From assembly GCF_000497245.1 (NCBI RefSeq), contig NZ_AWTC01000006.1:62001-126000 (forward strand): 64,000 nucleotides of DNA, in the 5' to 3' direction. Positions 1-64,000 of the stretch are shown piece after piece; position 1 is the stretch's first letter; every line of letters starts with the position of its first letter. The notes below the pieces were generated by a model. That model was not told where the DNA came from. It was given only the letters and a program-made list of their open reading frames with translations, and made no database searches. Origin of the DNA: Sporolactobacillus laevolacticus DSM 442. Its GTDB lineage: Bacteria; Bacillota; Bacilli; Bacillales; Sporolactobacillaceae. A program made the position numbers and the translations under genes.

Positions 1-40
1 GTTTTACTCTTTTACTTGGTTGTTTCTTTTTCTCGTTCAT
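1..40 (-). CDS. Start of an early phage gene, cut by window edge
   Basis: An ATG at 40 (minus strand) follows a strong ribosome site, AAAGGAGG, six bases upstream. The first 13 codons read MNEKKKQPSKRVK, a lysine-rich start, and the rest lies outside the window. It sits just after a terminator, so it is probably the first gene of the next minus-strand phage transcript. Function cannot be told from 13 residues. Confidence 0.6.
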   Translation of the reverse strand, partial: MNEKKKQPSKRVK

Positions 41-59
41 GGTACGCCTCCTTTGGCAT

Positions 60-112
60 AAAAAAAGAGGACGCAGAAACAACGGCGTTTAACCGTCATT
101 TCAACGTCCTCC
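60..112 (-). terminator. Rho-independent terminator of the early phage operon
   Basis: On the minus strand GAGGACG and CGTCCTC form a stem that is followed directly by TTTTTTT. It lies downstream of the membrane-protein gene that ends at 133 and closes the early operon. Confidence 0.8.
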
Positions 113-132
113 AGCTGACTGGTAGAACTTAA

Positions 133-606
133 TTATCTTTTAAAATACTTTGTTGGATCAAATATATCTTGAATACCTATCCCAATTGTCGGTCTTGGCA
201 AATCCTCTAGTCTAAAATTTTTAATTCCTAAATAAAGTTGTTCATATGTTTTCTTTTTTTCTTCAGGCACTGCATCAAGTGCTTTTTTCTCTAACCTAGA
301 TATTGTTCCTTTATCTTGTTTTCCCCTGATGTGTATATAGAGAGACTCATTTATATTCACATCCCGCAAATTTTGTCTGTATCGTCGCCATTCAACGAAT
401 CGAATTACAGCGTGGGGAATATAGATCTTAAAACACCTTTTAATAAATTTCCATAATGCCTTTATTGTGCTCAATAAAAATAGAATTACTGCTTTCAACA
501 TACTTGTCAAAAAGACCCCGATAACAGCTGATAAAATGCTTACCAGCAAAGTATCAAATAAAGTTATTCCTGAATCTTTAAATAAGTAGTGATCAAAAAG
601 ATTCAA
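133..606 (-). CDS. Hypothetical membrane-anchored phage protein
   Basis: A protein of 157 residues. The start is placed at TTG 606, four bases after a GGGGGAGG ribosome site; longer readings begin inside that site. Residues about 12-50 are strongly hydrophobic (one long or two close membrane helices), followed by a basic stretch rich in K, R and W and a soluble C-terminal half of about 85 residues. It overlaps the end of the XtrA/YqaO-like gene by four bases and precedes the operon terminator, so it is the last early gene. I recognise no family. The layout suggests an inner-membrane anchor with a cytoplasmic tail. Confidence 0.6.
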   Translation of the reverse strand: MNLFDHYLFKDSGITLFDTLLVSILSAVIGVFLTSMLKAVILFLLSTIKALWKFIKRCFKIYIPHAVIRFVEWRRYRQNLRDVNINESLYIHIRGKQDKGTISRLEKKALDAVPEEKKKTYEQLYLGIKNFRLEDLPRPTIGIGIQDIFDPTKYFKR

Positions 607-800
607 AATTCCTCCCCCTCGTCCCACTTCACACGTTTCACCTTTCCCTGGTGCGTTACGATCGTTGTCTCTCCGTGCTCAGGTAAATCTGTGAATTTAA
701 CTTTTCCGTTCCCAATCACAATCACTTTGTTATTTATTCCCATTATATCAACATTCAGCTGCATTGTGGCCGGATCTATCTTCATTTCTTTTAATCTCAC
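603..800 (-). CDS. XtrA/YqaO family small phage protein
   Basis: A protein of 65 residues starting at GTG 800 after GGAGGGATTACC. The C-terminal half, with a TDLPEHGETTIVTHQGKVK-type segment and a WDEGEEF ending, matches what I remember of the B. subtilis PBSX XtrA and skin-element YqaO family, which lies just before the late-gene switch in those elements. The biochemical role of that family is not established. Position agrees: it is second from last in the early operon. Its stop overlaps the next start. Confidence 0.7.
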   Translation of the reverse strand: MRLKEMKIDPATMQLNVDIMGINNKVIVIGNGKVKFTDLPEHGETTIVTHQGKVKRVKWDEGEEF

Positions 801-839
801 GGTAATCCCTCCTGATATGGTAAAATGAGGTATCGGATG

Positions 840-863
840 ATCGGGAGGGATCCCGATTTTTTT
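840..863 (+). terminator. Plus-strand hairpin with T-tract between minus-strand genes
   Basis: ATCGGG and CCCGAT form a six-base stem with a short loop, followed on the plus strand by seven T. On the minus strand the same stem lacks a downstream T-run. It therefore looks like a terminator that faces against the flanking genes and could block antisense transcription. Confidence 0.45.
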
Positions 864-884
864 GTTGCATTCTTGGTCTGTTTA

Positions 885-1292
885 TTAACCATGGTGGCAA
901 CTATGAGTAAAATTTAGCTCTTCGATAATTTCTACATCGTCATTATCAAAATGGAGCGCTGCAGGAGGTTCATACTCTCCTGAATTCCAGTCTTTATCGA
1001 ATTGTTCGCGGTCATCGACATACGTTCCCACAAACGGATCCTGTTCAAGAAGATAAATAAATTCTTTAAATTTCTCGTTATCCTTCTTGTAGTACTCGAC
1101 AAGTGAGTAGCCATTATCGACAAAGGTATCTGTAACAGCAACTTCTAGTCCATCAATGATGTCATAAGCCTTTATTATGTTCTGTACTACTTCATTACTA
1201 GGCTTTGGCCCATCAAAGTCTTTCAAGATCTGTTTCGATGTTTTACCAGTGGTATGAAGTATTGCCCGATAAACTTTTAACTTAAATTTCAT
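885..1292 (-). CDS. Hypothetical acidic phage protein
   Basis: A protein of 135 residues with ATG 1292 nine bases after GGAGG. It is soluble and acidic, with a basic N-terminus (MKFKLKVYRAIL), a predicted alpha/beta middle, and a C-terminus ending in a His/Cys cluster (HSCHHG) that could bind a metal. I recognise no family. It lies between the DUF3102 and XtrA/YqaO-like genes of the early operon, with short gaps on both sides. Confidence 0.55.
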   Translation of the reverse strand: MKFKLKVYRAILHTTGKTSKQILKDFDGPKPSNEVVQNIIKAYDIIDGLEVAVTDTFVDNGYSLVEYYKKDNEKFKEFIYLLEQDPFVGTYVDDREQFDKDWNSGEYEPPAALHFDNDDVEIIEELNFTHSCHHG

Positions 1293-1364
1293 TTTTTATA
1301 ACCTCCATGATTTACTCATGCACTGAATAGTGAATGTTAAACGCTTTACCACCTACATAGGGCA

Positions 1365-2288
1365 TTAATTGTTTACCTTCTCATCCATTTTCATGATCAG
1401 GCCGTGTACTGCGCCTTTGTATTTTTGCATCGTTTCTGGATCCGGAATATCAGCTAAGGAGAGCAGCAGATCTCTGAATCCAGAAACCAGATGATCAAAG
1501 CATACTTGGAACTTCATAGCCTCTTTCCCACCAGGAACAGATGCCTTTCGAAGCTCTGCTATTTCTGCAACAATCTCATCTGGAATTTTCTCAACGACCT
1601 TTGTTACCGGCACGTCGATCGGTTTCTCTTTCAGCTGCTTCTGCAGGTTTTTGTTCTGTTCATCAAGTTCTTTTTGACGTTGTTCGCTAGCATCCAGTTT
1701 ATCCTGAAGACGCTTGATTGCTTCATCATCACCAGTTGCCTGCACTGTTTTGAGCTGTTCTTTTAACTTGTAGGAAATCTCCAGCTGCTTGCTGAGTAAA
1801 CCACTTGTTGTCTTCAGTTCTTTCTGATCAAGTTCTGCTTTTGCCGAAATATTATCAAGCCGTGCCTGCAGTTCCTCCTTTTCTTTGATTGCTTTCTTCA
1901 GTTCCCGCGTGGACATTTCCTCAACATTGTGCTCCTGGACGAACGTTTCTCGTTCATCCTCTGGAACACTTAGCAATGCAACGGCTTGGGTATAGCTCAA
2001 ATTCGCAAGCGATTGCGATTTTAAGCTTGTCCCAAAAAGAGCCAGTTGATCATCTCCGTATTGCTGGAATACCTTTATCAGATTGTTAGCTGTGCGCTGT
2101 GAATAATCGACACTCTCTTCTAACCACTTGCCCCACTCGCCATGTGGAAGCAATGACTTTGCTTCCGACAGGCGTCGTCCGATCTCAATGCTGTTTACGA
2201 TCAGCAGCTTTCGCGTCTGCTCCTTGATACTGTTTATTTCCGCCGCAATCATGACTGGTGTTCTTGTCGCTACTTCATTCATGCTCAT
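1365..2288 (-). CDS. DUF3102 family phage protein
   Basis: A protein of 307 residues. The N-terminal 110 residues carry the DUF3102 pattern: an IEIGRRLSEAKSLLPHGEWGKWL segment and a SQRTANNLIKVFQQYG segment that resembles a helix-turn-helix. Residues about 125-225 form a long charged coiled coil, and the last 60 residues are a separate helical domain. Such proteins occur on phages and plasmids and are thought to bind nucleic acid; no activity is established. ATG 2288 overlaps the PcfJ stop (ATGA), so the two are translationally coupled. Confidence 0.75.
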   Translation of the reverse strand: MSMNEVATRTPVMIAAEINSIKEQTRKLLIVNSIEIGRRLSEAKSLLPHGEWGKWLEESVDYSQRTANNLIKVFQQYGDDQLALFGTSLKSQSLANLSYTQAVALLSVPEDERETFVQEHNVEEMSTRELKKAIKEKEELQARLDNISAKAELDQKELKTTSGLLSKQLEISYKLKEQLKTVQATGDDEAIKRLQDKLDASEQRQKELDEQNKNLQKQLKEKPIDVPVTKVVEKIPDEIVAEIAELRKASVPGGKEAMKFQVCFDHLVSGFRDLLLSLADIPDPETMQKYKGAVHGLIMKMDEKVNN

Positions 2289-3796
2289 ACCGCCATCACC
2301 TTTCTACCCACTTTTTTCTTGAGTTTTGCTTGCGTAAACCGTTCCAGGAACTTCTCAACTTCCTTAGACGGTTGCGTGTCGTTATGCGCATATGCTTGAC
2401 GAATCTGATTGTCTCTGACTTCAACCGTTACATACGGAACATTTGGCGCCGATTTTTTTCTGACAAATAAAATGTTTGTCGTACCGTTCGCGTACCTTTC
2501 CGTGTATGTTCCTACGCAGTGATGCAGCTTCTCGCCTTCGGCAATTAGTTCCTTTGCGCTTACAGCCGGACGGATCAACCATTTACCTGATTCAAAAATG
2601 TACTTTTTTTTAAGCAAGCGAACTCGCTTATGAATCTTTTGTTCAATCAGTGCATCTTTCTTTAGTTTTACTTGTTTCATAAGATTGTCATGTTGCCGGC
2701 GCAGATGCGGTGGAAAATGAATATATTCGTCATTTAAGTCCATCCCGAGCTCTCTGCAAAATCTGTAATAGTCATCTAATGTTTGAATTACATCTCTTTC
2801 AGAACGGAACTGCTTGTCCTTATCCAATTGCTTCTTGATGTAGTTCAATGTCTTCCGGAGTGTGAACGGTCGAGAAACCTTTCCCAGATCGCGTGGATCT
2901 ATATATCTGTTGGAAATTTCTATGGCCTCGTTAATGCTGAACTTCGATCCATCTTTGATACCCATTTGAAGGTATTTCAAAGCCAATAGATCCACTTTTT
3001 CTTTTTGTTTACAGACCATCTTTACCATCTGTTTTGGCAGTTTTAGTACCTTATCAATGCTCTTTCCCCGCCAGTTAATCGCCGAATATGTGCTATTTCC
3101 ATATAGCTTTGCCTCTACAGCTTCACTAAATCCAAGCTTAGTCAGATACTCAACTGATGGATACGCAGAAGCTAGGGAGAAGAATTTAACATGATCATTG
3201 TCATAGTAATTTCCCCATGTGCTATATTGAAAAGGTGTATCCTTAACCGCGTTTTGAATACTTTCAAGAGACCGATAGCATCTAATATGGCTCATTGCCG
3301 TGCTTTCCAGTGAATAAACAGATCTATTTTTAATCCATTCCTGATGATAGTCTGCGTACTCATACATCTCTCCTTTATTGCCTGGATCAAACAAGTAAAG
3401 GGATCTCGGATAAAATTTTGTTTCAACGCTCCGATAGTCTCTGGAATAATCTCGGTAGACAAAATAGCCTCTAGCCACCATTGCGTTAGGACTGACTAGT
3501 GATTTTTCGTAAAAGACAAAATAGCCTCTGTCTTGAAGATATTTGTACCCTCGTCCGCTGGCTTTCACTTGGCAATGTGATCCGCATTGTGGGCACTCGA
3601 CAAATGATCCGTGACGCAATATCTCTTCATTTCGGAAATCCTGTTTGCAATGCGTGCAATATCCATATTGAAAATGTCCACGACGATATGTGAAAATATA
3701 TCTGCTGCTCAGGAACACGACATCATCAACGAATTTTTCCATTTCCGGAGTAATCTTTGTGTTAAAATGTTTTCGAACCTTTTCAAATTCACCCAA
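2285..3796 (-). CDS. PcfJ-like protein
   Basis: A protein of 503 residues. Residues about 45-75 contain a zinc-ribbon pattern (CTHCKQDF then CPQCGSHC). The C-terminal third holds the PcfJ signature (KLHHCVGTY, followed by ILFVRK and VTVEVRDNQIRQAYA). PcfJ was named from the enterococcal plasmid pCF10 and is common in Firmicutes phages beside PcfK; its role is unknown, though the zinc ribbon and conserved His/Cys residues suggest nucleic-acid contact. The start is TTG 3796 with AGGAG nine bases upstream. PcfK lies just upstream, as in other elements. Confidence 0.75.
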   Translation of the reverse strand: MGEFEKVRKHFNTKITPEMEKFVDDVVFLSSRYIFTYRRGHFQYGYCTHCKQDFRNEEILRHGSFVECPQCGSHCQVKASGRGYKYLQDRGYFVFYEKSLVSPNAMVARGYFVYRDYSRDYRSVETKFYPRSLYLFDPGNKGEMYEYADYHQEWIKNRSVYSLESTAMSHIRCYRSLESIQNAVKDTPFQYSTWGNYYDNDHVKFFSLASAYPSVEYLTKLGFSEAVEAKLYGNSTYSAINWRGKSIDKVLKLPKQMVKMVCKQKEKVDLLALKYLQMGIKDGSKFSINEAIEISNRYIDPRDLGKVSRPFTLRKTLNYIKKQLDKDKQFRSERDVIQTLDDYYRFCRELGMDLNDEYIHFPPHLRRQHDNLMKQVKLKKDALIEQKIHKRVRLLKKKYIFESGKWLIRPAVSAKELIAEGEKLHHCVGTYTERYANGTTNILFVRKKSAPNVPYVTVEVRDNQIRQAYAHNDTQPSKEVEKFLERFTQAKLKKKVGRKVMAV

Positions 3797-3811
3797 TGTC
3801 AGCAGCTCCTC

Positions 3812-4174
3812 TCACATGAAGTCCTCAAGCTTCACGTCGAATGGATCCGCTTGGTGTTTCTGCTCTTTTTTGATTGGTTCTTGGACTGCCGGCTCTTGCA
3901 CAGCCGGCTTTCCTTCTATTCCGAAGTATTTCAACACGATAGCGAAACCTTCATCGTCCGTAAGAACCGCTATGCTCCCGACTTTCTTCAGCGACGCTTC
4001 ATGCTGCATTGCTTTGAGACTTCCCATGATCGTCTTATCTTTGTCTGCCACTCTATCTGCAGTGTCTGGGTTGCTTTCCAGATGATGCAATAAAAATTGT
4101 CCGATCACTTGCACATATGGATTTTTCTCCTTCTCCATTTCCTTCTTAATCTTGTCGATCGCTTTATTCGGCAT
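3812..4174 (-). CDS. PcfK-like protein
   Basis: A protein of 120 residues. The start is ATG 4174 (MPNKAIDKIKKEMEK), eight bases after AAGGAGG; an upstream in-frame start would bury that site in the gene before. The N-terminal 80 residues are helical and match PcfK-like proteins (KEKNPYVQVIGQFLLHHLE), followed by a segment with two repeats of PAVQEP and an acidic end. It overlaps the gene before it and sits 16 bases from PcfJ, a pairing seen on plasmids and phages. Function unknown. Confidence 0.7.
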   Translation of the reverse strand: MPNKAIDKIKKEMEKEKNPYVQVIGQFLLHHLESNPDTADRVADKDKTIMGSLKAMQHEASLKKVGSIAVLTDDEGFAIVLKYFGIEGKPAVQEPAVQEPIKKEQKHQADPFDVKLEDFM

Positions 4175-4760
4175 TTTCCAATCCTCCTTCAATTCTGAAT
4201 CCAACGATTGCACGTTCCGGATGTTTTCGATTGGCCAACCGTTTCTTAGCTGTCGGCGTTGTCAGCCATGAAATGTAGTCTGGTCGGCAATTCAACTTAT
4301 CTGCACATTCAACTGCTGTTCCTGTACAAATCAGCCTGTCGCCTTTGTAAATGGCATATCTCGTCGCCTTTATCTTTTTTAATTTTTCTTTTACTTCCTT
4401 GATTCGTTTCGCGCCGACGAACAGATGGTTCTTGATGTAATTAATGCCCTTGCCCCGGTCGAGTGCCATGGCAATCTCCACATCGCTTGCTTTAGATTTT
4501 CTCCCATTAGAAGCCACGCGCTCACTATTAAACTGCCTTTTGAGATAATTCAACCATTCTTCAAGTTGTTTTATTTTCTCAGTTTCCTTAGTTTCACCCA
4601 TTGTCGAATCAATCGACTTGCCTAATTCCCGAAGTTGCAGATCGATCAACTTTAATTGTTCAAAATCTTCTTTCCCCATTCGGTCTTTCGATCTAATTAC
4701 TGCACTTTCATCGAGCAACTTGCCGATCTGCACCAGCTGCTTATGATATTTTGATGGCAT
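4164..4760 (-). CDS. Hypothetical phage protein with coiled coil and HTH-like C-terminus
   Basis: A protein of 198 residues. ATG 4760 follows GGAGGG by seven bases and immediately follows the TGA of the small gene upstream, so this start is preferred over a longer reading that would overlap that whole gene. The first 95 residues are helical and charged. The C-terminal 60 residues (YAIYKGDRLICTGTAVECA, then LNCRPDYISWL) resemble a short DNA-reading module found in phage proteins, where a beta hairpin is followed by a helix-turn-helix. Exact role unknown; DNA binding is an inference. Confidence 0.6.
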   Translation of the reverse strand: MPSKYHKQLVQIGKLLDESAVIRSKDRMGKEDFEQLKLIDLQLRELGKSIDSTMGETKETEKIKQLEEWLNYLKRQFNSERVASNGRKSKASDVEIAMALDRGKGINYIKNHLFVGAKRIKEVKEKLKKIKATRYAIYKGDRLICTGTAVECADKLNCRPDYISWLTTPTAKKRLANRKHPERAIVGFRIEGGLENAE

Positions 4761-4762
4761 GG

Positions 4763-4936
4763 TCAATCCCTCCATTTCCATTCGCCTTTTTTCTTTGCAA
4801 TCAAGAGTGTCTGATGCGTATATGGCAAGCATTCTTTGACCTGTTCGTCATTCAATCCAGGCTCAAAGATTGTGATCACAGGGTACATTTTGCGTTCAGA
4901 ATCTATCCGCCTGTGTATGGTCACTCGCCGCTTCAT
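4763..4936 (-). CDS. Small hypothetical phage protein (57 aa)
   Basis: An open frame of 57 residues, from ATG 4936 to TGA 4763, filling the gap between the DUF1064 gene and the next gene. It begins MKRRVTIHRRIDSERKMYPV and ends in a basic, tryptophan-rich tail (KKKGEWKWRD). Its stop lies two bases before the next start and six bases separate it from the gene before, as expected for an operon member. Soluble and basic; no family recognised. Confidence 0.6.
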   Translation of the reverse strand: MKRRVTIHRRIDSERKMYPVITIFEPGLNDEQVKECLPYTHQTLLIAKKKGEWKWRD

Positions 4937-4942
4937 CAGGCG

Positions 4943-5401
4943 TCACTTCCTTTTGCGTTTCTTGAGCTTGTCCAATGTTGTCCACCCGAGATCTTTGTCA
5001 TAGGTTACTAGGCTTAATGGCCAAGGATAGCGGTTCATAAACAGTTTTTTCTTCATCCGGAATACCGCCGTTTCGAGACCTTTCACGTCGATTATTTCGA
5101 TTGATCCATCATTTCGGTATACCTTGAAGTCCGCAACGTATTCAATGCGGCTATATTTTTCGCCATAAGGCGTGATCCCAGCTTCCTGGAGCATGAATCT
5201 TGGCTGTCGCTCAAATCGCTTAATCTCACCCGCCTTCTTCAACCATTTCAGCTGCACGTAGTAACGAGCTTCAATCTCTGAATCAAACTGGATTCCGTCA
5301 ACAGTCGTCTTTTTGGCATTGAACTTCTGTTTCTTTTCTCGCTTTTTCAGCATCTCCTGATACTCTCCTGAGGTCATTGTTTCAGTGAGATCCATAGCCA
5401 A
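4943..5401 (-). CDS. DUF1064 family PD-(D/E)XK phage nuclease
   Basis: A protein of 152 residues. It shows the DUF1064 layout of a PD-(D/E)XK-type nuclease: FDSEIEARYYVQLK early (conserved Glu), YVADF (Asp), then EIIDVKG (the D...E-x-K part of the active site). The family is linked to phage recombination and replication modules and is thought to cut branched DNA. The start is TTG 5401, eight bases after GGAGG and directly after the stop of the preceding gene. The basic tail (KLKKRKRK) fits DNA binding. Confidence 0.75.
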   Translation of the reverse strand: MAMDLTETMTSGEYQEMLKKREKKQKFNAKKTTVDGIQFDSEIEARYYVQLKWLKKAGEIKRFERQPRFMLQEAGITPYGEKYSRIEYVADFKVYRNDGSIEIIDVKGLETAVFRMKKKLFMNRYPWPLSLVTYDKDLGWTTLDKLKKRKRK

Positions 5402-5659
5402 TTAATTCGCCTCCAGTTTGTGCCCACATATCTGACAATATTGTTGATCATGTTTGAGTTCCTCGTTTTCGCATACGTGGCATACTTTCCTTAAAAACTC
5501 TGTTGCAAAGCATCCCCTAAATCCTTCAAGCCACACGACTTTTGAACCGCACATTTCGCTTTCATCCGTTCTGACCGTCCAAACTTTGTCCCTATACTTT
5601 TCAGCCTCTCGGCACGTATGCATCACGACTTTGTCACCTTTTTTGAGTGGTTCACTCAT
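5402..5659 (-). CDS. Small phage protein with C-terminal zinc ribbon
   Basis: A protein of 85 residues starting at ATG 5659 after GGAAGGGAG. The N-terminal part (KKGDKVVMHTCREAEKY) looks like a small beta-barrel or KOW-like fold. The C-terminus has a four-cysteine zinc ribbon (CHVCEN then CQICGHK). The role is unknown; the ribbon suggests nucleic-acid or protein contact. It overlaps the gene before by eight bases and abuts the DUF1064 gene, so all three are coupled. Confidence 0.6.
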   Translation of the reverse strand: MSEPLKKGDKVVMHTCREAEKYRDKVWTVRTDESEMCGSKVVWLEGFRGCFATEFLRKVCHVCENEELKHDQQYCQICGHKLEAN

Positions 5660-5999
5660 CGCTCTTGCTCCCTTCCTGATTCTCAATCACTTTTAATGCT
5701 GCCAAACAAATAGCTTTTTCAGCTGATTCATCGCTTTGAGCATTAACTATCGGATGAGCATCGTTCTCATATCTCATTGCGACCCATATATTTAGCGATC
5801 GATAAAGTTCATCCAGTTTAAAAAAATTAAATACTTCCCAAGCGTCTTTCATATTTCCAGTTGGGTTCCATTCAGTCCAGTATCCATCTTTAGGTGAACA
5901 AGCTCCAATTATGGGATATGGCGAATTATCATACATTACTTCAATATCCGTGTAACCTAACTTCTCAGCTAACTTGCGATCGATCTCAAGATTGTTCAT
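5652..5999 (-). CDS. Phage ABA-sandwich (BC1872-like) protein
   Basis: A protein of 115 residues. It begins with a short helix (DRKLAEKLGY), then aromatic segments (YWTEWNPTGNMKDAWEVFNFF), and ends with AEKAICLAALKVIE. This pattern of an early Trp-rich part, AWEV and a terminal AICLAAL helix matches the small phage proteins described as ABA-sandwich or BC1872-like. The role is unknown. ATG 5999 lies inside the end of the small membrane protein gene upstream. Confidence 0.6.
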   Translation of the reverse strand: MNNLEIDRKLAEKLGYTDIEVMYDNSPYPIIGACSPKDGYWTEWNPTGNMKDAWEVFNFFKLDELYRSLNIWVAMRYENDAHPIVNAQSDESAEKAICLAALKVIENQEGSKSDE

Positions 6000-6108
6000 C
6001 GCGCCACGCCTCCTTTTTCCGATCTACTTGTCCACCGACAAGCGCGCATATGATTGCAGCTATTCCGAAGGGTAACAGAATCACGGAAGTTGCCATAGCT
6101 GCGATCAC
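5986..6108 (-). CDS. Small transmembrane phage protein (40 aa, GTG start)
   Basis: A frame of 40 residues: GTG 6108 overlaps the stop of the upstream small gene (GTGA). The sequence is almost one membrane helix (SVILLPFGIAAIICALVGG) with a basic and acidic tail. It fills the gap between the ABA-sandwich and replication genes and overlaps the next start by 14 bases. Coupled start, hydrophobic character and position support a real gene; the role is unknown. Confidence 0.45.
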   Translation of the reverse strand: MIAAMATSVILLPFGIAAIICALVGGQVDRKKEAWRDEQS

Positions 6109-6257
6109 GATACCTCACCCGGTCCAACTAACGTCAATGCAAGAACAAAAATCGCAGTGAATGTAAGCGCCGGAAAAGCTAGGCTATCTCGCTTGCGTTG
6201 ACTTCCTAAAACTCCGATGCCGGCAAGGATGATTAATAAAATGCGTATTGCTAACAC
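6105..6257 (-). CDS. Small transmembrane phage protein (50 aa, GTG start)
   Basis: A frame of 50 residues from GTG 6257, preceded by GGAGGG at a good distance. It encodes two hydrophobic segments (LLIILAGIGVLGS and FTAIFVLALTLVG) split by a short charged turn, a two-helix hairpin. It is 18 bases downstream of the replication gene and coupled to the next small membrane protein through an overlapping GTGA. No family recognised; a two-part membrane protein is possible. Confidence 0.5.
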   Translation of the reverse strand: MLAIRILLIILAGIGVLGSQRKRDSLAFPALTFTAIFVLALTLVGPGEVS

Positions 6258-6275
6258 AGCTATCCCTCCTAACTC

Positions 6276-7124
6276 CTAAATGCTGTTTAAATACTCCTCA
6301 ATCTCTTTGGCACGCCGCTTGACCTCTTCCGGATCTTCCGGTGGTTTGTCTTGTTCCTGCTTTTTCATCCACTCAGGTTCAACTTCACGACGCTGTGGGT
6401 TAGACGCTCGCTGACCTTGCTGTCGTCGTGCTTGAAAATGCTTTTGCTCTTGCTCAACATCAGCCAAGGTCTTTATGCCTTTAGCGGCCCAATTGTTTAA
6501 GATCCCTACAGAGTACCCATAGGGCTTGCCAAGCTCTGCCGACATACGGAACGCTTTGCAGATCACGGCATCTTCTAAACCATCTTGCTCTAGATAAACG
6601 GTGATGTTCTGGCATTGTAGAGCATTGGGTTGTTTCCCAAAGCATTGATAATATTCATCGAACCAGTGCTGACGACTAACTGCAGTTGTTTGTTTCGTTT
6701 CGTTTTGTTTAGTTTCACTAACAACTAATGCGGAAGCATTGTCGGAAGGTTTGTCGGAAAGGTTGTCGGAAGCATAGCCGGAAAGATTGTCGGCATCTGT
6801 TGCCGACAGCAATGATTTCTCGGAAACTTTGTAGGTAATCATTGCCGACAAATCATATAATTGATAGACTGCTGACTTACTTCCCTTCCTTGACCTAAAG
6901 TCGATGAACCCTTTCATTTTTAAATCATTTCGCGCGTTTGTTATCGTTCTTTCGGAAAGGCCTGTCTTAATACATAGCACCGATACAGCTACCGCAAATT
7001 CTCTAAGCCATCCAGCCTTATTGTTTACGTTCGCCAATGCGTGCCATAAAGCAATTGCTGATGTGCTAAGCTGACTTGTTTCGAGCCGATCATAGAATGC
7101 ATTAATTAACCGAATGTAGTTCAA
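6276..7124 (-). CDS. Phage replisome organiser, winged helix plus DnaD-like domain
   Basis: A protein of 282 residues. Residues 1-105 form a winged-helix domain (LSTSAIALWHALANV, GLSERTITNARNDLKMKGFI, SAVYQLYDL). Residues about 108-135 are a low-complexity linker of tetrapeptides (DNLS, GYAS, DNLS, DKPS, DNAS). Residues 150-215 resemble a DnaD C-terminal domain (a YYQCFGK start and the GYSVGILNNWAAKGI motif), and the tail is charged. Such proteins bind the phage origin and load the host helicase. TTG 7124 follows AGGAGG. The linker is encoded by phased repeats that may be the origin itself. Confidence 0.8.
   Translation of the reverse strand: MNYIRLINAFYDRLETSQLSTSAIALWHALANVNNKAGWLREFAVAVSVLCIKTGLSERTITNARNDLKMKGFIDFRSRKGSKSAVYQLYDLSAMITYKVSEKSLLSATDADNLSGYASDNLSDKPSDNASALVVSETKQNETKQTTAVSRQHWFDEYYQCFGKQPNALQCQNITVYLEQDGLEDAVICKAFRMSAELGKPYGYSVGILNNWAAKGIKTLADVEQEQKHFQARRQQGQRASNPQRREVEPEWMKKQEQDKPPEDPEEVKRRAKEIEEYLNSI
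6727..6795. repeat. Six 12-bp-phased iterons inside the replisome organiser gene, candidate phage origin
   Basis: On the plus strand copies of TTGTCGGAA or close variants begin at 6727, 6739, 6751, 6763, 6775 and 6787, exactly 12 bases apart; three are perfect. Two variant copies, TTGCCGACA, follow near 6800 and 6843. Several phages (lactococcal TP901-1 and Tuc2009, B. subtilis SPP1) have origins with iterons inside or beside the organiser gene, so origin function is a reasonable inference. The alternative is a mere tetrapeptide repeat of the protein linker. Confidence 0.6.
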
Positions 7125-7152
7125 GGCCTCACCTCCTCACTTAACACTTGCA

Positions 7153-7632
7153 TTAGAACGGCAGATCATCCTCTGCAATATCAATAGGCTTGCTGTCGCC
7201 GGCAAAAGGATCTTCAAAGCTTGGTTGAGTACTCTTAGATTGGCTCCTGCTGGCGCTTTGACTGCCGCTGCTGTAATTGTCTCGACTTGCTAATTGTCCG
7301 TCACTAGGAGCCCCCTTAGGTTCCAGAAACTGTACACTATCGGCAACCACTTCCGTGACGTAAACTCGCTTGCCCTCGTTGTTTTCATAACTTCGGGTCT
7401 GAATGCGGCCTTCAACACCAGCTAGGCTTCCCTTATGCAGAAAGTTTGCTGCATTTTCAGCTTGACGGCGCCAAATCACAACAGGTACAAAATCAGCTTC
7501 GCGCTCACCCTGATGGTTCGAAAATGGCCGATTAACCGCAATAGTGAAACTGGTAACAGCAACACCGTTAGGCGTGTATTTTAGTTCCGGATCCTTGGTC
7601 AATCTTCCGATCAAAACCACTCGATTGATCAT
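7153..7632 (-). CDS. ssb: Single-stranded DNA-binding protein
   Basis: A protein of 159 residues with the complete bacterial SSB pattern: [20 protein letters not shown], an OB fold to residue 105 ([52 protein letters not shown]), a Ser/Gln-rich linker, and the acidic tip DIAEDDLPF that recruits partner proteins. It coats single-stranded DNA during phage replication and RecT-driven pairing. It lies between the MBL-fold gene and the replisome organiser, as in many Bacillales phages. Confidence 0.95.
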
Positions 7633-7643
7633 CCAATCCCTCC

Positions 7644-8348
7644 TTACGCGATGTAGACCGGCTTGCCGGTTAATTCCATAATTTCTCGCTTAAACCGCGC
7701 TGCGTCCGAATTATTATTGGAGAGATGGAGCAGCCAAATCTCTTGGACTTGCGACAAGTCATTTGCTTGTAGGAACTCTTTGACATTTGCCAATGAAAAG
7801 TGCGATTTGAGCAATCGCCGACGCATAACCTGAGGTACACGTCCGTCTAAGATGTTTTGGTCTAGAATATCGATCGAGTAATTGCATTCGACCATGATGT
7901 GCGTTAATCTTGGAAACTTATATTTGATATAGTAAGTATCCGTTGCAAACAGTAGTTTTTCTCCTGATTGATTGGCCATCAGGTAACCCAATGGCTCGCT
8001 CACATCATGCTGAACATCAAATGGCATAATCGTCCAAGTTCCAAGCGTAAACTGTTTCTTTACTTCCACAGGCTTTACTCGATGCCCGGAAATGCCGAGT
8101 TTGGAGAACGTACCTTTGCTTGCATAAACATCGATCGCTCCTTTTTTAATAACGTCTTTAACTGCCTTCGAATGATCGCCATGCTCATGAGTAACCAAGC
8201 ATCCGACCACTTGAGACATATGAAAATCGAATCCTACCTGAATGTCTTTATAATTAATTCCTGCTTCTAGGAGCAGAAGCGTATGGCCATCAGTAACCTT
8301 ATAGGCGTTACCCGAAGATCCAGATGCAAGCGGCGTGATTTCAATCAT
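7644..8348 (-). CDS. MBL-fold metallo-hydrolase of a phage recombination module
   Basis: A protein of 234 residues. It has the metallo-beta-lactamase fold signature THEHGDHS near residue 54 (HxHxDH), an early [13 protein letters not shown] strand-loop, a later FATDTYY (metal Asp), and HFSLANV and LLHLSNNN histidines. The family includes nucleases and other hydrolases; the closest host type is YycJ-like. Its constant place beside RecT and SSB in phages suggests a nuclease job in recombination, but this is inference. ATG 8348 overlaps the RecT stop. Confidence 0.8.
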
Positions 8349-9487
8349 CAGAATCCAGGTCCACCTGCAGCTTCTGCCTTTTCAAAATCATCTGTAGGAT
8401 CGTCTCCCGCTTCGGTCATCGGCTTTTCTACCTTTGTTCTCTCCTGGATAGGATCCTTTTTCTGAATCGGTTCAACATTATCACGATGCTCTGATTGTGC
8501 TTTCTCTGCTTTATACTCAGGCTCAGATACTTCAACATCAATCGTTTCGCGGTTGGCGTTCTCTGCTATTTCCTTGCGGACACGCGATGCTTCACCGTCA
8601 GTTGATTCCTCGTAGCTCATCTGAATTACCGCATTTCCGAAGTCCTTCGGAATCTTCTTAACGATGTTATTCCGCATTTTGCGGACAATCATCGTCTCAC
8701 GGCTCTGTGGATCTTTCCAAGCTGGACTGATGTATTCACTTAAATCAGGATCATCCAGAGCACCAAGGCCGAGCTGTGCAGCCTTGACCAGAATCTCCTT
8801 TTTCTTTTTATTGATTTCTTGTTTTTGTGCACTGGTTGCTTTAAAGCGACTTTCAGCGATGCCGAAAGTTTCATTCATGAGGTTATTGCTGATATGCGCG
8901 ATCAAATTTTTTGCCACATCAGCGCGCTCGGAGATATAAAACTCAACCGTGTTATCAGTCTTTATGATGGGATAAACTACTCGGACAATCTTACCGGATC
9001 CGGATGGCGTCCATTTTGGAGAGGTCATTTCCAGACCGTTGTATGAAGGATACTCGAACTTATCATTTTCACGAACGAGCCAGAACTGTTTTACGGCTTT
9101 CACGTCACGTCCAAAACGGGCAAGGATGGAATCATTTCCATCGCCCTCAATTCCCATTTCGATCTGTTTTTTCCAGATCTTTTCCTTACTTCCCTGCGCC
9201 GAAAAGGCAACGTTTCTCAGCTGGAAGTAGACTTCACGTGGGCTTGCTGCTGCATTCAATTTAAGAGCAGCCACTTGGAGAAGCGTATCTGTAATATTAC
9301 TCTTGTCCAGTTGCTCATCGTTCCAACTGATCAGTTTGCCATCCAAGACATTGTTGATTGCCGAAATGGCTGATAGCACACACTGTTTTGAGTAAGTGTC
9401 CATTTTGATTCCGTTATTGGTTAACTGATCCTCAATCATTGGAGCAAATGTGTCGTTGACCTTGGTTAAAGCTGTTGAAAAAGTCAT
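8348..9487 (-). CDS. recT: RecT family single-strand annealing recombinase
   Basis: A protein of 379 residues. The first 230 residues match RecT-like proteins: an N-terminal helical part, LLQVAALKLNAAASPREVYFQLR, and SDRA-like ISERADVAKNLIAHISNN. The C-terminal 90 residues are acidic and probably disordered, a usual tail that contacts partners. RecT anneals complementary strands and promotes strand invasion during phage recombination. No adjacent YqaJ/RecE-type exonuclease is seen; the SbcC-like ATPase, MBL-fold and DUF1064 proteins are the only candidate nuclease partners. ATG 9487 follows GAGGAGG. Confidence 0.75.
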   Translation of the reverse strand: MTFSTALTKVNDTFAPMIEDQLTNNGIKMDTYSKQCVLSAISAINNVLDGKLISWNDEQLDKSNITDTLLQVAALKLNAAASPREVYFQLRNVAFSAQGSKEKIWKKQIEMGIEGDGNDSILARFGRDVKAVKQFWLVRENDKFEYPSYNGLEMTSPKWTPSGSGKIVRVVYPIIKTDNTVEFYISERADVAKNLIAHISNNLMNETFGIAESRFKATSAQKQEINKKKKEILVKAAQLGLGALDDPDLSEYISPAWKDPQSRETMIVRKMRNNIVKKIPKDFGNAVIQMSYEESTDGEASRVRKEIAENANRETIDVEVSEPEYKAEKAQSEHRDNVEPIQKKDPIQERTKVEKPMTEAGDDPTDDFEKAEAAGGPGF

Positions 9488-11479
9488 TTAGATTACCTCC
9501 TCTGCAATCTCGGATTTATTTACAATTCGCAATTCCTTGTCCTTGGCCGATACAATTAGGCTAATAACCTGTGCGTTAGTCTCAGCAAGGTTTGTTACTG
9601 ATTCACGGTTGTCCACAAAAATCGGTACGTGGATTCCATAGAATTCAGAAAGTGTGTCGATCACATCAAGACCGACATTAATGCGTGCGGCGTTGTTTAG
9701 ATCGCTGAACGGCACGCCGTCGTATGTCATTTCGCAAACATCTGTCAAGTCTCCATTGACTTGGCGATCAAAAAGTTTGAACCGAGCAAATTTGAATTTC
9801 TCATTAATCCGTTCCTCAAGAAGACTTGATTTCGTTTCAGTAAACAGATTAATCAGGTGCAGGATATATTCTGCTCTTTCAAATTTGGCTGTAAGGTCCC
9901 TTTCTTCCATTTCAAGTTCACGGATTCGTTTATCGATCTTCCTTGATTGTTCGAAGTCTTTCAATCCCGCTGTAAAATCAAACAACGATTTTCTTAGTTT
10001 GCTTTTTTCTTCGGTCTCCGCCATGATCGCATCATCAATTGAATTGCGAAGATCGTTTATTTTTGCATTGATTTCAGCGATACGGCTTTCCATTTCTTGA
10101 TATTTAGGATCATCAAGAACCGAAGATGTTCCAGTATTAAGTTCATCAGCCTCTTTTTTCATTGCTTCGAGAACGGCTGTTTTCTTGACTAAATCAGCCT
10201 TTATTTGCTCTACTTCGAGGTTTTTTGCACTGATTTCACTTTCGAATCTCTGAACTTCGGCCATTGTTTCTTTACCACTGCTCTGAATGCCCTGCAGGCG
10301 TTGAGCCTTGTCTAAGTTAAAATGCTGCTCTGCATGTTTTCTTGCTTCCTCAACCTTATTTTCAGGTAGGTCTTGTTTGCAAGTTGGGCAAACCGTTTCA
10401 CCGGAAAAGGTAAATATTTCAGCATTAACAGCTGCCCATTCATGGCGAAGATCCTCAGCCTTTTCTTTCAGACGATCAATCTTTGCCTTGGATCTCGAAT
10501 TTTCTTCGTCAATTTCTTGAATCCGTCTATTTTGTTTGTCGATAACAGTTTTACGATCGTAGTAATCAACGCGAAGACTATCAATCTTCTTATGCAAATC
10601 CGACTGGTAACCATTGCGAAATTCCTGCTGTTCGCCACGGATTTTCAAAATTTCGTTTTTTAGTTCAGTTACTTCTCCGCCGGAACGGATTTGAGCAATA
10701 TGGTCATCAATTTCATCGATTTTCTTTTGCAATGCACTGGCTAATCCTCTCAAATCCTCTTCAGACGAATAATTATCTAAATTTGGTTTGGCGTTTTGAT
10801 TTTCGTCGATTCGTGGTTCGATGTCTTTGAGATCTGAATTGATTTCCTTTTTTTGTTCGGACACGATTTTTTTGAAATCATCGATGTTGTGATCACCGAT
10901 AATGTCGGGAAGATCTTTGAGCTCATCATTTGCTTTGACAACCGTATCAATGGACACGTCGCCACAAATATTAAGGAGCACTGAACGCCGGTCTTTCCAT
11001 GGCATAACTTCGTTGAAGCAAGTTGGAGAAGAAAGTAGTTTGAACAGCTTTTCATCACCATTCACTAAGCTCATAACTTGAAGATCATATTCACGTTTCC
11101 GGCTTGGAACACCATTGATGTAATACTTTGTTTCGTGCCCGGAGAAGGTCTCTTTAGGTGAATTTTTCTTCTTGGTCCATATCTCGTGATACACCCGCTT
11201 AAGCGCTAAGGGTTTACCATTAACCGTAAATGCACCACTAACTGAATGATCCCTGTGGTGCACCGGCTCACCACTCTTGAGTAAGGTTTTGATTGAGAAG
11301 TCCGTTCGATCTCGACTATCTTTACCAAATAGCAACCAGTTGTAACCATCTGCAATAGTAGTTTTACCAGAGGCATTTTCACCGAAAGCATCGATGTCTT
11401 GTCCATTTGCAGTAATGAATAGATTACGAATGCCTTTAAAATTAATCAGTTCAAGCTCAACAAGCTTAATGTCTTTCAT
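9488..11479 (-). CDS. SbcC/Rad50-like AAA ATPase with zinc hook
   Basis: A protein of 663 residues. It starts with an ATP-binding head (VELELINFKGIRNL, Walker A GENASGKTT near residue 37), then two long coiled-coil arms around a zinc hook (CPTCKQDL near residue 367), and closes with the second half of the head (SDLNNAARINVGLDV, then a Walker B-like VPIFVDNRESV). The architecture is Rad50/SbcC. These tether DNA and drive a partner nuclease; no SbcD-type phosphoesterase gene is nearby. It lies directly upstream of recT, so a role in phage recombination is likely. Confidence 0.8.
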   Translation of the reverse strand: MKDIKLVELELINFKGIRNLFITANGQDIDAFGENASGKTTIADGYNWLLFGKDSRDRTDFSIKTLLKSGEPVHHRDHSVSGAFTVNGKPLALKRVYHEIWTKKKNSPKETFSGHETKYYINGVPSRKREYDLQVMSLVNGDEKLFKLLSSPTCFNEVMPWKDRRSVLLNICGDVSIDTVVKANDELKDLPDIIGDHNIDDFKKIVSEQKKEINSDLKDIEPRIDENQNAKPNLDNYSSEEDLRGLASALQKKIDEIDDHIAQIRSGGEVTELKNEILKIRGEQQEFRNGYQSDLHKKIDSLRVDYYDRKTVIDKQNRRIQEIDEENSRSKAKIDRLKEKAEDLRHEWAAVNAEIFTFSGETVCPTCKQDLPENKVEEARKHAEQHFNLDKAQRLQGIQSSGKETMAEVQRFESEISAKNLEVEQIKADLVKKTAVLEAMKKEADELNTGTSSVLDDPKYQEMESRIAEINAKINDLRNSIDDAIMAETEEKSKLRKSLFDFTAGLKDFEQSRKIDKRIRELEMEERDLTAKFERAEYILHLINLFTETKSSLLEERINEKFKFARFKLFDRQVNGDLTDVCEMTYDGVPFSDLNNAARINVGLDVIDTLSEFYGIHVPIFVDNRESVTNLAETNAQVISLIVSAKDKELRIVNKSEIAEEVI

Positions 11480-11551
11480 CTGCGCACCTCCATTTGTTTT
11501 TCACCGAATCCCCTGATAAAATAGAGGGGATGATATATCAACACGAATGTT

Positions 11552-11755
11552 TTAACTAAGGACGCCCTGGCCGGCGTTCTTTTTATATCGCTTGCGAAGT
11601 TCGTTATAGCGATGAAGCTGTTCCGCTGTTTCAAATCGGAACATAGGTGGCTTCTTTAAGTCGTCAGGACAATGGACAACGCCGCCTGATTCAGACAAAG
11701 CCTGTAGGTTTGGCTTGTTGAAAGTCTGTTCCGTGCACATTACATCGATGCTCAT
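11552..11755 (-). CDS. Hypothetical phage protein (67 aa)
   Basis: A protein of 67 residues. ATG 11755 (MSIDVMCTEQTFNKPN) follows GAGAGGGGG; an earlier in-frame start overlaps the gene before and lacks a ribosome site. Soluble, with a basic C-terminus (RYNELRKRYKKNAGQG). About 70 bases separate it from the SbcC-like gene. No family recognised. Confidence 0.5.
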   Translation of the reverse strand: MSIDVMCTEQTFNKPNLQALSESGGVVHCPDDLKKPPMFRFETAEQLHRYNELRKRYKKNAGQGVLS

Positions 11756-11769
11756 GCTCTCACCCCCTC

Positions 11770-11943
11770 TCAAGATTCCCAGTAATATTCCGCTGCCTCT
11801 TTAGGCGTTTTAAATCTAAATTGATGCGTCATTTCGAGAATTAGCTTCGTTATGTCGACTTCGTCATAGCCAAGATTTCGCATCGCGGCCATCGTATACC
11901 CCATGCAAGATTCCTTGCTCCAATTGCTTGCACCCTCAGGCAT
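11770..11943 (-). CDS. Small hypothetical phage protein (57 aa)
   Basis: A frame of 57 residues from ATG 11943 to TGA 11770. The sequence begins MPEGASNWSKESCMGYTMAA and ends FKTPKEAAEYYWES. It fits tightly into the operon, overlapping the end of the preceding gene by eight bases and leaving 14 bases to the next start. The regular amino-acid make-up and position support a real gene. No family recognised. Confidence 0.5.
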   Translation of the reverse strand: MPEGASNWSKESCMGYTMAAMRNLGYDEVDITKLILEMTHQFRFKTPKEAAEYYWES

Positions 11944-12085
11944 TCACCCACGCTCCTCTCTTCAAGATCACTTTCAGTTCTGCTAATTCACCTATGAAAA
12001 AGCATTGTGCTCTACCTAGACCATCACGTTTGGAAGTTTTGTACAGTTCTTCCAGTTCAGCGATTCGTTCCATGACTTCGTTCAT
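11936..12085 (-). CDS. Small hypothetical phage protein (49 aa)
   Basis: A frame of 49 residues starting at ATG 12085 (MNEVMERIAELEELYK) after GGTGAGAAAG. Upstream in-frame starts would give an N-terminus fully inside the previous gene. Mostly one helix with heptad-like leucines, then a short FFIGELAELKVILK segment. It overlaps genes on both sides by a few bases. Unknown function; a small helical regulator or adaptor is possible. Confidence 0.45.
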   Translation of the reverse strand: MNEVMERIAELEELYKTSKRDGLGRAQCFFIGELAELKVILKRGAWVNA

Positions 12086-12348
12086 TTCTTTCTCACCACG
12101 ATTCTCACAATCTTCAGATGCTCCACTGTGGATAAAAATTGTTGTTCTGGCTTGTTGACCAGTGCAATCAGTTCGTCCATGCAGGCGCAAATCTCATCAA
12201 TGTTTGTGTCAGCATCTTCCAACTCGCCAAGTGCGATTCTTAATTGCCACGCATGAAACATGCGCTCAATGCATTCAATTCGTTCTTGCACGGCTGGAAA
12301 ATCCTTTTCCGAAAAATGTTCTTTCAGTTCGTCGGTAAAGAGATTCAT
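12082..12348 (-). CDS. Hypothetical helical phage protein (88 aa)
   Basis: A protein of 88 residues with ATG 12348 five bases after AAGGTG, overlapping the stop of the preceding gene. All-helical in character (CIERMFHAWQLRIALGELED, CACMDELIALV) with a basic end. No family recognised. Part of the early operon expressed from the promoter at 13.8 kb. Confidence 0.55.
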   Translation of the reverse strand: MNLFTDELKEHFSEKDFPAVQERIECIERMFHAWQLRIALGELEDADTNIDEICACMDELIALVNKPEQQFLSTVEHLKIVRIVVRKK

Positions 12349-12950
12349 CCGTACACCTTCTCACGCTCAATGTTGATCAAACGATCCACCGAACTGACCG
12401 CCACACGATCAACAAGAGCCTCGCTTGTCCATGCATTCTGTACGTCTACCCAAGCAACACCCCAGTTCATTTCAATTGACATCAACACGCATTCTGCGGA
12501 TTGATAGGTGTCATCGATTTGTCCTGCATGTTCCTTGATTTCATTGATCTGTCGCTCGTCCAACTTTCGACCAGGCCGCATGTCCGTGCTTATTTCAAGA
12601 AGTCTCTGTGCTGATTCGATGCCTTTCTGAGCTTGATCAATGTAATTTACCAACTGCGTTTCAAGTTTTTGAATTAGTCGTGGATCGGTGGGGATACGAG
12701 ATACTCCGAATATGTGCAGTACCGCCTGTCTTGCTAATCGGTCACCGCACGCATCGCACCAATCAAGCGCTTCGTTTAAGCTGATTCGGCTCACTCCATC
12801 TTCAATTGCAGTCATTCGGGCCGTTGTCATGCCTAAATACTTGGATAATGCTACTTTCGTTCGTCTGTTCTCATTGACACTGTACTCACGTGCCGCCTGT
12901 AGAATTTTTCCTAAAGCAGACGGCCGATAGACTAGCGCTGGTCGTTCCAT
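12345..12950 (-). CDS. HTH-domain phage protein, probable early regulator
   Basis: A protein of 201 residues; the first ATG is at 12950 (MERPALVYRPSALGK). Residues 30-75 match a Xre-type helix-turn-helix (KVALSKYLGMTTARMTAIEDG, then ISLNEALDWCDACG). The rest is helical (QAQKGIESAQRLLEIS). The ribosome site is weak and close, so the start is less sure. It overlaps the next gene and probably acts as a DNA-binding regulator in the early region. The HTH is clear; the function is inference. Confidence 0.6.
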   Translation of the reverse strand: MERPALVYRPSALGKILQAAREYSVNENRRTKVALSKYLGMTTARMTAIEDGVSRISLNEALDWCDACGDRLARQAVLHIFGVSRIPTDPRLIQKLETQLVNYIDQAQKGIESAQRLLEISTDMRPGRKLDERQINEIKEHAGQIDDTYQSAECVLMSIEMNWGVAWVDVQNAWTSEALVDRVAVSSVDRLINIEREKVYG

Positions 12951-13012
12951 GTTCCCCAATACGTTCGCCTCTCTTATATTTTTGATTTGGAATAATATAG
13001 AAATATGGAATG

Positions 13013-13321
13013 CTAGATAACATGGTACTTTTGATGGAATTCAGGTGCGTTTTCATTGATCCATTGAGTATGGTCATCAATCCACTTTTTAAGTAAATGC
13101 TTTGGAACCCTAACGCCAGCTTGACGAAAAACCGGAAAATCTTCACGATTTAACAAGTTAGTAACTGTTGGTTGAGTGATGCTGAAAATTTGAGCTAGGT
13201 CCTTTCGCGTAAGCATAACGAGGTCATCCGGTTCAACCTTATCTTTCAGCTGTTCAATTTCCGTTTTAAGTGGCTCAATCTCTTTTGCAACTGCAGAACG
13301 GATGGCTTCTTCGATAGACAT
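13013..13321 (-). CDS. HTH (excisionase/MerR-like) phage protein
   Basis: A protein of 102 residues with ATG 13321 after AAGGAGGCGATCCTT. A short coiled-coil N-terminus (EIEPLKTEIEQLKDKVE) precedes a winged-helix/excisionase-like DNA-binding part (LTRKDLAQIFSITQPTVTNL, VFRQAGVRVPKHLLKKWIDD). This type is common in phage early regions as a regulator or DNA-remodelling factor. It could serve as excisionase for the integrase at 20.2 kb, but placement next to Cro suggests early regulation; both are inferences. Confidence 0.6.
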   Translation of the reverse strand: MSIEEAIRSAVAKEIEPLKTEIEQLKDKVEPDDLVMLTRKDLAQIFSITQPTVTNLLNREDFPVFRQAGVRVPKHLLKKWIDDHTQWINENAPEFHQKYHVI

Positions 13322-13336
13322 AAGGATCGCCTCCTT

Positions 13337-13465
13337 TCAGTTTTGTTTTAGGACACCAATGCATTGGATGATTTCTTTAACATCATCATTGAAACCGTCG
13401 CGCTCGATGATTTTGTTTGCCTTAACTGCTAGATTTTCAATCAGTTCTTTTTCTGAATCAGTCAT
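13337..13465 (-). CDS. Small hypothetical phage protein (42 aa)
   Basis: A frame of 42 residues starting at ATG 13465 after GGAGGCGGATCAAAA, a strong ribosome site. It reads as one acidic helical protein (MTDSEKELIENLAVKANKII). It fills the gap between the Cro-like and the HTH genes. No family recognised. The good ribosome site and operon fit support a real gene. Confidence 0.55.
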   Translation of the reverse strand: MTDSEKELIENLAVKANKIIERDGFNDDVKEIIQCIGVLKQN

Positions 13466-13543
13466 TTTTGATCCGCCTCCTTTTGGCTTACGAATTCAAG
13501 CTGCAGCCGTAAACTGAAATTAGATTACTTCCTTTTCTTTGTC

Positions 13544-13768
13544 TTAAGTAGCGTTTTTCGCTACTTCTTGTTCAAAAAAATATTCTGATGGAACCTTGAA
13601 AAAATTTGCTAATGCATGTAGTTCATCTGCCGAAAACTTAACATGACCAAGTTCTTTTCTGTTATAGGAATAAATGCTTTTAAACCCTAACAGTTCAGCA
13701 AGTTCTTCTTGAGATAGCTTTTTTTCTTTTCTCAGATCTTTGATTTTCTCAAGATTTAGAACTGCCAT
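13544..13768 (-). CDS. Xre-family Cro-like regulator
   Basis: A protein of 74 residues: one helix-turn-helix domain (LRKEKKLSQEELAELLGFKSIYSYNRKELG) and a short C-terminal helix. ATG 13768 follows GGAGGTG by seven bases. It is the first gene leftwards from the immunity region and is read from a near-consensus promoter that overlaps operator sites, the position of Cro. It should turn down the lysogeny promoter when lytic growth begins. Odd point: an operator-like palindrome (13549-13563) sits inside its own last codons. Confidence 0.8.
   Translation of the reverse strand: MAVLNLEKIKDLRKEKKLSQEELAELLGFKSIYSYNRKELGHVKFSADELHALANFFKVPSEYFFEQEVAKNAT
13549..13563. promoter_or_regulatory. Perfect operator palindrome in the cro 3' end
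   Basis: TAGCGTTTTTCGCTA is a perfect 5-5-5 inverted repeat of the same type as the operators in the immunity region. It lies at the end of the cro-like gene, so a repressor bound here could block elongation or form a loop with the main operators. Confidence 0.6.
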
Positions 13769-13810
13769 CTGCCATCACCTCCGTAGCGTTTTTTGCAACT
13801 TAATGTTTTT

Positions 13811-13839
13811 ATTATAGATTGCATTTTTCGCTACGTCAA
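13811..13839 (-). promoter_or_regulatory. Early (cro) promoter
   Basis: Minus strand TTGACG (13834-13839) and TATAAT (13811-13816) are separated by exactly 17 bases, near the sigma-A consensus. An operator fills the spacer, so a bound repressor should shut off the early operon. Confidence 0.85.
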
Positions 13840-13845
13840 TATACT
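13819..13845 (+). promoter_or_regulatory. Probable repressor promoter
   Basis: Plus strand TTGCAT (13819-13824) and TATACT (13840-13845) are 15 bases apart, a short spacer. The start would fall in the operator at 13848-13862, which suggests autoregulation. Weaker than the cro promoter. Confidence 0.45.
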
Positions 13846-13913
13846 CATAGCATTTTTCGCTATTTATTTTTGCAATAAATGCAAAGATGATAAAATTAGG
13901 AGGATGATTATTT

Positions 13914-14276
13914 ATGGGGGTACTTCTATTGAAAAAAGCCCTTGGAGATCGGCTCAAAGAATTGAGAGAATTACGAGGCCTAACTCAGAAAGAGGTAGCT
14001 TCACGATTCGGTATTACTAATTTTCAACTTTCTCGATATGAGACTGGAAAAGCAAATCCAGATCCTGATTTAATAGCAAAATTTGCTGAGTACTACGAAG
14101 TAACTTCAGATTATTTGTTAGGTTTATCCGTTAAAAAAAATCCCGAAAAGCAACCCGAAGGTCGTTTCTTTTATGACCTCGATAGTGCCTCACAAGAAGA
14201 TCTCGATGAACTTGAAAATTATTTCAAATTCATGCAAGAGCGTAAAAAAAGAAGAGAAAACAAAGACACCGAATGA
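13914..14276 (+). CDS. Xre-family phage repressor (ImmR/CI-like, short)
   Basis: A protein of 120 residues: helix-turn-helix at about 10-65 (LKELRELRGLTQKEVASRFG, FQLSRYETGKANPDP, EVTSDYLLGLS), then an acidic linker and a charged helix (DLDELENYFKFMQERKKRR). It lacks the LexA-type self-cleaving domain. Repressors of this short type in ICEBs1 and phi105 are inactivated by an ImmA metallopeptidase, and such a gene lies at 19.2 kb. ATG 13914 follows AGGAGG by ten bases; a TTG 15 bases further in is an alternative. Confidence 0.8.
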   Translation: MGVLLLKKALGDRLKELRELRGLTQKEVASRFGITNFQLSRYETGKANPDPDLIAKFAEYYEVTSDYLLGLSVKKNPEKQPEGRFFYDLDSASQEDLDELENYFKFMQERKKRRENKDTE

Positions 14277-14333
14277 ACCCACACCCAGAAACCATAACGC
14301 TTAATGCGCTCTGTTTAGGTGTGGGTTTCTTTA
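14276..14333 (+). terminator. Terminator after the repressor gene
   Basis: AACCCACACC and GGTGTGGGTT form a ten-base stem around a 32-base loop, followed by TTCTTTAT. The repressor message therefore ends before the cargo genes, which must use their own promoters. Confidence 0.8.
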
Positions 14334-14388
14334 TACATTTTAGCTAGTACTTATTTATCAGATATATATTCACAGGGGGAATATTATT

Positions 14389-14877
14389 ATGCTAAAAAAA
14401 TGGATAGTGGCATCAATTGTTTTCTTATTATTTCTCAGCTCTCTAGGAAATGCATCTTATGCAAAAACAGTATCTAGACATGCCGGTATCGGAGATACAA
14501 AAGCCGCATTCAATAAGGCCTATGGAAAAGGCAAATTTAATGATATTTCCACAGTATATAAACACGGTTATCTAGTTGTTATGTTTTTACATTCTGCATA
14601 TGATATTTCACTGGAATTTGAATCCACATCAAATCCTCGAAGATCAAAGCAACAAGCTATTAACGCCTACAAAAAAATGATTCCTTCTGACTCGAAACTA
14701 ATCAAACAATATCACGACTCTGGCAGGCTAATTATGGAGTACAGAAGTCAAAAACTCGCAAAACACGTTAAAAAAGCTCTATTCAATGGTTCAAAACCCG
14801 GTACATTTATTGCCATTTTGAAGAAAGACTCTTCGGGTTATTATGCTGTAATTTTAGGTACGGGGGATAATCCATAA
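14389..14877 (+). CDS. Secreted hypothetical protein
   Basis: A protein of 162 residues with a typical signal peptide: MLKK, a hydrophobic core (IVASIVFLLFLSSLG) and cleavage near ASYA-KT. The mature part of about 135 residues is basic and mixed alpha/beta (GIGDTKAAFNKAYGKGKFND at its start). No cysteines or lipobox, so it is probably released or wall-associated. ATG 14389 follows AGGGGG. As prophage cargo outside the replication operon it may act in the lysogen; no family recognised. Confidence 0.6.
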   Translation: MLKKWIVASIVFLLFLSSLGNASYAKTVSRHAGIGDTKAAFNKAYGKGKFNDISTVYKHGYLVVMFLHSAYDISLEFESTSNPRRSKQQAINAYKKMIPSDSKLIKQYHDSGRLIMEYRSQKLAKHVKKALFNGSKPGTFIAILKKDSSGYYAVILGTGDNP

Positions 14878-14897
14878 ACTAAGAAAGGAACATTTTT

Positions 14898-15155
14898 TTG
14901 AAAATTATTCAATCCTTTAGGAAACATACTCGGTTATGTATAAGCGTGACTCTAGTCGTTATATTGGCCTTGTTCCCGTATTCAACATCGCAACATATTG
15001 GAATAGGATTTGGCTGGCCCGTTCAATTTCTTATGTTCTACTCGTGGACATTTTTGGGTTTTTGCTTCTATGTAACAGGATTATTTTTAGATGTCTTATT
15101 CTTTTATTTAATGGTAACTTTTGTATTTAAAATAGCCAAAGCAATTAAGACTTGA
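14898..15155 (+). CDS. Hypothetical small membrane protein
   Basis: A protein of 85 residues from TTG 14898, seven bases after AGGAA. It has a basic N-terminus (IIQSFRKHTRLC) and two hydrophobic segments (about 15-30 and 42-80). It lies 20 bases after the secreted protein gene and is probably cotranscribed. An in-frame ATG is absent near the start, so the start is uncertain. Unknown role. Confidence 0.45.
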   Translation: MKIIQSFRKHTRLCISVTLVVILALFPYSTSQHIGIGFGWPVQFLMFYSWTFLGFCFYVTGLFLDVLFFYLMVTFVFKIAKAIKT

Positions 15156-15187
15156 TTTGCTAAATATTTTTGATAAGGTGATTCACT

Positions 15188-15421
15188 ATGGGTTTCCGCT
15201 TTCGCAAGAGCATCAAGTTCAAATCAAATAGAAATCTCATCAAAAGGCTTATTGACACGCTGATCATTTTGCTACTTTTAGCTACCGCACTCTTCCTGTT
15301 CTTGATGCTTCGTGACAAAGATCTAATTCAGGCTGTCCATTTTCGTAACATCGCTAGCGTGCTTACTCTGATCGCAGTTACGTTAATTCTCACTAAAGAC
15401 TATTTTATAAAAAATATTTAA
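15188..15421 (+). CDS. Hybrid small membrane protein with a DUF4236-like N-terminus
   Basis: A protein of 77 residues with ATG 15188 after AAGGTG. The first ten residues, MGFRFRKSIK, are identical to those of the DUF4236 protein encoded next (15448), and the matching DNA is nearly the same. After that the sequence turns into two membrane helices (TLIILLLLATALFLFLML and IASVLTLIAVTLIL). It looks like a partial duplication of the neighbour's 5' end joined to a membrane segment. Function unknown. Confidence 0.5.
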   Translation: MGFRFRKSIKFKSNRNLIKRLIDTLIILLLLATALFLFLMLRDKDLIQAVHFRNIASVLTLIAVTLILTKDYFIKNI

Positions 15422-15447
15422 AGAATAAGTTTCAGGACGTGATTATC

Positions 15448-16035
15448 ATGGGTTTCCGCTTTCGCAAAAGTATCAAGATCGCTCCAGGTATTAAATTCAA
15501 TATCAACAAAAAGAGCGTAGGCATGACATTCGGGACTCGCGGCGCGCATTTTACAGTTAATTCTAAAGGCACTCGTACAACAAGCGTGGGTGTCCCTGGG
15601 ACCGGGCTATCTTATACGGATGTCAAAACAACCAAGAAACGCCATCGGACCTCATCAACTGTTTATCAAGATATTAGCCCGTCCGGTCGCAGTGCAGAAC
15701 CAGTATATGATGCGCCACTACTTCGCAATGACCTGACGAATGATGAACTCATCCTTCTGAACAGCGAGATTAAGCGACGAGGCAAGAATATAGCTGTTGC
15801 CTATTTACTAGGCATCCTTCTGGGCATCGTTGGCGGCCACCGCTTTTATCTTGGCAAAGTTGGAACAGCTATTATCATGTTACTGATCACAGCCGGAACC
15901 ATGGGCTATGGAATTATTGTCACCGGTCCATGGACAATCATCGATCTCTTTCGTATGCCGAGAATGATTGAACAGAAAAATTTGGTATTAGAAAACAGAA
16001 TTGCACAAGAAATATTGGAGAGAAGACAGAACTAA
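15448..16035 (+). CDS. DUF4236 and TM2 domain protein
   Basis: A protein of 195 residues. Residues 1-55 match DUF4236 (MGFRFRKSIKIAPGIKFNIN, SVGMTFGTRGAHFTVN, TSVGVPGTGLSY). Residues about 110-175 match the TM2 domain: two membrane helices with the GGHRFYLGKVGTAI turn and a WTIIDLFRM ending. Both domains are common in prophage and plasmid cargo but their job is not known. ATG 15448 is preferred over a start nine bases upstream because AGGACGTGAT lies just before it. Confidence 0.75.
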   Translation: MGFRFRKSIKIAPGIKFNINKKSVGMTFGTRGAHFTVNSKGTRTTSVGVPGTGLSYTDVKTTKKRHRTSSTVYQDISPSGRSAEPVYDAPLLRNDLTNDELILLNSEIKRRGKNIAVAYLLGILLGIVGGHRFYLGKVGTAIIMLLITAGTMGYGIIVTGPWTIIDLFRMPRMIEQKNLVLENRIAQEILERRQN

Positions 16036-16119
16036 CTTCATCGCTCGCGCACCCACCTCTCCCCCGTTTGGTATTTTGCCAAATGGCATTATATAGATAA
16101 AAACATGGGGGAAATCATC

Positions 16120-16518
16120 ATGAAAAAGATTCTCAAACTATTTACAGCAGCTCTCTTATCACTTGGAATTTTGACAGGTGTGGCGCTACCGCAAGGTATT
16201 GTCCCGGCAGCGCCGCAAAATGTGGCTTACGCAAAGACAGCGCCACTTAAAGTCACCAGTTCTCTCTTAAACGTCTATCGCGGACAATATGCCTACTTCA
16301 CCATTAAAGGCAAAAAGAACGTTCAAGGCTATGCAACTGTTTACTACAAGTCAGGAACTAGCAGATCAAAAACTCTTGGGTACCAAAAATCAAACAATCA
16401 AGGATTAGTTACATGGCGGTGGAAAGTCGGAACAAATACCACACCCGGAACATGGAAGGTATATGTTAAGTTAGGAAATCAGACTAAATATCTTTATCTG
16501 ACTGTTCACAGAAGATGA
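16120..16518 (+). CDS. Secreted beta-rich hypothetical protein
   Basis: A protein of 132 residues with a signal peptide (MKKILKLFTAALLSLGILTG, cleavage near AYA-KT). The mature part of about 95 residues is rich in Tyr, Thr, Lys and Gly, with alternating beta strands (YRGQYAYFTIKGKKNVQGYA, TWRWKVGTNTTPGTWKVYVK), like a small immunoglobulin-like domain of surface proteins. ATG 16120 follows GGGGGAAATCATC. A possible promoter (TTGGTA 16068, TATATA 16090, 16-base spacer) precedes it. Its own expression in the lysogen is likely. Confidence 0.6.
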   Translation: MKKILKLFTAALLSLGILTGVALPQGIVPAAPQNVAYAKTAPLKVTSSLLNVYRGQYAYFTIKGKKNVQGYATVYYKSGTSRSKTLGYQKSNNQGLVTWRWKVGTNTTPGTWKVYVKLGNQTKYLYLTVHRR

Positions 16519-16590
16519 TTATATCAGATAAGTAAAAAGCGCCCCGGTTGGGGCATACATAAATTTTATCGTTTTCTATGGAGTGATCAA

Positions 16591-16920
16591 ATGAACAATC
16601 GAGTTGAATTTGTCCTTGCCTTGATCGGTACCATTTTGTCAACAATCGGATGGACGTTATCCATACTTTATATCATTAGTTTTGCCGCTATTACTCGACC
16701 AGCCAACCCTTCAATTGGTAATTTTCTTGTTGTTATCGCCCTTTCTGAACTTCCGTTTGTCGTTTTTAATTGGGCTGCTACATTTAGATTGAAACACAAA
16801 TCTGCAGGATGGGCAATTTACTTAATTGTTTCCGGTTGTTTGCTAGTTTTTTCACCAATGATACTCTTTGCTCCATTACTAATCACTGCAGGAGCAATAT
16901 CATATTGTCATAAAAAATAA
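16591..16920 (+). CDS. Hypothetical membrane protein (109 aa)
   Basis: A protein of 109 residues, ATG 16591 after GGAGTGATCAA. Three or four membrane helices (FVLALIGTILSTIGWTLSIL, FLVVIALSELPFVVFNWAA, AIYLIVSGCLLVFSPMILF, then a short last one) with very short loops. It resembles small DUF4064-type membrane proteins of Bacillales in layout, but I cannot fix the family. A weak GC-rich hairpin lies between it and the secreted protein gene. Confidence 0.5.
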   Translation: MNNRVEFVLALIGTILSTIGWTLSILYIISFAAITRPANPSIGNFLVVIALSELPFVVFNWAATFRLKHKSAGWAIYLIVSGCLLVFSPMILFAPLLITAGAISYCHKK

Positions 16921-16939
16921 CTATTTGGGGGATACAATC

Positions 16940-17317
16940 ATGGGATTTTTCGATGGATTAATTGGTAATGCATCAAATGTACAGCCTGAGGAAGTACAGA
17001 AAGAAGTCGGCAGCATTTTGACGGATGGCGAAGAAATTACTGCGGCCTTTAAGTTGATTCGCGATCTGATCATCTTTACTGAAAAGCGCCTTATCTTGGT
17101 GGACAAGCAAGGTATAACCGGTAAAAAGGTGGACTACCACTCTATTCCGTATAAAAGCATTTCTCATTTCAGCGTTGAAACAGCCGGCCATCTTGATCTT
17201 GATGCTGAACTGAAGATATGGATTTCTGGCGCAGCTTTACCTGCAGTTTCGAAGACATTTAGGAAGGATAATCATATTTTTGATGTACAGAAGATTTTGG
17301 CACAGATGACCTGTTGA
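16940..17317 (+). CDS. Bacterial PH-like domain protein
   Basis: A protein of 125 residues starting at ATG 16940 after TTTGGGGGATACAATC. The pattern TDGEEITAAFKLIRDLIIFT, EKRLILVDKQGITGKKVDY, SIPYKSISHFSVETAG fits the bacterial pleckstrin-homology (bPH_1, YvbH-like) fold, a single small beta-barrel domain found on many Bacillales chromosomes and prophages. Its ligand is unknown. Only four bases of intergenic space separate the upstream stop from its ribosome site, so the two are probably expressed together. Confidence 0.7.
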   Translation: MGFFDGLIGNASNVQPEEVQKEVGSILTDGEEITAAFKLIRDLIIFTEKRLILVDKQGITGKKVDYHSIPYKSISHFSVETAGHLDLDAELKIWISGAALPAVSKTFRKDNHIFDVQKILAQMTC

Positions 17318-17393
17318 TAAATTATATAGTTCAAATAGCTTTAAATATTAACTACTAGGTATAAAAATTATAAAAAATCGGAGGACCTTATTA

Positions 17394-18365
17394 ATGGGAC
17401 AGACAATAAGATACTACAATTGCTTTATAAATCACAATAATAACCACACAAACTTATCAATTGGTGATTATGTGGATGCAATCATAGGAGTAAACGCAGA
17501 GAGACGTTTCAAACATTTAACTTCAGGAAATATATGTCTTATAGGAGCTGAAGCGCCGGGAGATAGAGCATTAGCTCGAAATAACCAGCCTATTGATTAT
17601 AGAATACGCAGATGCGTTTTTGCAAAGTATCGTGAAAATAAGCCTTATCTGGGAACAATTGGAACTGATAGATTAGATGAAATAGCTGATGATGTCATTG
17701 AAACAACATCAGTAACTTTTTTTCCTCAATTTTTCTTGATGGCAATTGAATTTAGTTTCAGTGGCGCACGTGAAAAAGCAGTTACTGACTACTTATCAAG
17801 TTTCTTACCATTTGATGATCCCAACAACTCTTGGTCTATTGAATTAGTACAGATTAATACAAATTTAAGATTTGATGATGTAAGACAATCAAGAAAACTT
17901 AAACAGGTCGAACTAAAATTGGATCTTTCGGGAAATAATAGGACTATTTTTCACCATAATGAGGAGTATCATTCAGTAATTGGTGACCTAATAGGCAACG
18001 CAATAGGAACCAATCAAGAATTAGGAGTTAATACGACCACTCTTAATTTTAGCAAAGGACGCTCTCGAAATAATATATTAAATCACGAATTATTTATCGA
18101 TCTCCTTGCACATATTGATATGGAAAGTTCACTATTCGAGTCAATAAAAGTAACATATGAAAGCCCAACAACTAACCGTACCGAGACAATTGATTTAAAA
18201 AACGAAGGTGTGCTAAAATCGATTTTAGATTTAGACGATAATGCTTCATGGGAATTAATAACAAACGAAACCGTTGAAAATTATTATCTTAAAGGTCAGC
18301 CAGGAAGTAACCAGCATAGAAATTATGAAAAAGTACACGATCGTATACCTAACTTAAGATTTTAA
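17394..18365 (+). CDS. Unknown soluble protein, first gene of an AT-rich pair
   Basis: A protein of 323 residues, ATG 17394 after GGAGG. No membrane segment or signal peptide. Visible parts: YYNCFINHNNNHTNLSIGDY at the start, DRLDEIADDVIETTSV near 95-110, a beta-rich middle (VELKLDLSGNNRTIF) and SLFESIKVTYESPTT near 255. I recognise no family. It overlaps, or nearly touches, the membrane protein gene downstream, and the two are much more AT-rich than their neighbours, which points to separate acquisition. A soluble sensor or effector paired with a membrane partner is an inference. Confidence 0.5.
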   Translation: MGQTIRYYNCFINHNNNHTNLSIGDYVDAIIGVNAERRFKHLTSGNICLIGAEAPGDRALARNNQPIDYRIRRCVFAKYRENKPYLGTIGTDRLDEIADDVIETTSVTFFPQFFLMAIEFSFSGAREKAVTDYLSSFLPFDDPNNSWSIELVQINTNLRFDDVRQSRKLKQVELKLDLSGNNRTIFHHNEEYHSVIGDLIGNAIGTNQELGVNTTTLNFSKGRSRNNILNHELFIDLLAHIDMESSLFESIKVTYESPTTNRTETIDLKNEGVLKSILDLDDNASWELITNETVENYYLKGQPGSNQHRNYEKVHDRIPNLRF

Positions 18366-18379
18366 TGCGAGGGAGTACA

Positions 18380-19063
18380 ATGCATAAATATTTTGATCTA
18401 TTCTTTTTTTATTGTGAACGATGGGCAATAAATATTATTATTGCCCCCTTTTTTATATTTTGTATTTATAATCATATTTGCTCGGTTCTAAAATTAAAAA
18501 TTCCTTATTCACTTCAATTGGATAATTGGATAAGTAACTCTGCCAGTTCCACTGTCATGAATCTTCAGGGAACATTACTGACCATTGCATCAATTCTTAT
18601 TGGTATTTACTTTTCAATGTTTACTTTTTTAATTACGATAAATAAAGAATCAATTTTAGTTAAAATATCCCAAAAAAACTTTAATAAACTTTTAAAGTTT
18701 ATCACATTTGCATTCGCTGGATCTTTTATCTACATTTTTGCTTCCTTGGTTACCGCATTTGTTTATTCACCAAAAGAAGCCCCCAATTATTACTTTACTC
18801 TATTCACAATTATCATTATCGCTTATATGATATTATCTTCACTTAGAATCGGCTTTGTGTTATTTGTTTCTTTCATCGTAGATTTAAAACAAATTACACT
18901 GCATGTTGAAGATGAAAAAAGCGTTGAACGAAGAAATAATGAAATTATGGAAAGACTTGACACATATCTTCAATACACTGAATCAGAACGTGGTAGAGCA
19001 GCCGCAAGTCGTATTAATCAATTAAACGAAGAACGTCATTCTTCGAATAATGGGAACAATTGA
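18380..19063 (+). CDS. Four-helix membrane protein, second gene of the AT-rich pair
   Basis: A protein of 227 residues. ATG 18380 follows GAGGGAGTACA. Membrane helices lie at about 15-40, 58-85, 105-128 and 138-168; the last 55 residues are cytoplasmic, charged and helical (RRNNEIMERLDTYLQYTESE). No transporter motif is seen. The combination of a 320-residue soluble protein with a four-helix membrane protein recalls several two-gene phage-defence systems (for example Kwa), but this is a likeness of layout, not of sequence. It is followed by a terminator. Confidence 0.5.
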   Translation: MHKYFDLFFFYCERWAINIIIAPFFIFCIYNHICSVLKLKIPYSLQLDNWISNSASSTVMNLQGTLLTIASILIGIYFSMFTFLITINKESILVKISQKNFNKLLKFITFAFAGSFIYIFASLVTAFVYSPKEAPNYYFTLFTIIIIAYMILSSLRIGFVLFVSFIVDLKQITLHVEDEKSVERRNNEIMERLDTYLQYTESERGRAAASRINQLNEERHSSNNGNN

Positions 19064-19077
19064 AGCACGAATCACTC

Positions 19078-19101
19078 GGCCCTTTACGGGCTTTTCTTTT
19101 T
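19078..19101 (+). terminator. Terminator after the AT-rich gene pair
   Basis: GCCC and GGGC around TTTAC are followed by TTTTCTTTTT. The stem is short but the T-tract is good. It closes the pair as a unit separate from the ImmA gene. Confidence 0.55.
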
Positions 19102-19217
19102 ACTTTATAATACGAACATATATTCTTGTTTATTAGATAAACGGATGACCGGTTACCCACCGGCTATTTTTTATCACTACAAGTCGAACATACATTCCTG
19201 TGTTTGGAGATGATTTT

Positions 19218-19826
19218 ATGAATAACCCCTATAATCCCCCGCTTATTGAAAAATGGGTGTCTAAGACTTTCGTACATGCCGGTCTTATCTATCCTTCTGA
19301 TCTTCGTGCTAACAAAATATGCAAAGCTTTCAATATTGAATATGGTCATCATTTTGGAATAGCTGGTTCGAGAATGGTCGGAAATGATTCATTCATTGTC
19401 ACAGACGAGCGATTGCAGCTCCCTGAACAACACGAACAGTTCTTGCATGAGTTAGGTCATATTCTCAGACATGACGGAGACCAATGTAACATGCCACAGA
19501 TGCTACGAGAATACCAAGAATGGGATGCTGAACTGTTTTCCATGTACGCTGCCATCCCCTTCCACATGATCGATTTTGGCCGTCCACACACCGTTCATAG
19601 CATCATGGAGGAATTCAAGGTTACGAAAGCTACAGCCTTCAAACGTATGGGAGATATCCAGCAAAAGTCATATTGGGCGGAACGCAGGAAACACGAAAGT
19701 AAACGTTCATCCCCTAAACAATTTTTGCTGAAAAATTGTTCATCTGAGACGCAGCGTATCATGAATCAATTAGCTTCTCAACTTGCTGAGAAAGGTGCAT
19801 CTTATGAAATCAAGAGTTTATTATGA
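19218..19826 (+). CDS. ImmA/IrrE family metallopeptidase
   Basis: A protein of 202 residues. The zinc site HELGH lies near residue 79 (EQFLHELGHILRHDGDQ), with a downstream glutamate in WDAELFSMYAAIP, the ImmA/IrrE pattern. In ICEBs1 and phi105 such enzymes cleave the short repressor and trigger induction, and the repressor at 13.9 kb is of the right type. Here, however, the two genes are 5 kb apart with cargo between them. ATG 19218 follows GGAG. The C-terminal 50 residues are basic and less conserved. Confidence 0.85.
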   Translation: MNNPYNPPLIEKWVSKTFVHAGLIYPSDLRANKICKAFNIEYGHHFGIAGSRMVGNDSFIVTDERLQLPEQHEQFLHELGHILRHDGDQCNMPQMLREYQEWDAELFSMYAAIPFHMIDFGRPHTVHSIMEEFKVTKATAFKRMGDIQQKSYWAERRKHESKRSSPKQFLLKNCSSETQRIMNQLASQLAEKGASYEIKSLL

Positions 19827-20157
19827 CAGCGACTATGAGGGAAATCTGTGCCCGCTTTGGTACACGATCGAGGGATCGATTGATTGGGAACAATCAACAT
19901 CATATTTTCCAATCAATGCTCCATTTGAACGTATTGACAGCGTTCAATTTAACGATGGTATCATCAGCTGCTCTGTATTTTCCCAAGAGCTCATGGTAAA
20001 TGATAATAAACCCGAACAATTAGGAATCAACCTTGAGGCTATTATAGCAAGGATTAGCGTACACATTGAGCCTTATAGAGTGGAACGATTAATAATTCAA
20101 ATTGTTGACATTGAAGAAGTGCTTCAGATCGGAAATGAGCAATTCAATTGGCGTTAA
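19804..20157 (+). CDS. Hypothetical phage protein (117 aa)
   Basis: A protein of 117 residues. ATG 19804 lies six bases after GAAAGGTG and within the end of the ImmA gene, so the two are coupled. Mixed alpha/beta, acidic, with two WxxxxS-type aromatic spots (CPLWYTIEGSIDWEQ) and a C-terminus VERLIIQIVDIEEVLQ. No family recognised. As the partner gene of ImmA it might modulate the protease or repressor; this is speculation from position only. Confidence 0.5.
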   Translation: MKSRVYYDSDYEGNLCPLWYTIEGSIDWEQSTSYFPINAPFERIDSVQFNDGIISCSVFSQELMVNDNKPEQLGINLEAIIARISVHIEPYRVERLIIQIVDIEEVLQIGNEQFNWR

Positions 20158-20229
20158 GTGTTCGTTGAGCTGTTCCTCTATCTATAAATGTATTACTTAG
20201 ATACAGTGCGTTAAAGAGGAGGAAAAATA

Positions 20230-21438
20230 ATGTACTTTGATACAATAAAGTTAAAAAGCGGTACTCGATATATTTGCTCTGAGGATGGACCGCACAATCC
20301 AGTAACTGGTAAACGCAGACAAATTCGTCGTAGAGGTAAAACAAAAAAAGAAGCAAAAGCAAAAGTCGAAAAAGTTATCAAACAACTCGAAGGGCTTGTT
20401 TATGTTGATGTTAAAAAGTTGGAAAAAACACCTTTTGATCGACTGGCTACTAAATGGTTAGATTTTTACTCTGTAAATGCAGGCGTCAAAAAAAATACCA
20501 TAAGAAAAAGATCGAAGGAAATTAAAGTACTCAATCGATATATTCCTAAGGTACCAATCGGTAATGTGAGTCCGCTGATGTACCAGGATATTTTAACTGA
20601 TTTAGCAAATAATGATTACGCAAAAAATACAATTTCTGGAATCCATTGTACAGCAAATATGATTTTCAAACAGGCAGTCGCATGGAAGATGTTAAAGGAA
20701 AATCCATGCCAGAACGCTACAATTCCAAAAAAGCCAAAAACGATTGAAGATGTCAAAAAAGAAAGCATTGAAAATAAATATTTCGAAGATGAAGAACTAG
20801 ATCTTTTTCTTGACGCTGTTGATGAATTTGGACTTTACAATGATCGAGCGATTTTCTACACATTGCCGTTTACTGGCCTTCGTTCTGGTGAACTATGCGC
20901 ATTACTATGGGAAGATATTGATTTTGAAAATAGCACATTGAGTGTGTCAAAAACAATTTATACGGAAAATGACAACATGCGTGAATTTGAACTGACAACA
21001 CCAAAAACGATCACATCGGCGCGGATTATTACAGTTGATCCGGACATTATGATGATGTTAAAAAAACATCGATCAATTCAAGCAAAGGTGAAACTTCAGA
21101 ATCCTGGATACTATGACGATGAAAAATTCGTTATTGCGCGACCTAATGGGTATCCACTATTTCCATATGACATTGGCCGACATATGAAGCGCTTATTAAA
21201 GAAAACCACAATTGAAAAGTACTTAACACCTCACGGTCTACGTCACACACATATCAGTATGCTTACAGAAATGGGTACAGACTTGAAATCAATCATGGAC
21301 CGCGTAGGCCATAAAGATATGAAAACAACGATTGAAATTTACACACACGTCACTAAAAAAATGAAAAAGAACACATCTCAGAAAGTGACCCATTATCTGA
21401 GAAATGTTCTTAAAAGAGAAGTAGCAGAAACAAAATGA
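20230..21438 (+). CDS. int: Tyrosine recombinase, phage integrase
   Basis: A protein of 402 residues with the usual Bacillales phage integrase layout: an N-terminal arm-binding part (RQIRRRGKTKKEAKAKVEK), a core-binding SAM-like domain (about 65-165), and a catalytic domain with Arg in TGLRSGELCALLW, Lys in a beta hairpin, His-x-x-Arg in TPHGLRHTHISML, a second His in VGHKDMKTTIEIYTHV and its Tyr nucleophile. ATG 20230 follows AGAGGAGG. It inserts and, with a directionality factor, excises the prophage. It is the rightmost recognisable phage gene. Confidence 0.95.
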   Translation: MYFDTIKLKSGTRYICSEDGPHNPVTGKRRQIRRRGKTKKEAKAKVEKVIKQLEGLVYVDVKKLEKTPFDRLATKWLDFYSVNAGVKKNTIRKRSKEIKVLNRYIPKVPIGNVSPLMYQDILTDLANNDYAKNTISGIHCTANMIFKQAVAWKMLKENPCQNATIPKKPKTIEDVKKESIENKYFEDEELDLFLDAVDEFGLYNDRAIFYTLPFTGLRSGELCALLWEDIDFENSTLSVSKTIYTENDNMREFELTTPKTITSARIITVDPDIMMMLKKHRSIQAKVKLQNPGYYDDEKFVIARPNGYPLFPYDIGRHMKRLLKKTTIEKYLTPHGLRHTHISMLTEMGTDLKSIMDRVGHKDMKTTIEIYTHVTKKMKKNTSQKVTHYLRNVLKREVAETK

Positions 21439-21456
21439 GCAGTTTTTGCTACTTTT
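21421..21456 (+). terminator. Integrase terminator overlapping an operator-like site
   Basis: GTAGCAGAAAC and GTTTTTGCTAC pair across the stop codon and are followed by TTTTTT. Within it GAGCAGTTTTTGCTA (21437-21451) is close to the 15-bp operators of the immunity region, with one half-site mismatch. Probably a terminator; repressor binding here is possible. Confidence 0.6.
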
Positions 21457-21498
21457 TTATGATTTTAGATCATTGAAAGGCTCAAAAATGCCTTTAGA

Positions 21499-21738
21499 TC
21501 ACTTCATCTTGCTCATCATGTCCATCATTTTACTCATCATTTCGTCGCATTTGTGCATACAGCTCATCATTTCATCTTTGTTCATCATCATGTCGTCCAT
21601 CATCATATCCATGCCCGACATTCGTTCCATCATCATATTCATGCATTTCATTTGGCAAACCATCTTTTCCATTTCCATCATCATCATCATGTTCATCTGC
21701 ATCATCATTGACTTGTTCATCATGTCCATTTTTTCCAT
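21499..21738 (-). CDS. Extremely methionine-rich protein (38 Met in 79 residues) with two CxxxC motifs
   Basis: A protein of 79 residues, 38 of them Met (48%). ATG 21738 follows a strong GGAGGG ribosome site. Runs such as MMMQMNMMMMMEMEKM alternate with charged residues, which gives an amphipathic all-helical profile with one Met-coated face. Cysteines occur only as C28-x3-C32 and C60-x3-C64; CxxxC in helices binds Cu(I) in Csp copper-storage proteins, and Met clusters bind copper in other families. No signal peptide, so cytoplasmic. Codons for the other residues vary, which argues against a mere ATG repeat. Copper binding or oxidant buffering is inference; it lies downstream of tandem SAM riboswitches. 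Confidence 0.75.
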   Translation of the reverse strand: MEKMDMMNKSMMMQMNMMMMMEMEKMVCQMKCMNMMMERMSGMDMMMDDMMMNKDEMMSCMHKCDEMMSKMMDMMSKMK

Positions 21739-21961
21739 CGTAAAATCCCTCCAGAATTTGTTTTGAGGAAAAAAATCGTTTCGACTTAACGAAAAAGCAA
21801 CGGTAATCGATTCCTTTCCACAACCTAAATTTACCATGGAAAAGAGGCGGAATCAAAGCATATTCGCAGTTTCAAAAATAGTGTGTAATCGAAAAGGGAC
21901 ATGAAAGCTTGCTCCCACGCCTTTTCTCGTATTCTATTAATAAAAAAGATCTATGAGTTAC

Positions 21962-22300
21962 TCAACAAATTCTTTGATTTTGGACTCTCAGCCGATCAAT
22001 TTCTTTACCTAATTCAATTCTGCGCTGCTTCAAAGTAAATAATTCAGCCTTTAAATCATCAGCTGGAAACTGAGCATCGCTACGTAATTGCTGATACAAG
22101 TTGAGAATTCTGCGGTTTACATAAGTAAACTGCTCCTGCAAATCTTTCTCTTTCAGCTTTTCAAAATCGTCTCGGCCATTCTGAAGTTCAGCCAACTTTC
22201 TCTTAATCTCTTCCTGCCATTCATGGTCGTGAAGCTGCTTAGCATAAAGATACAAATCCAGATAGTTATCTACTTGCGCGTATTTTGCATGACTTGACAT
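21962..22300 (-). CDS. Hypothetical coiled-coil protein downstream of tandem SAM riboswitches
   Basis: A protein of 112 residues. ATG 22300 lies eight bases after AAGGGG; a TTG two codons upstream is less likely. All-helical, charged, with heptad leucines (IKRKLAELQNGRDDFEKLKE, FTYVNRRILNLYQQLRS, ELFTLKQRRIELGKEIDRLR). No membrane part, no family recognised. Its leader contains two SAM-I aptamers, so it should be made when S-adenosylmethionine is low. No sulfur-metabolism motif is visible, so either the gene belongs to that response in an unknown way, or a deletion has joined the riboswitch to it. Confidence 0.6.
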   Translation of the reverse strand: MSSHAKYAQVDNYLDLYLYAKQLHDHEWQEEIKRKLAELQNGRDDFEKLKEKDLQEQFTYVNRRILNLYQQLRSDAQFPADDLKAELFTLKQRRIELGKEIDRLRVQNQRIC

Positions 22301-22314
22301 ATACAAAACCCCTT

Positions 22315-22403
22315 CTTATCTTCATTCCGGAATTAGCACGGTACTTATTTTAAGCCCGTTGCTGAGACTTCATGGGGCCGGTCCCTCTGCCTCTCTTGAT
22401 AAG
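22315..22403 (-). promoter_or_regulatory. SAM-I (S-box) riboswitch, distal copy of a tandem
   Basis: On the minus strand the S-box elements appear in order: CTTATCAAGAGAGGC, GAGGGACCGGCCC, ATGAAG, CAGCAAC, GTGCTAATTCC and closing GATAAG. The P1 helix is CTTATC/GATAAG. The ribosome site AAGGGG starts right after P1 and no terminator follows, so control may act on translation. Confidence 0.9.
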
Positions 22404-22426
22404 AATGATCCGGCTATTTTTCACTA

Positions 22427-22476
22427 AGAAAAATGAAAAGCGATCATTTTCTTAAAGATCAAGAAAAATAATCGCT
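22427..22476 (-). terminator. Riboswitch terminator of the proximal S-box
   Basis: AGCGATTATTTT and AAAATGATCGCT pair on the minus strand, followed by TTTCATTTTT. The 5' arm can instead pair with AAAAATAA just after the aptamer, which gives the antiterminator. Classical SAM-dependent transcription control. Confidence 0.8.
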
Positions 22477-22497
22477 ACATCCGCTCGGCTTATTTTT

Positions 22498-22597
22498 CTT
22501 ATCTCTCAGATTTACTCTGCTGGAATTAACACCATGCACATCTAATGTGCTGGTTGTCGGGTTTCATTGGGCCAGTCCCTCCACCACTCTAGATAAG
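22498..22597 (-). promoter_or_regulatory. SAM-I (S-box) riboswitch, proximal copy of a tandem
   Basis: Minus strand: CTTATCTAGAGTGGTGGAGG, then GACTGGCCC, ATGAAACCC, GACAACC, a hairpin, TGGTGTTAATTCC, and GAGAGATAAG. All conserved S-box cores are present. It senses S-adenosylmethionine and, through the terminator at 22427-22476, stops transcription when SAM is high. Confidence 0.92.
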
Positions 22598-22615
22598 ATT
22601 TATTTGATTAATGTT

Positions 22616-22644
22616 ATTGTAACCTCAAGAAAAGATCTTGTCAA
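22616..22644 (-). promoter_or_regulatory. Promoter of the tandem S-box leader
   Basis: TTGACA (22639-22644) and TACAAT (22616-22621) on the minus strand are exactly 17 bases apart; the transcript would start about 10-15 bases before the first aptamer. Confidence 0.85.
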
Positions 22645-22691
22645 CGATTTTAATATTAGTTTTCCGGTCGGATTTAAATAATTAATGAATA

Positions 22692-22967
22692 CTAGTTCTC
22701 CAACGTTGTCCGGGCTTTGTGATACATGCCAATGATGCGTTTCGCGATTGGGACAAGTTTCTCACCTTGATCCGATAATTTGATGCCGCGTCCCTGACGG
22801 ACAAAAAGGGTGACACCTAAATCATTCTCCAAAGCCTGAATTCGCGATGTAACAGATGGCTGGGATAGAAACAGTTTTTCAGCCGCGATATGGAAACTAC
22901 TATATTTTGCTACTAAAAGAAATGTATTCAATTGATCAATCGTCAAGGCATCATCACTATCCCTCAT
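22692..22967 (-). pseudogene. LysR-family regulator reduced to its HTH domain
   Basis: The 91 residues left (from ATG 22967) match only the N-terminal DNA-binding part of a LysR regulator: LTIDQLNTFLLVAKYSSFHI, AAEKLFLSQPSVTSRIQALE, LGVTLFVRQGRGIKLSDQGE, then a short linker that ends at LEN. A complete LysR protein has about 290 residues; the effector-binding domain is absent and the next S-box promoter follows at once. The leader has its own SAM riboswitch. In B. subtilis the LysR gene ytlI (ascR) of sulfur-compound uptake has an S-box leader, so this is perhaps a remnant of such a gene. A free-standing HTH protein is the alternative. Confidence 0.7.
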
Positions 22968-22989
22968 TATCAATTCAACGTTATTATCA

Positions 22990-23030
22990 TAAAAAAGAGC
23001 CTTCTTCTTATGATAAGAAAGAGGCCCTTA
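22990..23030 (-). terminator. Riboswitch terminator before the LysR remnant
   Basis: Minus strand GGGCCTCTTTCTTA pairs with TAAGAAGAAGGCTC with a few mismatches and is followed by TTTTTT. It lies just after the S-box aptamer and ends shortly before the gene. Confidence 0.8.
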
Positions 23031-23046
23031 GTTATGCATCTCATCT

Positions 23047-23148
23047 CTTATCTCTCAGACCCAAACACGAATCTGCCGGAATTAACACCATGCGTTTATG
23101 CTGGTTGTCGGGCTTCACAGGGCCGGTCCCTCCGCCTCTCTTGATAAG
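23047..23148 (-). promoter_or_regulatory. SAM-I (S-box) riboswitch before the LysR remnant
   Basis: Minus strand: CTTATCAAGAGAGGCGGAGG, GACCGGCCC, GTGAAGCCC, GACAACC, GGTGTTAATTCC and GAGAGATAAG. All S-box cores are present. The terminator at 22990-23030 forms its expression platform. Confidence 0.93.
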
Positions 23149-23166
23149 AAATATTTTGTTGTTTTG

Positions 23167-23195
23167 ATTGTACGACTGACAAATTGTTTCGTCAA
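23167..23195 (-). promoter_or_regulatory. Promoter of the third S-box leader
   Basis: TTGACG (23190-23195) and TACAAT (23167-23172) on the minus strand are 17 bases apart, about 20 bases before the aptamer. Confidence 0.85.
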
Positions 23196-23311
23196 TGATT
23201 ATTCCTATTATTTTTATGTGAATTTACTTGTTTATGAGCAAATCGTGGCATTCCATTGTCAAAATGCTATATACTCGATTGTTCATTAATCAAATTTTGG
23301 AAGATCTATTC

Positions 23312-23767
23312 TTACAGGAGGTTCTCCCCTTCATTCATCTTCTTTAATAGCTTCGCTAAGTGTTTTTGTTCTTTTTTCGTAAGCCCTTGAAAACGCTGTG
23401 AAAAGTAAGCTTTTTGCTCAGGGACAATCTGTTCGTAGAGCTCCTTGCCTTTATTTGTCAACAGAATGTATTTGGTTTTCCATTCTTGCTCCCTTCGAAT
23501 GTAGCCCCCTTTTTCCATTTTGATGATTATTTGTGTGATATTTCCTTTCGTAAAAAACATTTTCTCAGCGAGTTCCTTCTGGGATATTCTCGTGTTCTCG
23601 ACGATTTTCTTGAGTATTTCGTATTGAGAAATGGAGAGGTCCCAATTTTTCAAAAAATGGCTATATAATTTCAACTGAATATGATATGCCCTTGATATCT
23701 GAAACCACAACTGGAGACCGGTTTTTGAATACTTTTCTGAGAAATTATCCATTGTGTTTATTTTCAA
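23312..23767 (-). CDS. MarR family transcriptional regulator
   Basis: A protein of 151 residues with a MarR winged helix: an N-terminal helix for dimer contact, LSISQYEILKKIVENTRISQ, KELAEKMFFTKGNITQIIIKMEK, GGYIRREQEWKTKYILLTNKG as wing, and a C-terminal helix. TTG 23767 follows AAGGTG by seven bases; ATG 23752 is the alternative. Its target may be the divergently placed transporter, now truncated, at 24 kb. Ligand unknown. Confidence 0.85.
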   Translation of the reverse strand: MKINTMDNFSEKYSKTGLQLWFQISRAYHIQLKLYSHFLKNWDLSISQYEILKKIVENTRISQKELAEKMFFTKGNITQIIIKMEKGGYIRREQEWKTKYILLTNKGKELYEQIVPEQKAYFSQRFQGLTKKEQKHLAKLLKKMNEGENLL

Positions 23768-23989
23768 TATATTTCACCTTTTTTGACTTAATATCAGTTT
23801 AATGCTAAACTAATTACAAGCCGAAAGATCATCCGGTTATTGCCTGTCAATTTAGCGCTTAACCGAAGGGGATCGGAACTTATCTATTCAGCTGAATACA
23901 CACTTTCGTTTATCCCCAAATTCACTAATTTATGTAACTTCGTACATCACGATTTTTGACAACCTCATAATTTTCATTCAGATCATTAC

Positions 23990-24997
23990 GAACTGATGAT
24001 TGTCTCTGGACAAATGCTTGCCTATGTTTTTAATGCAATCATTGCTAATTATTCCGGCGGTTCAACACATATATGGCGTTACATGCTTGTACTAGCCACG
24101 CTTCCAGCTATTCTTCTTTGGATTGGGATGTTCTTTGTCCCCGAGAGTCCAAGATGGTACGCATCTAAAGGAAAATTGAAAAGCGCTCTTCGCGTGCTTC
24201 ATATGATTCGTCACCCAAAACGTGCGAGATTAGAATTGGTTTCCATTAAGAAGGCTGTTCATAACGAGAAAAAAAATGAAAAAGTCACATTCCGTGATTT
24301 AAATATACCTTGGATCCGGCGGATTGTTTTTCTCGGTATCGGAATCGCTGTAGTTCAGCAAATCACCGGAGTAAATTCAATCATGTATTATGGAACACAT
24401 ATTCTTCATGACGCCGGATTCCAGACAAATGTTGCACTAGTGGCTAACATCGCAAACGGTCTAATTTCTGTTGGTGCAACACTATTTGGAATTTGGCTTC
24501 TTGGAAAGGTAAACCATCGACCGATGCTATTAATTGGTTTGACCGGAACAACATGCGCTTTATTGCTGATCGGAATCTTTTCACTTACACTTCAAGGCAC
24601 ACCTGCACTCCCTTATCTTGTGCTAGGCATGACCGTTGCTTTTCTCGGATTTCAACAAGCTACCATCTCGCCGGTGACCTGGCTGATGCTTTCGGAAATC
24701 TTTCCACAGAAACTACGCGGTCTTGGCATAGGCGTCACTGTGTTCTGTCTTTGGATCACAAACTTCCTGATTAGCCTTGTATTTCCTGTGTTGTTGGAAT
24801 GGATCGGACTTTCAACAACATTCTTTGTCTTTTTTGTCTGCGGGCTTGGTGCGATAACTTTTGTCAAACATTTTCTTCCTGAAACTAAAGGCAAATCTCT
24901 TGAAGAACTCGAAAAGCACTTCCGCAGTTTTGGTCGTAAAAAAGTGAAACAAATGTTAGCCAAAATAACTAATGAATTATATTATCTAATTGAATAA
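23990..24997 (+). pseudogene. 5'-truncated MFS sugar porter
   Basis: The reading frame enters at ELMIVSGQMLAYVFNAIIA, which in complete sugar porters is around residue 140-150. It then runs normally to the end: VPESPRWY, VQQITGVNSIMYYGTHIL, SEIFPQKLRGLGIGV, FLPETKGKSLEELE. The first four membrane helices and the first signature loop are missing, and a stop lies just upstream in frame. Complete members have about 450-480 residues. No ribosome site precedes an internal ATG well. A non-functional remnant is most likely, formed by a deletion whose other edge is the spacer after the MarR gene. Confidence 0.8.
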
Positions 24998-25036
24998 TCA
25001 ATGAAATGAAGAGCAGCATAGACTGGTCTTTTTTAG

Positions 25037-25189
25037 AGGGTGTTCGAAAAGTCCGGGAAAAATTGCCGGCGAATCTCTGTGTCAACTTGCTTTTCCTCTC
25101 CTCACGTATTATTTTCATACGCTCCGGTGCTCAAAGCTACGTTTCCTTGACCTTCTTGGCCCTTTTTGTCCTCCATTTCGAACAGACTC
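25037..25189 (+). repeat. Dispersed 150-bp repeat, copy 1 (short form)
   Basis: About 150 bases from GGGTGTTCGAAAAGTCCGGG to TGTCCTCCATTTCGAACA. The ends are an imperfect inverted repeat (TGTTCGAAAAG at one end, GAACA-type complement at the other). It is about 95% identical to the copy at 52.3 kb and matches the backbone of the longer copy at 50.2 kb. CTTTTTTAG and CTCTTTTAG flank it, a nearly perfect target duplication. No coding content; it resembles a MITE. Confidence 0.8.
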
Positions 25190-25220
25190 TTTTAGTCATG
25201 ATCGAGAATCTCACACTTTT

Positions 25221-26450
25221 TTACTTCTGTGATGCTTTTGAACAGACGAGCGTAAACAATTTCGGAAGACCGATATCACTTATTTTCATGTTCGGAGATT
25301 CTTCCAAACTCTGCACAATGAGGCCGGATTGTGCAAATGCTGTAATGATTTCACCTAATGTCCATTCTCTTAAGTAAACTTTCTGGGTTTCTTTTTTCTC
25401 AAGTTTCTCATCGGCACTATTAAGATGTTTTGAATAGGCAACGTCACGCGTTCTGAGTGATTGATCAAAGTAATTGCCAAAGACGACTTGTCTCTTGCCC
25501 CGTGTAGTCACCAATTTCGTTGAGATCGGATGAAATTCTTGAATAACAAATCGGCCGCCCGGTTTCAAGAGAGCAAATACTAAATCTGCGAGTGGTTCAA
25601 GATCAATAAAATAATGAAGAATACCTAGTTCCATGAAAACTATATCATATTTTTCTTTATGTTGATCTAATGGTAACTGTAGAACATCTGAAATGATGTA
25701 AGTTAACGGAAGATCAAGCGCTGCCGCGACATTTTTAGCATATTCGGCATTTTCAGCTGAAATGTCAACGACTGTAACTTTGGCTCCGAGAAGTGCAAGC
25801 GCCAGTGCTTTTCCTGCATGTGATCCTAGCAGATTGATCACATTTTGGCCACGTGAATCGTCAAGATATGGATAAAGCGCCCCCAGTTTTCCTTCCGGAT
25901 CCCGCTTGATCTTTTCCGCTGCTTGTTCAGGTGTACCAAATCGGTTGATCCAAGCCTGATAAGCTTCATCATTCCAAGCCTGTTCATTTTGAGAAGCATC
26001 TGATTCCTGAAGAGTCCGTAAATACTCTTTAATATGTGACCGGACAGGATCATTTGCATCTAAACCACGCATAAACGACCCGATTGATTTGACGGCTATA
26101 GTGTCTTTCCCTAATGAAATCAACATACGATCAGGATCAGTCCGAACAACAGTGCCTAGATAACCAATGACTTCAATGGTATAGTGATTCAAATTGAATA
26201 TAAAGGAACACTGCCTAAGGTCTCTTTTTATGTCAGTTGCGCCATAGATCTTTGCTCGTTCCTGAAACTGTTCAAGCGCATCCCACTGAATGGAGAATCG
26301 AATAGGATCATCATTATTAATGCGACATCCCTGGATTCTTAAAGCTGCCATGCCTTCAAGTGTTGCGGGAATATCTTCTTTTTCCAACAAACGCCATGCG
26401 TCTAGGACAGATGCTATCCACAGATCTTCGCAAGTTTTTCCTTGGTTCAT
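25221..26450 (-). CDS. Class I SAM-dependent methyltransferase with long N-terminal domain
   Basis: A protein of 409 residues. The methyltransferase domain begins near residue 205: NVINLLGSHAGKALALALLG (SAM loop), VTVVDISAENAEYA (acidic residue), ISDVLQLPL, FMELGILHYF, LLKPGGRFVIQEFHP. The first 200 residues are helical and of unknown role. ATG 26450 follows GAGGAGTT; a TTG one codon upstream is less likely. The substrate is unknown. It follows a GNAT gene by 13 bases on the same strand, so the two are cotranscribed and perhaps act on related small molecules. Confidence 0.75.
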   Translation of the reverse strand: MNQGKTCEDLWIASVLDAWRLLEKEDIPATLEGMAALRIQGCRINNDDPIRFSIQWDALEQFQERAKIYGATDIKRDLRQCSFIFNLNHYTIEVIGYLGTVVRTDPDRMLISLGKDTIAVKSIGSFMRGLDANDPVRSHIKEYLRTLQESDASQNEQAWNDEAYQAWINRFGTPEQAAEKIKRDPEGKLGALYPYLDDSRGQNVINLLGSHAGKALALALLGAKVTVVDISAENAEYAKNVAAALDLPLTYIISDVLQLPLDQHKEKYDIVFMELGILHYFIDLEPLADLVFALLKPGGRFVIQEFHPISTKLVTTRGKRQVVFGNYFDQSLRTRDVAYSKHLNSADEKLEKKETQKVYLREWTLGEIITAFAQSGLIVQSLEESPNMKISDIGLPKLFTLVCSKASQK

Positions 26451-26462
26451 CAAAATAACTCC

Positions 26463-27329
26463 TCATAGATCATTTACATGTACTCGATAATAGTCGATCG
26501 TTTCTTCTGCTTTAAATCCTAATTTCTGATATACATGAAGAGCCGGCGCATTTCGCGACTCAACTTCAAGTTTTACTTTATTAACCCCACCAGTGAATAT
26601 TTTGTTGAGGACAAGACTTAGAAATGTACTTCCCAACCCTTTTCCTTGAAATCCGGCGTGCATTCCTAAACCAAACAAAAAAGCTTCAGATTCCTCAAAG
26701 CGTGCGAAACAAATTCCAACAATCTTATTATTCAGTATGGTCGCATAGCCCTTCCTGTTGGCAGAAATCAGGGCCATTTCAATAAGGCTTTTAGAATCTT
26801 CCCTGCTATCTCCAAAAGCGGACGTACTCACGTCGATCAGCCGCTCCAGATGATCAATTTTCTGATCGATGAGCGTTAGCTGGCTTTGAATTTCTTGAAC
26901 GGAAAACTGATCACGTTTCAATGCCATCACGTATTCGGAGAAGTCATGGATCGCGCCGAAATGTTTGGCTATTTCAGTTCCAATATAGAAGGGTTGGGAT
27001 ACAAAAAGCAAATCTGGAATTTGATAATTTATTAGTTCTTCACGGGCTCTAAGCAATAATGCCGTGAAGTAACCTTTCCTTCGATAATTTGACAGCGTCA
27101 AAGCCGACAGCTCCGCTTCAGACTTTGTCGGTATAAATAAGTGAAGAAAGGCGATTAAATGTTCATCTTCGTAGCATAGAAAGGTGTGGTTCATTTGCTT
27201 ATCCACATTAAGTGATTCATCTAAATCGGTTAAATAGGTACAGCCGTCCAATTGCGAACAGATGGTTTCTAGTTTCCGTATCTCTGTTTTGGTTTTCGAA
27301 TCCAAATGATTTAAGGATTTAATAATCAT
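26463..27329 (-). CDS. GNAT family acetyltransferase, probably tandem-domain
   Basis: A protein of 288 residues. The C-terminal half is a clear GNAT: GICFARFEESEAFLFGLGMH, AGFQGKGLGSTFLSLVL (acetyl-CoA loop), VKLEVESRNAPALHVYQKLG. The N-terminal half also has GNAT-like parts (LIAFLHLFIPTKSEAELSAL, NYRRKGYFTALLLRAREEL), so it is probably a duplicated fold with one active copy. It transfers an acetyl group from acetyl-CoA to an unknown amine. Cotranscribed with the methyltransferase gene. Confidence 0.8.
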   Translation of the reverse strand: MIIKSLNHLDSKTKTEIRKLETICSQLDGCTYLTDLDESLNVDKQMNHTFLCYEDEHLIAFLHLFIPTKSEAELSALTLSNYRRKGYFTALLLRAREELINYQIPDLLFVSQPFYIGTEIAKHFGAIHDFSEYVMALKRDQFSVQEIQSQLTLIDQKIDHLERLIDVSTSAFGDSREDSKSLIEMALISANRKGYATILNNKIVGICFARFEESEAFLFGLGMHAGFQGKGLGSTFLSLVLNKIFTGGVNKVKLEVESRNAPALHVYQKLGFKAEETIDYYRVHVNDL

Positions 27330-27381
27330 GGCGTGGCTCCGATCTTTTCCCTAATTCGTATTTCTTTTGTATATGTATGCG

Positions 27382-27411
27382 CAAAAGAAGCCTGAGAAGT
27401 TCAGGCTTCTG
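27382..27411 (-). terminator. Terminator after the ferredoxin-NADP reductase gene
   Basis: AGAAGCCTGA and TCAGGCTTCT form a ten-base stem with a five-base loop, followed by TTTG on the minus strand. Confidence 0.85.
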
Positions 27412-27428
27412 ATGTGTTGAACCACTTT

Positions 27429-28436
27429 TTACTTAACAAACAATTCGCCAGCGCTTGAACTGTGCATTGGCTGAGCGCGTGAATCCGGATCAATGTAGTG
27501 TTTCGCATTATTAACTGCGGTAGGCGCTTCTCCAAGTCCAGTAGCAATAAGTTTAACTTTTCCAGGATATTCGGCAATGTCACCTGCGGCATACACACCT
27601 GGAATATTCGTTTCCATTTTACTATTGACAAGGATGGAATTCTTTTCAAGTTCAAGTCCCCAGTCTTTAATTGGACCCAATGCGGACACAAATCCATAAT
27701 TAACAATAAGATCATCAAATGACAAACTTTCTTCGTTATCTCCTTTCACCTGCTGAATAATCAGTTGGTGAGCGCGATCACCTTTGCCTTCGATTGCTTT
27801 TGCGGTAAATGGGGTCTTGATTTGAACCGACGCCTTCTTCAAATCTTCCACACTCGTTTCATGAGCACGGAACTGGTCGCGGCGATGAATAATAGTGACT
27901 TCCTTAGCAATTGGTGCAAGCGTGTTTGCCCAGTCAACAGCTGAATCACCACCACCAAGAATAACGACCTGTTTATCTTTAAATACATTTACATCCTGAA
28001 CATAATAATGGATATTCGTATACGTGTTGACATCCTGCTCCACTTTAAGCGGCCGGGGTGAAAAAGCACCGACGCCTGCAGTAATGATCACTGTTTTTGT
28101 TAGATGCGTTTCGCCCGATTCCGTGGAAAGCTCAATCACTCCATCCTCGAGTTTGCCGAGTGATTCGACTTTCTCATCTAAAACAACGGTGGGGTGGAAT
28201 TGTTCCGCTTGAACAACCAAATTATGAACCAAATCCTTAGCCTTGATTCTAGGAAAACCCGCCACATCAAAGATTTCTTTTTCCGGATACAGAGTGCCGA
28301 GTTGTCCGCCTAGCTGTGGAAGGCTCTCGATGATTTTCACCTTCATTTGCCTCATTCCGGCGTAAAAAGCAGCAAAAAGACCCGTCGGACCGCCACCGAT
28401 AATTGTTAGATCAAAAATTTCATGATTTTCCGACAA
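27429..28436 (-). CDS. yumC: Ferredoxin/flavodoxin-NADP+ reductase, YumC type
   Basis: A protein of 335 residues, close to the usual 330-335. FAD site [42 protein letters not shown] site [30 protein letters not shown], and the second FAD motif [19 protein letters not shown]. It passes electrons from NADPH to ferredoxin or flavodoxin, the thioredoxin-reductase-like class that lacks the Cys pair. The start is TTG 28436, five bases after GGAGGGG, and matches the N-terminus of family members; an upstream ATG would place the ribosome site inside the gene. Confidence 0.92.
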
Positions 28437-28693
28437 AACTACCCCTCCAAACTCCAAACCAAGACTCATTTCAATTGAGAAGTGATGGCTGATTGATATG
28501 TAACAAAATATATTCTAATTCATTTTGTGTCAAGACGCTATTATGAACACTTATCTACATTTATAGTTTATTCAAAGACTATCCTCCAGAATGGATAATG
28601 AAAAGACAAGCTGTTGAATGAACACAATGAAGAATTTTTTTCTTATGAAATGCTCATGATAATCTATAGTCAAGATGACAAGGAGGCTAATGA

Positions 28694-29158
28694 ATGATTC
28701 TTGCTGTCACTTTATGTCTGACATGGATTGTCGTGAATCTTTTCGTCATGCTTCCCAAGAAAATGTCTTGGGAAGAGAACCTTTTCCTTTTTCTGGTGAG
28801 TTCAATTACCATTATGTTCGCACTATTAATTCCCGCAAAGCGGATGTATTTCGATGATCCGGGATACAAGTACAGCCTGGAGGGAACAATGGCATTCCTC
28901 ACCAATCGTAACATCATATTTCCAATTCTGACATTATTATCTGTAAATCTGATTCAATACCGCGGTTTTTGGAAACAAGCATTAGTCGCATTGGTCTCTC
29001 TTTTTGTTTTTCTTGCGTTTTGCAGACTTGAAGAAAAACATACAATTGTATCTTCCATAAGTCTCTTACAGTTAACTGTTTTTTTTATTTTCTACTACTC
29101 GCTCATGCTCAGCTTGCTGAAATGTTTCCGATTGTTAGCAGAAGAACGGAAGGTATAA
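28694..29158 (+). CDS. Hypothetical membrane protein (154 aa)
   Basis: A protein of 154 residues with ATG 28694 after AAGGAGG. Five membrane helices (VTLCLTWIVVNLFVML, LFLFLVSSITIMFALLI, NIIFPILTLLSVNLI, ALVALVSLFVFLAF, LLQLTVFFIFYYSLML). A cytoplasmic tail ends AEERKV. No enzyme motif. Together with the similar-sized next gene it forms a two-gene unit of small membrane proteins, which in Bacillales often carry the CBO0543 family label; the match here is only general. Confidence 0.5.
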   Translation: MILAVTLCLTWIVVNLFVMLPKKMSWEENLFLFLVSSITIMFALLIPAKRMYFDDPGYKYSLEGTMAFLTNRNIIFPILTLLSVNLIQYRGFWKQALVALVSLFVFLAFCRLEEKHTIVSSISLLQLTVFFIFYYSLMLSLLKCFRLLAEERKV

Positions 29159-29185
29159 AGTAAGCCACCAATTAAGGGGACAATC

Positions 29186-29695
29186 ATGTCATTCAAAGAT
29201 ACAACCATTAATTCTAATGAGTTATTTATTATCATCACAGGTGTGCTCGCATATTTGCTTTTATTTTTCCTGCCGAAACGGTTTACAAGGCAACAGACAT
29301 TTACGATGCTTTTGATCGGCGGTTACATCAGCACCTTTTTTGATAACACCGTGTGTATTCATCCATTTAATTACTATAGTGTAAATGATACACCGTTTAT
29401 GGATTTTTGGGATATCCTTTCTTTTGTCATGTTTGGACCTTTTTCCTATTTTTTTGTTTATGCGTACACCGTCATCAGGAAAAATCGTACAACCTACTTC
29501 TTCTACATTTCCATTTGGGCTCTGATCTCGATGTTTACTGAAGCCCTGGCTTGGCACGCCGGCGTATACCACTATAAAAACGGGTATCAAATTTTTTTCT
29601 CTTTGCCAATCTATTTAATCGTTCTAACACTGACCATGTGTTATTATCAATTCTTTATTAAAAAACAGCCAAGGAAAAACAGGCTGCATAAATGA
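29186..29695 (+). CDS. CBO0543-like membrane protein
   Basis: A protein of 169 residues, ATG 29186 after AAGGGG. Membrane helices at about 13-28, 38-55, 75-98, 105-125 and 135-155. The segment AWHAGVYHYKNGYQIFFSLP resembles the G-V-(F/Y)-x-Y-x-x-W-like spot of CBO0543 family proteins of Bacillus and Clostridium. Function of that family is unknown; some accompany spore germination or cell-surface genes. Its stop meets the parC stop head-on, with no terminator between them. Confidence 0.5.
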   Translation: MSFKDTTINSNELFIIITGVLAYLLLFFLPKRFTRQQTFTMLLIGGYISTFFDNTVCIHPFNYYSVNDTPFMDFWDILSFVMFGPFSYFFVYAYTVIRKNRTTYFFYISIWALISMFTEALAWHAGVYHYKNGYQIFFSLPIYLIVLTLTMCYYQFFIKKQPRKNRLHK

Positions 29696-32143
29696 TTAAT
29701 TATCTTGTTGAGCTTCTTGTTTCACATCTGTCCAAATGTCTATAACTGTGCCGTCTTCATCTTGATCTAAGACAAAAGAACCATTGCTGTATCTGTCAGT
29801 AACGCGCAGATCCGAAGATAAAACGGAGCAAAGCTTTCCCTTGTCTGTGCCAAGTACTATTCTATCGGATCTATCGACAAATGCAACACCGACAATGTGA
29901 TGCGGTCGTGTTTTTAACTCGCGAAGCAGTTGCACGCCGCGCCTTGGCCTGCCGGTTTGTTCGATTTGTCCCTCAATAGCCATTTTTTTCACAGCACCGC
30001 GATCGGTAGCAATAAATAAATGCAACGACGATCCGCTAGGTAATGCAACACCACCGGCAAGTGTATCACCGGATTTCAACTGAACCGCTTTAACTCCTGC
30101 AGCTCTTAGGCCCACATCCCCTGCTTCTTCTTCTGCAAAACGCAGACCATAACCCATACTTGTTGCGACTACAAGATCACATTGTCCGTTAGTTATAAAA
30201 GCAGTAACGCATACGTCGCCTTTTTTTAATTTTAGGGCAGTGAGTGGTTTTGAACGTCGTTGTGCCTTATATTCGACCAACTTTGTACGTTTTACCATGC
30301 CAAGTTTGGTAAAGAAGGTTATAAACAGACCATCCGCCTCAAAGCTAGACACAGGAATTGCCGAAACAATCTCTTCTTCAGGATCTATAGGAACAAGGCT
30401 TGCAATGTGCTGCCCAAGCTCTTTCCATCGCCGGTCCTGGATCTCATGAACAGGAAGGTAGATATAGCGCCCCATGTTTGTGAAAACGAGCAATGTTTCC
30501 GTTGTATTCATTTGCTTTTGGAAAAGCGTATGATCCGTATCTTTCATCGCAACCGTATCATCGGCGCTTGCCGAGAAAGACCGTAAACTGGAACGCTTTA
30601 TATACCCATGTTTCGTGAGTGATACCATGACTTCTTCCGCGGCAACCATGACTTCAAGATCGATTTTTATTTCTTCTATTTCTGCTTCGATCGTTGTTCG
30701 ACGGGCATCTGCATATTTTTTCCGAACCTCAACCAGTTCTTTTTTAATGACAGAAATCAATTTCTTTCCGGAGTTAAGAATACCTTCTAGTCTTGCAATG
30801 GTTTCATCTAGTTGATGTTCTTCCTCCTGAAGCGTCACAATATCCGTATTTGTCAAACGGTATAATTGAAGGTTAACGATGGCTTCCGCTTGTGCTTCGG
30901 TAAAGCCAAAAGACTCGGACAGGTTCTGCTTTGCATTCTTTTTGTCCTTTGATCCACGGATCACGCGAATAACTTCATCAAGAATTGAAATCGCTTTGAT
31001 CAGTCCACGAACAATATGCTGACGTTCAATGCTTTTTTGGAGTTCAAAACGGGAGCGTCTTGTCACAACTTCCTTTTGATGTTCGATATAAGCCTCAAGG
31101 ATTTCTTTTAGTCCAAGCTGACGAGGTGCTTTGTGATCAATAGCGACCATATTGAAATTATAAGAAATCTGCAGATCCGTATTTTTAAAATAGTAATTCA
31201 AGATTCCGTTTGGATCAGCATCTTTTTTTAACTCGATGATGACGCGCATACCGCTTCGGTCTGTCTCATCACGGACTTCAGCAACACCCTCAACCTTATG
31301 ATCAAGCCTCAGTTCGTCCATTTTCTTGACGAGCAGCGCTTTGTTCACTTCATACGGCAGCTCATTAATAATAATTTGCTTGCGCCCAGTACGCAAAGTT
31401 TCGATTTCAGTTCGTGCGCGCAACACGATCTTACCCTTGCCGGTTTTATAGGCCTTCTTAATCCCATCCAATCCCTGAACAATACCGCCCGTTGGGAAAT
31501 CAGGACCTTTTACGAAGGTCATCAAGTCATCAACTGTGGCGTCCGGATTCTCCATCAGCATAATCGTCGCATCGATAATTTCAGATAAACAATGGGGAGG
31601 AATTTCCGTCGCATAACCTGCAGAAATACCCGTTGATCCGTTCACGAGCAGATTTGGGAATTTCGATGGGAATACCGTTGGCTCTTCTGTCGTATCATCA
31701 AAGTTAAGTATAAAATCAACCGTTTTCGCGTCAATGTCACGAAGAAGCTCTGCTGATATTTTTGACAATCGCGCTTCTGTATAGCGCATTGCAGCAGGCG
31801 GATCGCCATCCAAGCTGCCGTTATTTCCATGCATTTCGATCAGAGGCATTCGTACCTTCCAGTCCTGACTCATGCGTACCATCGCTTCATACACAGATGA
31901 ATCTCCATGCGGATGATAGTTGCCGATAACATTACCAACCGTTTTTGCCGACTTGCGGAAAGGTTTATCATTCGTATTGCCATCGCGGAGCATCGCATAA
32001 AGAATGCGGCGCTGCACGGGTTTCAAACCATCCCTTACATCAGGAAGCGCACGTTCCTGAATGATATACTTGCTATATATACCAAATCGGTCGCCCATGA
32101 CTTCTTCAAGCGTCCGATTAAGTAATTTTTCTCTATTTGCCAC
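29696..32143 (-). CDS. parC: DNA topoisomerase IV subunit A
   Basis: A protein of 815 residues, normal length. The 5' breakage-reunion domain has [37 protein letters not shown] (the quinolone-target Ser and Glu are the wild-type kind) and [12 protein letters not shown] with the catalytic Tyr. A C-terminal pinwheel with several blades ([34 protein letters not shown]) follows. It unlinks daughter chromosomes with ParE. The start is GTG 32143, two bases after the parE stop. Confidence 0.96.
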
Positions 32144-32145
32144 GA

Positions 32146-34104
32146 TTATTCAGCACCTTTCACAGCGGTCAATCCTTCACTTGCATCTTCTTCGAGCCCG
32201 AAAGCGACATGCGATTCAATCCATTTTCGTCGCGGTTCAACCTTATCGCCCATAAGAGTTGTAACGCGGCGCTCGGCATAAGCCTGATCCTCAATTCTTA
32301 CCTGAATCAGTGTCCGCGACTCAGGATTCATTGTCGTCTCCCAAAGCTGGTCAGCATTCATTTCGCCCAAGCCTTTATAACGCTGGATCGTATAGCCCTT
32401 GCCGATTTTCTTGATTGCTTCTTTTAATCCTGCGTCATCCCACGCGTACTCAACCGTTTCTTTTTTGCCGACTCCTCGGCTCACTTTATAGAGCGGTGGT
32501 AGTGCTATGTACACTTTACCGGCGTCAATCAGCGGGCGCATATAGCGATAGAAGAAGGTCAGCAATAATACTTGAATGTGTGCACCGTCGTTATCGGCAT
32601 CTGTCATTATAATAACTTTATCGTAATTGCTGTCTTTGACTGTAAAGTCTGCGCCGACACCAGCGCCAATCGCATAAATAATCGTATTGATTTCTTCATT
32701 CTTCATGATTTCTTCCAGGCGCGCTTTTTGCGTGTTAATCACTTTGCCACGCAGAGGAAGAACAGCCTGAAATTTGCGATCGCGTCCTTGTTTCGCTGAG
32801 CCGCCAGCAGAATCGCCTTCGACCAAATAAAGTTCATTTCGATCGGCATTTTTCGAAGATGCAGGGGTTAATTTTCCGCTAAGCACAGATTCCTTCCGTT
32901 TCGATTTCTTCCCGTTTCTTGCTTCTTCCCTTGCCTTACGCGCAGCAAGCCGCGCCTGACGGGCCTTCATCGCTTTTCGAATCAGCATTTCACTTGTTTG
33001 CGGATTTTCCTCGAGAAAATAGGATAATTGTTCCGCAACGACGGTGTCGACTGCTGAACGCGCTTCGTTCGTGCCGAGTTTTTCTTTGGTCTGCCCTTCA
33101 AATTGAAGCAGATGTTCCGGTATACGGATTGAAACGATGCCCATAAAACCTTCACGGATATCATTGCCATCAAGATTCTTTTCTTTTTCCTTCAACAAAC
33201 CTGCCTTTCGCGCATAGTCGTTGAAAATACGCGTCAATGCGGTGCGAAAACCAGATTCGTGTGTACCTCCATCCTTTGTACGCACGTTGTTCACAAAGGA
33301 AATCAGACTTTCAGAGTAACCATCGTTGAACTGAAAAGCGCATTCCACTTCCATCTCATTGGACATACCTTCAAATGAAACGACCGGATGAAGCACATCC
33401 TTATCTTCATTCAAATAAGAGACAAATTCCTTGATACCTTCTTCATAGTGAAAGATCTCTTCCCGGTCTGAACGTTCATCGGTCAGAACAATTTTCATAT
33501 TTTTTTGCAGGAAGGCCGATTCACGGAGCCGTTCGCTAAGTACATCAAACTGATAAGTAGTCGTGCTGAAAATGGTCGCATCTGGTTTGAAGTGGATCAA
33601 AGAACCGGTTTCTCGAGTCGTTCCAATTTGTTCGAGCGTAGTGACCGGATGTCCGCCGTGCTCAAAGCGCTGCTTGTAAATCGAACCATCACGCCAAATG
33701 GTGACTTCAAGCCACTCAGAAAGCGCATTAACAACGGATGAGCCTACACCATGAAGGCCACCGCTAGTTTTATATCCGCCATTTTGGCCAAACTTGCCGC
33801 CGGCGTGAAGCACAGTAAAAATGACTTCAACAGTTGGTTTTCCAGTCCGGTGTATCCCTGTGGGCATTCCGCGTCCGAAATCGCGGACACTCACACTTCC
33901 ATCTTTGTGAATCCGCACAAGAATTTCATTTCCAAAACCGGCAAGTGCTTCATCGACGGCATTATCTACAATCTCATAAACGAGATGGTGAAGTCCCCGT
34001 GTATCAGTAGATCCAATATACATGCCCGGACGTTTACGTACCGCTTCCAAGCCTTCTAATATCTGAATCGTGTCATCATCATAAGCAGATACTTGTCTTG
34101 CCAA
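32146..34104 (-). CDS. parE: DNA topoisomerase IV subunit B
   Basis: A protein of 652 residues, normal length. GHKL ATPase: [115 protein letters not shown]. The start is taken at TTG 34104 (giving [14 protein letters not shown]), eight bases after AAAGGGG, which fits the family's N-terminus; an ATG seven codons upstream is weaker. It supplies the ATPase for ParC. Confidence 0.95.
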
Positions 34105-34208
34105 ATCAAAAACCCCTTTCTTCATCCTGTTTTAGAAACGAACAGGATTCCCCTCAACAGGCCAATGCCGGTCAAGTTTTTTCTATGCGGACTTCTAAAT
34201 CATATGGA

Positions 34209-35720
34209 TTACAACCGGTAGATGTCACTGTATTTTCCCGATAAATAGTTAAGGAGATACTGCGGATTCGGTCCTTCCCCGGTTGTATCTGTCAAAATTT
34301 CAAGCGGTTTTTTCAAGCTGCCGAACTGGTGAACATGTTTGCTCAGCCAATCCGTAACCACTGACAGATTTCCTGAAGATACATGGTTATCGAAATCAGG
34401 AATATCACGCGTCATGACATGTCTAAACTGCGCGGCATATACATAACCGAGCGCATATGATGGAAAATATCCGAAATCACCGCCCGGCCAGTGAATATCC
34501 TGAAGCACGCCTTCACGATCATTAGCCGGAGTAATTCCCAGATATTCTTTCATTTTTTCATTCCAGACACCTGAAAGATCTGTAACCTCTAGATCTCCGT
34601 TAAACAATGCCTTCTCAATATCATAGCGTACCATAATATGGAGTGGATAAGTAAGTTCATCTGCAAGTGTCCGGATCATTGAAGGATGGGAAACATTAAT
34701 TGCCCGATAAAAATCATCGAGCGACACATGATCAAACTGCCCGCTTCCATATCGCTTTAATTCATCATAATGGAATGCCCAGAACGCTTTGCTTCGACCA
34801 ATGAAGTTTTCAAAGAATAACGATTGCGACTCATGAATGCCCATCGAAGTGCCTTCACATAGCGGTGTGCCAACTAGATCACGTGAGATATGTTGTTCAT
34901 AAAGCGCATGTCCGCCTTCGTGAATGGTTCCGAGCACGGTAGAAATAAAGTCTTGTTCCTGAAAGTTTGTGGTCACGCGCACATCGCCGGGATTAAGAGT
35001 AATTTCAAACGGGTGTTCCGTTTCGTCAAGTCTTCCGGCCTCAAAATCATAACCAATTTCACGAAGGAGATGCAGGCACAATGCTTTTTGTTTCTCAACT
35101 GGGAATGGCACGGACAAGAAGTCTTTTTGAGGCTGTGCTTTAGATGAAGTAACAGCCTCTACAAGAGGAATCAGTCCTTCACGCAGCTTGCCAAATACTT
35201 GATCAATCGTTTGAACAGTCAGTCCTGGTTCATATAAATCCAACAATGCGTCATATTTATTCGTTTTTACGCCCCAATACTCGATGAATTTACGTTTAAA
35301 TGCCACCATTTTCTCAAGATAAGGCTTGAGCAGGGCGAAATCACTTTTTTCTTTTGCTTCCTGCCATACACTTTGCGCTTCAGATTGCAAAATGACAAAT
35401 GCTTTACTTTCTTCAGGCGGTATGTTGACATACTGATCGTAAGTCTTCTTCGACTTTTCGATCATCTTCTTTGTGACGAGACTTAATTGATCCTGAATGG
35501 ATGGATCAGTCAAAGCGTCTATGTATCCTTTCATTTCATCTGAGATTGAACGTTTGAATACTTCATCAGAGAGTGTGCCGACGACCTCAGAGCGTTGTTT
35601 AATCCCTTTCTTTGGCGCACCAGTTCTCATATCCCATTCGGCAAGTGCGATTGATTCGTTAAAATCCATGATTTTTTTTACATACTGATTGTATGATTGC
35701 ACGACTTCTTCAATAGCCAA
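34209..35720 (-). CDS. ypwA: M32 family metallocarboxypeptidase (Taq type)
   Basis: A protein of 503 residues, usual length. Zinc site HEGGH in GTIHEGGHALYEQHIS, followed by CEGTSMGIHESQSLFFENFI with the third ligand glutamate, DEL TYPLH, DIEKALFNG, NDREGVLQDIHWPGGDFGYF and the closing GY-like motif. It removes C-terminal residues from peptides with broad choice, excluding proline. TTG 35720 follows AAAGGGG. Position next to ypsC equals that of B. subtilis ypwA. Confidence 0.92.
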   Translation of the reverse strand: MAIEEVVQSYNQYVKKIMDFNESIALAEWDMRTGAPKKGIKQRSEVVGTLSDEVFKRSISDEMKGYIDALTDPSIQDQLSLVTKKMIEKSKKTYDQYVNIPPEESKAFVILQSEAQSVWQEAKEKSDFALLKPYLEKMVAFKRKFIEYWGVKTNKYDALLDLYEPGLTVQTIDQVFGKLREGLIPLVEAVTSSKAQPQKDFLSVPFPVEKQKALCLHLLREIGYDFEAGRLDETEHPFEITLNPGDVRVTTNFQEQDFISTVLGTIHEGGHALYEQHISRDLVGTPLCEGTSMGIHESQSLFFENFIGRSKAFWAFHYDELKRYGSGQFDHVSLDDFYRAINVSHPSMIRTLADELTYPLHIMVRYDIEKALFNGDLEVTDLSGVWNEKMKEYLGITPANDREGVLQDIHWPGGDFGYFPSYALGYVYAAQFRHVMTRDIPDFDNHVSSGNLSVVTDWLSKHVHQFGSLKKPLEILTDTTGEGPNPQYLLNYLSGKYSDIYRL

Positions 35721-35929
35721 TGAAAACGCCCCTTTTAAAATTAGTGAATGCCGGATAACTTCGTCACATTCTTCATTTCTCTTTGTCTGTCATAATGTCC
35801 TGCTAAATCTTAGGAGAAACATAAGTGTTGTGTAAACTACAACTGTTTTTATTGCTTACATAAACGTTTTATGACCGTTTTTTTGAATAATCTATATCTT
35901 TATCGGTTAGGATCACTCAAGTATTTATC

Positions 35930-37066
35930 TCAGTCCGCTTGCTTTTTACCGAAATACTGAAAGTAATCTGTACGAATCCGGCCGTTGTACAATTTTCTTT
36001 TCTTGCTGGCCGGACGTCCAAAGAATGATTCGAACTGTTCAAAGGACGAGATGAAATAAAAAGACCACGATTTATAGTTCTTGTAAAGCGAACCGAGATC
36101 CTGACAGATGGTTTTGATCTGCTGTTCATCCCCCATTCGTTCCCCATATGGTGGATTGCCGATCATGCAGCCATTCGCTTCTTTCGTAGTAAAATCAGCA
36201 ACCTGCATTTGCTTAAATGTGATCAAGCCACTGAATCCGGCTTCAATCGCATTATGCTCGGACAATTCAACCATTTTATGGTCAATGTCACTGCCCAAAA
36301 TAGTCAACGGCTGATCATACTTCGCCAAGTCCTCTGCCTCTTCACGAGCACGCTCCCAGTACTCCTTTTCAATCAACGGCCAGGATTCCGAAACAAACGT
36401 GCGATTGAACCCTGGCGCGATGTTCTGTCCGATCATTGCCGCTTCAATCGGCAATGTTCCGGAACCGCAAAATGGATCGACAAAAGGGCGATCAGGTGTC
36501 CAACGACTGAGCAAAATCATTGCGCTTGCCAGTGTCTCTTTCAGCGGTGCCAAGTTATGCAAACGCCTGTATCCGCGGCGATGGAGTCCGTCCCCACTAG
36601 TGTCAATAGAAAGTGTTACCCAATCCTTCTCGACAGCGACTTGTATTTTAAACATCGGACCGTCTTCCTGAAACCAGTCTTGATGATAGTGAGCCTTTAA
36701 GGACTCCACAATCGCTTTTTTAACGATTGCCTGGCAATCCGGAACACTGTGCAATGTAGATTTATGAGATTTTCCTGTCACGGGAAAAAGAGCGTTAGCT
36801 GGAAGCAGATCCGCCCAAGGCAGAGCTTTGGTTTGTTCAAAAAGACTGTCAAAGGTTATCGCTTTAAAAGCACCAACCTGGAGCCTTAGCCGATCTGCCG
36901 TTCTTAGCCATAGATTGCATCGGCATATATCAGCAGGTCCTCCGGGAAAAGTGATTTTGCCGTTCTCCACCTTAAGATCCTCATACCCTAAATCTTTTAA
37001 CTCTCTTGCTGCAACGGATTCAAGCCCCATGGCAGTTGTCGCGATTAGCAACCATTTTTTACCCAT
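35930..37066 (-). CDS. ypsC: THUMP-domain RNA methyltransferase (RlmK/L-like)
   Basis: A protein of 378 residues. The N-terminal THUMP part begins MGKKWLLIATTAMGLESVAA and includes the AKELxxLGY-like segment; the methyltransferase part has PFVDPFCGSGTLPIEAAMIG, ILGSDIDHKMVELSEHNA and the NPPYGERMG catalytic motif, typical of N2-guanine methylation of 23S rRNA. ATG 37066 is chosen because the family starts here; a longer reading adds 13 residues. The same neighbour, rnpB, is conserved in B. subtilis. Confidence 0.9.
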   Translation of the reverse strand: MGKKWLLIATTAMGLESVAARELKDLGYEDLKVENGKITFPGGPADICRCNLWLRTADRLRLQVGAFKAITFDSLFEQTKALPWADLLPANALFPVTGKSHKSTLHSVPDCQAIVKKAIVESLKAHYHQDWFQEDGPMFKIQVAVEKDWVTLSIDTSGDGLHRRGYRRLHNLAPLKETLASAMILLSRWTPDRPFVDPFCGSGTLPIEAAMIGQNIAPGFNRTFVSESWPLIEKEYWERAREEAEDLAKYDQPLTILGSDIDHKMVELSEHNAIEAGFSGLITFKQMQVADFTTKEANGCMIGNPPYGERMGDEQQIKTICQDLGSLYKNYKSWSFYFISSFEQFESFFGRPASKKRKLYNGRIRTDYFQYFGKKQAD

Positions 37067-37232
37067 ATCATCTTTTCCCTTCTCAGGAAATTTTTGTATG
37101 CTCACATTCTGATGATTATAGCATTAGAAAACCTGGCTCCGTCAAGTCTTTAAAACAAGCGAAGCCTTTATTATATTCTATCTCACATAATATTTTTTAC
37201 TTTTGATAGGTAAACCTATGTAATTTCAAAAG

Positions 37233-37260
37233 CAAAAAAAAGCCCGTAAAGGGCTTTTTC
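37233..37260 (-). terminator. Terminator of the RNase P RNA gene
   Basis: Minus strand AAAAGCCC and GGGCTTTT form the stem with a short loop, followed by eight T. It lies just after the 3' end of rnpB and before ypsC. Confidence 0.85.
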
Positions 37261-37269
37261 TTCTTTAAA

Positions 37270-37685
37270 ATGCATTATTCATGTTCTGTAAGCCATGTTC
37301 TGTACTTTCGCACTCAAACGGAGCTGCACGCTCCTCGTACAAAAGCGGCAATCATCTATCTACAGAAGTATCTGTCCCTTTTTCCGTTTGATTCCTTCCA
37401 AAGGGTTCCTCTACCAAGTTTGAGTTTCCCGCTCGAGGGGTTTACCGCGTTCCACTTCTTTTGTTTCCAAAAGATATCGTCTCTATGGCACTTTATGGGA
37501 TGGCAAGCCATATTCCCAAAGGAACACAGGCTTCTCTCCCGCCGTTAACCCAGATTGCTCCGAGCTACCCTGGCTTATGACTTCGCCAGGCACGAACACT
37601 ACGGTCATCACAGACCGTGCGAGCATGGACTTTCCTCTATATTCGCAAAGAATACAGCGATCACCCGAACACGAACAATGTCACA
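37270..37685 (-). ncRNA. rnpB: RNase P RNA, type B
   Basis: The minus strand has the type B core: GTTCGGGTGATCGCTG near the 5' end, GAGGAAAGTCCATGCTCGCA, GGGTAGCTCGGAGCAATCTGG-like segment, GCTTCTGTGTTCC, and the 3' part with TACAGAACATGGCTTACAGA. The length of about 415 bases is near the 401 of B. subtilis. It cleaves tRNA leaders. The place between gpsB and ypsC is conserved in Bacillales. Ends are approximate. Confidence 0.95.
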
Positions 37686-37692
37686 GCTAATG

Positions 37693-37721
37693 ATTATAAT
37701 CCATTTTAATTAAAGAGTCAA
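37693..37721 (-). promoter_or_regulatory. rnpB promoter
   Basis: TTGACT (37716-37721) and TATAAT (37693-37698) on the minus strand with a 17-base spacer; the start falls at about 37685. Confidence 0.85.
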
Positions 37722-37744
37722 CCCTTGTCTTGAAAAGTTTTGCG

Positions 37745-38056
37745 TTATTCACCGAGGCGGCTGCCAAAAACGTGCTTTTCAAGATTGGACAACCTTTTCA
37801 GAACATCATAGTTCGTCAGTCCCTGATTTTCTACAGGAGCAGCAGTCCTCTGATCCTCACCAGACATTAATTCATTTTTCAGCCGTTTATTTTCTTCGCG
37901 CAAGCGAAGAATCTCAGCGTTAAAAACATCATAGTCGTTGATCACAATATCAAGAAATTGATCTACTTCATCCTGCTGATAGCCATGAAAACCCGATTTA
38001 AATTCTTTATGAAGAATATCATTTTTCGTCAGTCTAATCGTTTTCTGATCCGCCAC
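37745..38056 (-). CDS. gpsB: Cell-division regulator GpsB
   Basis: A protein of 103 residues. The DivIVA-like N-terminus has [20 protein letters not shown] and [18 protein letters not shown], followed by a coiled coil ([14 protein letters not shown]), a variable linker, and a trimerising end ([17 protein letters not shown]). It shuttles penicillin-binding protein PBP1 between side wall and septum. The start is GTG 38056, six bases after AGGTGG. Position between ypsA and rnpB is conserved. Confidence 0.95.
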
Positions 38057-38229
38057 GTTAAACCACCTCAACCTAAGTATGTCATCTTATTTTTTCAAAT
38101 TTAATCTATGATGTCAATGTCGCCCTTTATGCCCATCCTGTTAATTCTGATGGACAAGTGACCTGGCAAAAAAAAGCACATGCAGCAATCAACATTTTAG
38201 AGGGATCAACACTAGTAAAACATTCGTCA

Positions 38230-38820
38230 TTACGAATCTCCTTGAGACCAGTAATCCGAATTTTGCTGCTGAATCTCCTCAGAAGCGAATTCTAAATCAT
38301 AGCGATTAATTGTCCATATTGGATAATTTTGGTTCTTTGCTTTTCGATGGGCTGCACTTAAATAGTACTTTGGTGAGCCGTCTGTTTCTTCGTCATAAAC
38401 AATCAGCATCGCATCTGTTTTTAAAACTAAAAATTCATTCTTCTGTCGCAGCTGAATCGGATTTTCATACGGACGATTGCTAATCGTTCCGACATAATCT
38501 GCTTGTTCGATGATACTGGTGTAGAGCTCCTGCTGCCAATCTTTATAGTGCTCTTCCTGATTAAGAAAGGGCATAAGTATGGCAAGATTCACATTCATTT
38601 TTTCATCTCGTTTGAGTTCCAGGCAGACTTCTCCGGCCCATAACTCAACCCCGGTCTGTCCGCTGATCACAAACCATTGTACACCGTTTTCCACGCACTC
38701 AAGCATTCTTTTTTTCAATGCATAACGAATAACTTGAATGCCCGGGTGATTAATTGAGAAAATGCCAAGTTCATGTGCTTTGTATCCAGTAACAAGGATT
38801 GCTGTTTCATTTTCTGCCAT
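38230..38820 (-). CDS. ypsA: YpsA family (DUF1273, SLOG-like) protein
   Basis: A protein of 196 residues. Rossmann/SLOG-like fold: AILVTGYKAHELGIFSINHP, YALKKRMLECVENGVQWFVI, SGQTGVELWAGEVCLELK, a YYLSAAHRKAKNQNYPI end. Nucleotide or small-molecule binding is likely. In B. subtilis and S. aureus YpsA affects cell division together with the GpsB neighbour. ATG 38820 after GGAGGTGC. Confidence 0.9.
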   Translation of the reverse strand: MAENETAILVTGYKAHELGIFSINHPGIQVIRYALKKRMLECVENGVQWFVISGQTGVELWAGEVCLELKRDEKMNVNLAILMPFLNQEEHYKDWQQELYTSIIEQADYVGTISNRPYENPIQLRQKNEFLVLKTDAMLIVYDEETDGSPKYYLSAAHRKAKNQNYPIWTINRYDLEFASEEIQQQNSDYWSQGDS

Positions 38821-38967
38821 CGTTGCACCTCCTTGCCCTCATAGAAAACAGTGCTCGGCCAGAAACTCATGATTTGTCGAAAAATTGTCAATAGACCGAG
38901 AAAAAGAGGCGACTCTTGCCGATTATGGGCATTTTTTGCGCTTGCCCGGGTAATACCTTGATTCTCA

Positions 38968-40257
38968 TCAAGATAATTCCGCAAGACGCTTTTGATCCAA
39001 ACGATCCATCCGCTTCAAGTATTTTAAATCAATTTCATTATCTGTGGATTTTGTGACTTGATTACTATGATGTAAACATTCAATTGCGCGTTTTGTATAG
39101 TAAATGGCACGCTCGTAGTCTTTGAACTGGTGCTCCAGCAGTTTTGCAGCCTCAATACAGGCAGATTCGTCTGTAACATCATTTTCCTTGATCACCAATT
39201 CAAATAGATTCAGCGAGGAGTGATAGTCCCCTGCCCTCTTATAGAGTTCGGCAAGTCTAAGCATGGCCTGATTTTTGAAGGAAGAGTTTCCTGCCGACAG
39301 CATTTTCCATAATTGTTTTGCATGCTCCAGATCGCCAACTTGTTGATCCCACCTGGCAATTTCATAACTTTCTTCGGCATCACATTCAATTCTTCCCATT
39401 ACCTTGTTTGAGAGATGGATATAAAGGCTGATTAATGTCAATACATCTTCGCGGTTGTGCTCAATAATGCCCTTCACAAGTTTTGCATCTGGATGTTTAA
39501 GAAATTGAAAGTAGAGAAAAGGGGCCATTTTACCAGGAACGTCTTCGCTCCGGCCCATTGAAAGAATGTCCTTTTCCACGGTCTGAAGGCGAACCGATTC
39601 AAGCCTATTTTTCCAAAGTCGACGCGAGGCGTGAAGCAAATCAAAATGGCCAAACGCCGGCAATTTCGGCACCTGGTCACGTACAAACTGATGACGCGTT
39701 TTTACCCTTGGCCAGTCAAAAGCCTTACCATTGAAAGTCACCAAGTTCTTCAGAGAATGGCAGTCTCTCAAAAATGCGTCATAGAACGCCGCTTCATGAC
39801 CGGGACCCGGCAAAAAGTATTGTTTTAACTCAATTCCTCTTGCTGTTAGTCTGGCCAGTCCAATTAAAAAGATCATCTGGCCTGTTCCAGAACCTAATCC
39901 AGTTGTTTCTGTGTCAAAGAACAGCAGATCTTCAGGGCTCAACCCGCATGCCGATAAAGGGTGCTGCGCATAACCGGATTGCCAGCATTGAACAAGTGAT
40001 GTCAGATCACTCAAGGCGTATTGACCGATTTTCGTATCCAATGGCAAATATTCAGTATGAACAAGAACATACTGGTTTTCAAAGTAATTGATTGAGGCAC
40101 CAAGCTGTTCGGCTGCCCGATGTATTTCCCGATCATTCTCGAATTCGATCTGTTCGGGAAAAACGGCCTGCTTTGATTGCGTCTGCTTAGCCGCCATATT
40201 CATATCATGAAGCTGCTTCTTGTATAACTGTAATTTCTTAGTTAATGACACATTCAT
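38968..40257 (-). CDS. mrfB: Mitomycin repair exonuclease MrfB (YprB)
   Basis: A protein of 429 residues. A DEDD-type 3'-5' exonuclease domain at about 105-300 (LLFFDTETTGLGSGTGQMIF with the first Asp and Glu, LVTFNGKAFDWPRV, HNREDVLTLISLYIHL), then TPR-like helices (KNQAMLRLAELYKRAGDY). With MrfA it repairs mitomycin C damage apart from UvrABC in B. subtilis. ATG 40257 overlaps the yprA stop (ATGA). Longer readings begin inside yprA. Confidence 0.9.
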   Translation of the reverse strand: MNVSLTKKLQLYKKQLHDMNMAAKQTQSKQAVFPEQIEFENDREIHRAAEQLGASINYFENQYVLVHTEYLPLDTKIGQYALSDLTSLVQCWQSGYAQHPLSACGLSPEDLLFFDTETTGLGSGTGQMIFLIGLARLTARGIELKQYFLPGPGHEAAFYDAFLRDCHSLKNLVTFNGKAFDWPRVKTRHQFVRDQVPKLPAFGHFDLLHASRRLWKNRLESVRLQTVEKDILSMGRSEDVPGKMAPFLYFQFLKHPDAKLVKGIIEHNREDVLTLISLYIHLSNKVMGRIECDAEESYEIARWDQQVGDLEHAKQLWKMLSAGNSSFKNQAMLRLAELYKRAGDYHSSLNLFELVIKENDVTDESACIEAAKLLEHQFKDYERAIYYTKRAIECLHHSNQVTKSTDNEIDLKYLKRMDRLDQKRLAELS

Positions 40258-42512
40258 CGATCCTTTAATAGACGCAGCAATGCCAATTTCGCCATCCGGC
40301 CTTCGTTCACAAACCCGATGCAGGACGGGCAACCCGATTCGCAGCTGCAGTTTTCAACCATTTCTTGAACTTTCTCCAGTAATACGGGCATGACCTGATA
40401 CAATTTTTCACTTAAGCCAATACCGCCGGGATACTTATCGTACATGAAAACCGTTGGTTTCTCATTATGCGGCGCCTTAATCTTCGGAACCACGGAAAGA
40501 TCAGCTTGATCGCACATCACAAAAAGAGGCGCAGCGTGGCGCAGCAAATGGCTTAAACCAACGAGCGCCCCCTGAAAGACTTCCTTGCCAAACGTATCCA
40601 GCAGTCCTGGAGAAAAACTAATCCAAGCCGCTGTTGTGTGCATTTCCATCTCAGGGAGATGGATCTTCCCCCAGCCAATATTTTCGTAGGTTTCAAAACG
40701 AATTTTTTTGAAAACTGTTGGAAGTGCACGCACGGACACATCCCCGTATCCCTTCTCCAGCTTTTCATTGTCAAAGCTATTGTACTCGTCCTCAGCAAGC
40801 ACATCGAGCTGAACTGCGAGGTCCGAATCCGTATAGTAGTTGACATTCACTTTGCGCACATAAGCCTTACGTTCCTCTAAATCAAGATCATCTACATGAT
40901 ATTGAGTCCCCTGATGTATGTAAATCGCATCTTCATAAAGCATTGTCATGGCGCCAAACCGGTCCATTTCACCGATAACTTCAGCATGTCCCCGATCTGT
41001 TACATCGACAATAGCAAATGAGTCTTGAGCGGCAGACCGGAGGCTGATATTGTTTGCCGGAAATCCGTCACTCATCCAATACCATTTCTCTCTTTGATAA
41101 TGGAGCACATCTTCCTCAGTGAGATACTCGCAGAGTTCATCCACCTCTTGCCCGCCAAACCGTTCTCCCATTTTAAAAGGAAGCTCATAGGCTGAACATT
41201 TGATGTGCTCCATCATGATCATAATATTGTCTGGATTGATACGCACGTCTTCCGGTTTCCTTGAAAAAAAGTAATCCGCGTGCCCCGCCATGTACTGATC
41301 AAGCGGATTGGACGATGCGACCATAATAATGACCGCGTCCTCTTGCCTTCTTCCTGCCCTTCCTGCCTGTTGCCAGACACTCGCCATATTGCCGGGATAG
41401 CCGGTTAAGATGCAGACCTGAAGCTGACCGATATCGACACCTAACTCCAGAGCGTTCGTGCTTACGACACCCATAATCTCGCCATTTCTGAGCCCTTTCT
41501 CAATTCTCCGTCGTTCAAGTGGTAGATAGCCGCCACGATAAGCGCAAATAGTAGCTCGATCCTGACGGCCGCTGTTCAATTTTTGCAAATGGCTGACCAA
41601 AAGTTCCACTTTCAGCCTACTTTTTGCGAACACAATCGTCTGTATTTTGTTTTTCAAAAATTCGGTAGCCAGGCGGGTAACCGCGAGGCCTTCATCTTCA
41701 CGTACGTTCAGCTGTTTATTGGTCACCGGTGGATTATAAATTAGAAAATGTTTGCGCACGCTCGGCGCCCCGTTGCTGTCAATCAGGAACATGCGCCGTC
41801 CAGTAAGCGCTTCGGCATGTTCTCTAGGATTGGCGATGGTTGCAGACGTACATATGAATTGCGGGTGGCTGCCATAATAACGGCAGATTCTCTCAAGTCG
41901 CCTGATCACATTGGCGACATGACTCCCGAAAACACCTCGATAAGTATGAAGTTCATCTATGACAACAAACTGAAGATTTTCAAATAAAGAGACCCATTTT
42001 GTATGATGCGGTAAAATAGAAGAATGCAGCATATCGGGGTTTGTCATCACGATTTGTCCTGCCTGGCGAATCTTCTGTCGGATTGAGCCCGCTGTATCCC
42101 CATCATAAGTATGGCTTTTGATGGGGATTCCGATCTCATTGATCAGTTCAGCCATTTCGTTTTTCTGATCCTGAGCAAGCGCTTTTGTTGGAAAGAAATA
42201 AAGCGCCCGGCTTTCCGGCTTGGTGATTATCGTCTTAAGCACGGGCAGATTGTAGCATAATGTCTTCCCTGAAGCCGTTGGTGTGACAAGGACAACGTCT
42301 TTACCATCCATGACAGACTGATAAGCTTCAGCCTGGTGCGCATAAAGCGACTTCACACCGCGTCGGACAAGAGCTTCGCGCACTCGATGATCAAGCGATT
42401 CCGGGAAGGGTGCGTAATGCGCCTCTTTTTTTGGAATCGTATGCCAGTGGACGATATTCGGATTCTCTCGCAACTTGCTCAGAAGAACATCAATTGTTTC
42501 GTGCCCAATCAT
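40254..42512 (-). CDS. mrfA: Mitomycin repair helicase MrfA (YprA)
   Basis: A protein of 752 residues. Superfamily 2 helicase: Walker A VTPTASGKTLCY, FVVIDELHTYRG, FICTSATIANP, VVSTNALELGVDIGQLQVCI, QAGRAGRRQ. C-terminal DUF1998 with four cysteines (CSCESGCPSCIG) that probably bind a metal. 3'-5' helicase acting on DNA lesions with MrfB. ATG 42512 follows GGGGTGC. A LexA-like box lies 70 bases upstream. Normal length. Confidence 0.92.
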   Translation of the reverse strand: MIGHETIDVLLSKLRENPNIVHWHTIPKKEAHYAPFPESLDHRVREALVRRGVKSLYAHQAEAYQSVMDGKDVVLVTPTASGKTLCYNLPVLKTIITKPESRALYFFPTKALAQDQKNEMAELINEIGIPIKSHTYDGDTAGSIRQKIRQAGQIVMTNPDMLHSSILPHHTKWVSLFENLQFVVIDELHTYRGVFGSHVANVIRRLERICRYYGSHPQFICTSATIANPREHAEALTGRRMFLIDSNGAPSVRKHFLIYNPPVTNKQLNVREDEGLAVTRLATEFLKNKIQTIVFAKSRLKVELLVSHLQKLNSGRQDRATICAYRGGYLPLERRRIEKGLRNGEIMGVVSTNALELGVDIGQLQVCILTGYPGNMASVWQQAGRAGRRQEDAVIIMVASSNPLDQYMAGHADYFFSRKPEDVRINPDNIMIMMEHIKCSAYELPFKMGERFGGQEVDELCEYLTEEDVLHYQREKWYWMSDGFPANNISLRSAAQDSFAIVDVTDRGHAEVIGEMDRFGAMTMLYEDAIYIHQGTQYHVDDLDLEERKAYVRKVNVNYYTDSDLAVQLDVLAEDEYNSFDNEKLEKGYGDVSVRALPTVFKKIRFETYENIGWGKIHLPEMEMHTTAAWISFSPGLLDTFGKEVFQGALVGLSHLLRHAAPLFVMCDQADLSVVPKIKAPHNEKPTVFMYDKYPGGIGLSEKLYQVMPVLLEKVQEMVENCSCESGCPSCIGFVNEGRMAKLALLRLLKDR

Positions 42513-42580
42513 TGGCCGCACCCCAAATTCACAAAAATTAGCATTTGATTCTTGTCCTATTGCCCTTTATTATATCATAA

Positions 42581-42594
42581 CGAATAAACGTTCG
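42581..42594. promoter_or_regulatory. Degenerate LexA (SOS) box
   Basis: CGAATAAACGTTCG differs at one base from the B. subtilis consensus CGAAC-N4-GTTCG. It lies between yprA and the sirtuin gene, where it could serve either. Binding is not shown. Confidence 0.4.
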
Positions 42595-42627
42595 CTATTT
42601 AATGTAGTGATCAAGGAGTGGAGACGC

Positions 42628-43359
42628 ATGACAACATTAAATGAGTTTATCAGCCACGACCAATCACTCGTAATCCTAACCGGAGCAGGCATCAGTGTTC
42701 CATCCGGAATACCGCCATTTCGCGGGAAAAATGGTCTCTATCAGAATGCCGATGTAGAACGCTGCTTGTCGATTCGTTTTTTTCGCAGCCATCCATCAGA
42801 ATTTTGGGCTTTCTACCGATCCTTATTTGACACCGACCTGTTACTTCAAGCGAAGCCAAATCCCGTTCACTTTTGGATAAGGGCACTTGAGAACGAACAC
42901 GATGTAACGGTGATTACACAAAATATTGATGGATTGCACATCAATGCCGGCAGCACGAACGTCATCGAAGTACACGGAGCATTTCATCGGTGCGTTTGCC
43001 CAAAATGTGGAGCACTATATGAAACACGCGCCGTCCAAAGTCAAAAAGTTCCGCAATGTTCTGCCCTTGTTGAAAAAGGCAAGACGTGCGGAACCGTGTT
43101 GAAACCCGATATTGTTCTTTTTGGTGAATCTGTGCATGGGCTAAGGGATGTAGAGATGGCCGTCAGCCGTACCGATCGTTTGCTGGTTCTTGGCACTTCA
43201 CTTGGCGTTGCTCCAATCAACGTTCTACCCGAGTATGCCAAAGAGTACGGTGTACCTACTTTACTGGTTAATGACCATCCTGCATTACAAATGGAAGCAA
43301 TAAGCAACTATGTTCAAGCTGACTTTAATAATTTTAACGCAGATGCAATTGAGCTGTAA
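42628..43359 (+). CDS. Sirtuin NAD-dependent deacylase
   Basis: A protein of 243 residues. Signature motifs: ILTGAGISVPSGIPPFRG, TQNIDGLHINAGS, the active His in EVHGAFHRC, four zinc cysteines (CPKCGALY and a later C...C pair), LVLGTSLGVAPINVLPEYA. It removes acyl groups from lysines with NAD. The zinc module has an insertion of about ten residues between the two cysteine pairs. ATG 42628 after GGAGTGG. Divergent from yprA. Confidence 0.92.
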   Translation: MTTLNEFISHDQSLVILTGAGISVPSGIPPFRGKNGLYQNADVERCLSIRFFRSHPSEFWAFYRSLFDTDLLLQAKPNPVHFWIRALENEHDVTVITQNIDGLHINAGSTNVIEVHGAFHRCVCPKCGALYETRAVQSQKVPQCSALVEKGKTCGTVLKPDIVLFGESVHGLRDVEMAVSRTDRLLVLGTSLGVAPINVLPEYAKEYGVPTLLVNDHPALQMEAISNYVQADFNNFNADAIEL

Positions 43360-43370
43360 TTCACAAACCA

Positions 43371-44021
43371 TTATTGATTGTTTTTAAGAAGTTCAGCAAA
43401 TTGGCTCACTTTTTTCCAATAAAATTCTGGATTTGCTGGAAAGGCACTGGACTGAGAAACGGGCAGCCACTGAACAGCAGCGGTGTGAATACCTGCAGCT
43501 TTGCCTGCCAACGTATCGCCATTGGCATCACCAACGTAAATTGAAGCGTCTAGATCAGCCTCAAATTTCTCCAGTGTCCGCTTGATTCCTTCAGGGTCCG
43601 GTTTTGGACGAGCTACTTCGTCACCTGTAATGACGCTGTCAAATAGCCCCTTAAAACCAAGCTTTTCTTCTGAAATCAGGTAAGATCGACGAGCCTTCCC
43701 TGTAATAACGCCTATTTTCATACCCTGATCTTTCAATAGATGCAATAAGTCGATGATTTCTTCATTCTTTTCCACAAAATTATAATGTTCTTTCTCATAC
43801 AATTCGAAATAAAGTTCGGTCGCTTCGGTGATCGACTCTTTATTTGAAAAATTATCAGCAATCATGCCTTCTTCAGTCGGGCCAAACATTGAGACAATCC
43901 CGTCATGGTCAAATGTACGTCCCTCATATTTCTTAAACACGATCTGCATGGCATGGACGGTCAGCGGAAGGGTGTTCGCGAGTGTTCCATCAAAATCAAA
44001 CAACACATTTCTTAGTTGCAT
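43371..44021 (-). CDS. HAD-family phosphatase (PpaX/Gph-like)
   Basis: A protein of 216 residues. DxD at NVLFDFDGTLANTLPLTVH, a helical cap domain, GVITGKARRSYLI (motif II Thr), KPDPEGI (Lys), YVGDANGDTLAGKAAG (motif IV). It hydrolyses a small phosphate ester; pyrophosphatase (PpaX) or phosphoglycolate phosphatase activity is possible. ATG 44021 follows GGAGGAG. Convergent with the sirtuin gene, with 11 bases between them. Confidence 0.85.
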   Translation of the reverse strand: MQLRNVLFDFDGTLANTLPLTVHAMQIVFKKYEGRTFDHDGIVSMFGPTEEGMIADNFSNKESITEATELYFELYEKEHYNFVEKNEEIIDLLHLLKDQGMKIGVITGKARRSYLISEEKLGFKGLFDSVITGDEVARPKPDPEGIKRTLEKFEADLDASIYVGDANGDTLAGKAAGIHTAAVQWLPVSQSSAFPANPEFYWKKVSQFAELLKNNQ

Positions 44022-44167
44022 CAAGTTTCTCCTCCAAATCCAGGTTAACTTTTATAGTCTTAGTATCCTATTAATCTCCTGAATTTGTCAAAAAATCTTG
44101 TCAAGGGCAGCGTTAAGATAGCGTAAATTTTCTTATGTGATTATTAATGATATCCAAACTAAAGGTA

Positions 44168-45277
44168 TTACCCTTTGTGAAAGGTTCGCTTATGTTCAGT
44201 CATTGCTTGAAGTGTTGCATGGTTGATCTTGAAACCAATTCCCGGTCCTTTAGGAACAATAATCAAACCTTGACGGACAGTTATTTCTGGTTCAATGAGG
44301 TCATTTGTCCAATAATGGCTGGAGGCAAATAAATCACCCGGAAGCGTAAAGCCTTCTAATGAAGCTAGGGCAATATTATGTGCTTTGGCAATGCCAAACT
44401 CGATCATTCCTCCGCACCATAGTGGCATACCGTTGTCCAGGCATAATTTATGAATTTTGAGAGCAGTAGACCATCCGCCGACACGTGCCATTTTCATTGT
44501 GAGGATTTGGCAGCTGCCTAGCCGCATCGCAGACTTGGCATCTTGATATGAGCATATGCTTTCATCCAGGCATATTGGTGTTTTCATCTCTTTCTGTAAC
44601 AATGCATGATCCACCAGATCATTATAGGCGAGTGGTTGTTCAATCATCATCAAGTGAAACTGATCCAAGATCCGTAAATGATCTATATCTGAAAGACTGT
44701 AATCGGAATTGGCATCTGCCATTAAGGGGAGTTCGGGAAAGTAGGAGCGAATCCCTGAAAGCAATTGAAGATCATGATCTCGCGAGAGTTTGACTTTGAA
44801 TCGCTTGTATCCCGTCTCCAACAATCGACCAATCTGCTCAACAGCCTGCACCGGATCCTTTGCTGTAATAACAGCACCAGCTTCAACCTGTTTTCTTTTT
44901 GCTCCGAACAGACTGCCAATGTACACGCCCTGCTGTTTCGCATATAGATCCCAAATTGCTTGGCTTAATCCCGATTTTGCCATATGATTGCCGCGTACTG
45001 CTTGCCAAAGATGTTCCAGTTCGGCAGGTTCAGAAAAAGAATGTTTTAAAAGAATAGGGATAAGGAAATCAGCAAGAATATGACGGCAAGTCTCAATTGT
45101 TTCTTCAGAATACCAAGGGCTCGAAAAAGGATCAGCCTCTCCGTAACCCACTCGTCCTTCGTGATCCATAACCTCAATAATGAGTGCTTCCCGCCGAGTC
45201 ACCTTCTGAAGATGACTTGTAAAAGGTGCTTTCAATGGTGAAGAAACGAAACGCACAGTCACTGAGCGAAGGTCCAT
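44168..45277 (-). CDS. menC: o-Succinylbenzoate synthase
   Basis: A protein of 369 residues of the enolase superfamily. Lysine pair in RFKVKLSRDHD, metal ligands in MADANSDYS, MMIEQPLA and CLDESICS, then the second base in KMARVGGWSTA. It dehydrates SHCHC to o-succinylbenzoate in menaquinone synthesis. The start at ATG 45277 directly follows the menH stop; the longer reading lies in menH. The usual menB and menE genes are absent between menH and menC. Confidence 0.93.
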   Translation of the reverse strand: MDLRSVTVRFVSSPLKAPFTSHLQKVTRREALIIEVMDHEGRVGYGEADPFSSPWYSEETIETCRHILADFLIPILLKHSFSEPAELEHLWQAVRGNHMAKSGLSQAIWDLYAKQQGVYIGSLFGAKRKQVEAGAVITAKDPVQAVEQIGRLLETGYKRFKVKLSRDHDLQLLSGIRSYFPELPLMADANSDYSLSDIDHLRILDQFHLMMIEQPLAYNDLVDHALLQKEMKTPICLDESICSYQDAKSAMRLGSCQILTMKMARVGGWSTALKIHKLCLDNGMPLWCGGMIEFGIAKAHNIALASLEGFTLPGDLFASSHYWTNDLIEPEITVRQGLIIVPKGPGIGFKINHATLQAMTEHKRTFHKG

Positions 45278-45278
45278 A

Positions 45279-46115
45279 TCATATATCCCCCTTCTGAATA
45301 CCCGGTGAATGACGAGTAACGAAGTCAGCAATTAACCCGGGATACAGTCTTGCTTGTTCCAAATGAACTGCATGTCCTGAGTTTTTTACAACTTGCCATT
45401 CCGCGCGTGAAAGTCTCGTCTTCATTTCTTCAGCAATTTTGCAGAACTTTAGATCCTGCTCACCTGTAATTAACAAAACAGGCATAGATAAGAATGACAG
45501 CTGAGACCACCTTGATGGTTGAGCACCTGTCCCCATACCAATCAGACTACAGGCTAGTCCACTGGGGGTATTTGCAAGTCGTTGTTTCCTGAGTGCTTTA
45601 CGTTTTTGTTCAGGCAGCTGATCCTGGGACGCAAACAATGCAAGCGTTTCCCAGCGATCAACAAAAGATGTGATCCCTTCTTCAAGTATGGATTCAGCGA
45701 GCTTCCGGTCATGTGCTCTACGCAAGCGCCTTTCTTCCTCGCTTTTTAATCCAGGTGATGCACTTTCAAGCATCAGACTCAATACACGTTCAGGGAATTG
45801 GCAAGCGAAGTTGAGCGCAAGCCTCCCTCCCATTGAATAACCAAGCACATGCGCTTTTGACAAGTGCAGCAGATCAAGTAATGCAACCAGATCCTCCACC
45901 ACTTCTGACATGGTGTATCGTTCTGGTTGGGTCGGGCAGTCCGTCTTCCCATGCCCGATAATGTCTACGAAAATCAAATGGTATTTGTTTTGGAGCGCGT
46001 CTGAAAAAAAGCGCCATGTGTCCATGCTTCCAGTAAACCCGTGCAGGAGCAGCAGCGGTTCTCCCTGCCCGAAATGTTCATAATGATACGAGATACCGCG
46101 AATGTCAGCTTTCAT
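45279..46115 (-). CDS. menH: SHCHC synthase MenH (alpha/beta hydrolase)
   Basis: A protein of 278 residues. LLLLHGFTGSMDTWR, nucleophile in VLGYSMGGRLALNFA, the Asp in LLITGEQDLKFC, the His in VVKNSGHAVHLEQ. It eliminates pyruvate from SEPHCHC in menaquinone synthesis. ATG 46115 overlaps the end of menD by 11 bases. Order follows the pathway MenF, MenD, MenH, MenC. Confidence 0.92.
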   Translation of the reverse strand: MKADIRGISYHYEHFGQGEPLLLLHGFTGSMDTWRFFSDALQNKYHLIFVDIIGHGKTDCPTQPERYTMSEVVEDLVALLDLLHLSKAHVLGYSMGGRLALNFACQFPERVLSLMLESASPGLKSEEERRLRRAHDRKLAESILEEGITSFVDRWETLALFASQDQLPEQKRKALRKQRLANTPSGLACSLIGMGTGAQPSRWSQLSFLSMPVLLITGEQDLKFCKIAEEMKTRLSRAEWQVVKNSGHAVHLEQARLYPGLIADFVTRHSPGIQKGDI

Positions 46116-47847
46116 AGATCGACTCCTCTGTGAAACGTTCTTGGAGGAGGTTCAATAGATGATGGTGTTTCTTCACGTTATCTGCGCGCTTAGTCGGGAC
46201 CTCAATAATCTTTATTCCGCGTTTGCGAAAGGATTTCTCTAATGTGAGATTAAAATCATCCCAGCATTCAATCTTTGTATAGTCCGCACCATAAAGCCGA
46301 GCTGTATGAGCGAAATCAAGTCCATGCGGGGTGCCGAAAAGCGATTCGAAGTGCATTTTTTCCGAAGCCTGTGGGAGAAACGAAAAAATGCCGCCTCCAT
46401 CATTATTCACCAGGATGATTGTTAGATCTGCGTGATTCTGTTGTGCCGCCAGCAACCCATTCATGCCATGGAAAAAGCTTAAATCGCCAATTACCAGTAT
46501 GGTATCTTTCTTCGAGAGCGCGACGCCGACTGCAGTTGATACCACCCCATCAATCCCATTTGCACCTCGATTAGCGAACATTTTTGCGGGACGATTTTTC
46601 GCAAATAGGAACGTATCCAGCTCCCGAATCGGCATGCTGTTGCCGACGAACAAACGTGCGTCTTCAGGCAGCCATTCAGTAAGTCTTATGAACAGTTTTT
46701 CTTCACTTAATGATTCTTCCTCATCAATGCTGGAAAGCACCGATTTTGTTACTTGGTTCAGTGCTCGCCAAGCATTGATCCAGTTATCATCGTTTTGAAT
46801 AGAGATCCGTGAGATCAGATCGTCGCAAAAACGTTTTTCATCGCAATAGATCATCTCTGATGCAACACCTGCCGGATCCCTCCAGCTCATACCGCCATCA
46901 ATTACTAAATTCGCGCACACTTGCTTTTCCATCCAAAGCTTGAGTGCCTTAGAAACCGGAGTAGCCCCTAAGCGGATAATCAGATCCGGTTTAAGTTGTG
47001 AGGCAATCGTTTCAACGCGAAGAAACGTATCATAGCTTTCAATGATTGCACTTAGTGAATGTTTCCCGCGCCGGAGCTGGGATAATGGATCAGCGAGAAT
47101 AGGAAAACCTGTTTTCTTAGCGAGCGCCGTAACACTCAACTCAATTGCCAGCGATTCCATTTCCCCACAAATCAGCACACCTTTTTTCGCCTGACCAATC
47201 TGATCTGCAATAGATTGTAACTGTGTATCAGATAACGAGAGTGTCCCCTGTTTAATGGGTATCTTGGTTTTCATTTCAATCTCATCGCTGAATAGGTTTT
47301 GTCGTCCTGGTAAAAGCGGTTCCCTGAGCGGTACATTGATCTGCACCGGACCATGTGGAAGACCAAGCGATTCCGCAACTGCTCGTGTAGTTAAAGCCCG
47401 ATTATAAGGTACATAGCCCAAGTCATGCTCTGAGAGTTCCATCTGAAAGAATTTTTTTACATGATTACCGTACAAATTCCCTTGATCAATAGTTTGAGGC
47501 GCGCCAACATGCTGCAGTTCATATGGCCTGTCCGATGTGATGACAATCAGCGGTACTCTTGAGCAATAAGCTTCTATCACCGCTGGGTAATAGTTTGCTG
47601 CGGCTGTACCTGAAGTGCAGAGCATCGCTACCGGCTGTCCGGATGCTTTAGCTAATCCAAGTGCCATAAATCCGGCCGAACGTTCATCAATATCAAGATA
47701 CGTCTGAATCTCAGGATGTTCCTCAAACAGAATAGCAAGTGGAGTCGAGCGTGATCCTGGACTTATAACAACTTCCCTGACATTTTGTTGATATAATGTA
47801 TGAATAAATGAAGATAAGTAATGTGTCATAAGTTCTTGATGGTTCAT
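46105..47847 (-). CDS. menD: SEPHCHC synthase MenD
   Basis: A protein of 580 residues, normal length. Thiamine-diphosphate enzyme: VISPGSRSTPLAILFEEHPE, DERSAGFMALGLAKASGQPV, CTSGTAAANYYPAVIEAYCS, the ThDP site GDLSFFHGMNGLLAAQQNHA followed by NNDGGGIFSFLPQ. It joins isochorismate and 2-oxoglutarate. ATG 47847 follows GGGAGG and overlaps the menF stop (ATGA). Confidence 0.95.
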   Translation of the reverse strand: MNHQELMTHYLSSFIHTLYQQNVREVVISPGSRSTPLAILFEEHPEIQTYLDIDERSAGFMALGLAKASGQPVAMLCTSGTAAANYYPAVIEAYCSRVPLIVITSDRPYELQHVGAPQTIDQGNLYGNHVKKFFQMELSEHDLGYVPYNRALTTRAVAESLGLPHGPVQINVPLREPLLPGRQNLFSDEIEMKTKIPIKQGTLSLSDTQLQSIADQIGQAKKGVLICGEMESLAIELSVTALAKKTGFPILADPLSQLRRGKHSLSAIIESYDTFLRVETIASQLKPDLIIRLGATPVSKALKLWMEKQVCANLVIDGGMSWRDPAGVASEMIYCDEKRFCDDLISRISIQNDDNWINAWRALNQVTKSVLSSIDEEESLSEEKLFIRLTEWLPEDARLFVGNSMPIRELDTFLFAKNRPAKMFANRGANGIDGVVSTAVGVALSKKDTILVIGDLSFFHGMNGLLAAQQNHADLTIILVNNDGGGIFSFLPQASEKMHFESLFGTPHGLDFAHTARLYGADYTKIECWDDFNLTLEKSFRKRGIKIIEVPTKRADNVKKHHHLLNLLQERFTEESIYES

Positions 47848-49247
47848 AATTTCCTCCCTACAAGCACGTTCATCATCGGTCCAAATTTGATTGCCGTTTC
47901 CTCGTATTCCTGTTCGGGAATAGAATCTTCGAGCACACCGCATCCCGCAAAAAGAATGGCTTGCTCGCCTTGAATAAGTGCGGAGCGGATCCCAACGTCA
48001 AATTCACCATTGCCATGGGCATCGCACCATCCAATTGGTGACGCATATAAGCCTCTATCCAATTTTTCATGTGTGCGGATCCATTCCAAAGCTTGCGTAC
48101 GAGGCAAACCGCCTAACGCAGCTGTAGGATGCAGTCGTTCGATCGCATCAAAAATCGACAGTTTTTCATCACAAATACCTTCTACTGGGGTATACAGGTG
48201 CTGAATGTTCCTGTTTTTCATCAGTATAGGAACCTCGGGAATGGTCAGCTGATCACAAAGGTTGCTTAAGGACGATCGAACCGTCGATACTACATACTGA
48301 TGCTCCATTCGGTTTTTTTGATCATTGATCAAGATTTGACCGAACCGTTCATCTTCCTCTGCATCTTTCCCGCGCGCAATTGAACCTGCAAGACAAGCAG
48401 AGTAGAGATGGTTTCCGCTTTTTTTGACTAGTCGTTCAGGCGTTGCTCCAAGAAAACAAGATGCACCGGCTTCCATACTGAACACGCAGGTTCCAGACTG
48501 CTGTTCACGTAATTTATGAAGTGCACGTTCGCTATTTATAGGCTTTTGAAACGATAGCTTCAACGATCGTGCCAGGACAACTTTCCGTAAATCTGTTGTA
48601 TCCATGACTTGTACTGCTTCTCGAACCAGATGCATCCAGTCATCAGGATTCTGATCTTGCTTGAAGAGCAATTGATTTTGTTCGTCTTCGAAATCAATGT
48701 GAAAACTTAGAAGTGCGTTTTCATGCTCCTTCATCCGCCGTATTAGCAGCTCCGGTTCATCCTCAGGCGTACACACGATCGAACGTGTTAAATACGCTTG
48801 GTTCTCTCGCATTGTCAATAAAAAAGTCGGAAGATAAAAAAGACCTTGCCCGAATGGCGTCCAGTCGGCAGATGGCTTTTTCTTTGCATCAAAGGACAAT
48901 CCGCCAAAAAGCAGCAGACCTGCACCTTCTATGCCTTGCTCTCCTGAAATCACTGCATTTCGTTGAATGCGTGCCCATTTATCCTTAATTTGCACGTCAT
49001 CTAAAGCTTTCTCAGCCTTTATCGATAACGCAATTCCGACGCCTATTAAAATCAGGTCATGTTCGTTATTTTCCCAATAAAAACGTTCACCTGCGTACCT
49101 TTCACGAGCTGATCGATAAAAAAGGAGCGGATCCAATGTTTCAATTTTTCGAGTCATGCAAGCAACACTATTCTGACCGGATTCTTTAGCCCGGGAAATC
49201 GCACGATGAATCGTTTCTCTACAATCACTTTCATCTATAACAGCCAA
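47844..49247 (-). CDS. menF: Isochorismate synthase MenF
   Basis: A protein of 467 residues, normal length. Chorismate-binding domain in the C-terminal 260 residues: RKVVLARSLKLSFQKPI, GASCFLGATPERLVKK, LAGSIARGKDAEED, TPVEGICDEKLSIFDAIERL, HPTAALGGLPRTQALEWI. It makes isochorismate, the entry to menaquinone. TTG 49247 follows AAGGTGAG and is preferred; a GTG three codons upstream falls in that site. Confidence 0.92.
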   Translation of the reverse strand: MAVIDESDCRETIHRAISRAKESGQNSVACMTRKIETLDPLLFYRSARERYAGERFYWENNEHDLILIGVGIALSIKAEKALDDVQIKDKWARIQRNAVISGEQGIEGAGLLLFGGLSFDAKKKPSADWTPFGQGLFYLPTFLLTMRENQAYLTRSIVCTPEDEPELLIRRMKEHENALLSFHIDFEDEQNQLLFKQDQNPDDWMHLVREAVQVMDTTDLRKVVLARSLKLSFQKPINSERALHKLREQQSGTCVFSMEAGASCFLGATPERLVKKSGNHLYSACLAGSIARGKDAEEDERFGQILINDQKNRMEHQYVVSTVRSSLSNLCDQLTIPEVPILMKNRNIQHLYTPVEGICDEKLSIFDAIERLHPTAALGGLPRTQALEWIRTHEKLDRGLYASPIGWCDAHGNGEFDVGIRSALIQGEQAILFAGCGVLEDSIPEQEYEETAIKFGPMMNVLVGRKL

Positions 49248-49434
49248 AAGTCTCACCTTAAATCATTTCAATTGTGAACATACGATGTCTTTTTAAAGAT
49301 AACCTTCACGTTAAGGGCTGTCAATTTCAGAGTTTAGAAACCTCTCCGCTTCATCAGGAGGAGTGCTTAAAGCTCGTCTTTCTTTAATATAATGGTTATG
49401 ATGCAATACCCTTCGCTGAAAGGACTTTGATTCT

Positions 49435-50139
49435 ATGTTCAATCAAAAAGTGTATGCTTTGAAACCGATTATTTTTTGTTGCTGTGCGTATGTACTTTTT
49501 AGTATCATAACCTTCTGTTCCACCAAAAGATTTATACATCTCATGATGGTGTGGAACGTCTTTTTGGCTTTCCTTCCTCTATTCTTTGCGGTCTTTTTTA
49601 TCCTGAATGATGAACGGCGTATCTGGCACAAGACACTGCTTTGCGGGTTCATGTGGCTATTCTTTTTTCCTAATGCTCCGTATATCGTGACTGACATCAT
49701 ACATCTTCAAGGAATTACCTTTTATAGCATCACAAAATCCTCAACAGCCGTCTATACAACCAATTTTTTATCTTGGATGAGTCTTGTTCATATTTCAATT
49801 GGTATCTTTATAGGGACATGGGCAGGAATGCTTTCCTTAATGATTATCCACCAATGGCTGCTTAAAAAAATGTCTCGTTATCTAGTAAGGGGCATTCTGC
49901 TTATCATCTTTATCATTAGTGGGTATGCCATTTATATCGGACGTATTATGAGAATGAACTCGTGGGATATTTTCATGCCTGCTCTCTACTCTCAGATTTC
50001 CAAAAACATTACTCTATTCTCTATCGGTTTTTCATTACTTTTCGCTCTTTATATTTTTCTTATTTACAGTTTTTTCTCATTTATTTTCTTCAGCTTAGCC
50101 GCCGAAAATTCAAGCAATGAGCGCTGGATAAGCAGATAG
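49435..50139 (+). CDS. DUF1361 family membrane protein
   Basis: A protein of 234 residues with seven membrane helices. It matches DUF1361: VWNVFLAFLPLFFAV, FMWLFFFPNAPYIVTDIIHL, a YIGRIMRMNSWDIF segment and a hydrophobic end. Members occur in Firmicutes and cyanobacteria; function unknown. No clear ribosome site, but ATG 49435 agrees with the family start. Divergent from menF. Confidence 0.8.
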   Translation: MFNQKVYALKPIIFCCCAYVLFSIITFCSTKRFIHLMMVWNVFLAFLPLFFAVFFILNDERRIWHKTLLCGFMWLFFFPNAPYIVTDIIHLQGITFYSITKSSTAVYTTNFLSWMSLVHISIGIFIGTWAGMLSLMIIHQWLLKKMSRYLVRGILLIIFIISGYAIYIGRIMRMNSWDIFMPALYSQISKNITLFSIGFSLLFALYIFLIYSFFSFIFFSLAAENSSNERWISR

Positions 50140-50181
50140 ATTTTTGGAACGTTGCAATGATCTTATCATTCTAAAAGAATC

Positions 50182-50514
50182 TGTTCAAAAAGGAGGACAA
50201 AAAGGGCCGAGGTCAGGCAGAACGCCACGTCCTGTAGCATGCCTGACACTAGCTCGTCTTGAGCGTCGAAGGTCAAGGAAACGCCGTTTCGAGCACCGGA
50301 GCGTACTTATATAGGATGTAGTGACTTCAACGTTGCGTACAGGACGTACGCGTTCTTAGTTGAAGTTCCCCTATGAAATACGTGAGGAGCGGAGAAACAA
50401 GTTGACGTAGAACTCCCACAGGATGTGGTGATTTCTGCGTTGGGCACAGGACGTGCACGTAATTAGCAGAAGATCCTTCTTACCCCTTTTCCCGGACTTT
50501 TTGAACAACCTCTT
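50182..50514 (-). repeat. Dispersed repeat, copy 2 (long form, about 333 bp, with hairpin modules)
   Basis: The reverse complement has the same ends and backbone as the two 150-bp copies (TGTTCAAAAAGTCCGGGAAAA, GCTCCTCACGTATT, ACGCTCCGGTGCTC, TTTCCTTGACCTTC, GGCCCTTTTTGTCCTCC). Three hairpin modules are inserted, each holding GTCCTGT or its complement; two of them are homologous to each other. AAAGAATC flanks both ends. No coding content. About 570 bases between genes are taken up mostly by this element. Confidence 0.8.
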
Positions 50515-50714
50515 AAAGAATCGTTGTTTAAGTAAGGAAAACATGCTAGCATATGAAAAAAGGATTGGTTCTGAAGAAGCATTCGTTGTGCCGTCAATTG
50601 GTAATGACAAGGTAATCTTTGCTGCGTATTTCTTGTCATTCACTTTTCCCTTCATTTCAAAAAGGTTCCAAATCAAAAGGCATACACCTTCGAAAATCAT
50701 GAGATGACACGTTT

Positions 50715-51944
50715 ATGGACATTTATGTTGCCAGACAACCCATTTTTGATCGGAAAATGAATCTTTACGGATACGAACTGCTTTATAGGAAAAACGACAA
50801 GAATTTTTTTCAAGAGACTGATGACAACCAAGCAACGGCCTCGCTTCTCGCCAATTCTGTTCTTGTGATCGATTTTGACGAATTGATTGAAGGCACCCGA
50901 GGTTTCATTAACTTTCCTCAAGCATTCCTGACTCACCAGCTCCCACGGCTTCTGCCCCAACAGAAAATAATTGTAGAGATTTTAGAAAGAGTCGAGCCTG
51001 GCCGTGACGTGATCAATGCATGTCAATCACTGAAAGACGACGGCTACACGTTGGCACTTGACGATTTTATTTTTGGTCGGCAAGGCTATGAAGAACTTAT
51101 CCAACTCGCTGATCTTATTAAAGTAGAATTTTCGAGAGCTAAAATCAAAGATCAGCTGCACCTGATCAATCAATATAAAAAAGAAAAGGTGTTTCTGGCT
51201 GAGAAAGTAGAGACGATGCAGGATTACCAGCTCGCACTCGCCATGGGCTATGATCTTTTTCAAGGCTATTTCTTTAGTAAACCCGTTTTAGTAAATGCCA
51301 AGGAGATCGGCTTTCAGGAAACCAGCCTGATTCGAGTGTTTAAGGAATTACACCGTCCTGAGCCAGATCTTGATAAAATCGCTAAAATTATCCAACTTGA
51401 TCTTGGGCTTGCCTATAAGCTATTAAGAGCTGCAAATACTGTTCAGTACGGGGCAAAATACCCGATTAAGTCGATTCGACAAGCGCTCACCCGATTAGGA
51501 GCAAAAGAAACGATGCAATGGATCCATGTGATGCTTTTAAAAGGCGTGCAAAAACTTGATAATGCGGAGCTCGTCAAATTATCATTGATCCGAGGTAAGA
51601 TGCTTTCCTTAATCGCTAACGAAACGGGAAATAACGCCAATGAATCCGATTACTTCATTACAGGTATTTTTTCTTCCTTGGACAGAATTCTTGACCATTC
51701 CATGGACAAAATTGTCGGAAGCCTGCCGCTCGACCAAAAAGTCAAAAATGCCCTTCTTGGGGACAGGAATGAATTGAGAATCTGTCTTGATGCCGTGTTC
51801 GCATTTGAACAAGCACAATGGGAACGTGTCAACACTTTTATTGATGAGCATAAGCTGACCAACGATCGATTTATGGCTCTATATTTAAAGGCGATAAAAT
51901 GGCAACGCGCGCTTTCGGATCAAGATGATCACACACATCAGTAG
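50715..51944 (+). CDS. EAL-HDOD domain protein (YuxH-like)
   Basis: A protein of 409 residues. The EAL-like part spans 1-195 (YVARQPIFDRKMNLYGYELLYR, VEILERVEPG, LALDDFIFGRQGYEEL, LIKVEFSRA, FLAEKVETMQDYQLA, GYDLFQGYFFSKP). The metal and catalytic set is incomplete, so c-di-GMP cleavage is doubtful. HDOD spans about 205-390 (LAYKLLRAANTVQYGAKYPI, SIRQALTRLGAKETMQWIHV). B. subtilis YuxH is the likely equivalent. A regulatory or scaffold role is probable. The ribosome site at ATG 50715 is weak. Confidence 0.85.
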   Translation: MDIYVARQPIFDRKMNLYGYELLYRKNDKNFFQETDDNQATASLLANSVLVIDFDELIEGTRGFINFPQAFLTHQLPRLLPQQKIIVEILERVEPGRDVINACQSLKDDGYTLALDDFIFGRQGYEELIQLADLIKVEFSRAKIKDQLHLINQYKKEKVFLAEKVETMQDYQLALAMGYDLFQGYFFSKPVLVNAKEIGFQETSLIRVFKELHRPEPDLDKIAKIIQLDLGLAYKLLRAANTVQYGAKYPIKSIRQALTRLGAKETMQWIHVMLLKGVQKLDNAELVKLSLIRGKMLSLIANETGNNANESDYFITGIFSSLDRILDHSMDKIVGSLPLDQKVKNALLGDRNELRICLDAVFAFEQAQWERVNTFIDEHKLTNDRFMALYLKAIKWQRALSDQDDHTHQ

Positions 51945-51963
51945 AAGGCAAAAGAACTTACTA

Positions 51964-52511
51964 TCAGCCGTCTAGCATCTGATTCAGTAAGCCTGCAACA
52001 TGATGTGGCCTGACATCAAGCGAGTTGAGCAGATAAAGTGGCACCCATTGAGGTGTATATGTGCCATTTTCAACGCGTGGATGAATAAATTCCGCACCTT
52101 TTCCGGTTCCAAATATGCCATCGGTTATCTCACCGTGAAAAAAATATTGATTACCTTCGAAAAAAATGTTTGCCACAAGAGGACCGACACGTACGTTAAC
52201 CCCTATTTCTTCTAAGGCCTCACGTTTTGCCGCTTGTTTCTCCTTCTTCAATACCTCCACCAGGAAACACATAATAAAGGGTGTTCTAAAAGTCCGGGAA
52301 AAATTGCCGGCGAATCTCTGTGTCAACTTGCTTTTCCACTCCTCACGTATTCTTTACATACGCTCCGGTGCTCAAAGCTGCGTTTCCTTGACCTTCTTGG
52401 CCCTTTTTGTCCTCCTTTTCGAACATTCTAATAAACCGATCCCATTTTTTCTCGGCGTATGAGCGCAACTTTTTCCCCATCGAGTAAAATGACTGCAGCA
52501 CGGTTTCTCAT
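51964..52511 (-). pseudogene. Nudix hydrolase gene, split by a 150-bp repeat and frameshifted
   Basis: The start (MRNRAAVILLDGEKVALIRR, ATG 52511 after GGAGG) leads to MGSVY and then hits the repeat at 52279-52428. Beyond it the frame resumes as YYVFPGGGIEEGET but shifts before AAKREALEEIGV, with about eight bases missing from the Nudix box (GX5EX7REUXEEXGU). The rest, PLVANIFFEGNQYFFHGEIT onward, is intact. The repeat is flanked by TAATAAA on both sides; without it and one duplication the reading would be GSVYYVFPGGG. So the gene was broken twice. Confidence 0.88.
52279..52428 (+). repeat. Dispersed 150-bp repeat, copy 3 (short form), inserted in a Nudix gene
   Basis: Exactly 150 bases, about 95% identical to copy 1 and in the same orientation. 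Perfect 7-bp direct repeats TAATAAA lie at 52272-52278 and 52429-52435. The insertion interrupts a Nudix gene, direct evidence that the element has moved. It has no gene of its own, so it needs a transposase from elsewhere. Confidence 0.88.
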
Positions 52512-52654
52512 CTTCCCGCCTCCCATAGAATTATTCATTTGCTTAGTTGATAGAGGATAAAATCACCTAGCCCTCACTCTTAAACTTCTCTAATAATTAA
52601 GGGCAATTTTACTATGGTATACTAGTTGAATGATGAAAGAAAAAGGTGACCGAA

Positions 52655-53326
52655 TTGAAGCATATTCTTTACTTAGAAGATAACACAGATATAGGAGAAT
52701 GGATGAAAAATGATCTTACGGACAGAGGCTATAATGTGACCTGGCTGAAATCTGGCGAGGACGTCATGACTGCTTTTCCGTCTGCTGATTTAGTCATTTT
52801 AGACATCATGCTTTCCGGACTCGACGGTTTTACAATTGGAAAACGCTTAAAGCAGAAAAGTCCACAAATACCTATCTTAATTCTCTCCGCGCGCACAGCG
52901 ATCGACGATAAACTTCAAGGATTGCAATTTGCAGACGATTATATGGTCAAGCCTTTCCATCCGGAAGAACTCGCGGCGCGAGTGGACGTTCTGTTGCGGC
53001 GTTTTGGTTCTGAGGAGGATGAAGTCCTTCGTCTCAAGCATTTGCAAATCAACCCGCACACCTCACAAATTATTGACTCAAGAACTGGATCAGAACTTAT
53101 TTTTACCGGTAAACAATACCAGATTTTTATGTATTTAATTAAAAACAGCAATCAGATTTTAACCAAAGAACAAATCTATGAATCTGTGTGGGGCGAACCC
53201 TACATTGAAGGCGATAAAACACTCATGGTACATATTCGCCACATTAGAGAAAAAATCGAAGATGACCCAAGTCGTCCGGCGATTATTGAGACAATCAGAG
53301 GATTAGGGTACAGGGTGAAAAAATGA
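52655..53326 (+). CDS. OmpR-family response regulator
   Basis: A protein of 223 residues. Receiver: LYLEDNTDIGEWMKNDLTDR, phospho-acceptor Asp in LVILDIMLSGLDG, MVKPFHPEEL with the conserved Lys. A winged helix follows (FTGKQYQIFMYLIKNSNQIL, TLMVHIRHIREKIEDDP, IRGLGYRVKK). The start is TTG 52655 after AAAGGTGACCGAA; a GTG nine bases earlier overlaps that site. It is probably activated by the kinase downstream and controls the ABC genes at 55 kb. Confidence 0.9.
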   Translation: MKHILYLEDNTDIGEWMKNDLTDRGYNVTWLKSGEDVMTAFPSADLVILDIMLSGLDGFTIGKRLKQKSPQIPILILSARTAIDDKLQGLQFADDYMVKPFHPEELAARVDVLLRRFGSEEDEVLRLKHLQINPHTSQIIDSRTGSELIFTGKQYQIFMYLIKNSNQILTKEQIYESVWGEPYIEGDKTLMVHIRHIREKIEDDPSRPAIIETIRGLGYRVKK

Positions 53327-54663
53327 AACACATACGCTCACTAAGAACACAATATTTATTACTTATTGTCGTGGCGATCATGCTTCTCCCGCTCTCTGCA
53401 ATTGTCGCAGCATTGATCTTAAATGTCCCTTTTGAACATTCGAAAACAAACACCATTTATCAGGATACAATTGATTTGGAAAATAAATGGCACCATGAAG
53501 CATCAAAATTGGATCATGCATCAAGTACAACAATCACAAATCATCTAATAAAATTCAACCAAAAGTATGCATTAGCCTCCGTTTTCTGGGTCGATAATCA
53601 AGGACAAACACGTTACCATAGTCCATCTCTTTCGTCTTTGCCGAATCAATGGTCAACAGCCTATACGATTCAGTTTATGAAACGCAGCTACGATGGTGAT
53701 CCATTTACGGTTGTCGCTTTTATCGGCAAACAGAAAAATCAAGGGTTTATGGTCCTTCAAATCCCAAGACACTTAATTAATAATGAAAGAGATAAAATAA
53801 GCACACGAAGCACAAAAATTTATCCATTCCTCTTCCTTATGATCTTCTTCATTTTTATGTATGTATCATGGGTATTTTTCTCTCGATTCCGCAGGCGCCT
53901 GCTCCATCTTCAGCAGGCAATGTCTCAGGCCGAGACCGCTGGAATTCCTGCACAAGTTGAAATTTCACGTAAAGATGAAATTGGCCAGCTAGAACAATCG
54001 TTTAATAAAATGATTGATCAACTGAAAGAAAGTCGTATTCGTGAACGAAATGAGGAAGAACTTCGAAAGCAGCTGATTATGAATCTTTCTCACGACTTGC
54101 GATCGCCGCTCACCGCGATAAACGGACATGCTTACTCATTAAAAAATGAACATCTGACTGAACAAGGCAAGAAGTCAATGTCTGTTATTTTAAATAAAGT
54201 GGACGACTTATCCGGATTAATTGACAATCTGCTGTCCTATACGCTTTTGTCAGCAAAGAAATATCCAATTCATTTGGATGACGCAGATGTTCTACGGGTT
54301 CTTCGCCAAACACTTGCTTCATGGTACCCGCTGTTTGAAAAAGACCAATTTACAATTTCCTTTGACATTCCTGATAAGCCGTTAATTTGGAATGCCGACT
54401 CTGAAGGATTAAAACGCGTGATTGATAATCTCCTACAAAATGTACTTCGGCATGCTCGTTCAGGTCATTACATCGGTGTCTGCATAACCAATCAATCAAT
54501 AGTGATTAGTGATCATGGCCCGGGAATGACGGAAATGTCGAGCCATAAAGGTGCCGGAATTGGGCTGACTATTGTCTCGATGCTCCTTCAACAAATGAAT
54601 CTCGATTGCGACATTCAGACGTCTTCAACCGGGACTACAATAACAATCTTCGAAAAAAAGTAA
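53323..54663 (+). CDS. Sensor histidine kinase
   Basis: A protein of 446 residues. First membrane helix about 12-34, an extracytoplasmic sensor of about 125 residues, second helix about 167-187, HAMP, then HisKA with NLSHDLRSPLTAINGHAY (phospho-His), NLLQNVLRHA and DHGPGMTE...GAGIGLTIV as N and G boxes. ATG 53323 overlaps the regulator stop. The sensor domain is large, unlike the tiny loops of BceS-type kinases, so it should sense an extracellular ligand directly. Confidence 0.9.
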   Translation: MKHIRSLRTQYLLLIVVAIMLLPLSAIVAALILNVPFEHSKTNTIYQDTIDLENKWHHEASKLDHASSTTITNHLIKFNQKYALASVFWVDNQGQTRYHSPSLSSLPNQWSTAYTIQFMKRSYDGDPFTVVAFIGKQKNQGFMVLQIPRHLINNERDKISTRSTKIYPFLFLMIFFIFMYVSWVFFSRFRRRLLHLQQAMSQAETAGIPAQVEISRKDEIGQLEQSFNKMIDQLKESRIRERNEEELRKQLIMNLSHDLRSPLTAINGHAYSLKNEHLTEQGKKSMSVILNKVDDLSGLIDNLLSYTLLSAKKYPIHLDDADVLRVLRQTLASWYPLFEKDQFTISFDIPDKPLIWNADSEGLKRVIDNLLQNVLRHARSGHYIGVCITNQSIVISDHGPGMTEMSSHKGAGIGLTIVSMLLQQMNLDCDIQTSSTGTTITIFEKK

Positions 54664-54674
54664 CCATAATCATG

Positions 54675-54713
54675 AACATGCTTTGTTGCACCGGCAACTC
54701 AGCATGTTTTTTT
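54675..54713 (+). terminator. Terminator after the histidine kinase gene
   Basis: AACATGCT and AGCATGTT form an eight-base stem, followed by TTTTTTT. It separates the two-component operon from the ABC operon. Confidence 0.85.
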
Positions 54714-54760
54714 ACAGGAGTAGAAAGTATAAATTTTTCGAGGAGCCGTGCTCGTTCAAA

Positions 54761-54900
54761 AGCTTAAGGGGATGAGACTCCTGCGGAGCGATCCTGTTGA
54801 TCGCAGGCCAAAGGAGACCCCGCAGGTAAAAGTATGTCTGAGGAGGCTCCTGGACTGCCCGCGGAAAGCGATTCCCCGTAGCGACACGGATCATCTAAGG
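54761..54900 (+). repeat. Bacillales-type intergenic repeat
   Basis: Segments GATGAGACTCCTGCGG, AGGAGACCCCGCAGG, GAGGAGGCTC and GCCCGCGGAAAGCGATTCC appear in the order seen in a dispersed non-coding repeat common in Bacillaceae genomes. CTCCTGCGG and CCGCAGG, and other pieces, can pair into stem structures. It fills the gap between the kinase terminator and the ABC gene. Nature and function unknown to me; the family likeness is from memory. Confidence 0.6.
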
Positions 54901-55014
54901 GCCGATTGTTTTTTGCCTGGTTTTTCTTATATAAGAAATAATTAAACAGAAATTAAACGAAAACGTCCGTCTGGTTAACCTTCGTTTTCTATGATTGAAA
55001 ACGAGGTGAAAATA

Positions 55015-55929
55015 GTGACGAAAATAATCGTGCAAACGAATCAATTAAGTAAAGTCTTCAAAAAGCATACGGCTGTAGACCGCGTGAATCTAAAAATTGA
55101 AGCTGGAGAAATCTATGGATTCCTCGGACACAATGGCGCAGGCAAAACTACAACAATTCGCATGCTTCTCGGTCTAATGACACCATCGAGTGGAACCATT
55201 CAAATTTTTGGAAAGGAATTAAAAAGAGAAAAGAAAGAAATCTTGAGTCAGATTGGTTCCCTTGTTGAGAATCCATCCTATTATGGTCATTTAACAGCAG
55301 TAGAAAATTTAGAAGCAATCCGCCGCATTATCGATGTTCCCAAAAAAAGAATTGATGAAGTGCTTTCCATCGTTCGATTAACGAAAGACGCGCGACGGCC
55401 GGTCAAAGGTTTTTCTCTGGGCATGAAGCAGCGGCTGGGCATAGCAACCGCCTTACTTGGGAATCCACAATTGCTTATTCTAGACGAACCCACCAACGGA
55501 CTCGATCCGGCAGGCATACAGGAAATGCGAGAGTTAATTAAAGAACTTCCAAAGCAAACTGGGATGACAATCTTAATTTCCAGTCATTTGCTCAATGAAA
55601 TTGATCAGATGGCCACTCAAGTAGGAATTATCTCAAAAGGAAAAATACTTTTTCAAGACTCCATTGATGAACTAAGACACCATGCTTTAAACAAAGTAGC
55701 TCTGCGTGTCAGTGATCCTGCGTCAGCTCTTGGCTATTTATTGGCAAACGGCGTTAAAGCAAATCATGAACAAGGATGGCTATACTTGGACGCAATTGAT
55801 GATGACACAATGAGTCTGCTTGTGAACAAACTTGTTGTACAAAATGTGGCCATCTACCGAATTGAAGAACGGAAACAATCGCTCGAAGACATTTTCCTCA
55901 AATTCACAAGCGGAGAGGAGAGTTTATAA
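55015..55929 (+). CDS. ABC transporter ATP-binding protein (BcrA/LanF type)
   Basis: A protein of 304 residues. Walker A GHNGAGKTTTIRML, signature FSLGMKQRLGIATAL, Walker B LLILDEPTNGLDPAG, His switch SSHLLNEIDQM. The extra C-terminal 90 residues are typical of the bacitracin and lantibiotic immunity group. The start is GTG 55015, six bases after GAGGTG. It forms an operon with the two permeases and is preceded by a two-component system, the arrangement used to sense and expel peptide antibiotics. Confidence 0.9.
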   Translation: MTKIIVQTNQLSKVFKKHTAVDRVNLKIEAGEIYGFLGHNGAGKTTTIRMLLGLMTPSSGTIQIFGKELKREKKEILSQIGSLVENPSYYGHLTAVENLEAIRRIIDVPKKRIDEVLSIVRLTKDARRPVKGFSLGMKQRLGIATALLGNPQLLILDEPTNGLDPAGIQEMRELIKELPKQTGMTILISSHLLNEIDQMATQVGIISKGKILFQDSIDELRHHALNKVALRVSDPASALGYLLANGVKANHEQGWLYLDAIDDDTMSLLVNKLVVQNVAIYRIEERKQSLEDIFLKFTSGEESL

Positions 55930-56624
55930 TGTGGGGCGTTTTTTCCTCTGACTTACTCAAGATTAAGCGAAAGCTAATCCTCTTTTTAATTGTGCTTGGA
56001 CCTTTAGGTGTTATCGGTCTCGAAGCGGTGAATTTCGGACTTCGCTATGACTATTTAACGAAAATATATGCTTCTGATTTGTGGAGTGGTCTTCTGAATA
56101 ATGTGCAGCAGTTGAGTGTAGTCGTAATGCTTCTCGGCGTTGCGATCATCACCTCGCTGATGGCAACAATAGAACATCAAACCAATGCATGGAAACAAGT
56201 GCTCGCACTGCCAATCTCCAGAACAGAAGTCTATACTGCAAAATTTCTGTTTAATGGTTTGCTCCTTTTTGCATCCTGCATTCTGCTTGCTTTCGGAAGC
56301 GTTATCCTTGGCATTGTTCTCGGATTTGGCACGGACATTCCTTATACTGGTTTGCTGAAAATAACGGTTTTTCCATTTCTTGCAGCCCTCCCATTTCTCG
56401 CGGTGCAAATTTGGCTTGCTGTTACTTTCAAAAATCAATCCATTGCACTAACTTTCGGCATTGTCTATGCGCTCTTTTCAAGTTACACGAGAAATGCACC
56501 GGACTGGTTACCACTTAAATGGCCACTGATGATGAATTCTTTTAGTGTCATTACCGGCGTTGTGACGGGTTTGATCGTCTTAACGATTACGTTGGTTGAT
56601 TTTGCGAAAAGGGATGTGAACTAG
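55929..56624 (+). CDS. ABC permease 1 (LanE/MutE-like)
   Basis: A protein of 231 residues with six membrane helices. It opens with MWGVFSSDLLKIKRKLILFL, and has the ATIEHQTNAWKQVLALPISR segment that is characteristic of lantibiotic-immunity permeases. The start overlaps the ATPase stop (TAATG). Partner of the next permease. Confidence 0.85.
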   Translation: MWGVFSSDLLKIKRKLILFLIVLGPLGVIGLEAVNFGLRYDYLTKIYASDLWSGLLNNVQQLSVVVMLLGVAIITSLMATIEHQTNAWKQVLALPISRTEVYTAKFLFNGLLLFASCILLAFGSVILGIVLGFGTDIPYTGLLKITVFPFLAALPFLAVQIWLAVTFKNQSIALTFGIVYALFSSYTRNAPDWLPLKWPLMMNSFSVITGVVTGLIVLTITLVDFAKRDVN

Positions 56625-56625
56625 A

Positions 56626-57360
56626 TTGCTACACGTATTAAGCAGTGAATTTTATAAACTCAGAAAATCAAAAATCAGTTTGCTAATCTTTGTCAGTCCG
56701 ATTTTCGCTGCGCTTTTTGGATTCTTTGAAACGGATTCTTCTAAGATTGTCCACGGAAGCCAATGGATGTATAAGTACATGGTCATGGCCGCTGGACACG
56801 GACTGCTCTTTCTGCCTCTGCTCACGGGCATATTCTCAGCTTTTATTTGCCGTTATGAGCATGCAGACGGCGGATGGAAGCAGTTGCTGGCATTGCCGGT
56901 CTCTCGCTCTCAGGTCTACATCGCAAAATTGATTAGTGTTATGATGTTGCTTGCCCTAACACAGGTGCTCGTTCTTGTCAGTCTGTTAGTTATCGGATGG
57001 ATCAAGGGGGTTCCTGGTGATTTCCCATGGGCGTTTGTTCTGCGCAGCCTATTCAACGGCTGGCTGGCTAGCGCGCCACTTGCCGCTTTGCAACTGGCAG
57101 TCAGTGTATCATGGGCCAGTTTCGCCGCTCCTCTCGCTGTCAACGTTATCTTTGTTATCCCTAACATCCTGGTTATTAATTCAAAATACGCGCCTTTCTA
57201 TCCATGGGCGCAACCCGTTTTATCGATGTTCGGCAATGAAAAGGAAGCTTTTGGCGGTGCAATCAATATCTCTTTATTTAGTCTAATTGTCGTCGTTATA
57301 GGCAGCTTTGTCGCCTTCTTTGCAGCAGGGCTTATCTATTTCCAAAGAAAAAGCATGTAA
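56626..57360 (+). CDS. ABC permease 2 (LanG/MutG-like)
   Basis: A protein of 244 residues with six membrane helices. It shares with permease 1 the motif FICRYEHADGGWKQLLALPVSRSQVYIAKL, evidence of a common origin by duplication. TTG start, two bases after the previous stop. With the ATPase it makes an immunity-type exporter. No bacteriocin structural gene or modification enzyme is nearby. Confidence 0.85.
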   Translation: MLHVLSSEFYKLRKSKISLLIFVSPIFAALFGFFETDSSKIVHGSQWMYKYMVMAAGHGLLFLPLLTGIFSAFICRYEHADGGWKQLLALPVSRSQVYIAKLISVMMLLALTQVLVLVSLLVIGWIKGVPGDFPWAFVLRSLFNGWLASAPLAALQLAVSVSWASFAAPLAVNVIFVIPNILVINSKYAPFYPWAQPVLSMFGNEKEAFGGAINISLFSLIVVVIGSFVAFFAAGLIYFQRKSM

Positions 57361-57374
57361 GACTAACTTTATAT

Positions 57375-57420
57375 AAAGACTGTCTCTTATTCGAAATTAC
57401 AACGAGAGGCAGTCTTTATT
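57375..57420 (+). terminator. Terminator after the ABC operon
   Basis: AAAGACTGTCTC and GAGAGGCAGTCTTT form a long stem with one bulge, then TATTTG. The T-tract is weak but the hairpin is strong. Confidence 0.75.
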
Positions 57421-57556
57421 TGTTTGACCTAAATTAACCGCGGTCGTTGCCAATAATTTCGCAAAAAATAACAGATCACGTATTTTAAAGTGTCATTTAC
57501 TCATTTTTTCGTTCATATTTTTAAAGAACATATCTTAAAATGCGGAGGTGGAGCGA

Positions 57557-58996
57557 ATGTCATGTATCAACGGCAAAACATATCTGGACAGAATTAATCG
57601 GCTGCACAATAATGTCTGGATTAATGGAGCAAAGATAACGGGAAATTTATCAGAGCACCCCGCTTTCAAAGGAGTGATGAAAAGTCAGGCAATGCTTTAT
57701 GATATGCAGCATGAAAAAGCGTTTCAAGATATTCTAACATTTAAATCGCCAAGTACCGGAGATAACGTTGGCACTTCTTATCTCGAACCGAAAACGAAAG
57801 AGGATCTAGCGAAACGAAGAAAATCCTTTCAAGTCTGGGCACACCAAAACGTTGGCATGATGGGGCGTTCACCCGATTATATGAATACCGTTGTCATGAC
57901 CTTCGCTGCTTGCGCCAAACTTTTCGGTGACAAACAATACACAGAAAATATGCGAAATTTTTATACGCACTGTAGAGAGAACGATCTTTCTCTCACTCAT
58001 ACATTTATTCAGCCTCAGGTGAACCGCTCTGCGCTCTATTTTGAGAATGCATCAGATGCAATTGCTGCGCGAGTGATTGAGGAGAACAAAGACGGTCTCG
58101 TCATCCATGGCGCACGTTTACTCGCGACACAAGGCGGTATGACCGATGAACTACTCGTTTTTCCAACCGGCGCGTTTCACTTTGATGCAGCCTATGCGTA
58201 TGCCTTTTCTATTCCTTCAAATACGCCAGGGTTGAAATTTGTTTGTCGCGAATCATTCGATAATGGAAAAAGCCATTATGATCACCCGCTTAGTTCACGT
58301 TTTGAAGAAGTGGATTCAGTCGTTCTTTTTGATCAAGTTACTGTTCCATGGGACCGAGTCTTCCTGAACGGCAGCACAGATATTGCAAGTAGGCTTTACA
58401 CGGACAGCAGTTTCATGCCTCTTCAAGTCCATCAGGTCACATCAAGAAATATTATAAAAACTGAATTTATTCTCGGCATCCTTCAGTCCTTGGTTGATGC
58501 GATAAAAGTAGGTGAATATCAGCATATCCAGGAGAAAATAACCGAAGTCATTGTCACACTTGAAACGCTCAAAGCACTACTGACCGCTTCGGAGGTGCAC
58601 GCATCAATTGATCAATGGGGAACAATGGTTCCTGATCGAAAACCACTGATGGCCGCCATGAATCTATTCCCGAGGACTTACCCGCGATTCATTGAAATCA
58701 TGCAGCTTATCGGCGCAAGCGGGTTGGTGTCTATTCCTACAGAAATGGATTTTCAGTCTGAGATCGGTGACGAGTTGAGACACTATTTACAGTCTGCAGA
58801 TCGCGATGGGTATGAAAAAGTAAAGCTGTTCAGGTTAGCCTGGGATTTGTCGATGAGTTCATTTGCAGGCAGACAGATACTCTATGAACGGTTCTTTTTT
58901 GGTGATCCCGTTCGATTCGCCACCGGTCTGTATCGTGACTACGATCGGTCTGAATATGTAAAGTGGGTTGAAGAATTTCTTAATCGGCAAAAGTAA
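57557..58996 (+). CDS. 4-Hydroxyphenylacetate 3-hydroxylase family protein (HpaB/YoaI)
   Basis: A protein of 479 residues, acyl-CoA-dehydrogenase-like. Key parts: TFIQPQVNRSALYFENASDA (flavin contact), VIHGARLLATQGGMTDELLV, VPWDRVFLNGSTDIA, NLFPRTYPRFIEIMQLIGAS. It uses reduced FAD to hydroxylate a phenol; B. subtilis YoaI is the like protein. No flavin reductase (HpaC) gene is nearby, so it depends on a general reductase. ATG 57557 follows GGAGGTGG. Confidence 0.88.
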   Translation: MSCINGKTYLDRINRLHNNVWINGAKITGNLSEHPAFKGVMKSQAMLYDMQHEKAFQDILTFKSPSTGDNVGTSYLEPKTKEDLAKRRKSFQVWAHQNVGMMGRSPDYMNTVVMTFAACAKLFGDKQYTENMRNFYTHCRENDLSLTHTFIQPQVNRSALYFENASDAIAARVIEENKDGLVIHGARLLATQGGMTDELLVFPTGAFHFDAAYAYAFSIPSNTPGLKFVCRESFDNGKSHYDHPLSSRFEEVDSVVLFDQVTVPWDRVFLNGSTDIASRLYTDSSFMPLQVHQVTSRNIIKTEFILGILQSLVDAIKVGEYQHIQEKITEVIVTLETLKALLTASEVHASIDQWGTMVPDRKPLMAAMNLFPRTYPRFIEIMQLIGASGLVSIPTEMDFQSEIGDELRHYLQSADRDGYEKVKLFRLAWDLSMSSFAGRQILYERFFFGDPVRFATGLYRDYDRSEYVKWVEEFLNRQK

Positions 58997-59026
58997 ACCA
59001 GCACTGATAAACTGATTTCGTTCACA

Positions 59027-60892
59027 TCAATCCCCATAATTATCGCTAAAAGAAAACTGGTCACTGTACATTTTGAAGTAGATTCCTTTCTTCTCGAGAA
59101 GCTGTTCATGGGTGCCTTGTTCAGCTATCGTTCCGTTCATCACAACTAGAATTTGATCCGCATCTTTAATTGTTGACAGGCGATGTGCAATCACAAAGCA
59201 GGTTCTTCCTTTGGCTAATCGCGTCATACCTTCTTGAATCTTTTGTTCTGTTTGAGTATCGACATGACTTGTCGCTTCATCCATAACGAGTATGGCCGGA
59301 TCAGCAAGCAGTGCCCGAGCAATCGTAAGAAGCTGTCTCTGCCCTTCGCTTAGATTCTCACCATTGCCTTGCAAAATCGTGTCGTAGCCGTTCTCGAAAG
59401 CCATAATAAAATCATCGGCATTAGCCGCTACTGCCGCACTGCGAATGTCTTCATCAGTCGCCTCCAGCCGGCCGTACCGTAAGTTATCCTTGAAGCTGCC
59501 ATGAAATAAATAAGTATCTTGGAGCACCATACCAAACAAACCGCGGTAATCCGATCTTTGGAAATTGTTAATCGGGACGCCATCGACACGAACTTCCCCA
59601 CTGCTCGGATCATAAAATCTTGTCAGCAAGTTTACAATCGTTGTTTTGCCTGCTCCGGTTGGTCCAACTAGTGCGATTCTTTCACCTGGTTTCACATGGA
59701 AACGCACGTGTTTCAAAATCGGATGTTCCGGAGTATAGCCAAACGAGACATCACGAAACTCAATGTCTCCTCTGCAGTTTTTTCGGTTAATCGCTTTTGC
59801 TCCCGCTTTGTCCGGCAATTCTTCTTCTTGATCTAAAATGTCGAAAACACGCTCTGCGCCGGCCACTGCAGATAGCAGCGTATTAAAGATACTTGCAACG
59901 TCATTAAGCGGACGTGAAAACTGTCTTGAATAGGTCAGAAAACTGGCGATCATCCCTACCGAAATCAGATTGCTTACAGCTAAAACACCTCCGACCGAAG
60001 CAACGGCAGCAAATCCTAGATTATTAATGACATTCATTAAAGGCATCATATACCCGGACCATACCTGCGCCTTCATGCCCACATCAGTCAATCTTTGATT
60101 AATCTCTGTAAATTTTTCGATTTCTTGACGCCCATGACTGAACGCTTTGATCACACTTAACCCGGAGATTGATTCTTCAATTTGACCATTCAACGTCCCC
60201 AGTTCTTTCTGCTGTTCAACAAAAAGTTTAGAAGTTCTCGATGCAATTGTCTTTGTCAGTAGAAAAACAAGTGGGACCATGATCAGGCTTGCCAGCGTCA
60301 ACACCGGGCTGATCCAGATCATCATGATTAACGATCCTGCAATCATAATCACGTCATTCATCAGCTGAACGGTGGATTGTGAAATGGTAACATCAATGTT
60401 TTCAATATCATTGGTCAGCCGGCTCATTATCTCACCGTTGTGATGTCGATCAAAAAAAGCGATCGGCAATTTCTGCAATTTCCGAAACAAACCCGTACGC
60501 AAACTGATAATCATCCGCTGTCCGGCAGAAGCCATGAACCACCCCTGTAGAAAAGTAAGCACACCATCTGTAACATAACACAGCCCTAATACCAAAATCA
60601 TTTCAATCAGCACAAAAAAATTCACTGTATGTACACGCACGCCAATCTGATTAACTGCAATTCCTATAAAAAAGGGGATGAGTAAAGAAACCGCTGCATC
60701 GAATAGGATCAAAAAAAAGACGAAAAAGAGTGTCCTTTTTTCATGGGCGAAATAGCCGCCTAATCTTCGAAGCGTCAACATCATATGTCTCGGTTTTTCA
60801 ACAGGCGCAAATCGTGCTGCACCTCTTCGCCTGCCGTTTCTTCCGGGTACTCCTCGATTTGTTACGATACTTTCAGACTTTTTTTCAGCCAC
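59027..60892 (-). CDS. Heterodimeric ABC exporter, subunit with the complete catalytic site
   Basis: A protein of 621 residues. Six membrane helices (about 45-330), then an ATPase: Walker A GPTGAGKTTIVNLLTRFYDP, signature LSEGQRQLLTIARALL, Walker B LVMDEATSHVD (catalytic Glu present), IAHRLSTIKDADQI. A longer basic N-terminus (GRNGRRRGAARF) is typical of this partner. The start is GTG 60892 after GGGGAGAG, overlapping the upstream gene by eight bases. Substrate is unknown (drug or lipid). Confidence 0.9.
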   Translation of the reverse strand: MAEKKSESIVTNRGVPGRNGRRRGAARFAPVEKPRHMMLTLRRLGGYFAHEKRTLFFVFFLILFDAAVSLLIPFFIGIAVNQIGVRVHTVNFFVLIEMILVLGLCYVTDGVLTFLQGWFMASAGQRMIISLRTGLFRKLQKLPIAFFDRHHNGEIMSRLTNDIENIDVTISQSTVQLMNDVIMIAGSLIMMIWISPVLTLASLIMVPLVFLLTKTIASRTSKLFVEQQKELGTLNGQIEESISGLSVIKAFSHGRQEIEKFTEINQRLTDVGMKAQVWSGYMMPLMNVINNLGFAAVASVGGVLAVSNLISVGMIASFLTYSRQFSRPLNDVASIFNTLLSAVAGAERVFDILDQEEELPDKAGAKAINRKNCRGDIEFRDVSFGYTPEHPILKHVRFHVKPGERIALVGPTGAGKTTIVNLLTRFYDPSSGEVRVDGVPINNFQRSDYRGLFGMVLQDTYLFHGSFKDNLRYGRLEATDEDIRSAAVAANADDFIMAFENGYDTILQGNGENLSEGQRQLLTIARALLADPAILVMDEATSHVDTQTEQKIQEGMTRLAKGRTCFVIAHRLSTIKDADQILVVMNGTIAEQGTHEQLLEKKGIYFKMYSDQFSFSDNYGD

Positions 60893-62633
60893 GGCTTCTC
60901 TCCCCTTTCGCCAGCTGCAAATCACAAACTGTTCGGTAAAATGGTGACTTTGCTAATAGTTCATCATGTTTGCCCATCGCCTCAATGCGTCCCTGATTCA
61001 AGACAAGAATTCGGTCAGCATCCATTATCGAGGATACCTTCTGGGAAATCATGATGCATGTCAAACCTTGAATGGCCTGTTTCAATCGGTTTCGAATTCT
61101 TTTGTCTGTTTGCGCATCAACGGCGCTCGTTGCATCATCCAAAATTAGAATTTCTGGTTTTCGGATCAAGGCCCGTGCAATCGAAAGTCTTTGTTTTTGC
61201 CCGCCTGATAAATTGACACCGCCTTGCCCAATCATCGCTCCATAGCCATGAGGTAGTTTACGGACAAAGGTATCCGCGTCGGCGATTTTGGCCGCTTCAA
61301 TGACTTCTTCATCACTCGCATTCTCATTTCCCCAGCGAATATTTTCAATCACTGATCCACTAAACAAGAGCGAATGCTGCGGTACAATGGCAACTTTTTT
61401 GCGTAACTGCTCCTCACTGTACTTTTTGATATTTTTTCCTCCAAGTAAAATCGCTCCCTGATCCGGATCATAGAAACGCAAGATTAAATTTGCCAGCGTG
61501 GATTTTCCTGAAGCAATCGGACCGATGATGCCAATCGTTTCTCCGGGAAGGACACTGAAGTGAATATCCGTTAAAACGTGCCGACGATGCTCGTTTCCGC
61601 TTGAAAAAGAAAAATCTACATGTTCAAATTGCAGCGACCCCATATGGTCAATGACCATATCAGAGCTCTGCAGATTTGGAAAACTCATGTCCGGCTCAAT
61701 GTTCATAACCTCACCAATACGTTCAGTTGATGCTCTTGCCCGAACAAGCATGCTGAAGGCATTATTCACCATCATGATCGCAAAGAGAAGCTGCATCATA
61801 TAATTTGTAAAAGCGATAATCGCCCCTACGTGCATTGAACCATTATTCACGCCGATTCCGCCGAACCAGAGGATGGCAATCACCCCAAAGTTCACTGTAA
61901 GATTGATCAGCGGTCCGAAAAGGCTACCTATTTGGGAAGCGGTCGCTGACAAACGTCCTAAAATTTGATTGTTCTTATTAAACCGTTCCTGTTCATAGGC
62001 GGAGCGATTGAATACTTTCACCACTCGAATTCCGGATAAATAGTCTTGCATCGACCGGTTGACATGATCCAATGCGTGCTGCACCTTTCTGAAGTAAGGA
62101 TAACTCACCTTCATATTAGCGAAAATCAGCAGTGCAATGATTGGCGCAACCCCAAGTAAGATCAAAGAAAGTCTTGAATTTAGATGAACCGCCATGATCA
62201 AGCTGCCGATACCGACAAGCGGAGCCTTCATCATGATCCGCATCATGCCATTGGCAAACGTCTGCACGCGGGTGACATCATTGGTGAGTCTCGTGATCAG
62301 CGTTGCATTGCCAAACCGGTCGATTTGGGTCTGTGACAGACTCTGTATTTTTATGTATAAGTCCTGTCTCAAATCCTGAGCAAATTTTTGAGAGACAATT
62401 ACGGAGAGAATATTTCGGGTGCAGGCGCATATTGCGCCAATCAAAGTAATCAATAGCATCAGCAGACCATATCTCTCAATAAATGAGAGATTCGAATGTG
62501 CGACACCTTGATCCACGATCTTTGACATGAGCGCTGGCTGCAACAAATCCGCTAATGCTTCAAGCGAAAGAAAAAAGATTGCCGTTAAAAATTTGAACCG
62601 GTACTTTTTCCAATAAATGTGAAGATAACTCAT
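60885..62633 (-). CDS. Heterodimeric ABC exporter, subunit with degenerate site
   Basis: A protein of 582 residues. Six membrane helices, Walker A GPIASGKSTLANLILRFYDP, canonical signature LSGGQKQRLSIARALI, Walker B LILDDATSAVD (Asp instead of catalytic Glu), ISQKVSSIMDADRI. So this partner brings the good signature and the dead catalytic base; the other the reverse. Together they form one active and one degenerate site, as in the YfiB/YfiC and YheI/YheH class of exporter. ATG 62633 with a weak ribosome site. Confidence 0.9.
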   Translation of the reverse strand: MSYLHIYWKKYRFKFLTAIFFLSLEALADLLQPALMSKIVDQGVAHSNLSFIERYGLLMLLITLIGAICACTRNILSVIVSQKFAQDLRQDLYIKIQSLSQTQIDRFGNATLITRLTNDVTRVQTFANGMMRIMMKAPLVGIGSLIMAVHLNSRLSLILLGVAPIIALLIFANMKVSYPYFRKVQHALDHVNRSMQDYLSGIRVVKVFNRSAYEQERFNKNNQILGRLSATASQIGSLFGPLINLTVNFGVIAILWFGGIGVNNGSMHVGAIIAFTNYMMQLLFAIMMVNNAFSMLVRARASTERIGEVMNIEPDMSFPNLQSSDMVIDHMGSLQFEHVDFSFSSGNEHRRHVLTDIHFSVLPGETIGIIGPIASGKSTLANLILRFYDPDQGAILLGGKNIKKYSEEQLRKKVAIVPQHSLLFSGSVIENIRWGNENASDEEVIEAAKIADADTFVRKLPHGYGAMIGQGGVNLSGGQKQRLSIARALIRKPEILILDDATSAVDAQTDKRIRNRLKQAIQGLTCIMISQKVSSIMDADRILVLNQGRIEAMGKHDELLAKSPFYRTVCDLQLAKGERSRG

Positions 62634-62691
62634 TGAAAGCCTTCTTTCTCAAAGGTACTGCTCTTAATGATGTCTTTAACTAGTATAACAA

Positions 62692-62725
62692 CAAAAAAAG
62701 TGCCCAGGTAAGCGGAACACTTTTT
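62692..62725 (-). terminator. Terminator after the PucR-type gene
   Basis: Minus strand AAAGTG and CACTTT form a stem around a 15-base loop, followed by TTTTTTT. Confidence 0.7.
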
Positions 62726-62744
62726 CTGACATCCATATTAGCTT

Positions 62745-64000
62745 TTAATTATCGCTTTTCCGATCATAGATATCCCTTAGTGGATGGCCAAGCAGAGCCA
62801 TCTCCAGGCAGTGACGCCGATGAGGTTCAAAAAAGTCTTCACCAAGAATATCCCGAATTTTTTCCAGACGATTGTAAAGAGTCTGGCGATGGATAAACAA
62901 TCTCTTCGCAGTTTCACCTTTAGAGCCCATACACTTAAAATACATATCAAGTGTTTCAATTAGATTTAAATGATGCTTTCGATCATAATCAAGCAAGTCT
63001 CCAAGCTGATCATTTACAAAGTCTCCAAGAGTTGGCTGCGGTACAGCTTTCAGCAACTGGTAAACACCCATTTTTGCATAGAAACAGCAGTCTTTCATTG
63101 AGGGGACAGTTTGCGAGACTTCGATGACCTGATAGGCTTCCTTAAAACTTAGCCACATATCAAGTAGCTGTGTTTTTGATTTTCCGAACCCAACATGAAA
63201 CTGGAGCCCTGCTAAAGCTTGATCAATGTACTTCTTAAGTCCTTCAATCAACCCAAATATATTTTTATACAATGCTGGCAGGGACTCATGATTGACTTTC
63301 TCTTTTGCGCATAGCAAATAGATTTGATTATTCTTCATCATCAAAAGATGATGCATCTGATACCTCTTCAATAACGAACGAATCAGGACGAGAATGTCTT
63401 GGTTTCTAGCTTCCATCCTTTCCGGACCTGCTTCGATCACATTATGTTCAAACTCAATGATGCCTCCGACAAAGATATATTTTTCTCCATTCGGCGAAGG
63501 CAGACCCATCCTCATTTGAGCTTGTTCTTCGCTCTCAATCCGCCGACTTAAGATGTCTTGGATTAATTCATTTTGATTGCTCAATATCCTTTCTTCCAGA
63601 AACTGCGTACGCAGCAGAACAGTCGCCACTGCTTTCGCCGTATAATCGATAAGTAGTTTCATATATTCGGTAGGATGAGCTTGATGGAGCACCATACCGA
63701 CGCACGAGAATACTTGACCAAAGCAGACTACCGGTTGAATCAGGATAAAATGAGTTTCATCCATTTTCCATATCTCTGCTTCTTGAATTTGATCGAAATC
63801 TTTCATTTTCTTATTACAGAAGGCATTAATGATTTCTGCAGTCTCCGTAGCGACCGGCGGATAAAATTTATTGGACTCAATTGCCGAAAGATAGAGAATT
63901 TGTCCTTCTGAGTAGTTTTGCAAAAGACGAAGAATGGCTGGGATGTCAGTACTCCGCAAAACCAGCTGCTGCTGCTGTTGTGAGAATTGTTCAAGATTCT
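62745..64000 (-). CDS. PucR/CdaR-type transcriptional regulator, 5' end outside window
   Basis: The frame is open to the window edge, so the N-terminus is missing; at least 417 residues are visible. The C-terminal part carries the PucR-type HTH (LIETLDMYFKCMGSKGETAK, RLFIHRQTLYNRLEKIRDIL) and a GGDEF-like middle (VGGIIEF, HHLLMMKNNQIYLL, FHVGFGKSKTQLLDMWLSFK). The N-terminal part has a polyglutamine run at the edge (QQQQQ) and a possible GAF-like domain. Such regulators control purine or other catabolic genes; the target here is unknown, though an adjacent exporter is possible. Confidence 0.85.
   Translation of the reverse strand, partial: NLEQFSQQQQQLVLRSTDIPAILRLLQNYSEGQILYLSAIESNKFYPPVATETAEIINAFCNKKMKDFDQIQEAEIWKMDETHFILIQPVVCFGQVFSCVGMVLHQAHPTEYMKLLIDYTAKAVATVLLRTQFLEERILSNQNELIQDILSRRIESEEQAQMRMGLPSPNGEKYIFVGGIIEFEHNVIEAGPERMEARNQDILVLIRSLLKRYQMHHLLMMKNNQIYLLCAKEKVNHESLPALYKNIFGLIEGLKKYIDQALAGLQFHVGFGKSKTQLLDMWLSFKEAYQVIEVSQTVPSMKDCCFYAKMGVYQLLKAVPQPTLGDFVNDQLGDLLDYDRKHHLNLIETLDMYFKCMGSKGETAKRLFIHRQTLYNRLEKIRDILGEDFFEPHRRHCLEMALLGHPLRDIYDRKSDN

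Follow-up and report, generated by a model that had tools for sequence, protein, structure and literature searches.

A conserved and apparently undescribed family of small methionine-rich proteins, with a recurrent partner gene, possibly serving methionine homeostasis in Sporolactobacillus laevolacticus and its relatives

The window analyzed here, a stretch of 64,000 nucleotides from S. laevolacticus DSM 442 (contig NZ_AWTC01000006.1, positions 62,001 to 126,000; positions given without a locus name are those of the window), carries a genuine protein-coding gene whose product is nearly half methionine. Such proteins apparently constitute an undescribed conserved family of 65-83 residues. They are usually encoded beside a second small gene, which lies downstream of SAM riboswitches in one of the two lineages where the pair occurs. 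We tentatively propose that the two genes take part in methionine housekeeping.

Selection for methionine in the window protein

The Met-rich gene (21499..21738, minus strand, with its ATG at 21738 and its stop codon ending at 21499) encodes 79 residues, including 38 Met (48%). Its four cysteines, the only ones, form the motifs C28-x3-C32 and C60-x3-C64, as an earlier note made from the sequence alone had described. The GGAGGG ribosome-binding site that it placed before the ATG was likewise recovered, 8 nt 5' of this codon (21747..21752, minus strand), and is common to all six intact Sporolactobacillus copies. These come from 15 genomes of the genus; the raw search gave seven of 15, and the match in G006 was discarded, showing 29% identity and an internal stop. 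A second match in the genome of S. laevolacticus itself, with internal stops, was dropped as due to chance. A scan of named genomes with the window protein retrieved one locus, in S. shoreicorticis LMG 29111.

Comparison of the six intact copies argues that methionine itself is under selection. In the 38 Met columns, 565 pairwise comparisons yielded 5, 17 and 7 differences at codon positions 1, 2 and 3 (0.9, 3.0 and 1.2%), against 74, 40 and 192 in 610 comparisons of the 41 non-Met columns (12.1, 6.6 and 31.5%). The variation of non-Met codons claimed from the single sequence is thus borne out, the third positions differing in 31.5% of comparisons versus 1.2% in Met columns. Since ATG is kept while other third positions drift, selection acts on methionine and the gene is not a drifting ATG repeat. 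Furthermore, all length differences among the six copies are whole codons. A repeat artefact, which the earlier note had kept in view, is therefore ruled out by the codon pattern and by the in-frame homologues: related genomes carry homologues with intact frames, and in the sole broken copy the remaining ATG codons are likewise gone. This copy, in a seventh Sporolactobacillus genome (G014), is a 48-codon remnant whose second half has been replaced; a search of G014 for the missing half, run without a positive control, did not locate it at another site.

The helical arrangement of methionines proposed for the window protein is weakly apparent, its 80-120 degree periodicity being equalled by 5.7% of shuffles; the fraction of such shuffles fell below 5% for two of the seven family members tested. 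On the opposite strand, a His-rich ORF (21553-21711, plus strand) mirrors the ATG codons as CAT and bears no sign of being a gene. Elsewhere in the window, two Bacillaceae-1 RNAs lie near each other (50308-50482, minus strand) and an RNase P class B RNA occupies 37284-37672 (minus strand).

An apparently undescribed protein family

Profile searches identified 26 Met-rich loci in eight families, to which Paenibacillus cellulosilyticus adds a 27th. Six of the 26 belong to Sporolactobacillus, five (G052, G054, G169, G313 and G421) to four other families of the same order, 12 to f50, two to f58 and one to f90. The f50 genomes are large and may be Paenibacillus-like. Within the order of the window, the protein or its growing profile matched four of 299 and seven of 397 genomes, the two sets overlapping. 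In four families searched separately, matches were found in 2/43, 1/34, 1/12 and 1/16 genomes (sets that overlap others), and the class-wide search matched 18 of 398 genomes, which overlap the order and family sets.

Composition was computed from 25 full-length loci, corresponding to 23 distinct sequences with start codons picked by ribosome-site score; two proteins of 40 residues (L053 and L127) and the 48-residue remnant (L052) were left out. Among these 23 sequences, Met accounts for 29-49% of residues (median 46%) and Cys for 1.4-11% (median 5%; one to eight residues). Together they make up 43-56% in 22 sequences and 35% in the remaining one. Other hydrophobic residues (A, V, I, L, F, W and Y) reach 0-14%, with a median of 1.4%, and F, W or Y occurs in only two sequences. 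Cys64-Asp65-Glu66-Met67 is invariant in all 23, as are Met19, 23, 26, 33, 35 and 57. Of the four cysteines of the window protein, C64 alone is invariant across the family, and the homologue of G169 has a single Cys. Five sequences contain two CxxxC motifs, 11 contain one and seven contain none, the paired motif being restricted to five of the six Sporolactobacillus copies. Judged by sequence, the family is hence defined by its Met content and its C-D-E-M end, and the twin CxxxC is a feature of Sporolactobacillus. Of the short proteins above 35% Met with paired CxxxC that the earlier note proposed to search for, Met-rich homologues do exist, but the paired motif is confined to these five sequences.

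The family libraries agree with the previous statement that no described family fits. Pfam holds no family for the window protein (E <= 1) or for three homologues (E <= 0.1), nor does NCBIfam for the same four proteins; there was no PHROGs family for the window protein and no PADLOC family for the window protein and one homologue. No solved structure matched the Met-rich profile by sequence. Moreover, among the matches listed in the literature searched, in which few subscription journals are included, the available excerpts contain no description of the family or of the gene pair. The newness of the family is meant in this sense, as absence from the family libraries and from the excerpts of the literature searched.

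A recurrent partner gene

In the window, the partner gene (21962..22300, minus strand) lies 5' of the Met-rich gene on the same strand and encodes 112 residues predicted to be all-helical; its ATG is at 22300, with a TTG at 22306 as alternative start. A profile built from four partner proteins had matches in 25 of the 397 genomes searched in the order. Three of these matches (G068, G080 and G362), at E ~1e-3, are doubtful and enter none of the other partner counts. A partner homologue lies 41-248 nt from the Met-rich ORF (ORF to ORF) in 21 of the 26 loci. The two genes are in tandem, partner first, in the six Sporolactobacillus loci and G054, and convergent in G052, G169 and 12 f50 loci. No partner is nearby in the other five: G526 and G313 are near a contig end, and G421, G617 and G750 have none within ~5 kb. 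The Met-rich gene of G313 is flanked by what we take to be an IS3-like element. Between the convergent genes of four f50 loci from two genera (L117, L120, L124 and L126), a terminator-like hairpin with a common AGCAGACKAACTGCA core can be seen by eye.

A new case was predicted from this linkage. A search of plasmids with an f50 partner alone retrieved one record, from P. cellulosilyticus (NZ_CP054613.1, 33% identity). There, a 75-residue ORF with 47% Met, ending in QQCDEMMTMMMSMMRQMKETAV, is convergent to the partner. The stretch of this record that holds the Met-rich ORF has no gene entered in the (incomplete) gene table of PLSDB.

The partner also occurs without a Met-rich gene, at 16 loci in the order of the window; this count excludes the second copies L047, L050 and L051, whose genomes also carry the Met-rich pair. 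Copies without an adjoining Met-rich gene in Sporolactobacillus (L060-L063, L066, L067 and the three second copies) are near flagellar genes, presumably csrA, fliW, flgK and flgL.

None of the partners tested belongs to a named family at its cut-off. The nearest is DUF7667, which the window partner matches at 20.2 bits, below the Pfam gathering score of 27 bits; of seven other partners, three scored 14.2-17.7 bits and four gave no match at E <= 0.1. Among the matches listed, the available excerpts of the literature on the S-box, SAM riboswitches and Met-rich proteins do not describe the partner gene.

SAM riboswitches and transcription signals

Three SAM riboswitches are found within 840 bases (22313-23150, minus strand), of which two stand in tandem 5' of the partner gene; the locus thus holds 3 of the 17 SAM riboswitches of the genome. 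The first, RS1 (23045..23150, minus strand, 82.1 bits), is 5' of an ORF of 93 residues cut down to a LysR-type DNA-binding domain (22692..22973, minus strand; PF00126, 73.3 bits), which lies between RS1 and RS2. Similar LysR-type ORFs recur in Sporolactobacillus (L047-L052). RS2 (22496..22599, minus strand, 89.0 bits) is preceded by a promoter-like TTGACA-17-TACAAT (22616..22644, minus strand) with 11 of 12 matches in a promoter scan; another promoter-like site is 5' of RS1, the scan having returned ten such sites in the region versus 6.4 expected. Downstream of RS2, a terminator-like hairpin (22439..22476, minus strand) is followed by a T-rich run; the fold of 22405-22495 has a z-score of -3.3, and the hairpin is not in the terminator-scan list. 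RS3 (22313..22405, minus strand, 79.3 bits) abuts with its 3' end the AAGGGG ribosome site of the partner, and its control may therefore be translational. With a terminator after RS2 and a ribosome site beside RS3, the two apparently differ in output.

The riboswitch recurs with the partner in the order of the window. RF00162 scored above its gathering threshold 5' of the partner at all ten loci of the order that have a Met-rich gene or remnant; seven of these come from one genus, and the loci are not independent of one another. Among the 16 partner-only loci, eight have a same-strand SAM riboswitch upstream (five of them in one genus), directly so in six and at 0.5-0.7 kb in G009 and G012. 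By contrast, none of the 13 partners from the 12 f50 loci and P. cellulosilyticus has one. The SAM link is therefore not universal. According to the available excerpt of PMC9943018, this riboswitch class controls genes for methionine, cysteine and SAM. Within the order of the window, the partner accordingly resembles members of the S-box regulon, but differs from them in falling, for the proteins tested, into no named family at cut-off.

The Met-rich gene is itself not preceded by a SAM riboswitch in the window or at L040, L041, L043 and L064, and in a relaxed-threshold Rfam search of six Met-rich loci nothing but SAM riboswitches and one tRNA exceeded the gathering scores. A structured leader before the window gene was considered and rejected (fold z-score of -0.6). 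The gene appears to have its own promoter, a TTGATT-17-TAAATT with an extended -10 TG (21828..21856, minus strand), recognized by eye from the consensus and absent from the list of the promoter scan, whose cut-off is stricter. By eye, the form TTG...CATGGTAAATT is found in the six intact Sporolactobacillus copies, and CATGCTACATT before the remnant of G014. Furthermore, the gap between the partner and the Met-rich gene contains a terminator-like hairpin (21898..21921, minus strand; -16.1 kcal/mol, z-score of -2.65), the terminator scan having found one versus 1.2 expected in shuffles. Because of this promoter-like sequence and this hairpin, the Met-rich gene is probably transcribed separately from the partner. 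The Met-rich genes of G421 and G313, which belong to different families, share a similar leader with a AGAAGCGC...GCGCTT inverted repeat (L065 ~5490-5610, minus strand, and L053 ~5560-5700, plus strand).

Genomic neighbours and mobility

Neighbouring ORFs of the Met-rich loci were read by eye and only some were compared with Pfam; those read include no recurrent gene for a protease, a Met transporter or Met synthesis. In G421, whose Met-rich gene has no partner nearby, 114 nt separate this gene from a downstream tRNA-Met(CAT) of the same orientation (L065 5080-5155, minus strand), the acceptor stem of which seems by eye rich in G-T pairs. It is the only tRNA found on the 184,015-base contig, scanned in stretches. 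The contig also encodes an Alp7A-like actin; such actins presumably serve plasmid segregation, and we take the contig to be plasmid-like. Scans of further Met-rich loci and of the window revealed no tRNA.

In the window, a tyrosine integrase gene (20230-21438, plus strand) ends 60 nt from the Met-rich gene. Integrase pieces are also near the Met-rich copies of G007 and, by eye, of G005 and S. shoreicorticis; several Sporolactobacillus genomes (the window, L048, L049 and L050) have an integrase gene or pieces thereof ending just past the Met-rich gene. The site may thus be an edge at which integration recurs. However, we lean against the Met-rich gene being cargo of a mobile element: no direct repeat pairs the end of the gene with a distant att-like site among the 20 of 21 repeat families shown for 1-24000, and no integrase was recognized beside the copies of G052, G054, G169 or the f50 loci. 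When Met-rich proteins served as queries, phages, plasmids and viral contigs gave zero matches, the family being masked by the low-complexity filter. Indeed, the P. cellulosilyticus protein fails to retrieve its own plasmid record, which indicates that the filter hides the family and that the zero matches are no evidence of absence. The partner as query retrieved nothing from phages or viral contigs and one record from plasmids.

Predicted structures

AlphaFold2 models were computed from two-row alignments (window and S. shoreicorticis). The Met-rich protein is predicted to form a helical hairpin of residues 2-42 and 47-77 (mean pLDDT 79.8, pTM 0.60), which on the strength of this model is probably the fold of the family. 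The partner is modelled as four helices (pLDDT 82.7, pTM 0.54), the last two of which match coiled-coil hairpins. With this model, the best Foldseek E value was 0.18, and VIA-align gave a best Z of 10.8 over 69-72 residues to antiparallel coiled coils of a generic kind, among them the arms of seryl-tRNA synthetase and segments of SMC. A match of its coiled coil to JetA (E 0.0003) was weak and was set aside as generic coiled coil. Since these matches are generic, no function follows from them.

A possible methionine reserve and its alternatives

The function of the family is a proposal. Methionine housekeeping is the best reading because the partner has a SAM riboswitch in one lineage and an almost half-methionine neighbour in both. 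We tentatively favor, short of thinking it probable, a two-gene methionine-homeostasis module in which the Met-rich protein is a reserve and the SAM-controlled partner promotes release. When methionine is plentiful, the Met-rich protein would be produced from a vegetative-type promoter of its own and tie up Met and some Cys in the cytosol. As SAM falls, the riboswitches would let the partner be made; the partner, through its coiled-coil hairpin, might then bind the Met-rich protein, perhaps at the C-D-E-M end, and promote its release or breakdown, returning methionine to the pool, the direction of this effect being a guess. By order-of-magnitude arithmetic, 100,000 copies would store ~4 million methionines. 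The more specific idea of a dedicated bacterial methionine bank, an all-methionine-core hairpin drawn on through the riboswitch-controlled partner, appears rather unlikely to us.

Several observations speak for a reserve: the Met codons are conserved, and the linkage of the two genes spans two lineages and two gene orders. A lone tRNA-Met beside the G421 gene would be expected if synthesis of the protein strains the supply of this tRNA. Against it, partners of the second lineage lack the riboswitch, the Met-rich gene has none of its own, and either gene can be found with the other missing from its vicinity. The Met reservoir, one of three functions suggested in the earlier note, gains from the methionine-linked partner, but a pure store would need neither the invariant C-D-E-M nor the fixed Met positions, and this counts against it.

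A cytosolic sponge for Cu(I) or Ag(I), in which Met thioethers and a few Cys thiolates would bind the soft metal in the core of the hairpin, is in our view unlikely, although Met and Cys, as soft-metal ligands, could bind copper or silver. Met and Cys together do reach the high proportions given above, at least one CxxxC is present in 16 of the 23 sequences, and C64 is invariant. From the modelled helix limits, the turn at 43-46 would place C28 at roughly the height of C60 on the facing helix. Moreover, a protein with a copper-amine-oxidase N-terminal domain (L128 2012-3013, minus strand) is encoded ~2 kb from the Met-rich gene of G617. A c-di-GMP-I riboswitch is located 5' of this oxidase-domain gene, and near the Met-rich gene of G648 is a secreted protein that we take to resemble a copper-dependent polysaccharide monooxygenase (L117 2734-4113, minus strand). 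The likeness to the copper-storage proteins Csp1 and Csp3 lies in a small, helical, sulfur-rich protein with, in some members, CxxxC on helices. However, CxxxC is not conserved in the Met-rich family, which has a median of 46% Met and one to eight Cys, versus 18-19 Cys in the four-helix bundle of Csp3 according to the available excerpt of PMC5171941. The paired CxxxC, from which a Csp-like sponge had been suggested, does not carry that argument, being confined to five of 23 sequences, all from Sporolactobacillus; seven sequences have no CxxxC, and the homologue of G169 has one Cys. The Pfam family of copper-binding four-helix bundles was unmatched by the window protein and three homologues. 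Among the neighbouring ORFs read, some of which were run against Pfam, no copper-handling operon and no copper efflux or copper-sensor gene was recognized, and the control of the partner, where known, is by SAM. The copper reading is thus weakened and has little support from context.

Two weaker readings deal with the methionines differently. The side chains could act as bristles, a flexible all-Met hairpin and its partner binding hydrophobic segments or nucleic acid; the M domain of the signal recognition particle (SRP) is the model for such binding. The fixed Met positions, the invariant C-D-E-M in two lineages and the recurrent helical partner would suit this mode, but it leaves unexplained the SAM control, the near-total loss of other hydrophobics and the adjacent tRNA-Met, and we regard it as improbable. 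An oxidant sink, in which the Met residues would absorb reactive chlorine or oxygen species and be recycled by methionine sulfoxide reductases, seems more improbable still. The extreme Met content would fit, as would an ArsC/Spx-family gene preceding the Met-rich gene in G052 (L044 5718-6116, minus strand) and a nitric oxide synthase gene adjoining it in G054 (L045 3932-5008, plus strand). Yet each of these neighbours is found in one genome only, no msr gene was recognized in the neighbourhoods read, the N-terminus (MEKMDMM...) has by eye no obvious signal peptide, and the SAM-controlled partner is left unexplained. The comparison here is with MrpX, which Melnyk et al. in 2015 reportedly described as a periplasmic Met-rich scavenger of hypochlorite linked to a methionine sulfoxide reductase. 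MrpX likewise is small and extremely rich in Met; it is reportedly periplasmic and Msr-linked, whereas the window protein has a partner with SAM riboswitches.

Finally, it is very improbable that the S-box acts by antisense, the partner transcript made at low SAM entering the convergent 3' end of the Met-rich gene and silencing it, with protein formed only at high SAM: the convergent gaps of 41 nt (G169) and 67 nt (G052), in loci whose partners each have a SAM riboswitch, and the precedent of ubiG-mccB-mccA in C. acetobutylicum (available excerpt of PMC9943018) would allow it, but seven loci of the order are in tandem, where the transcript would be sense, both convergent gaps contain by eye a terminator-like hairpin, and no riboswitch is present in P. 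cellulosilyticus or at any of the 12 convergent f50 loci. Such control would be compatible with the methionine reserve, as a possible layer of it.

Significance

With ~46% Met and almost no other hydrophobic residues, the family departs from the rules that protein composition usually follows. If the metal model were true, the family would represent a copper sponge based on Met and not on Cys. If the reserve model were true, it would represent amino-acid storage of a new kind, functionally similar to the methionine-rich seed storage proteins of plants, which serve as a high-Met reserve; the Met content of the plant proteins is below that of the Met-rich family, and we know of no sequence relation between the two. 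Cyanophycin is a nitrogen store. A methionine bank, if real, would be its sulfur-amino-acid counterpart.
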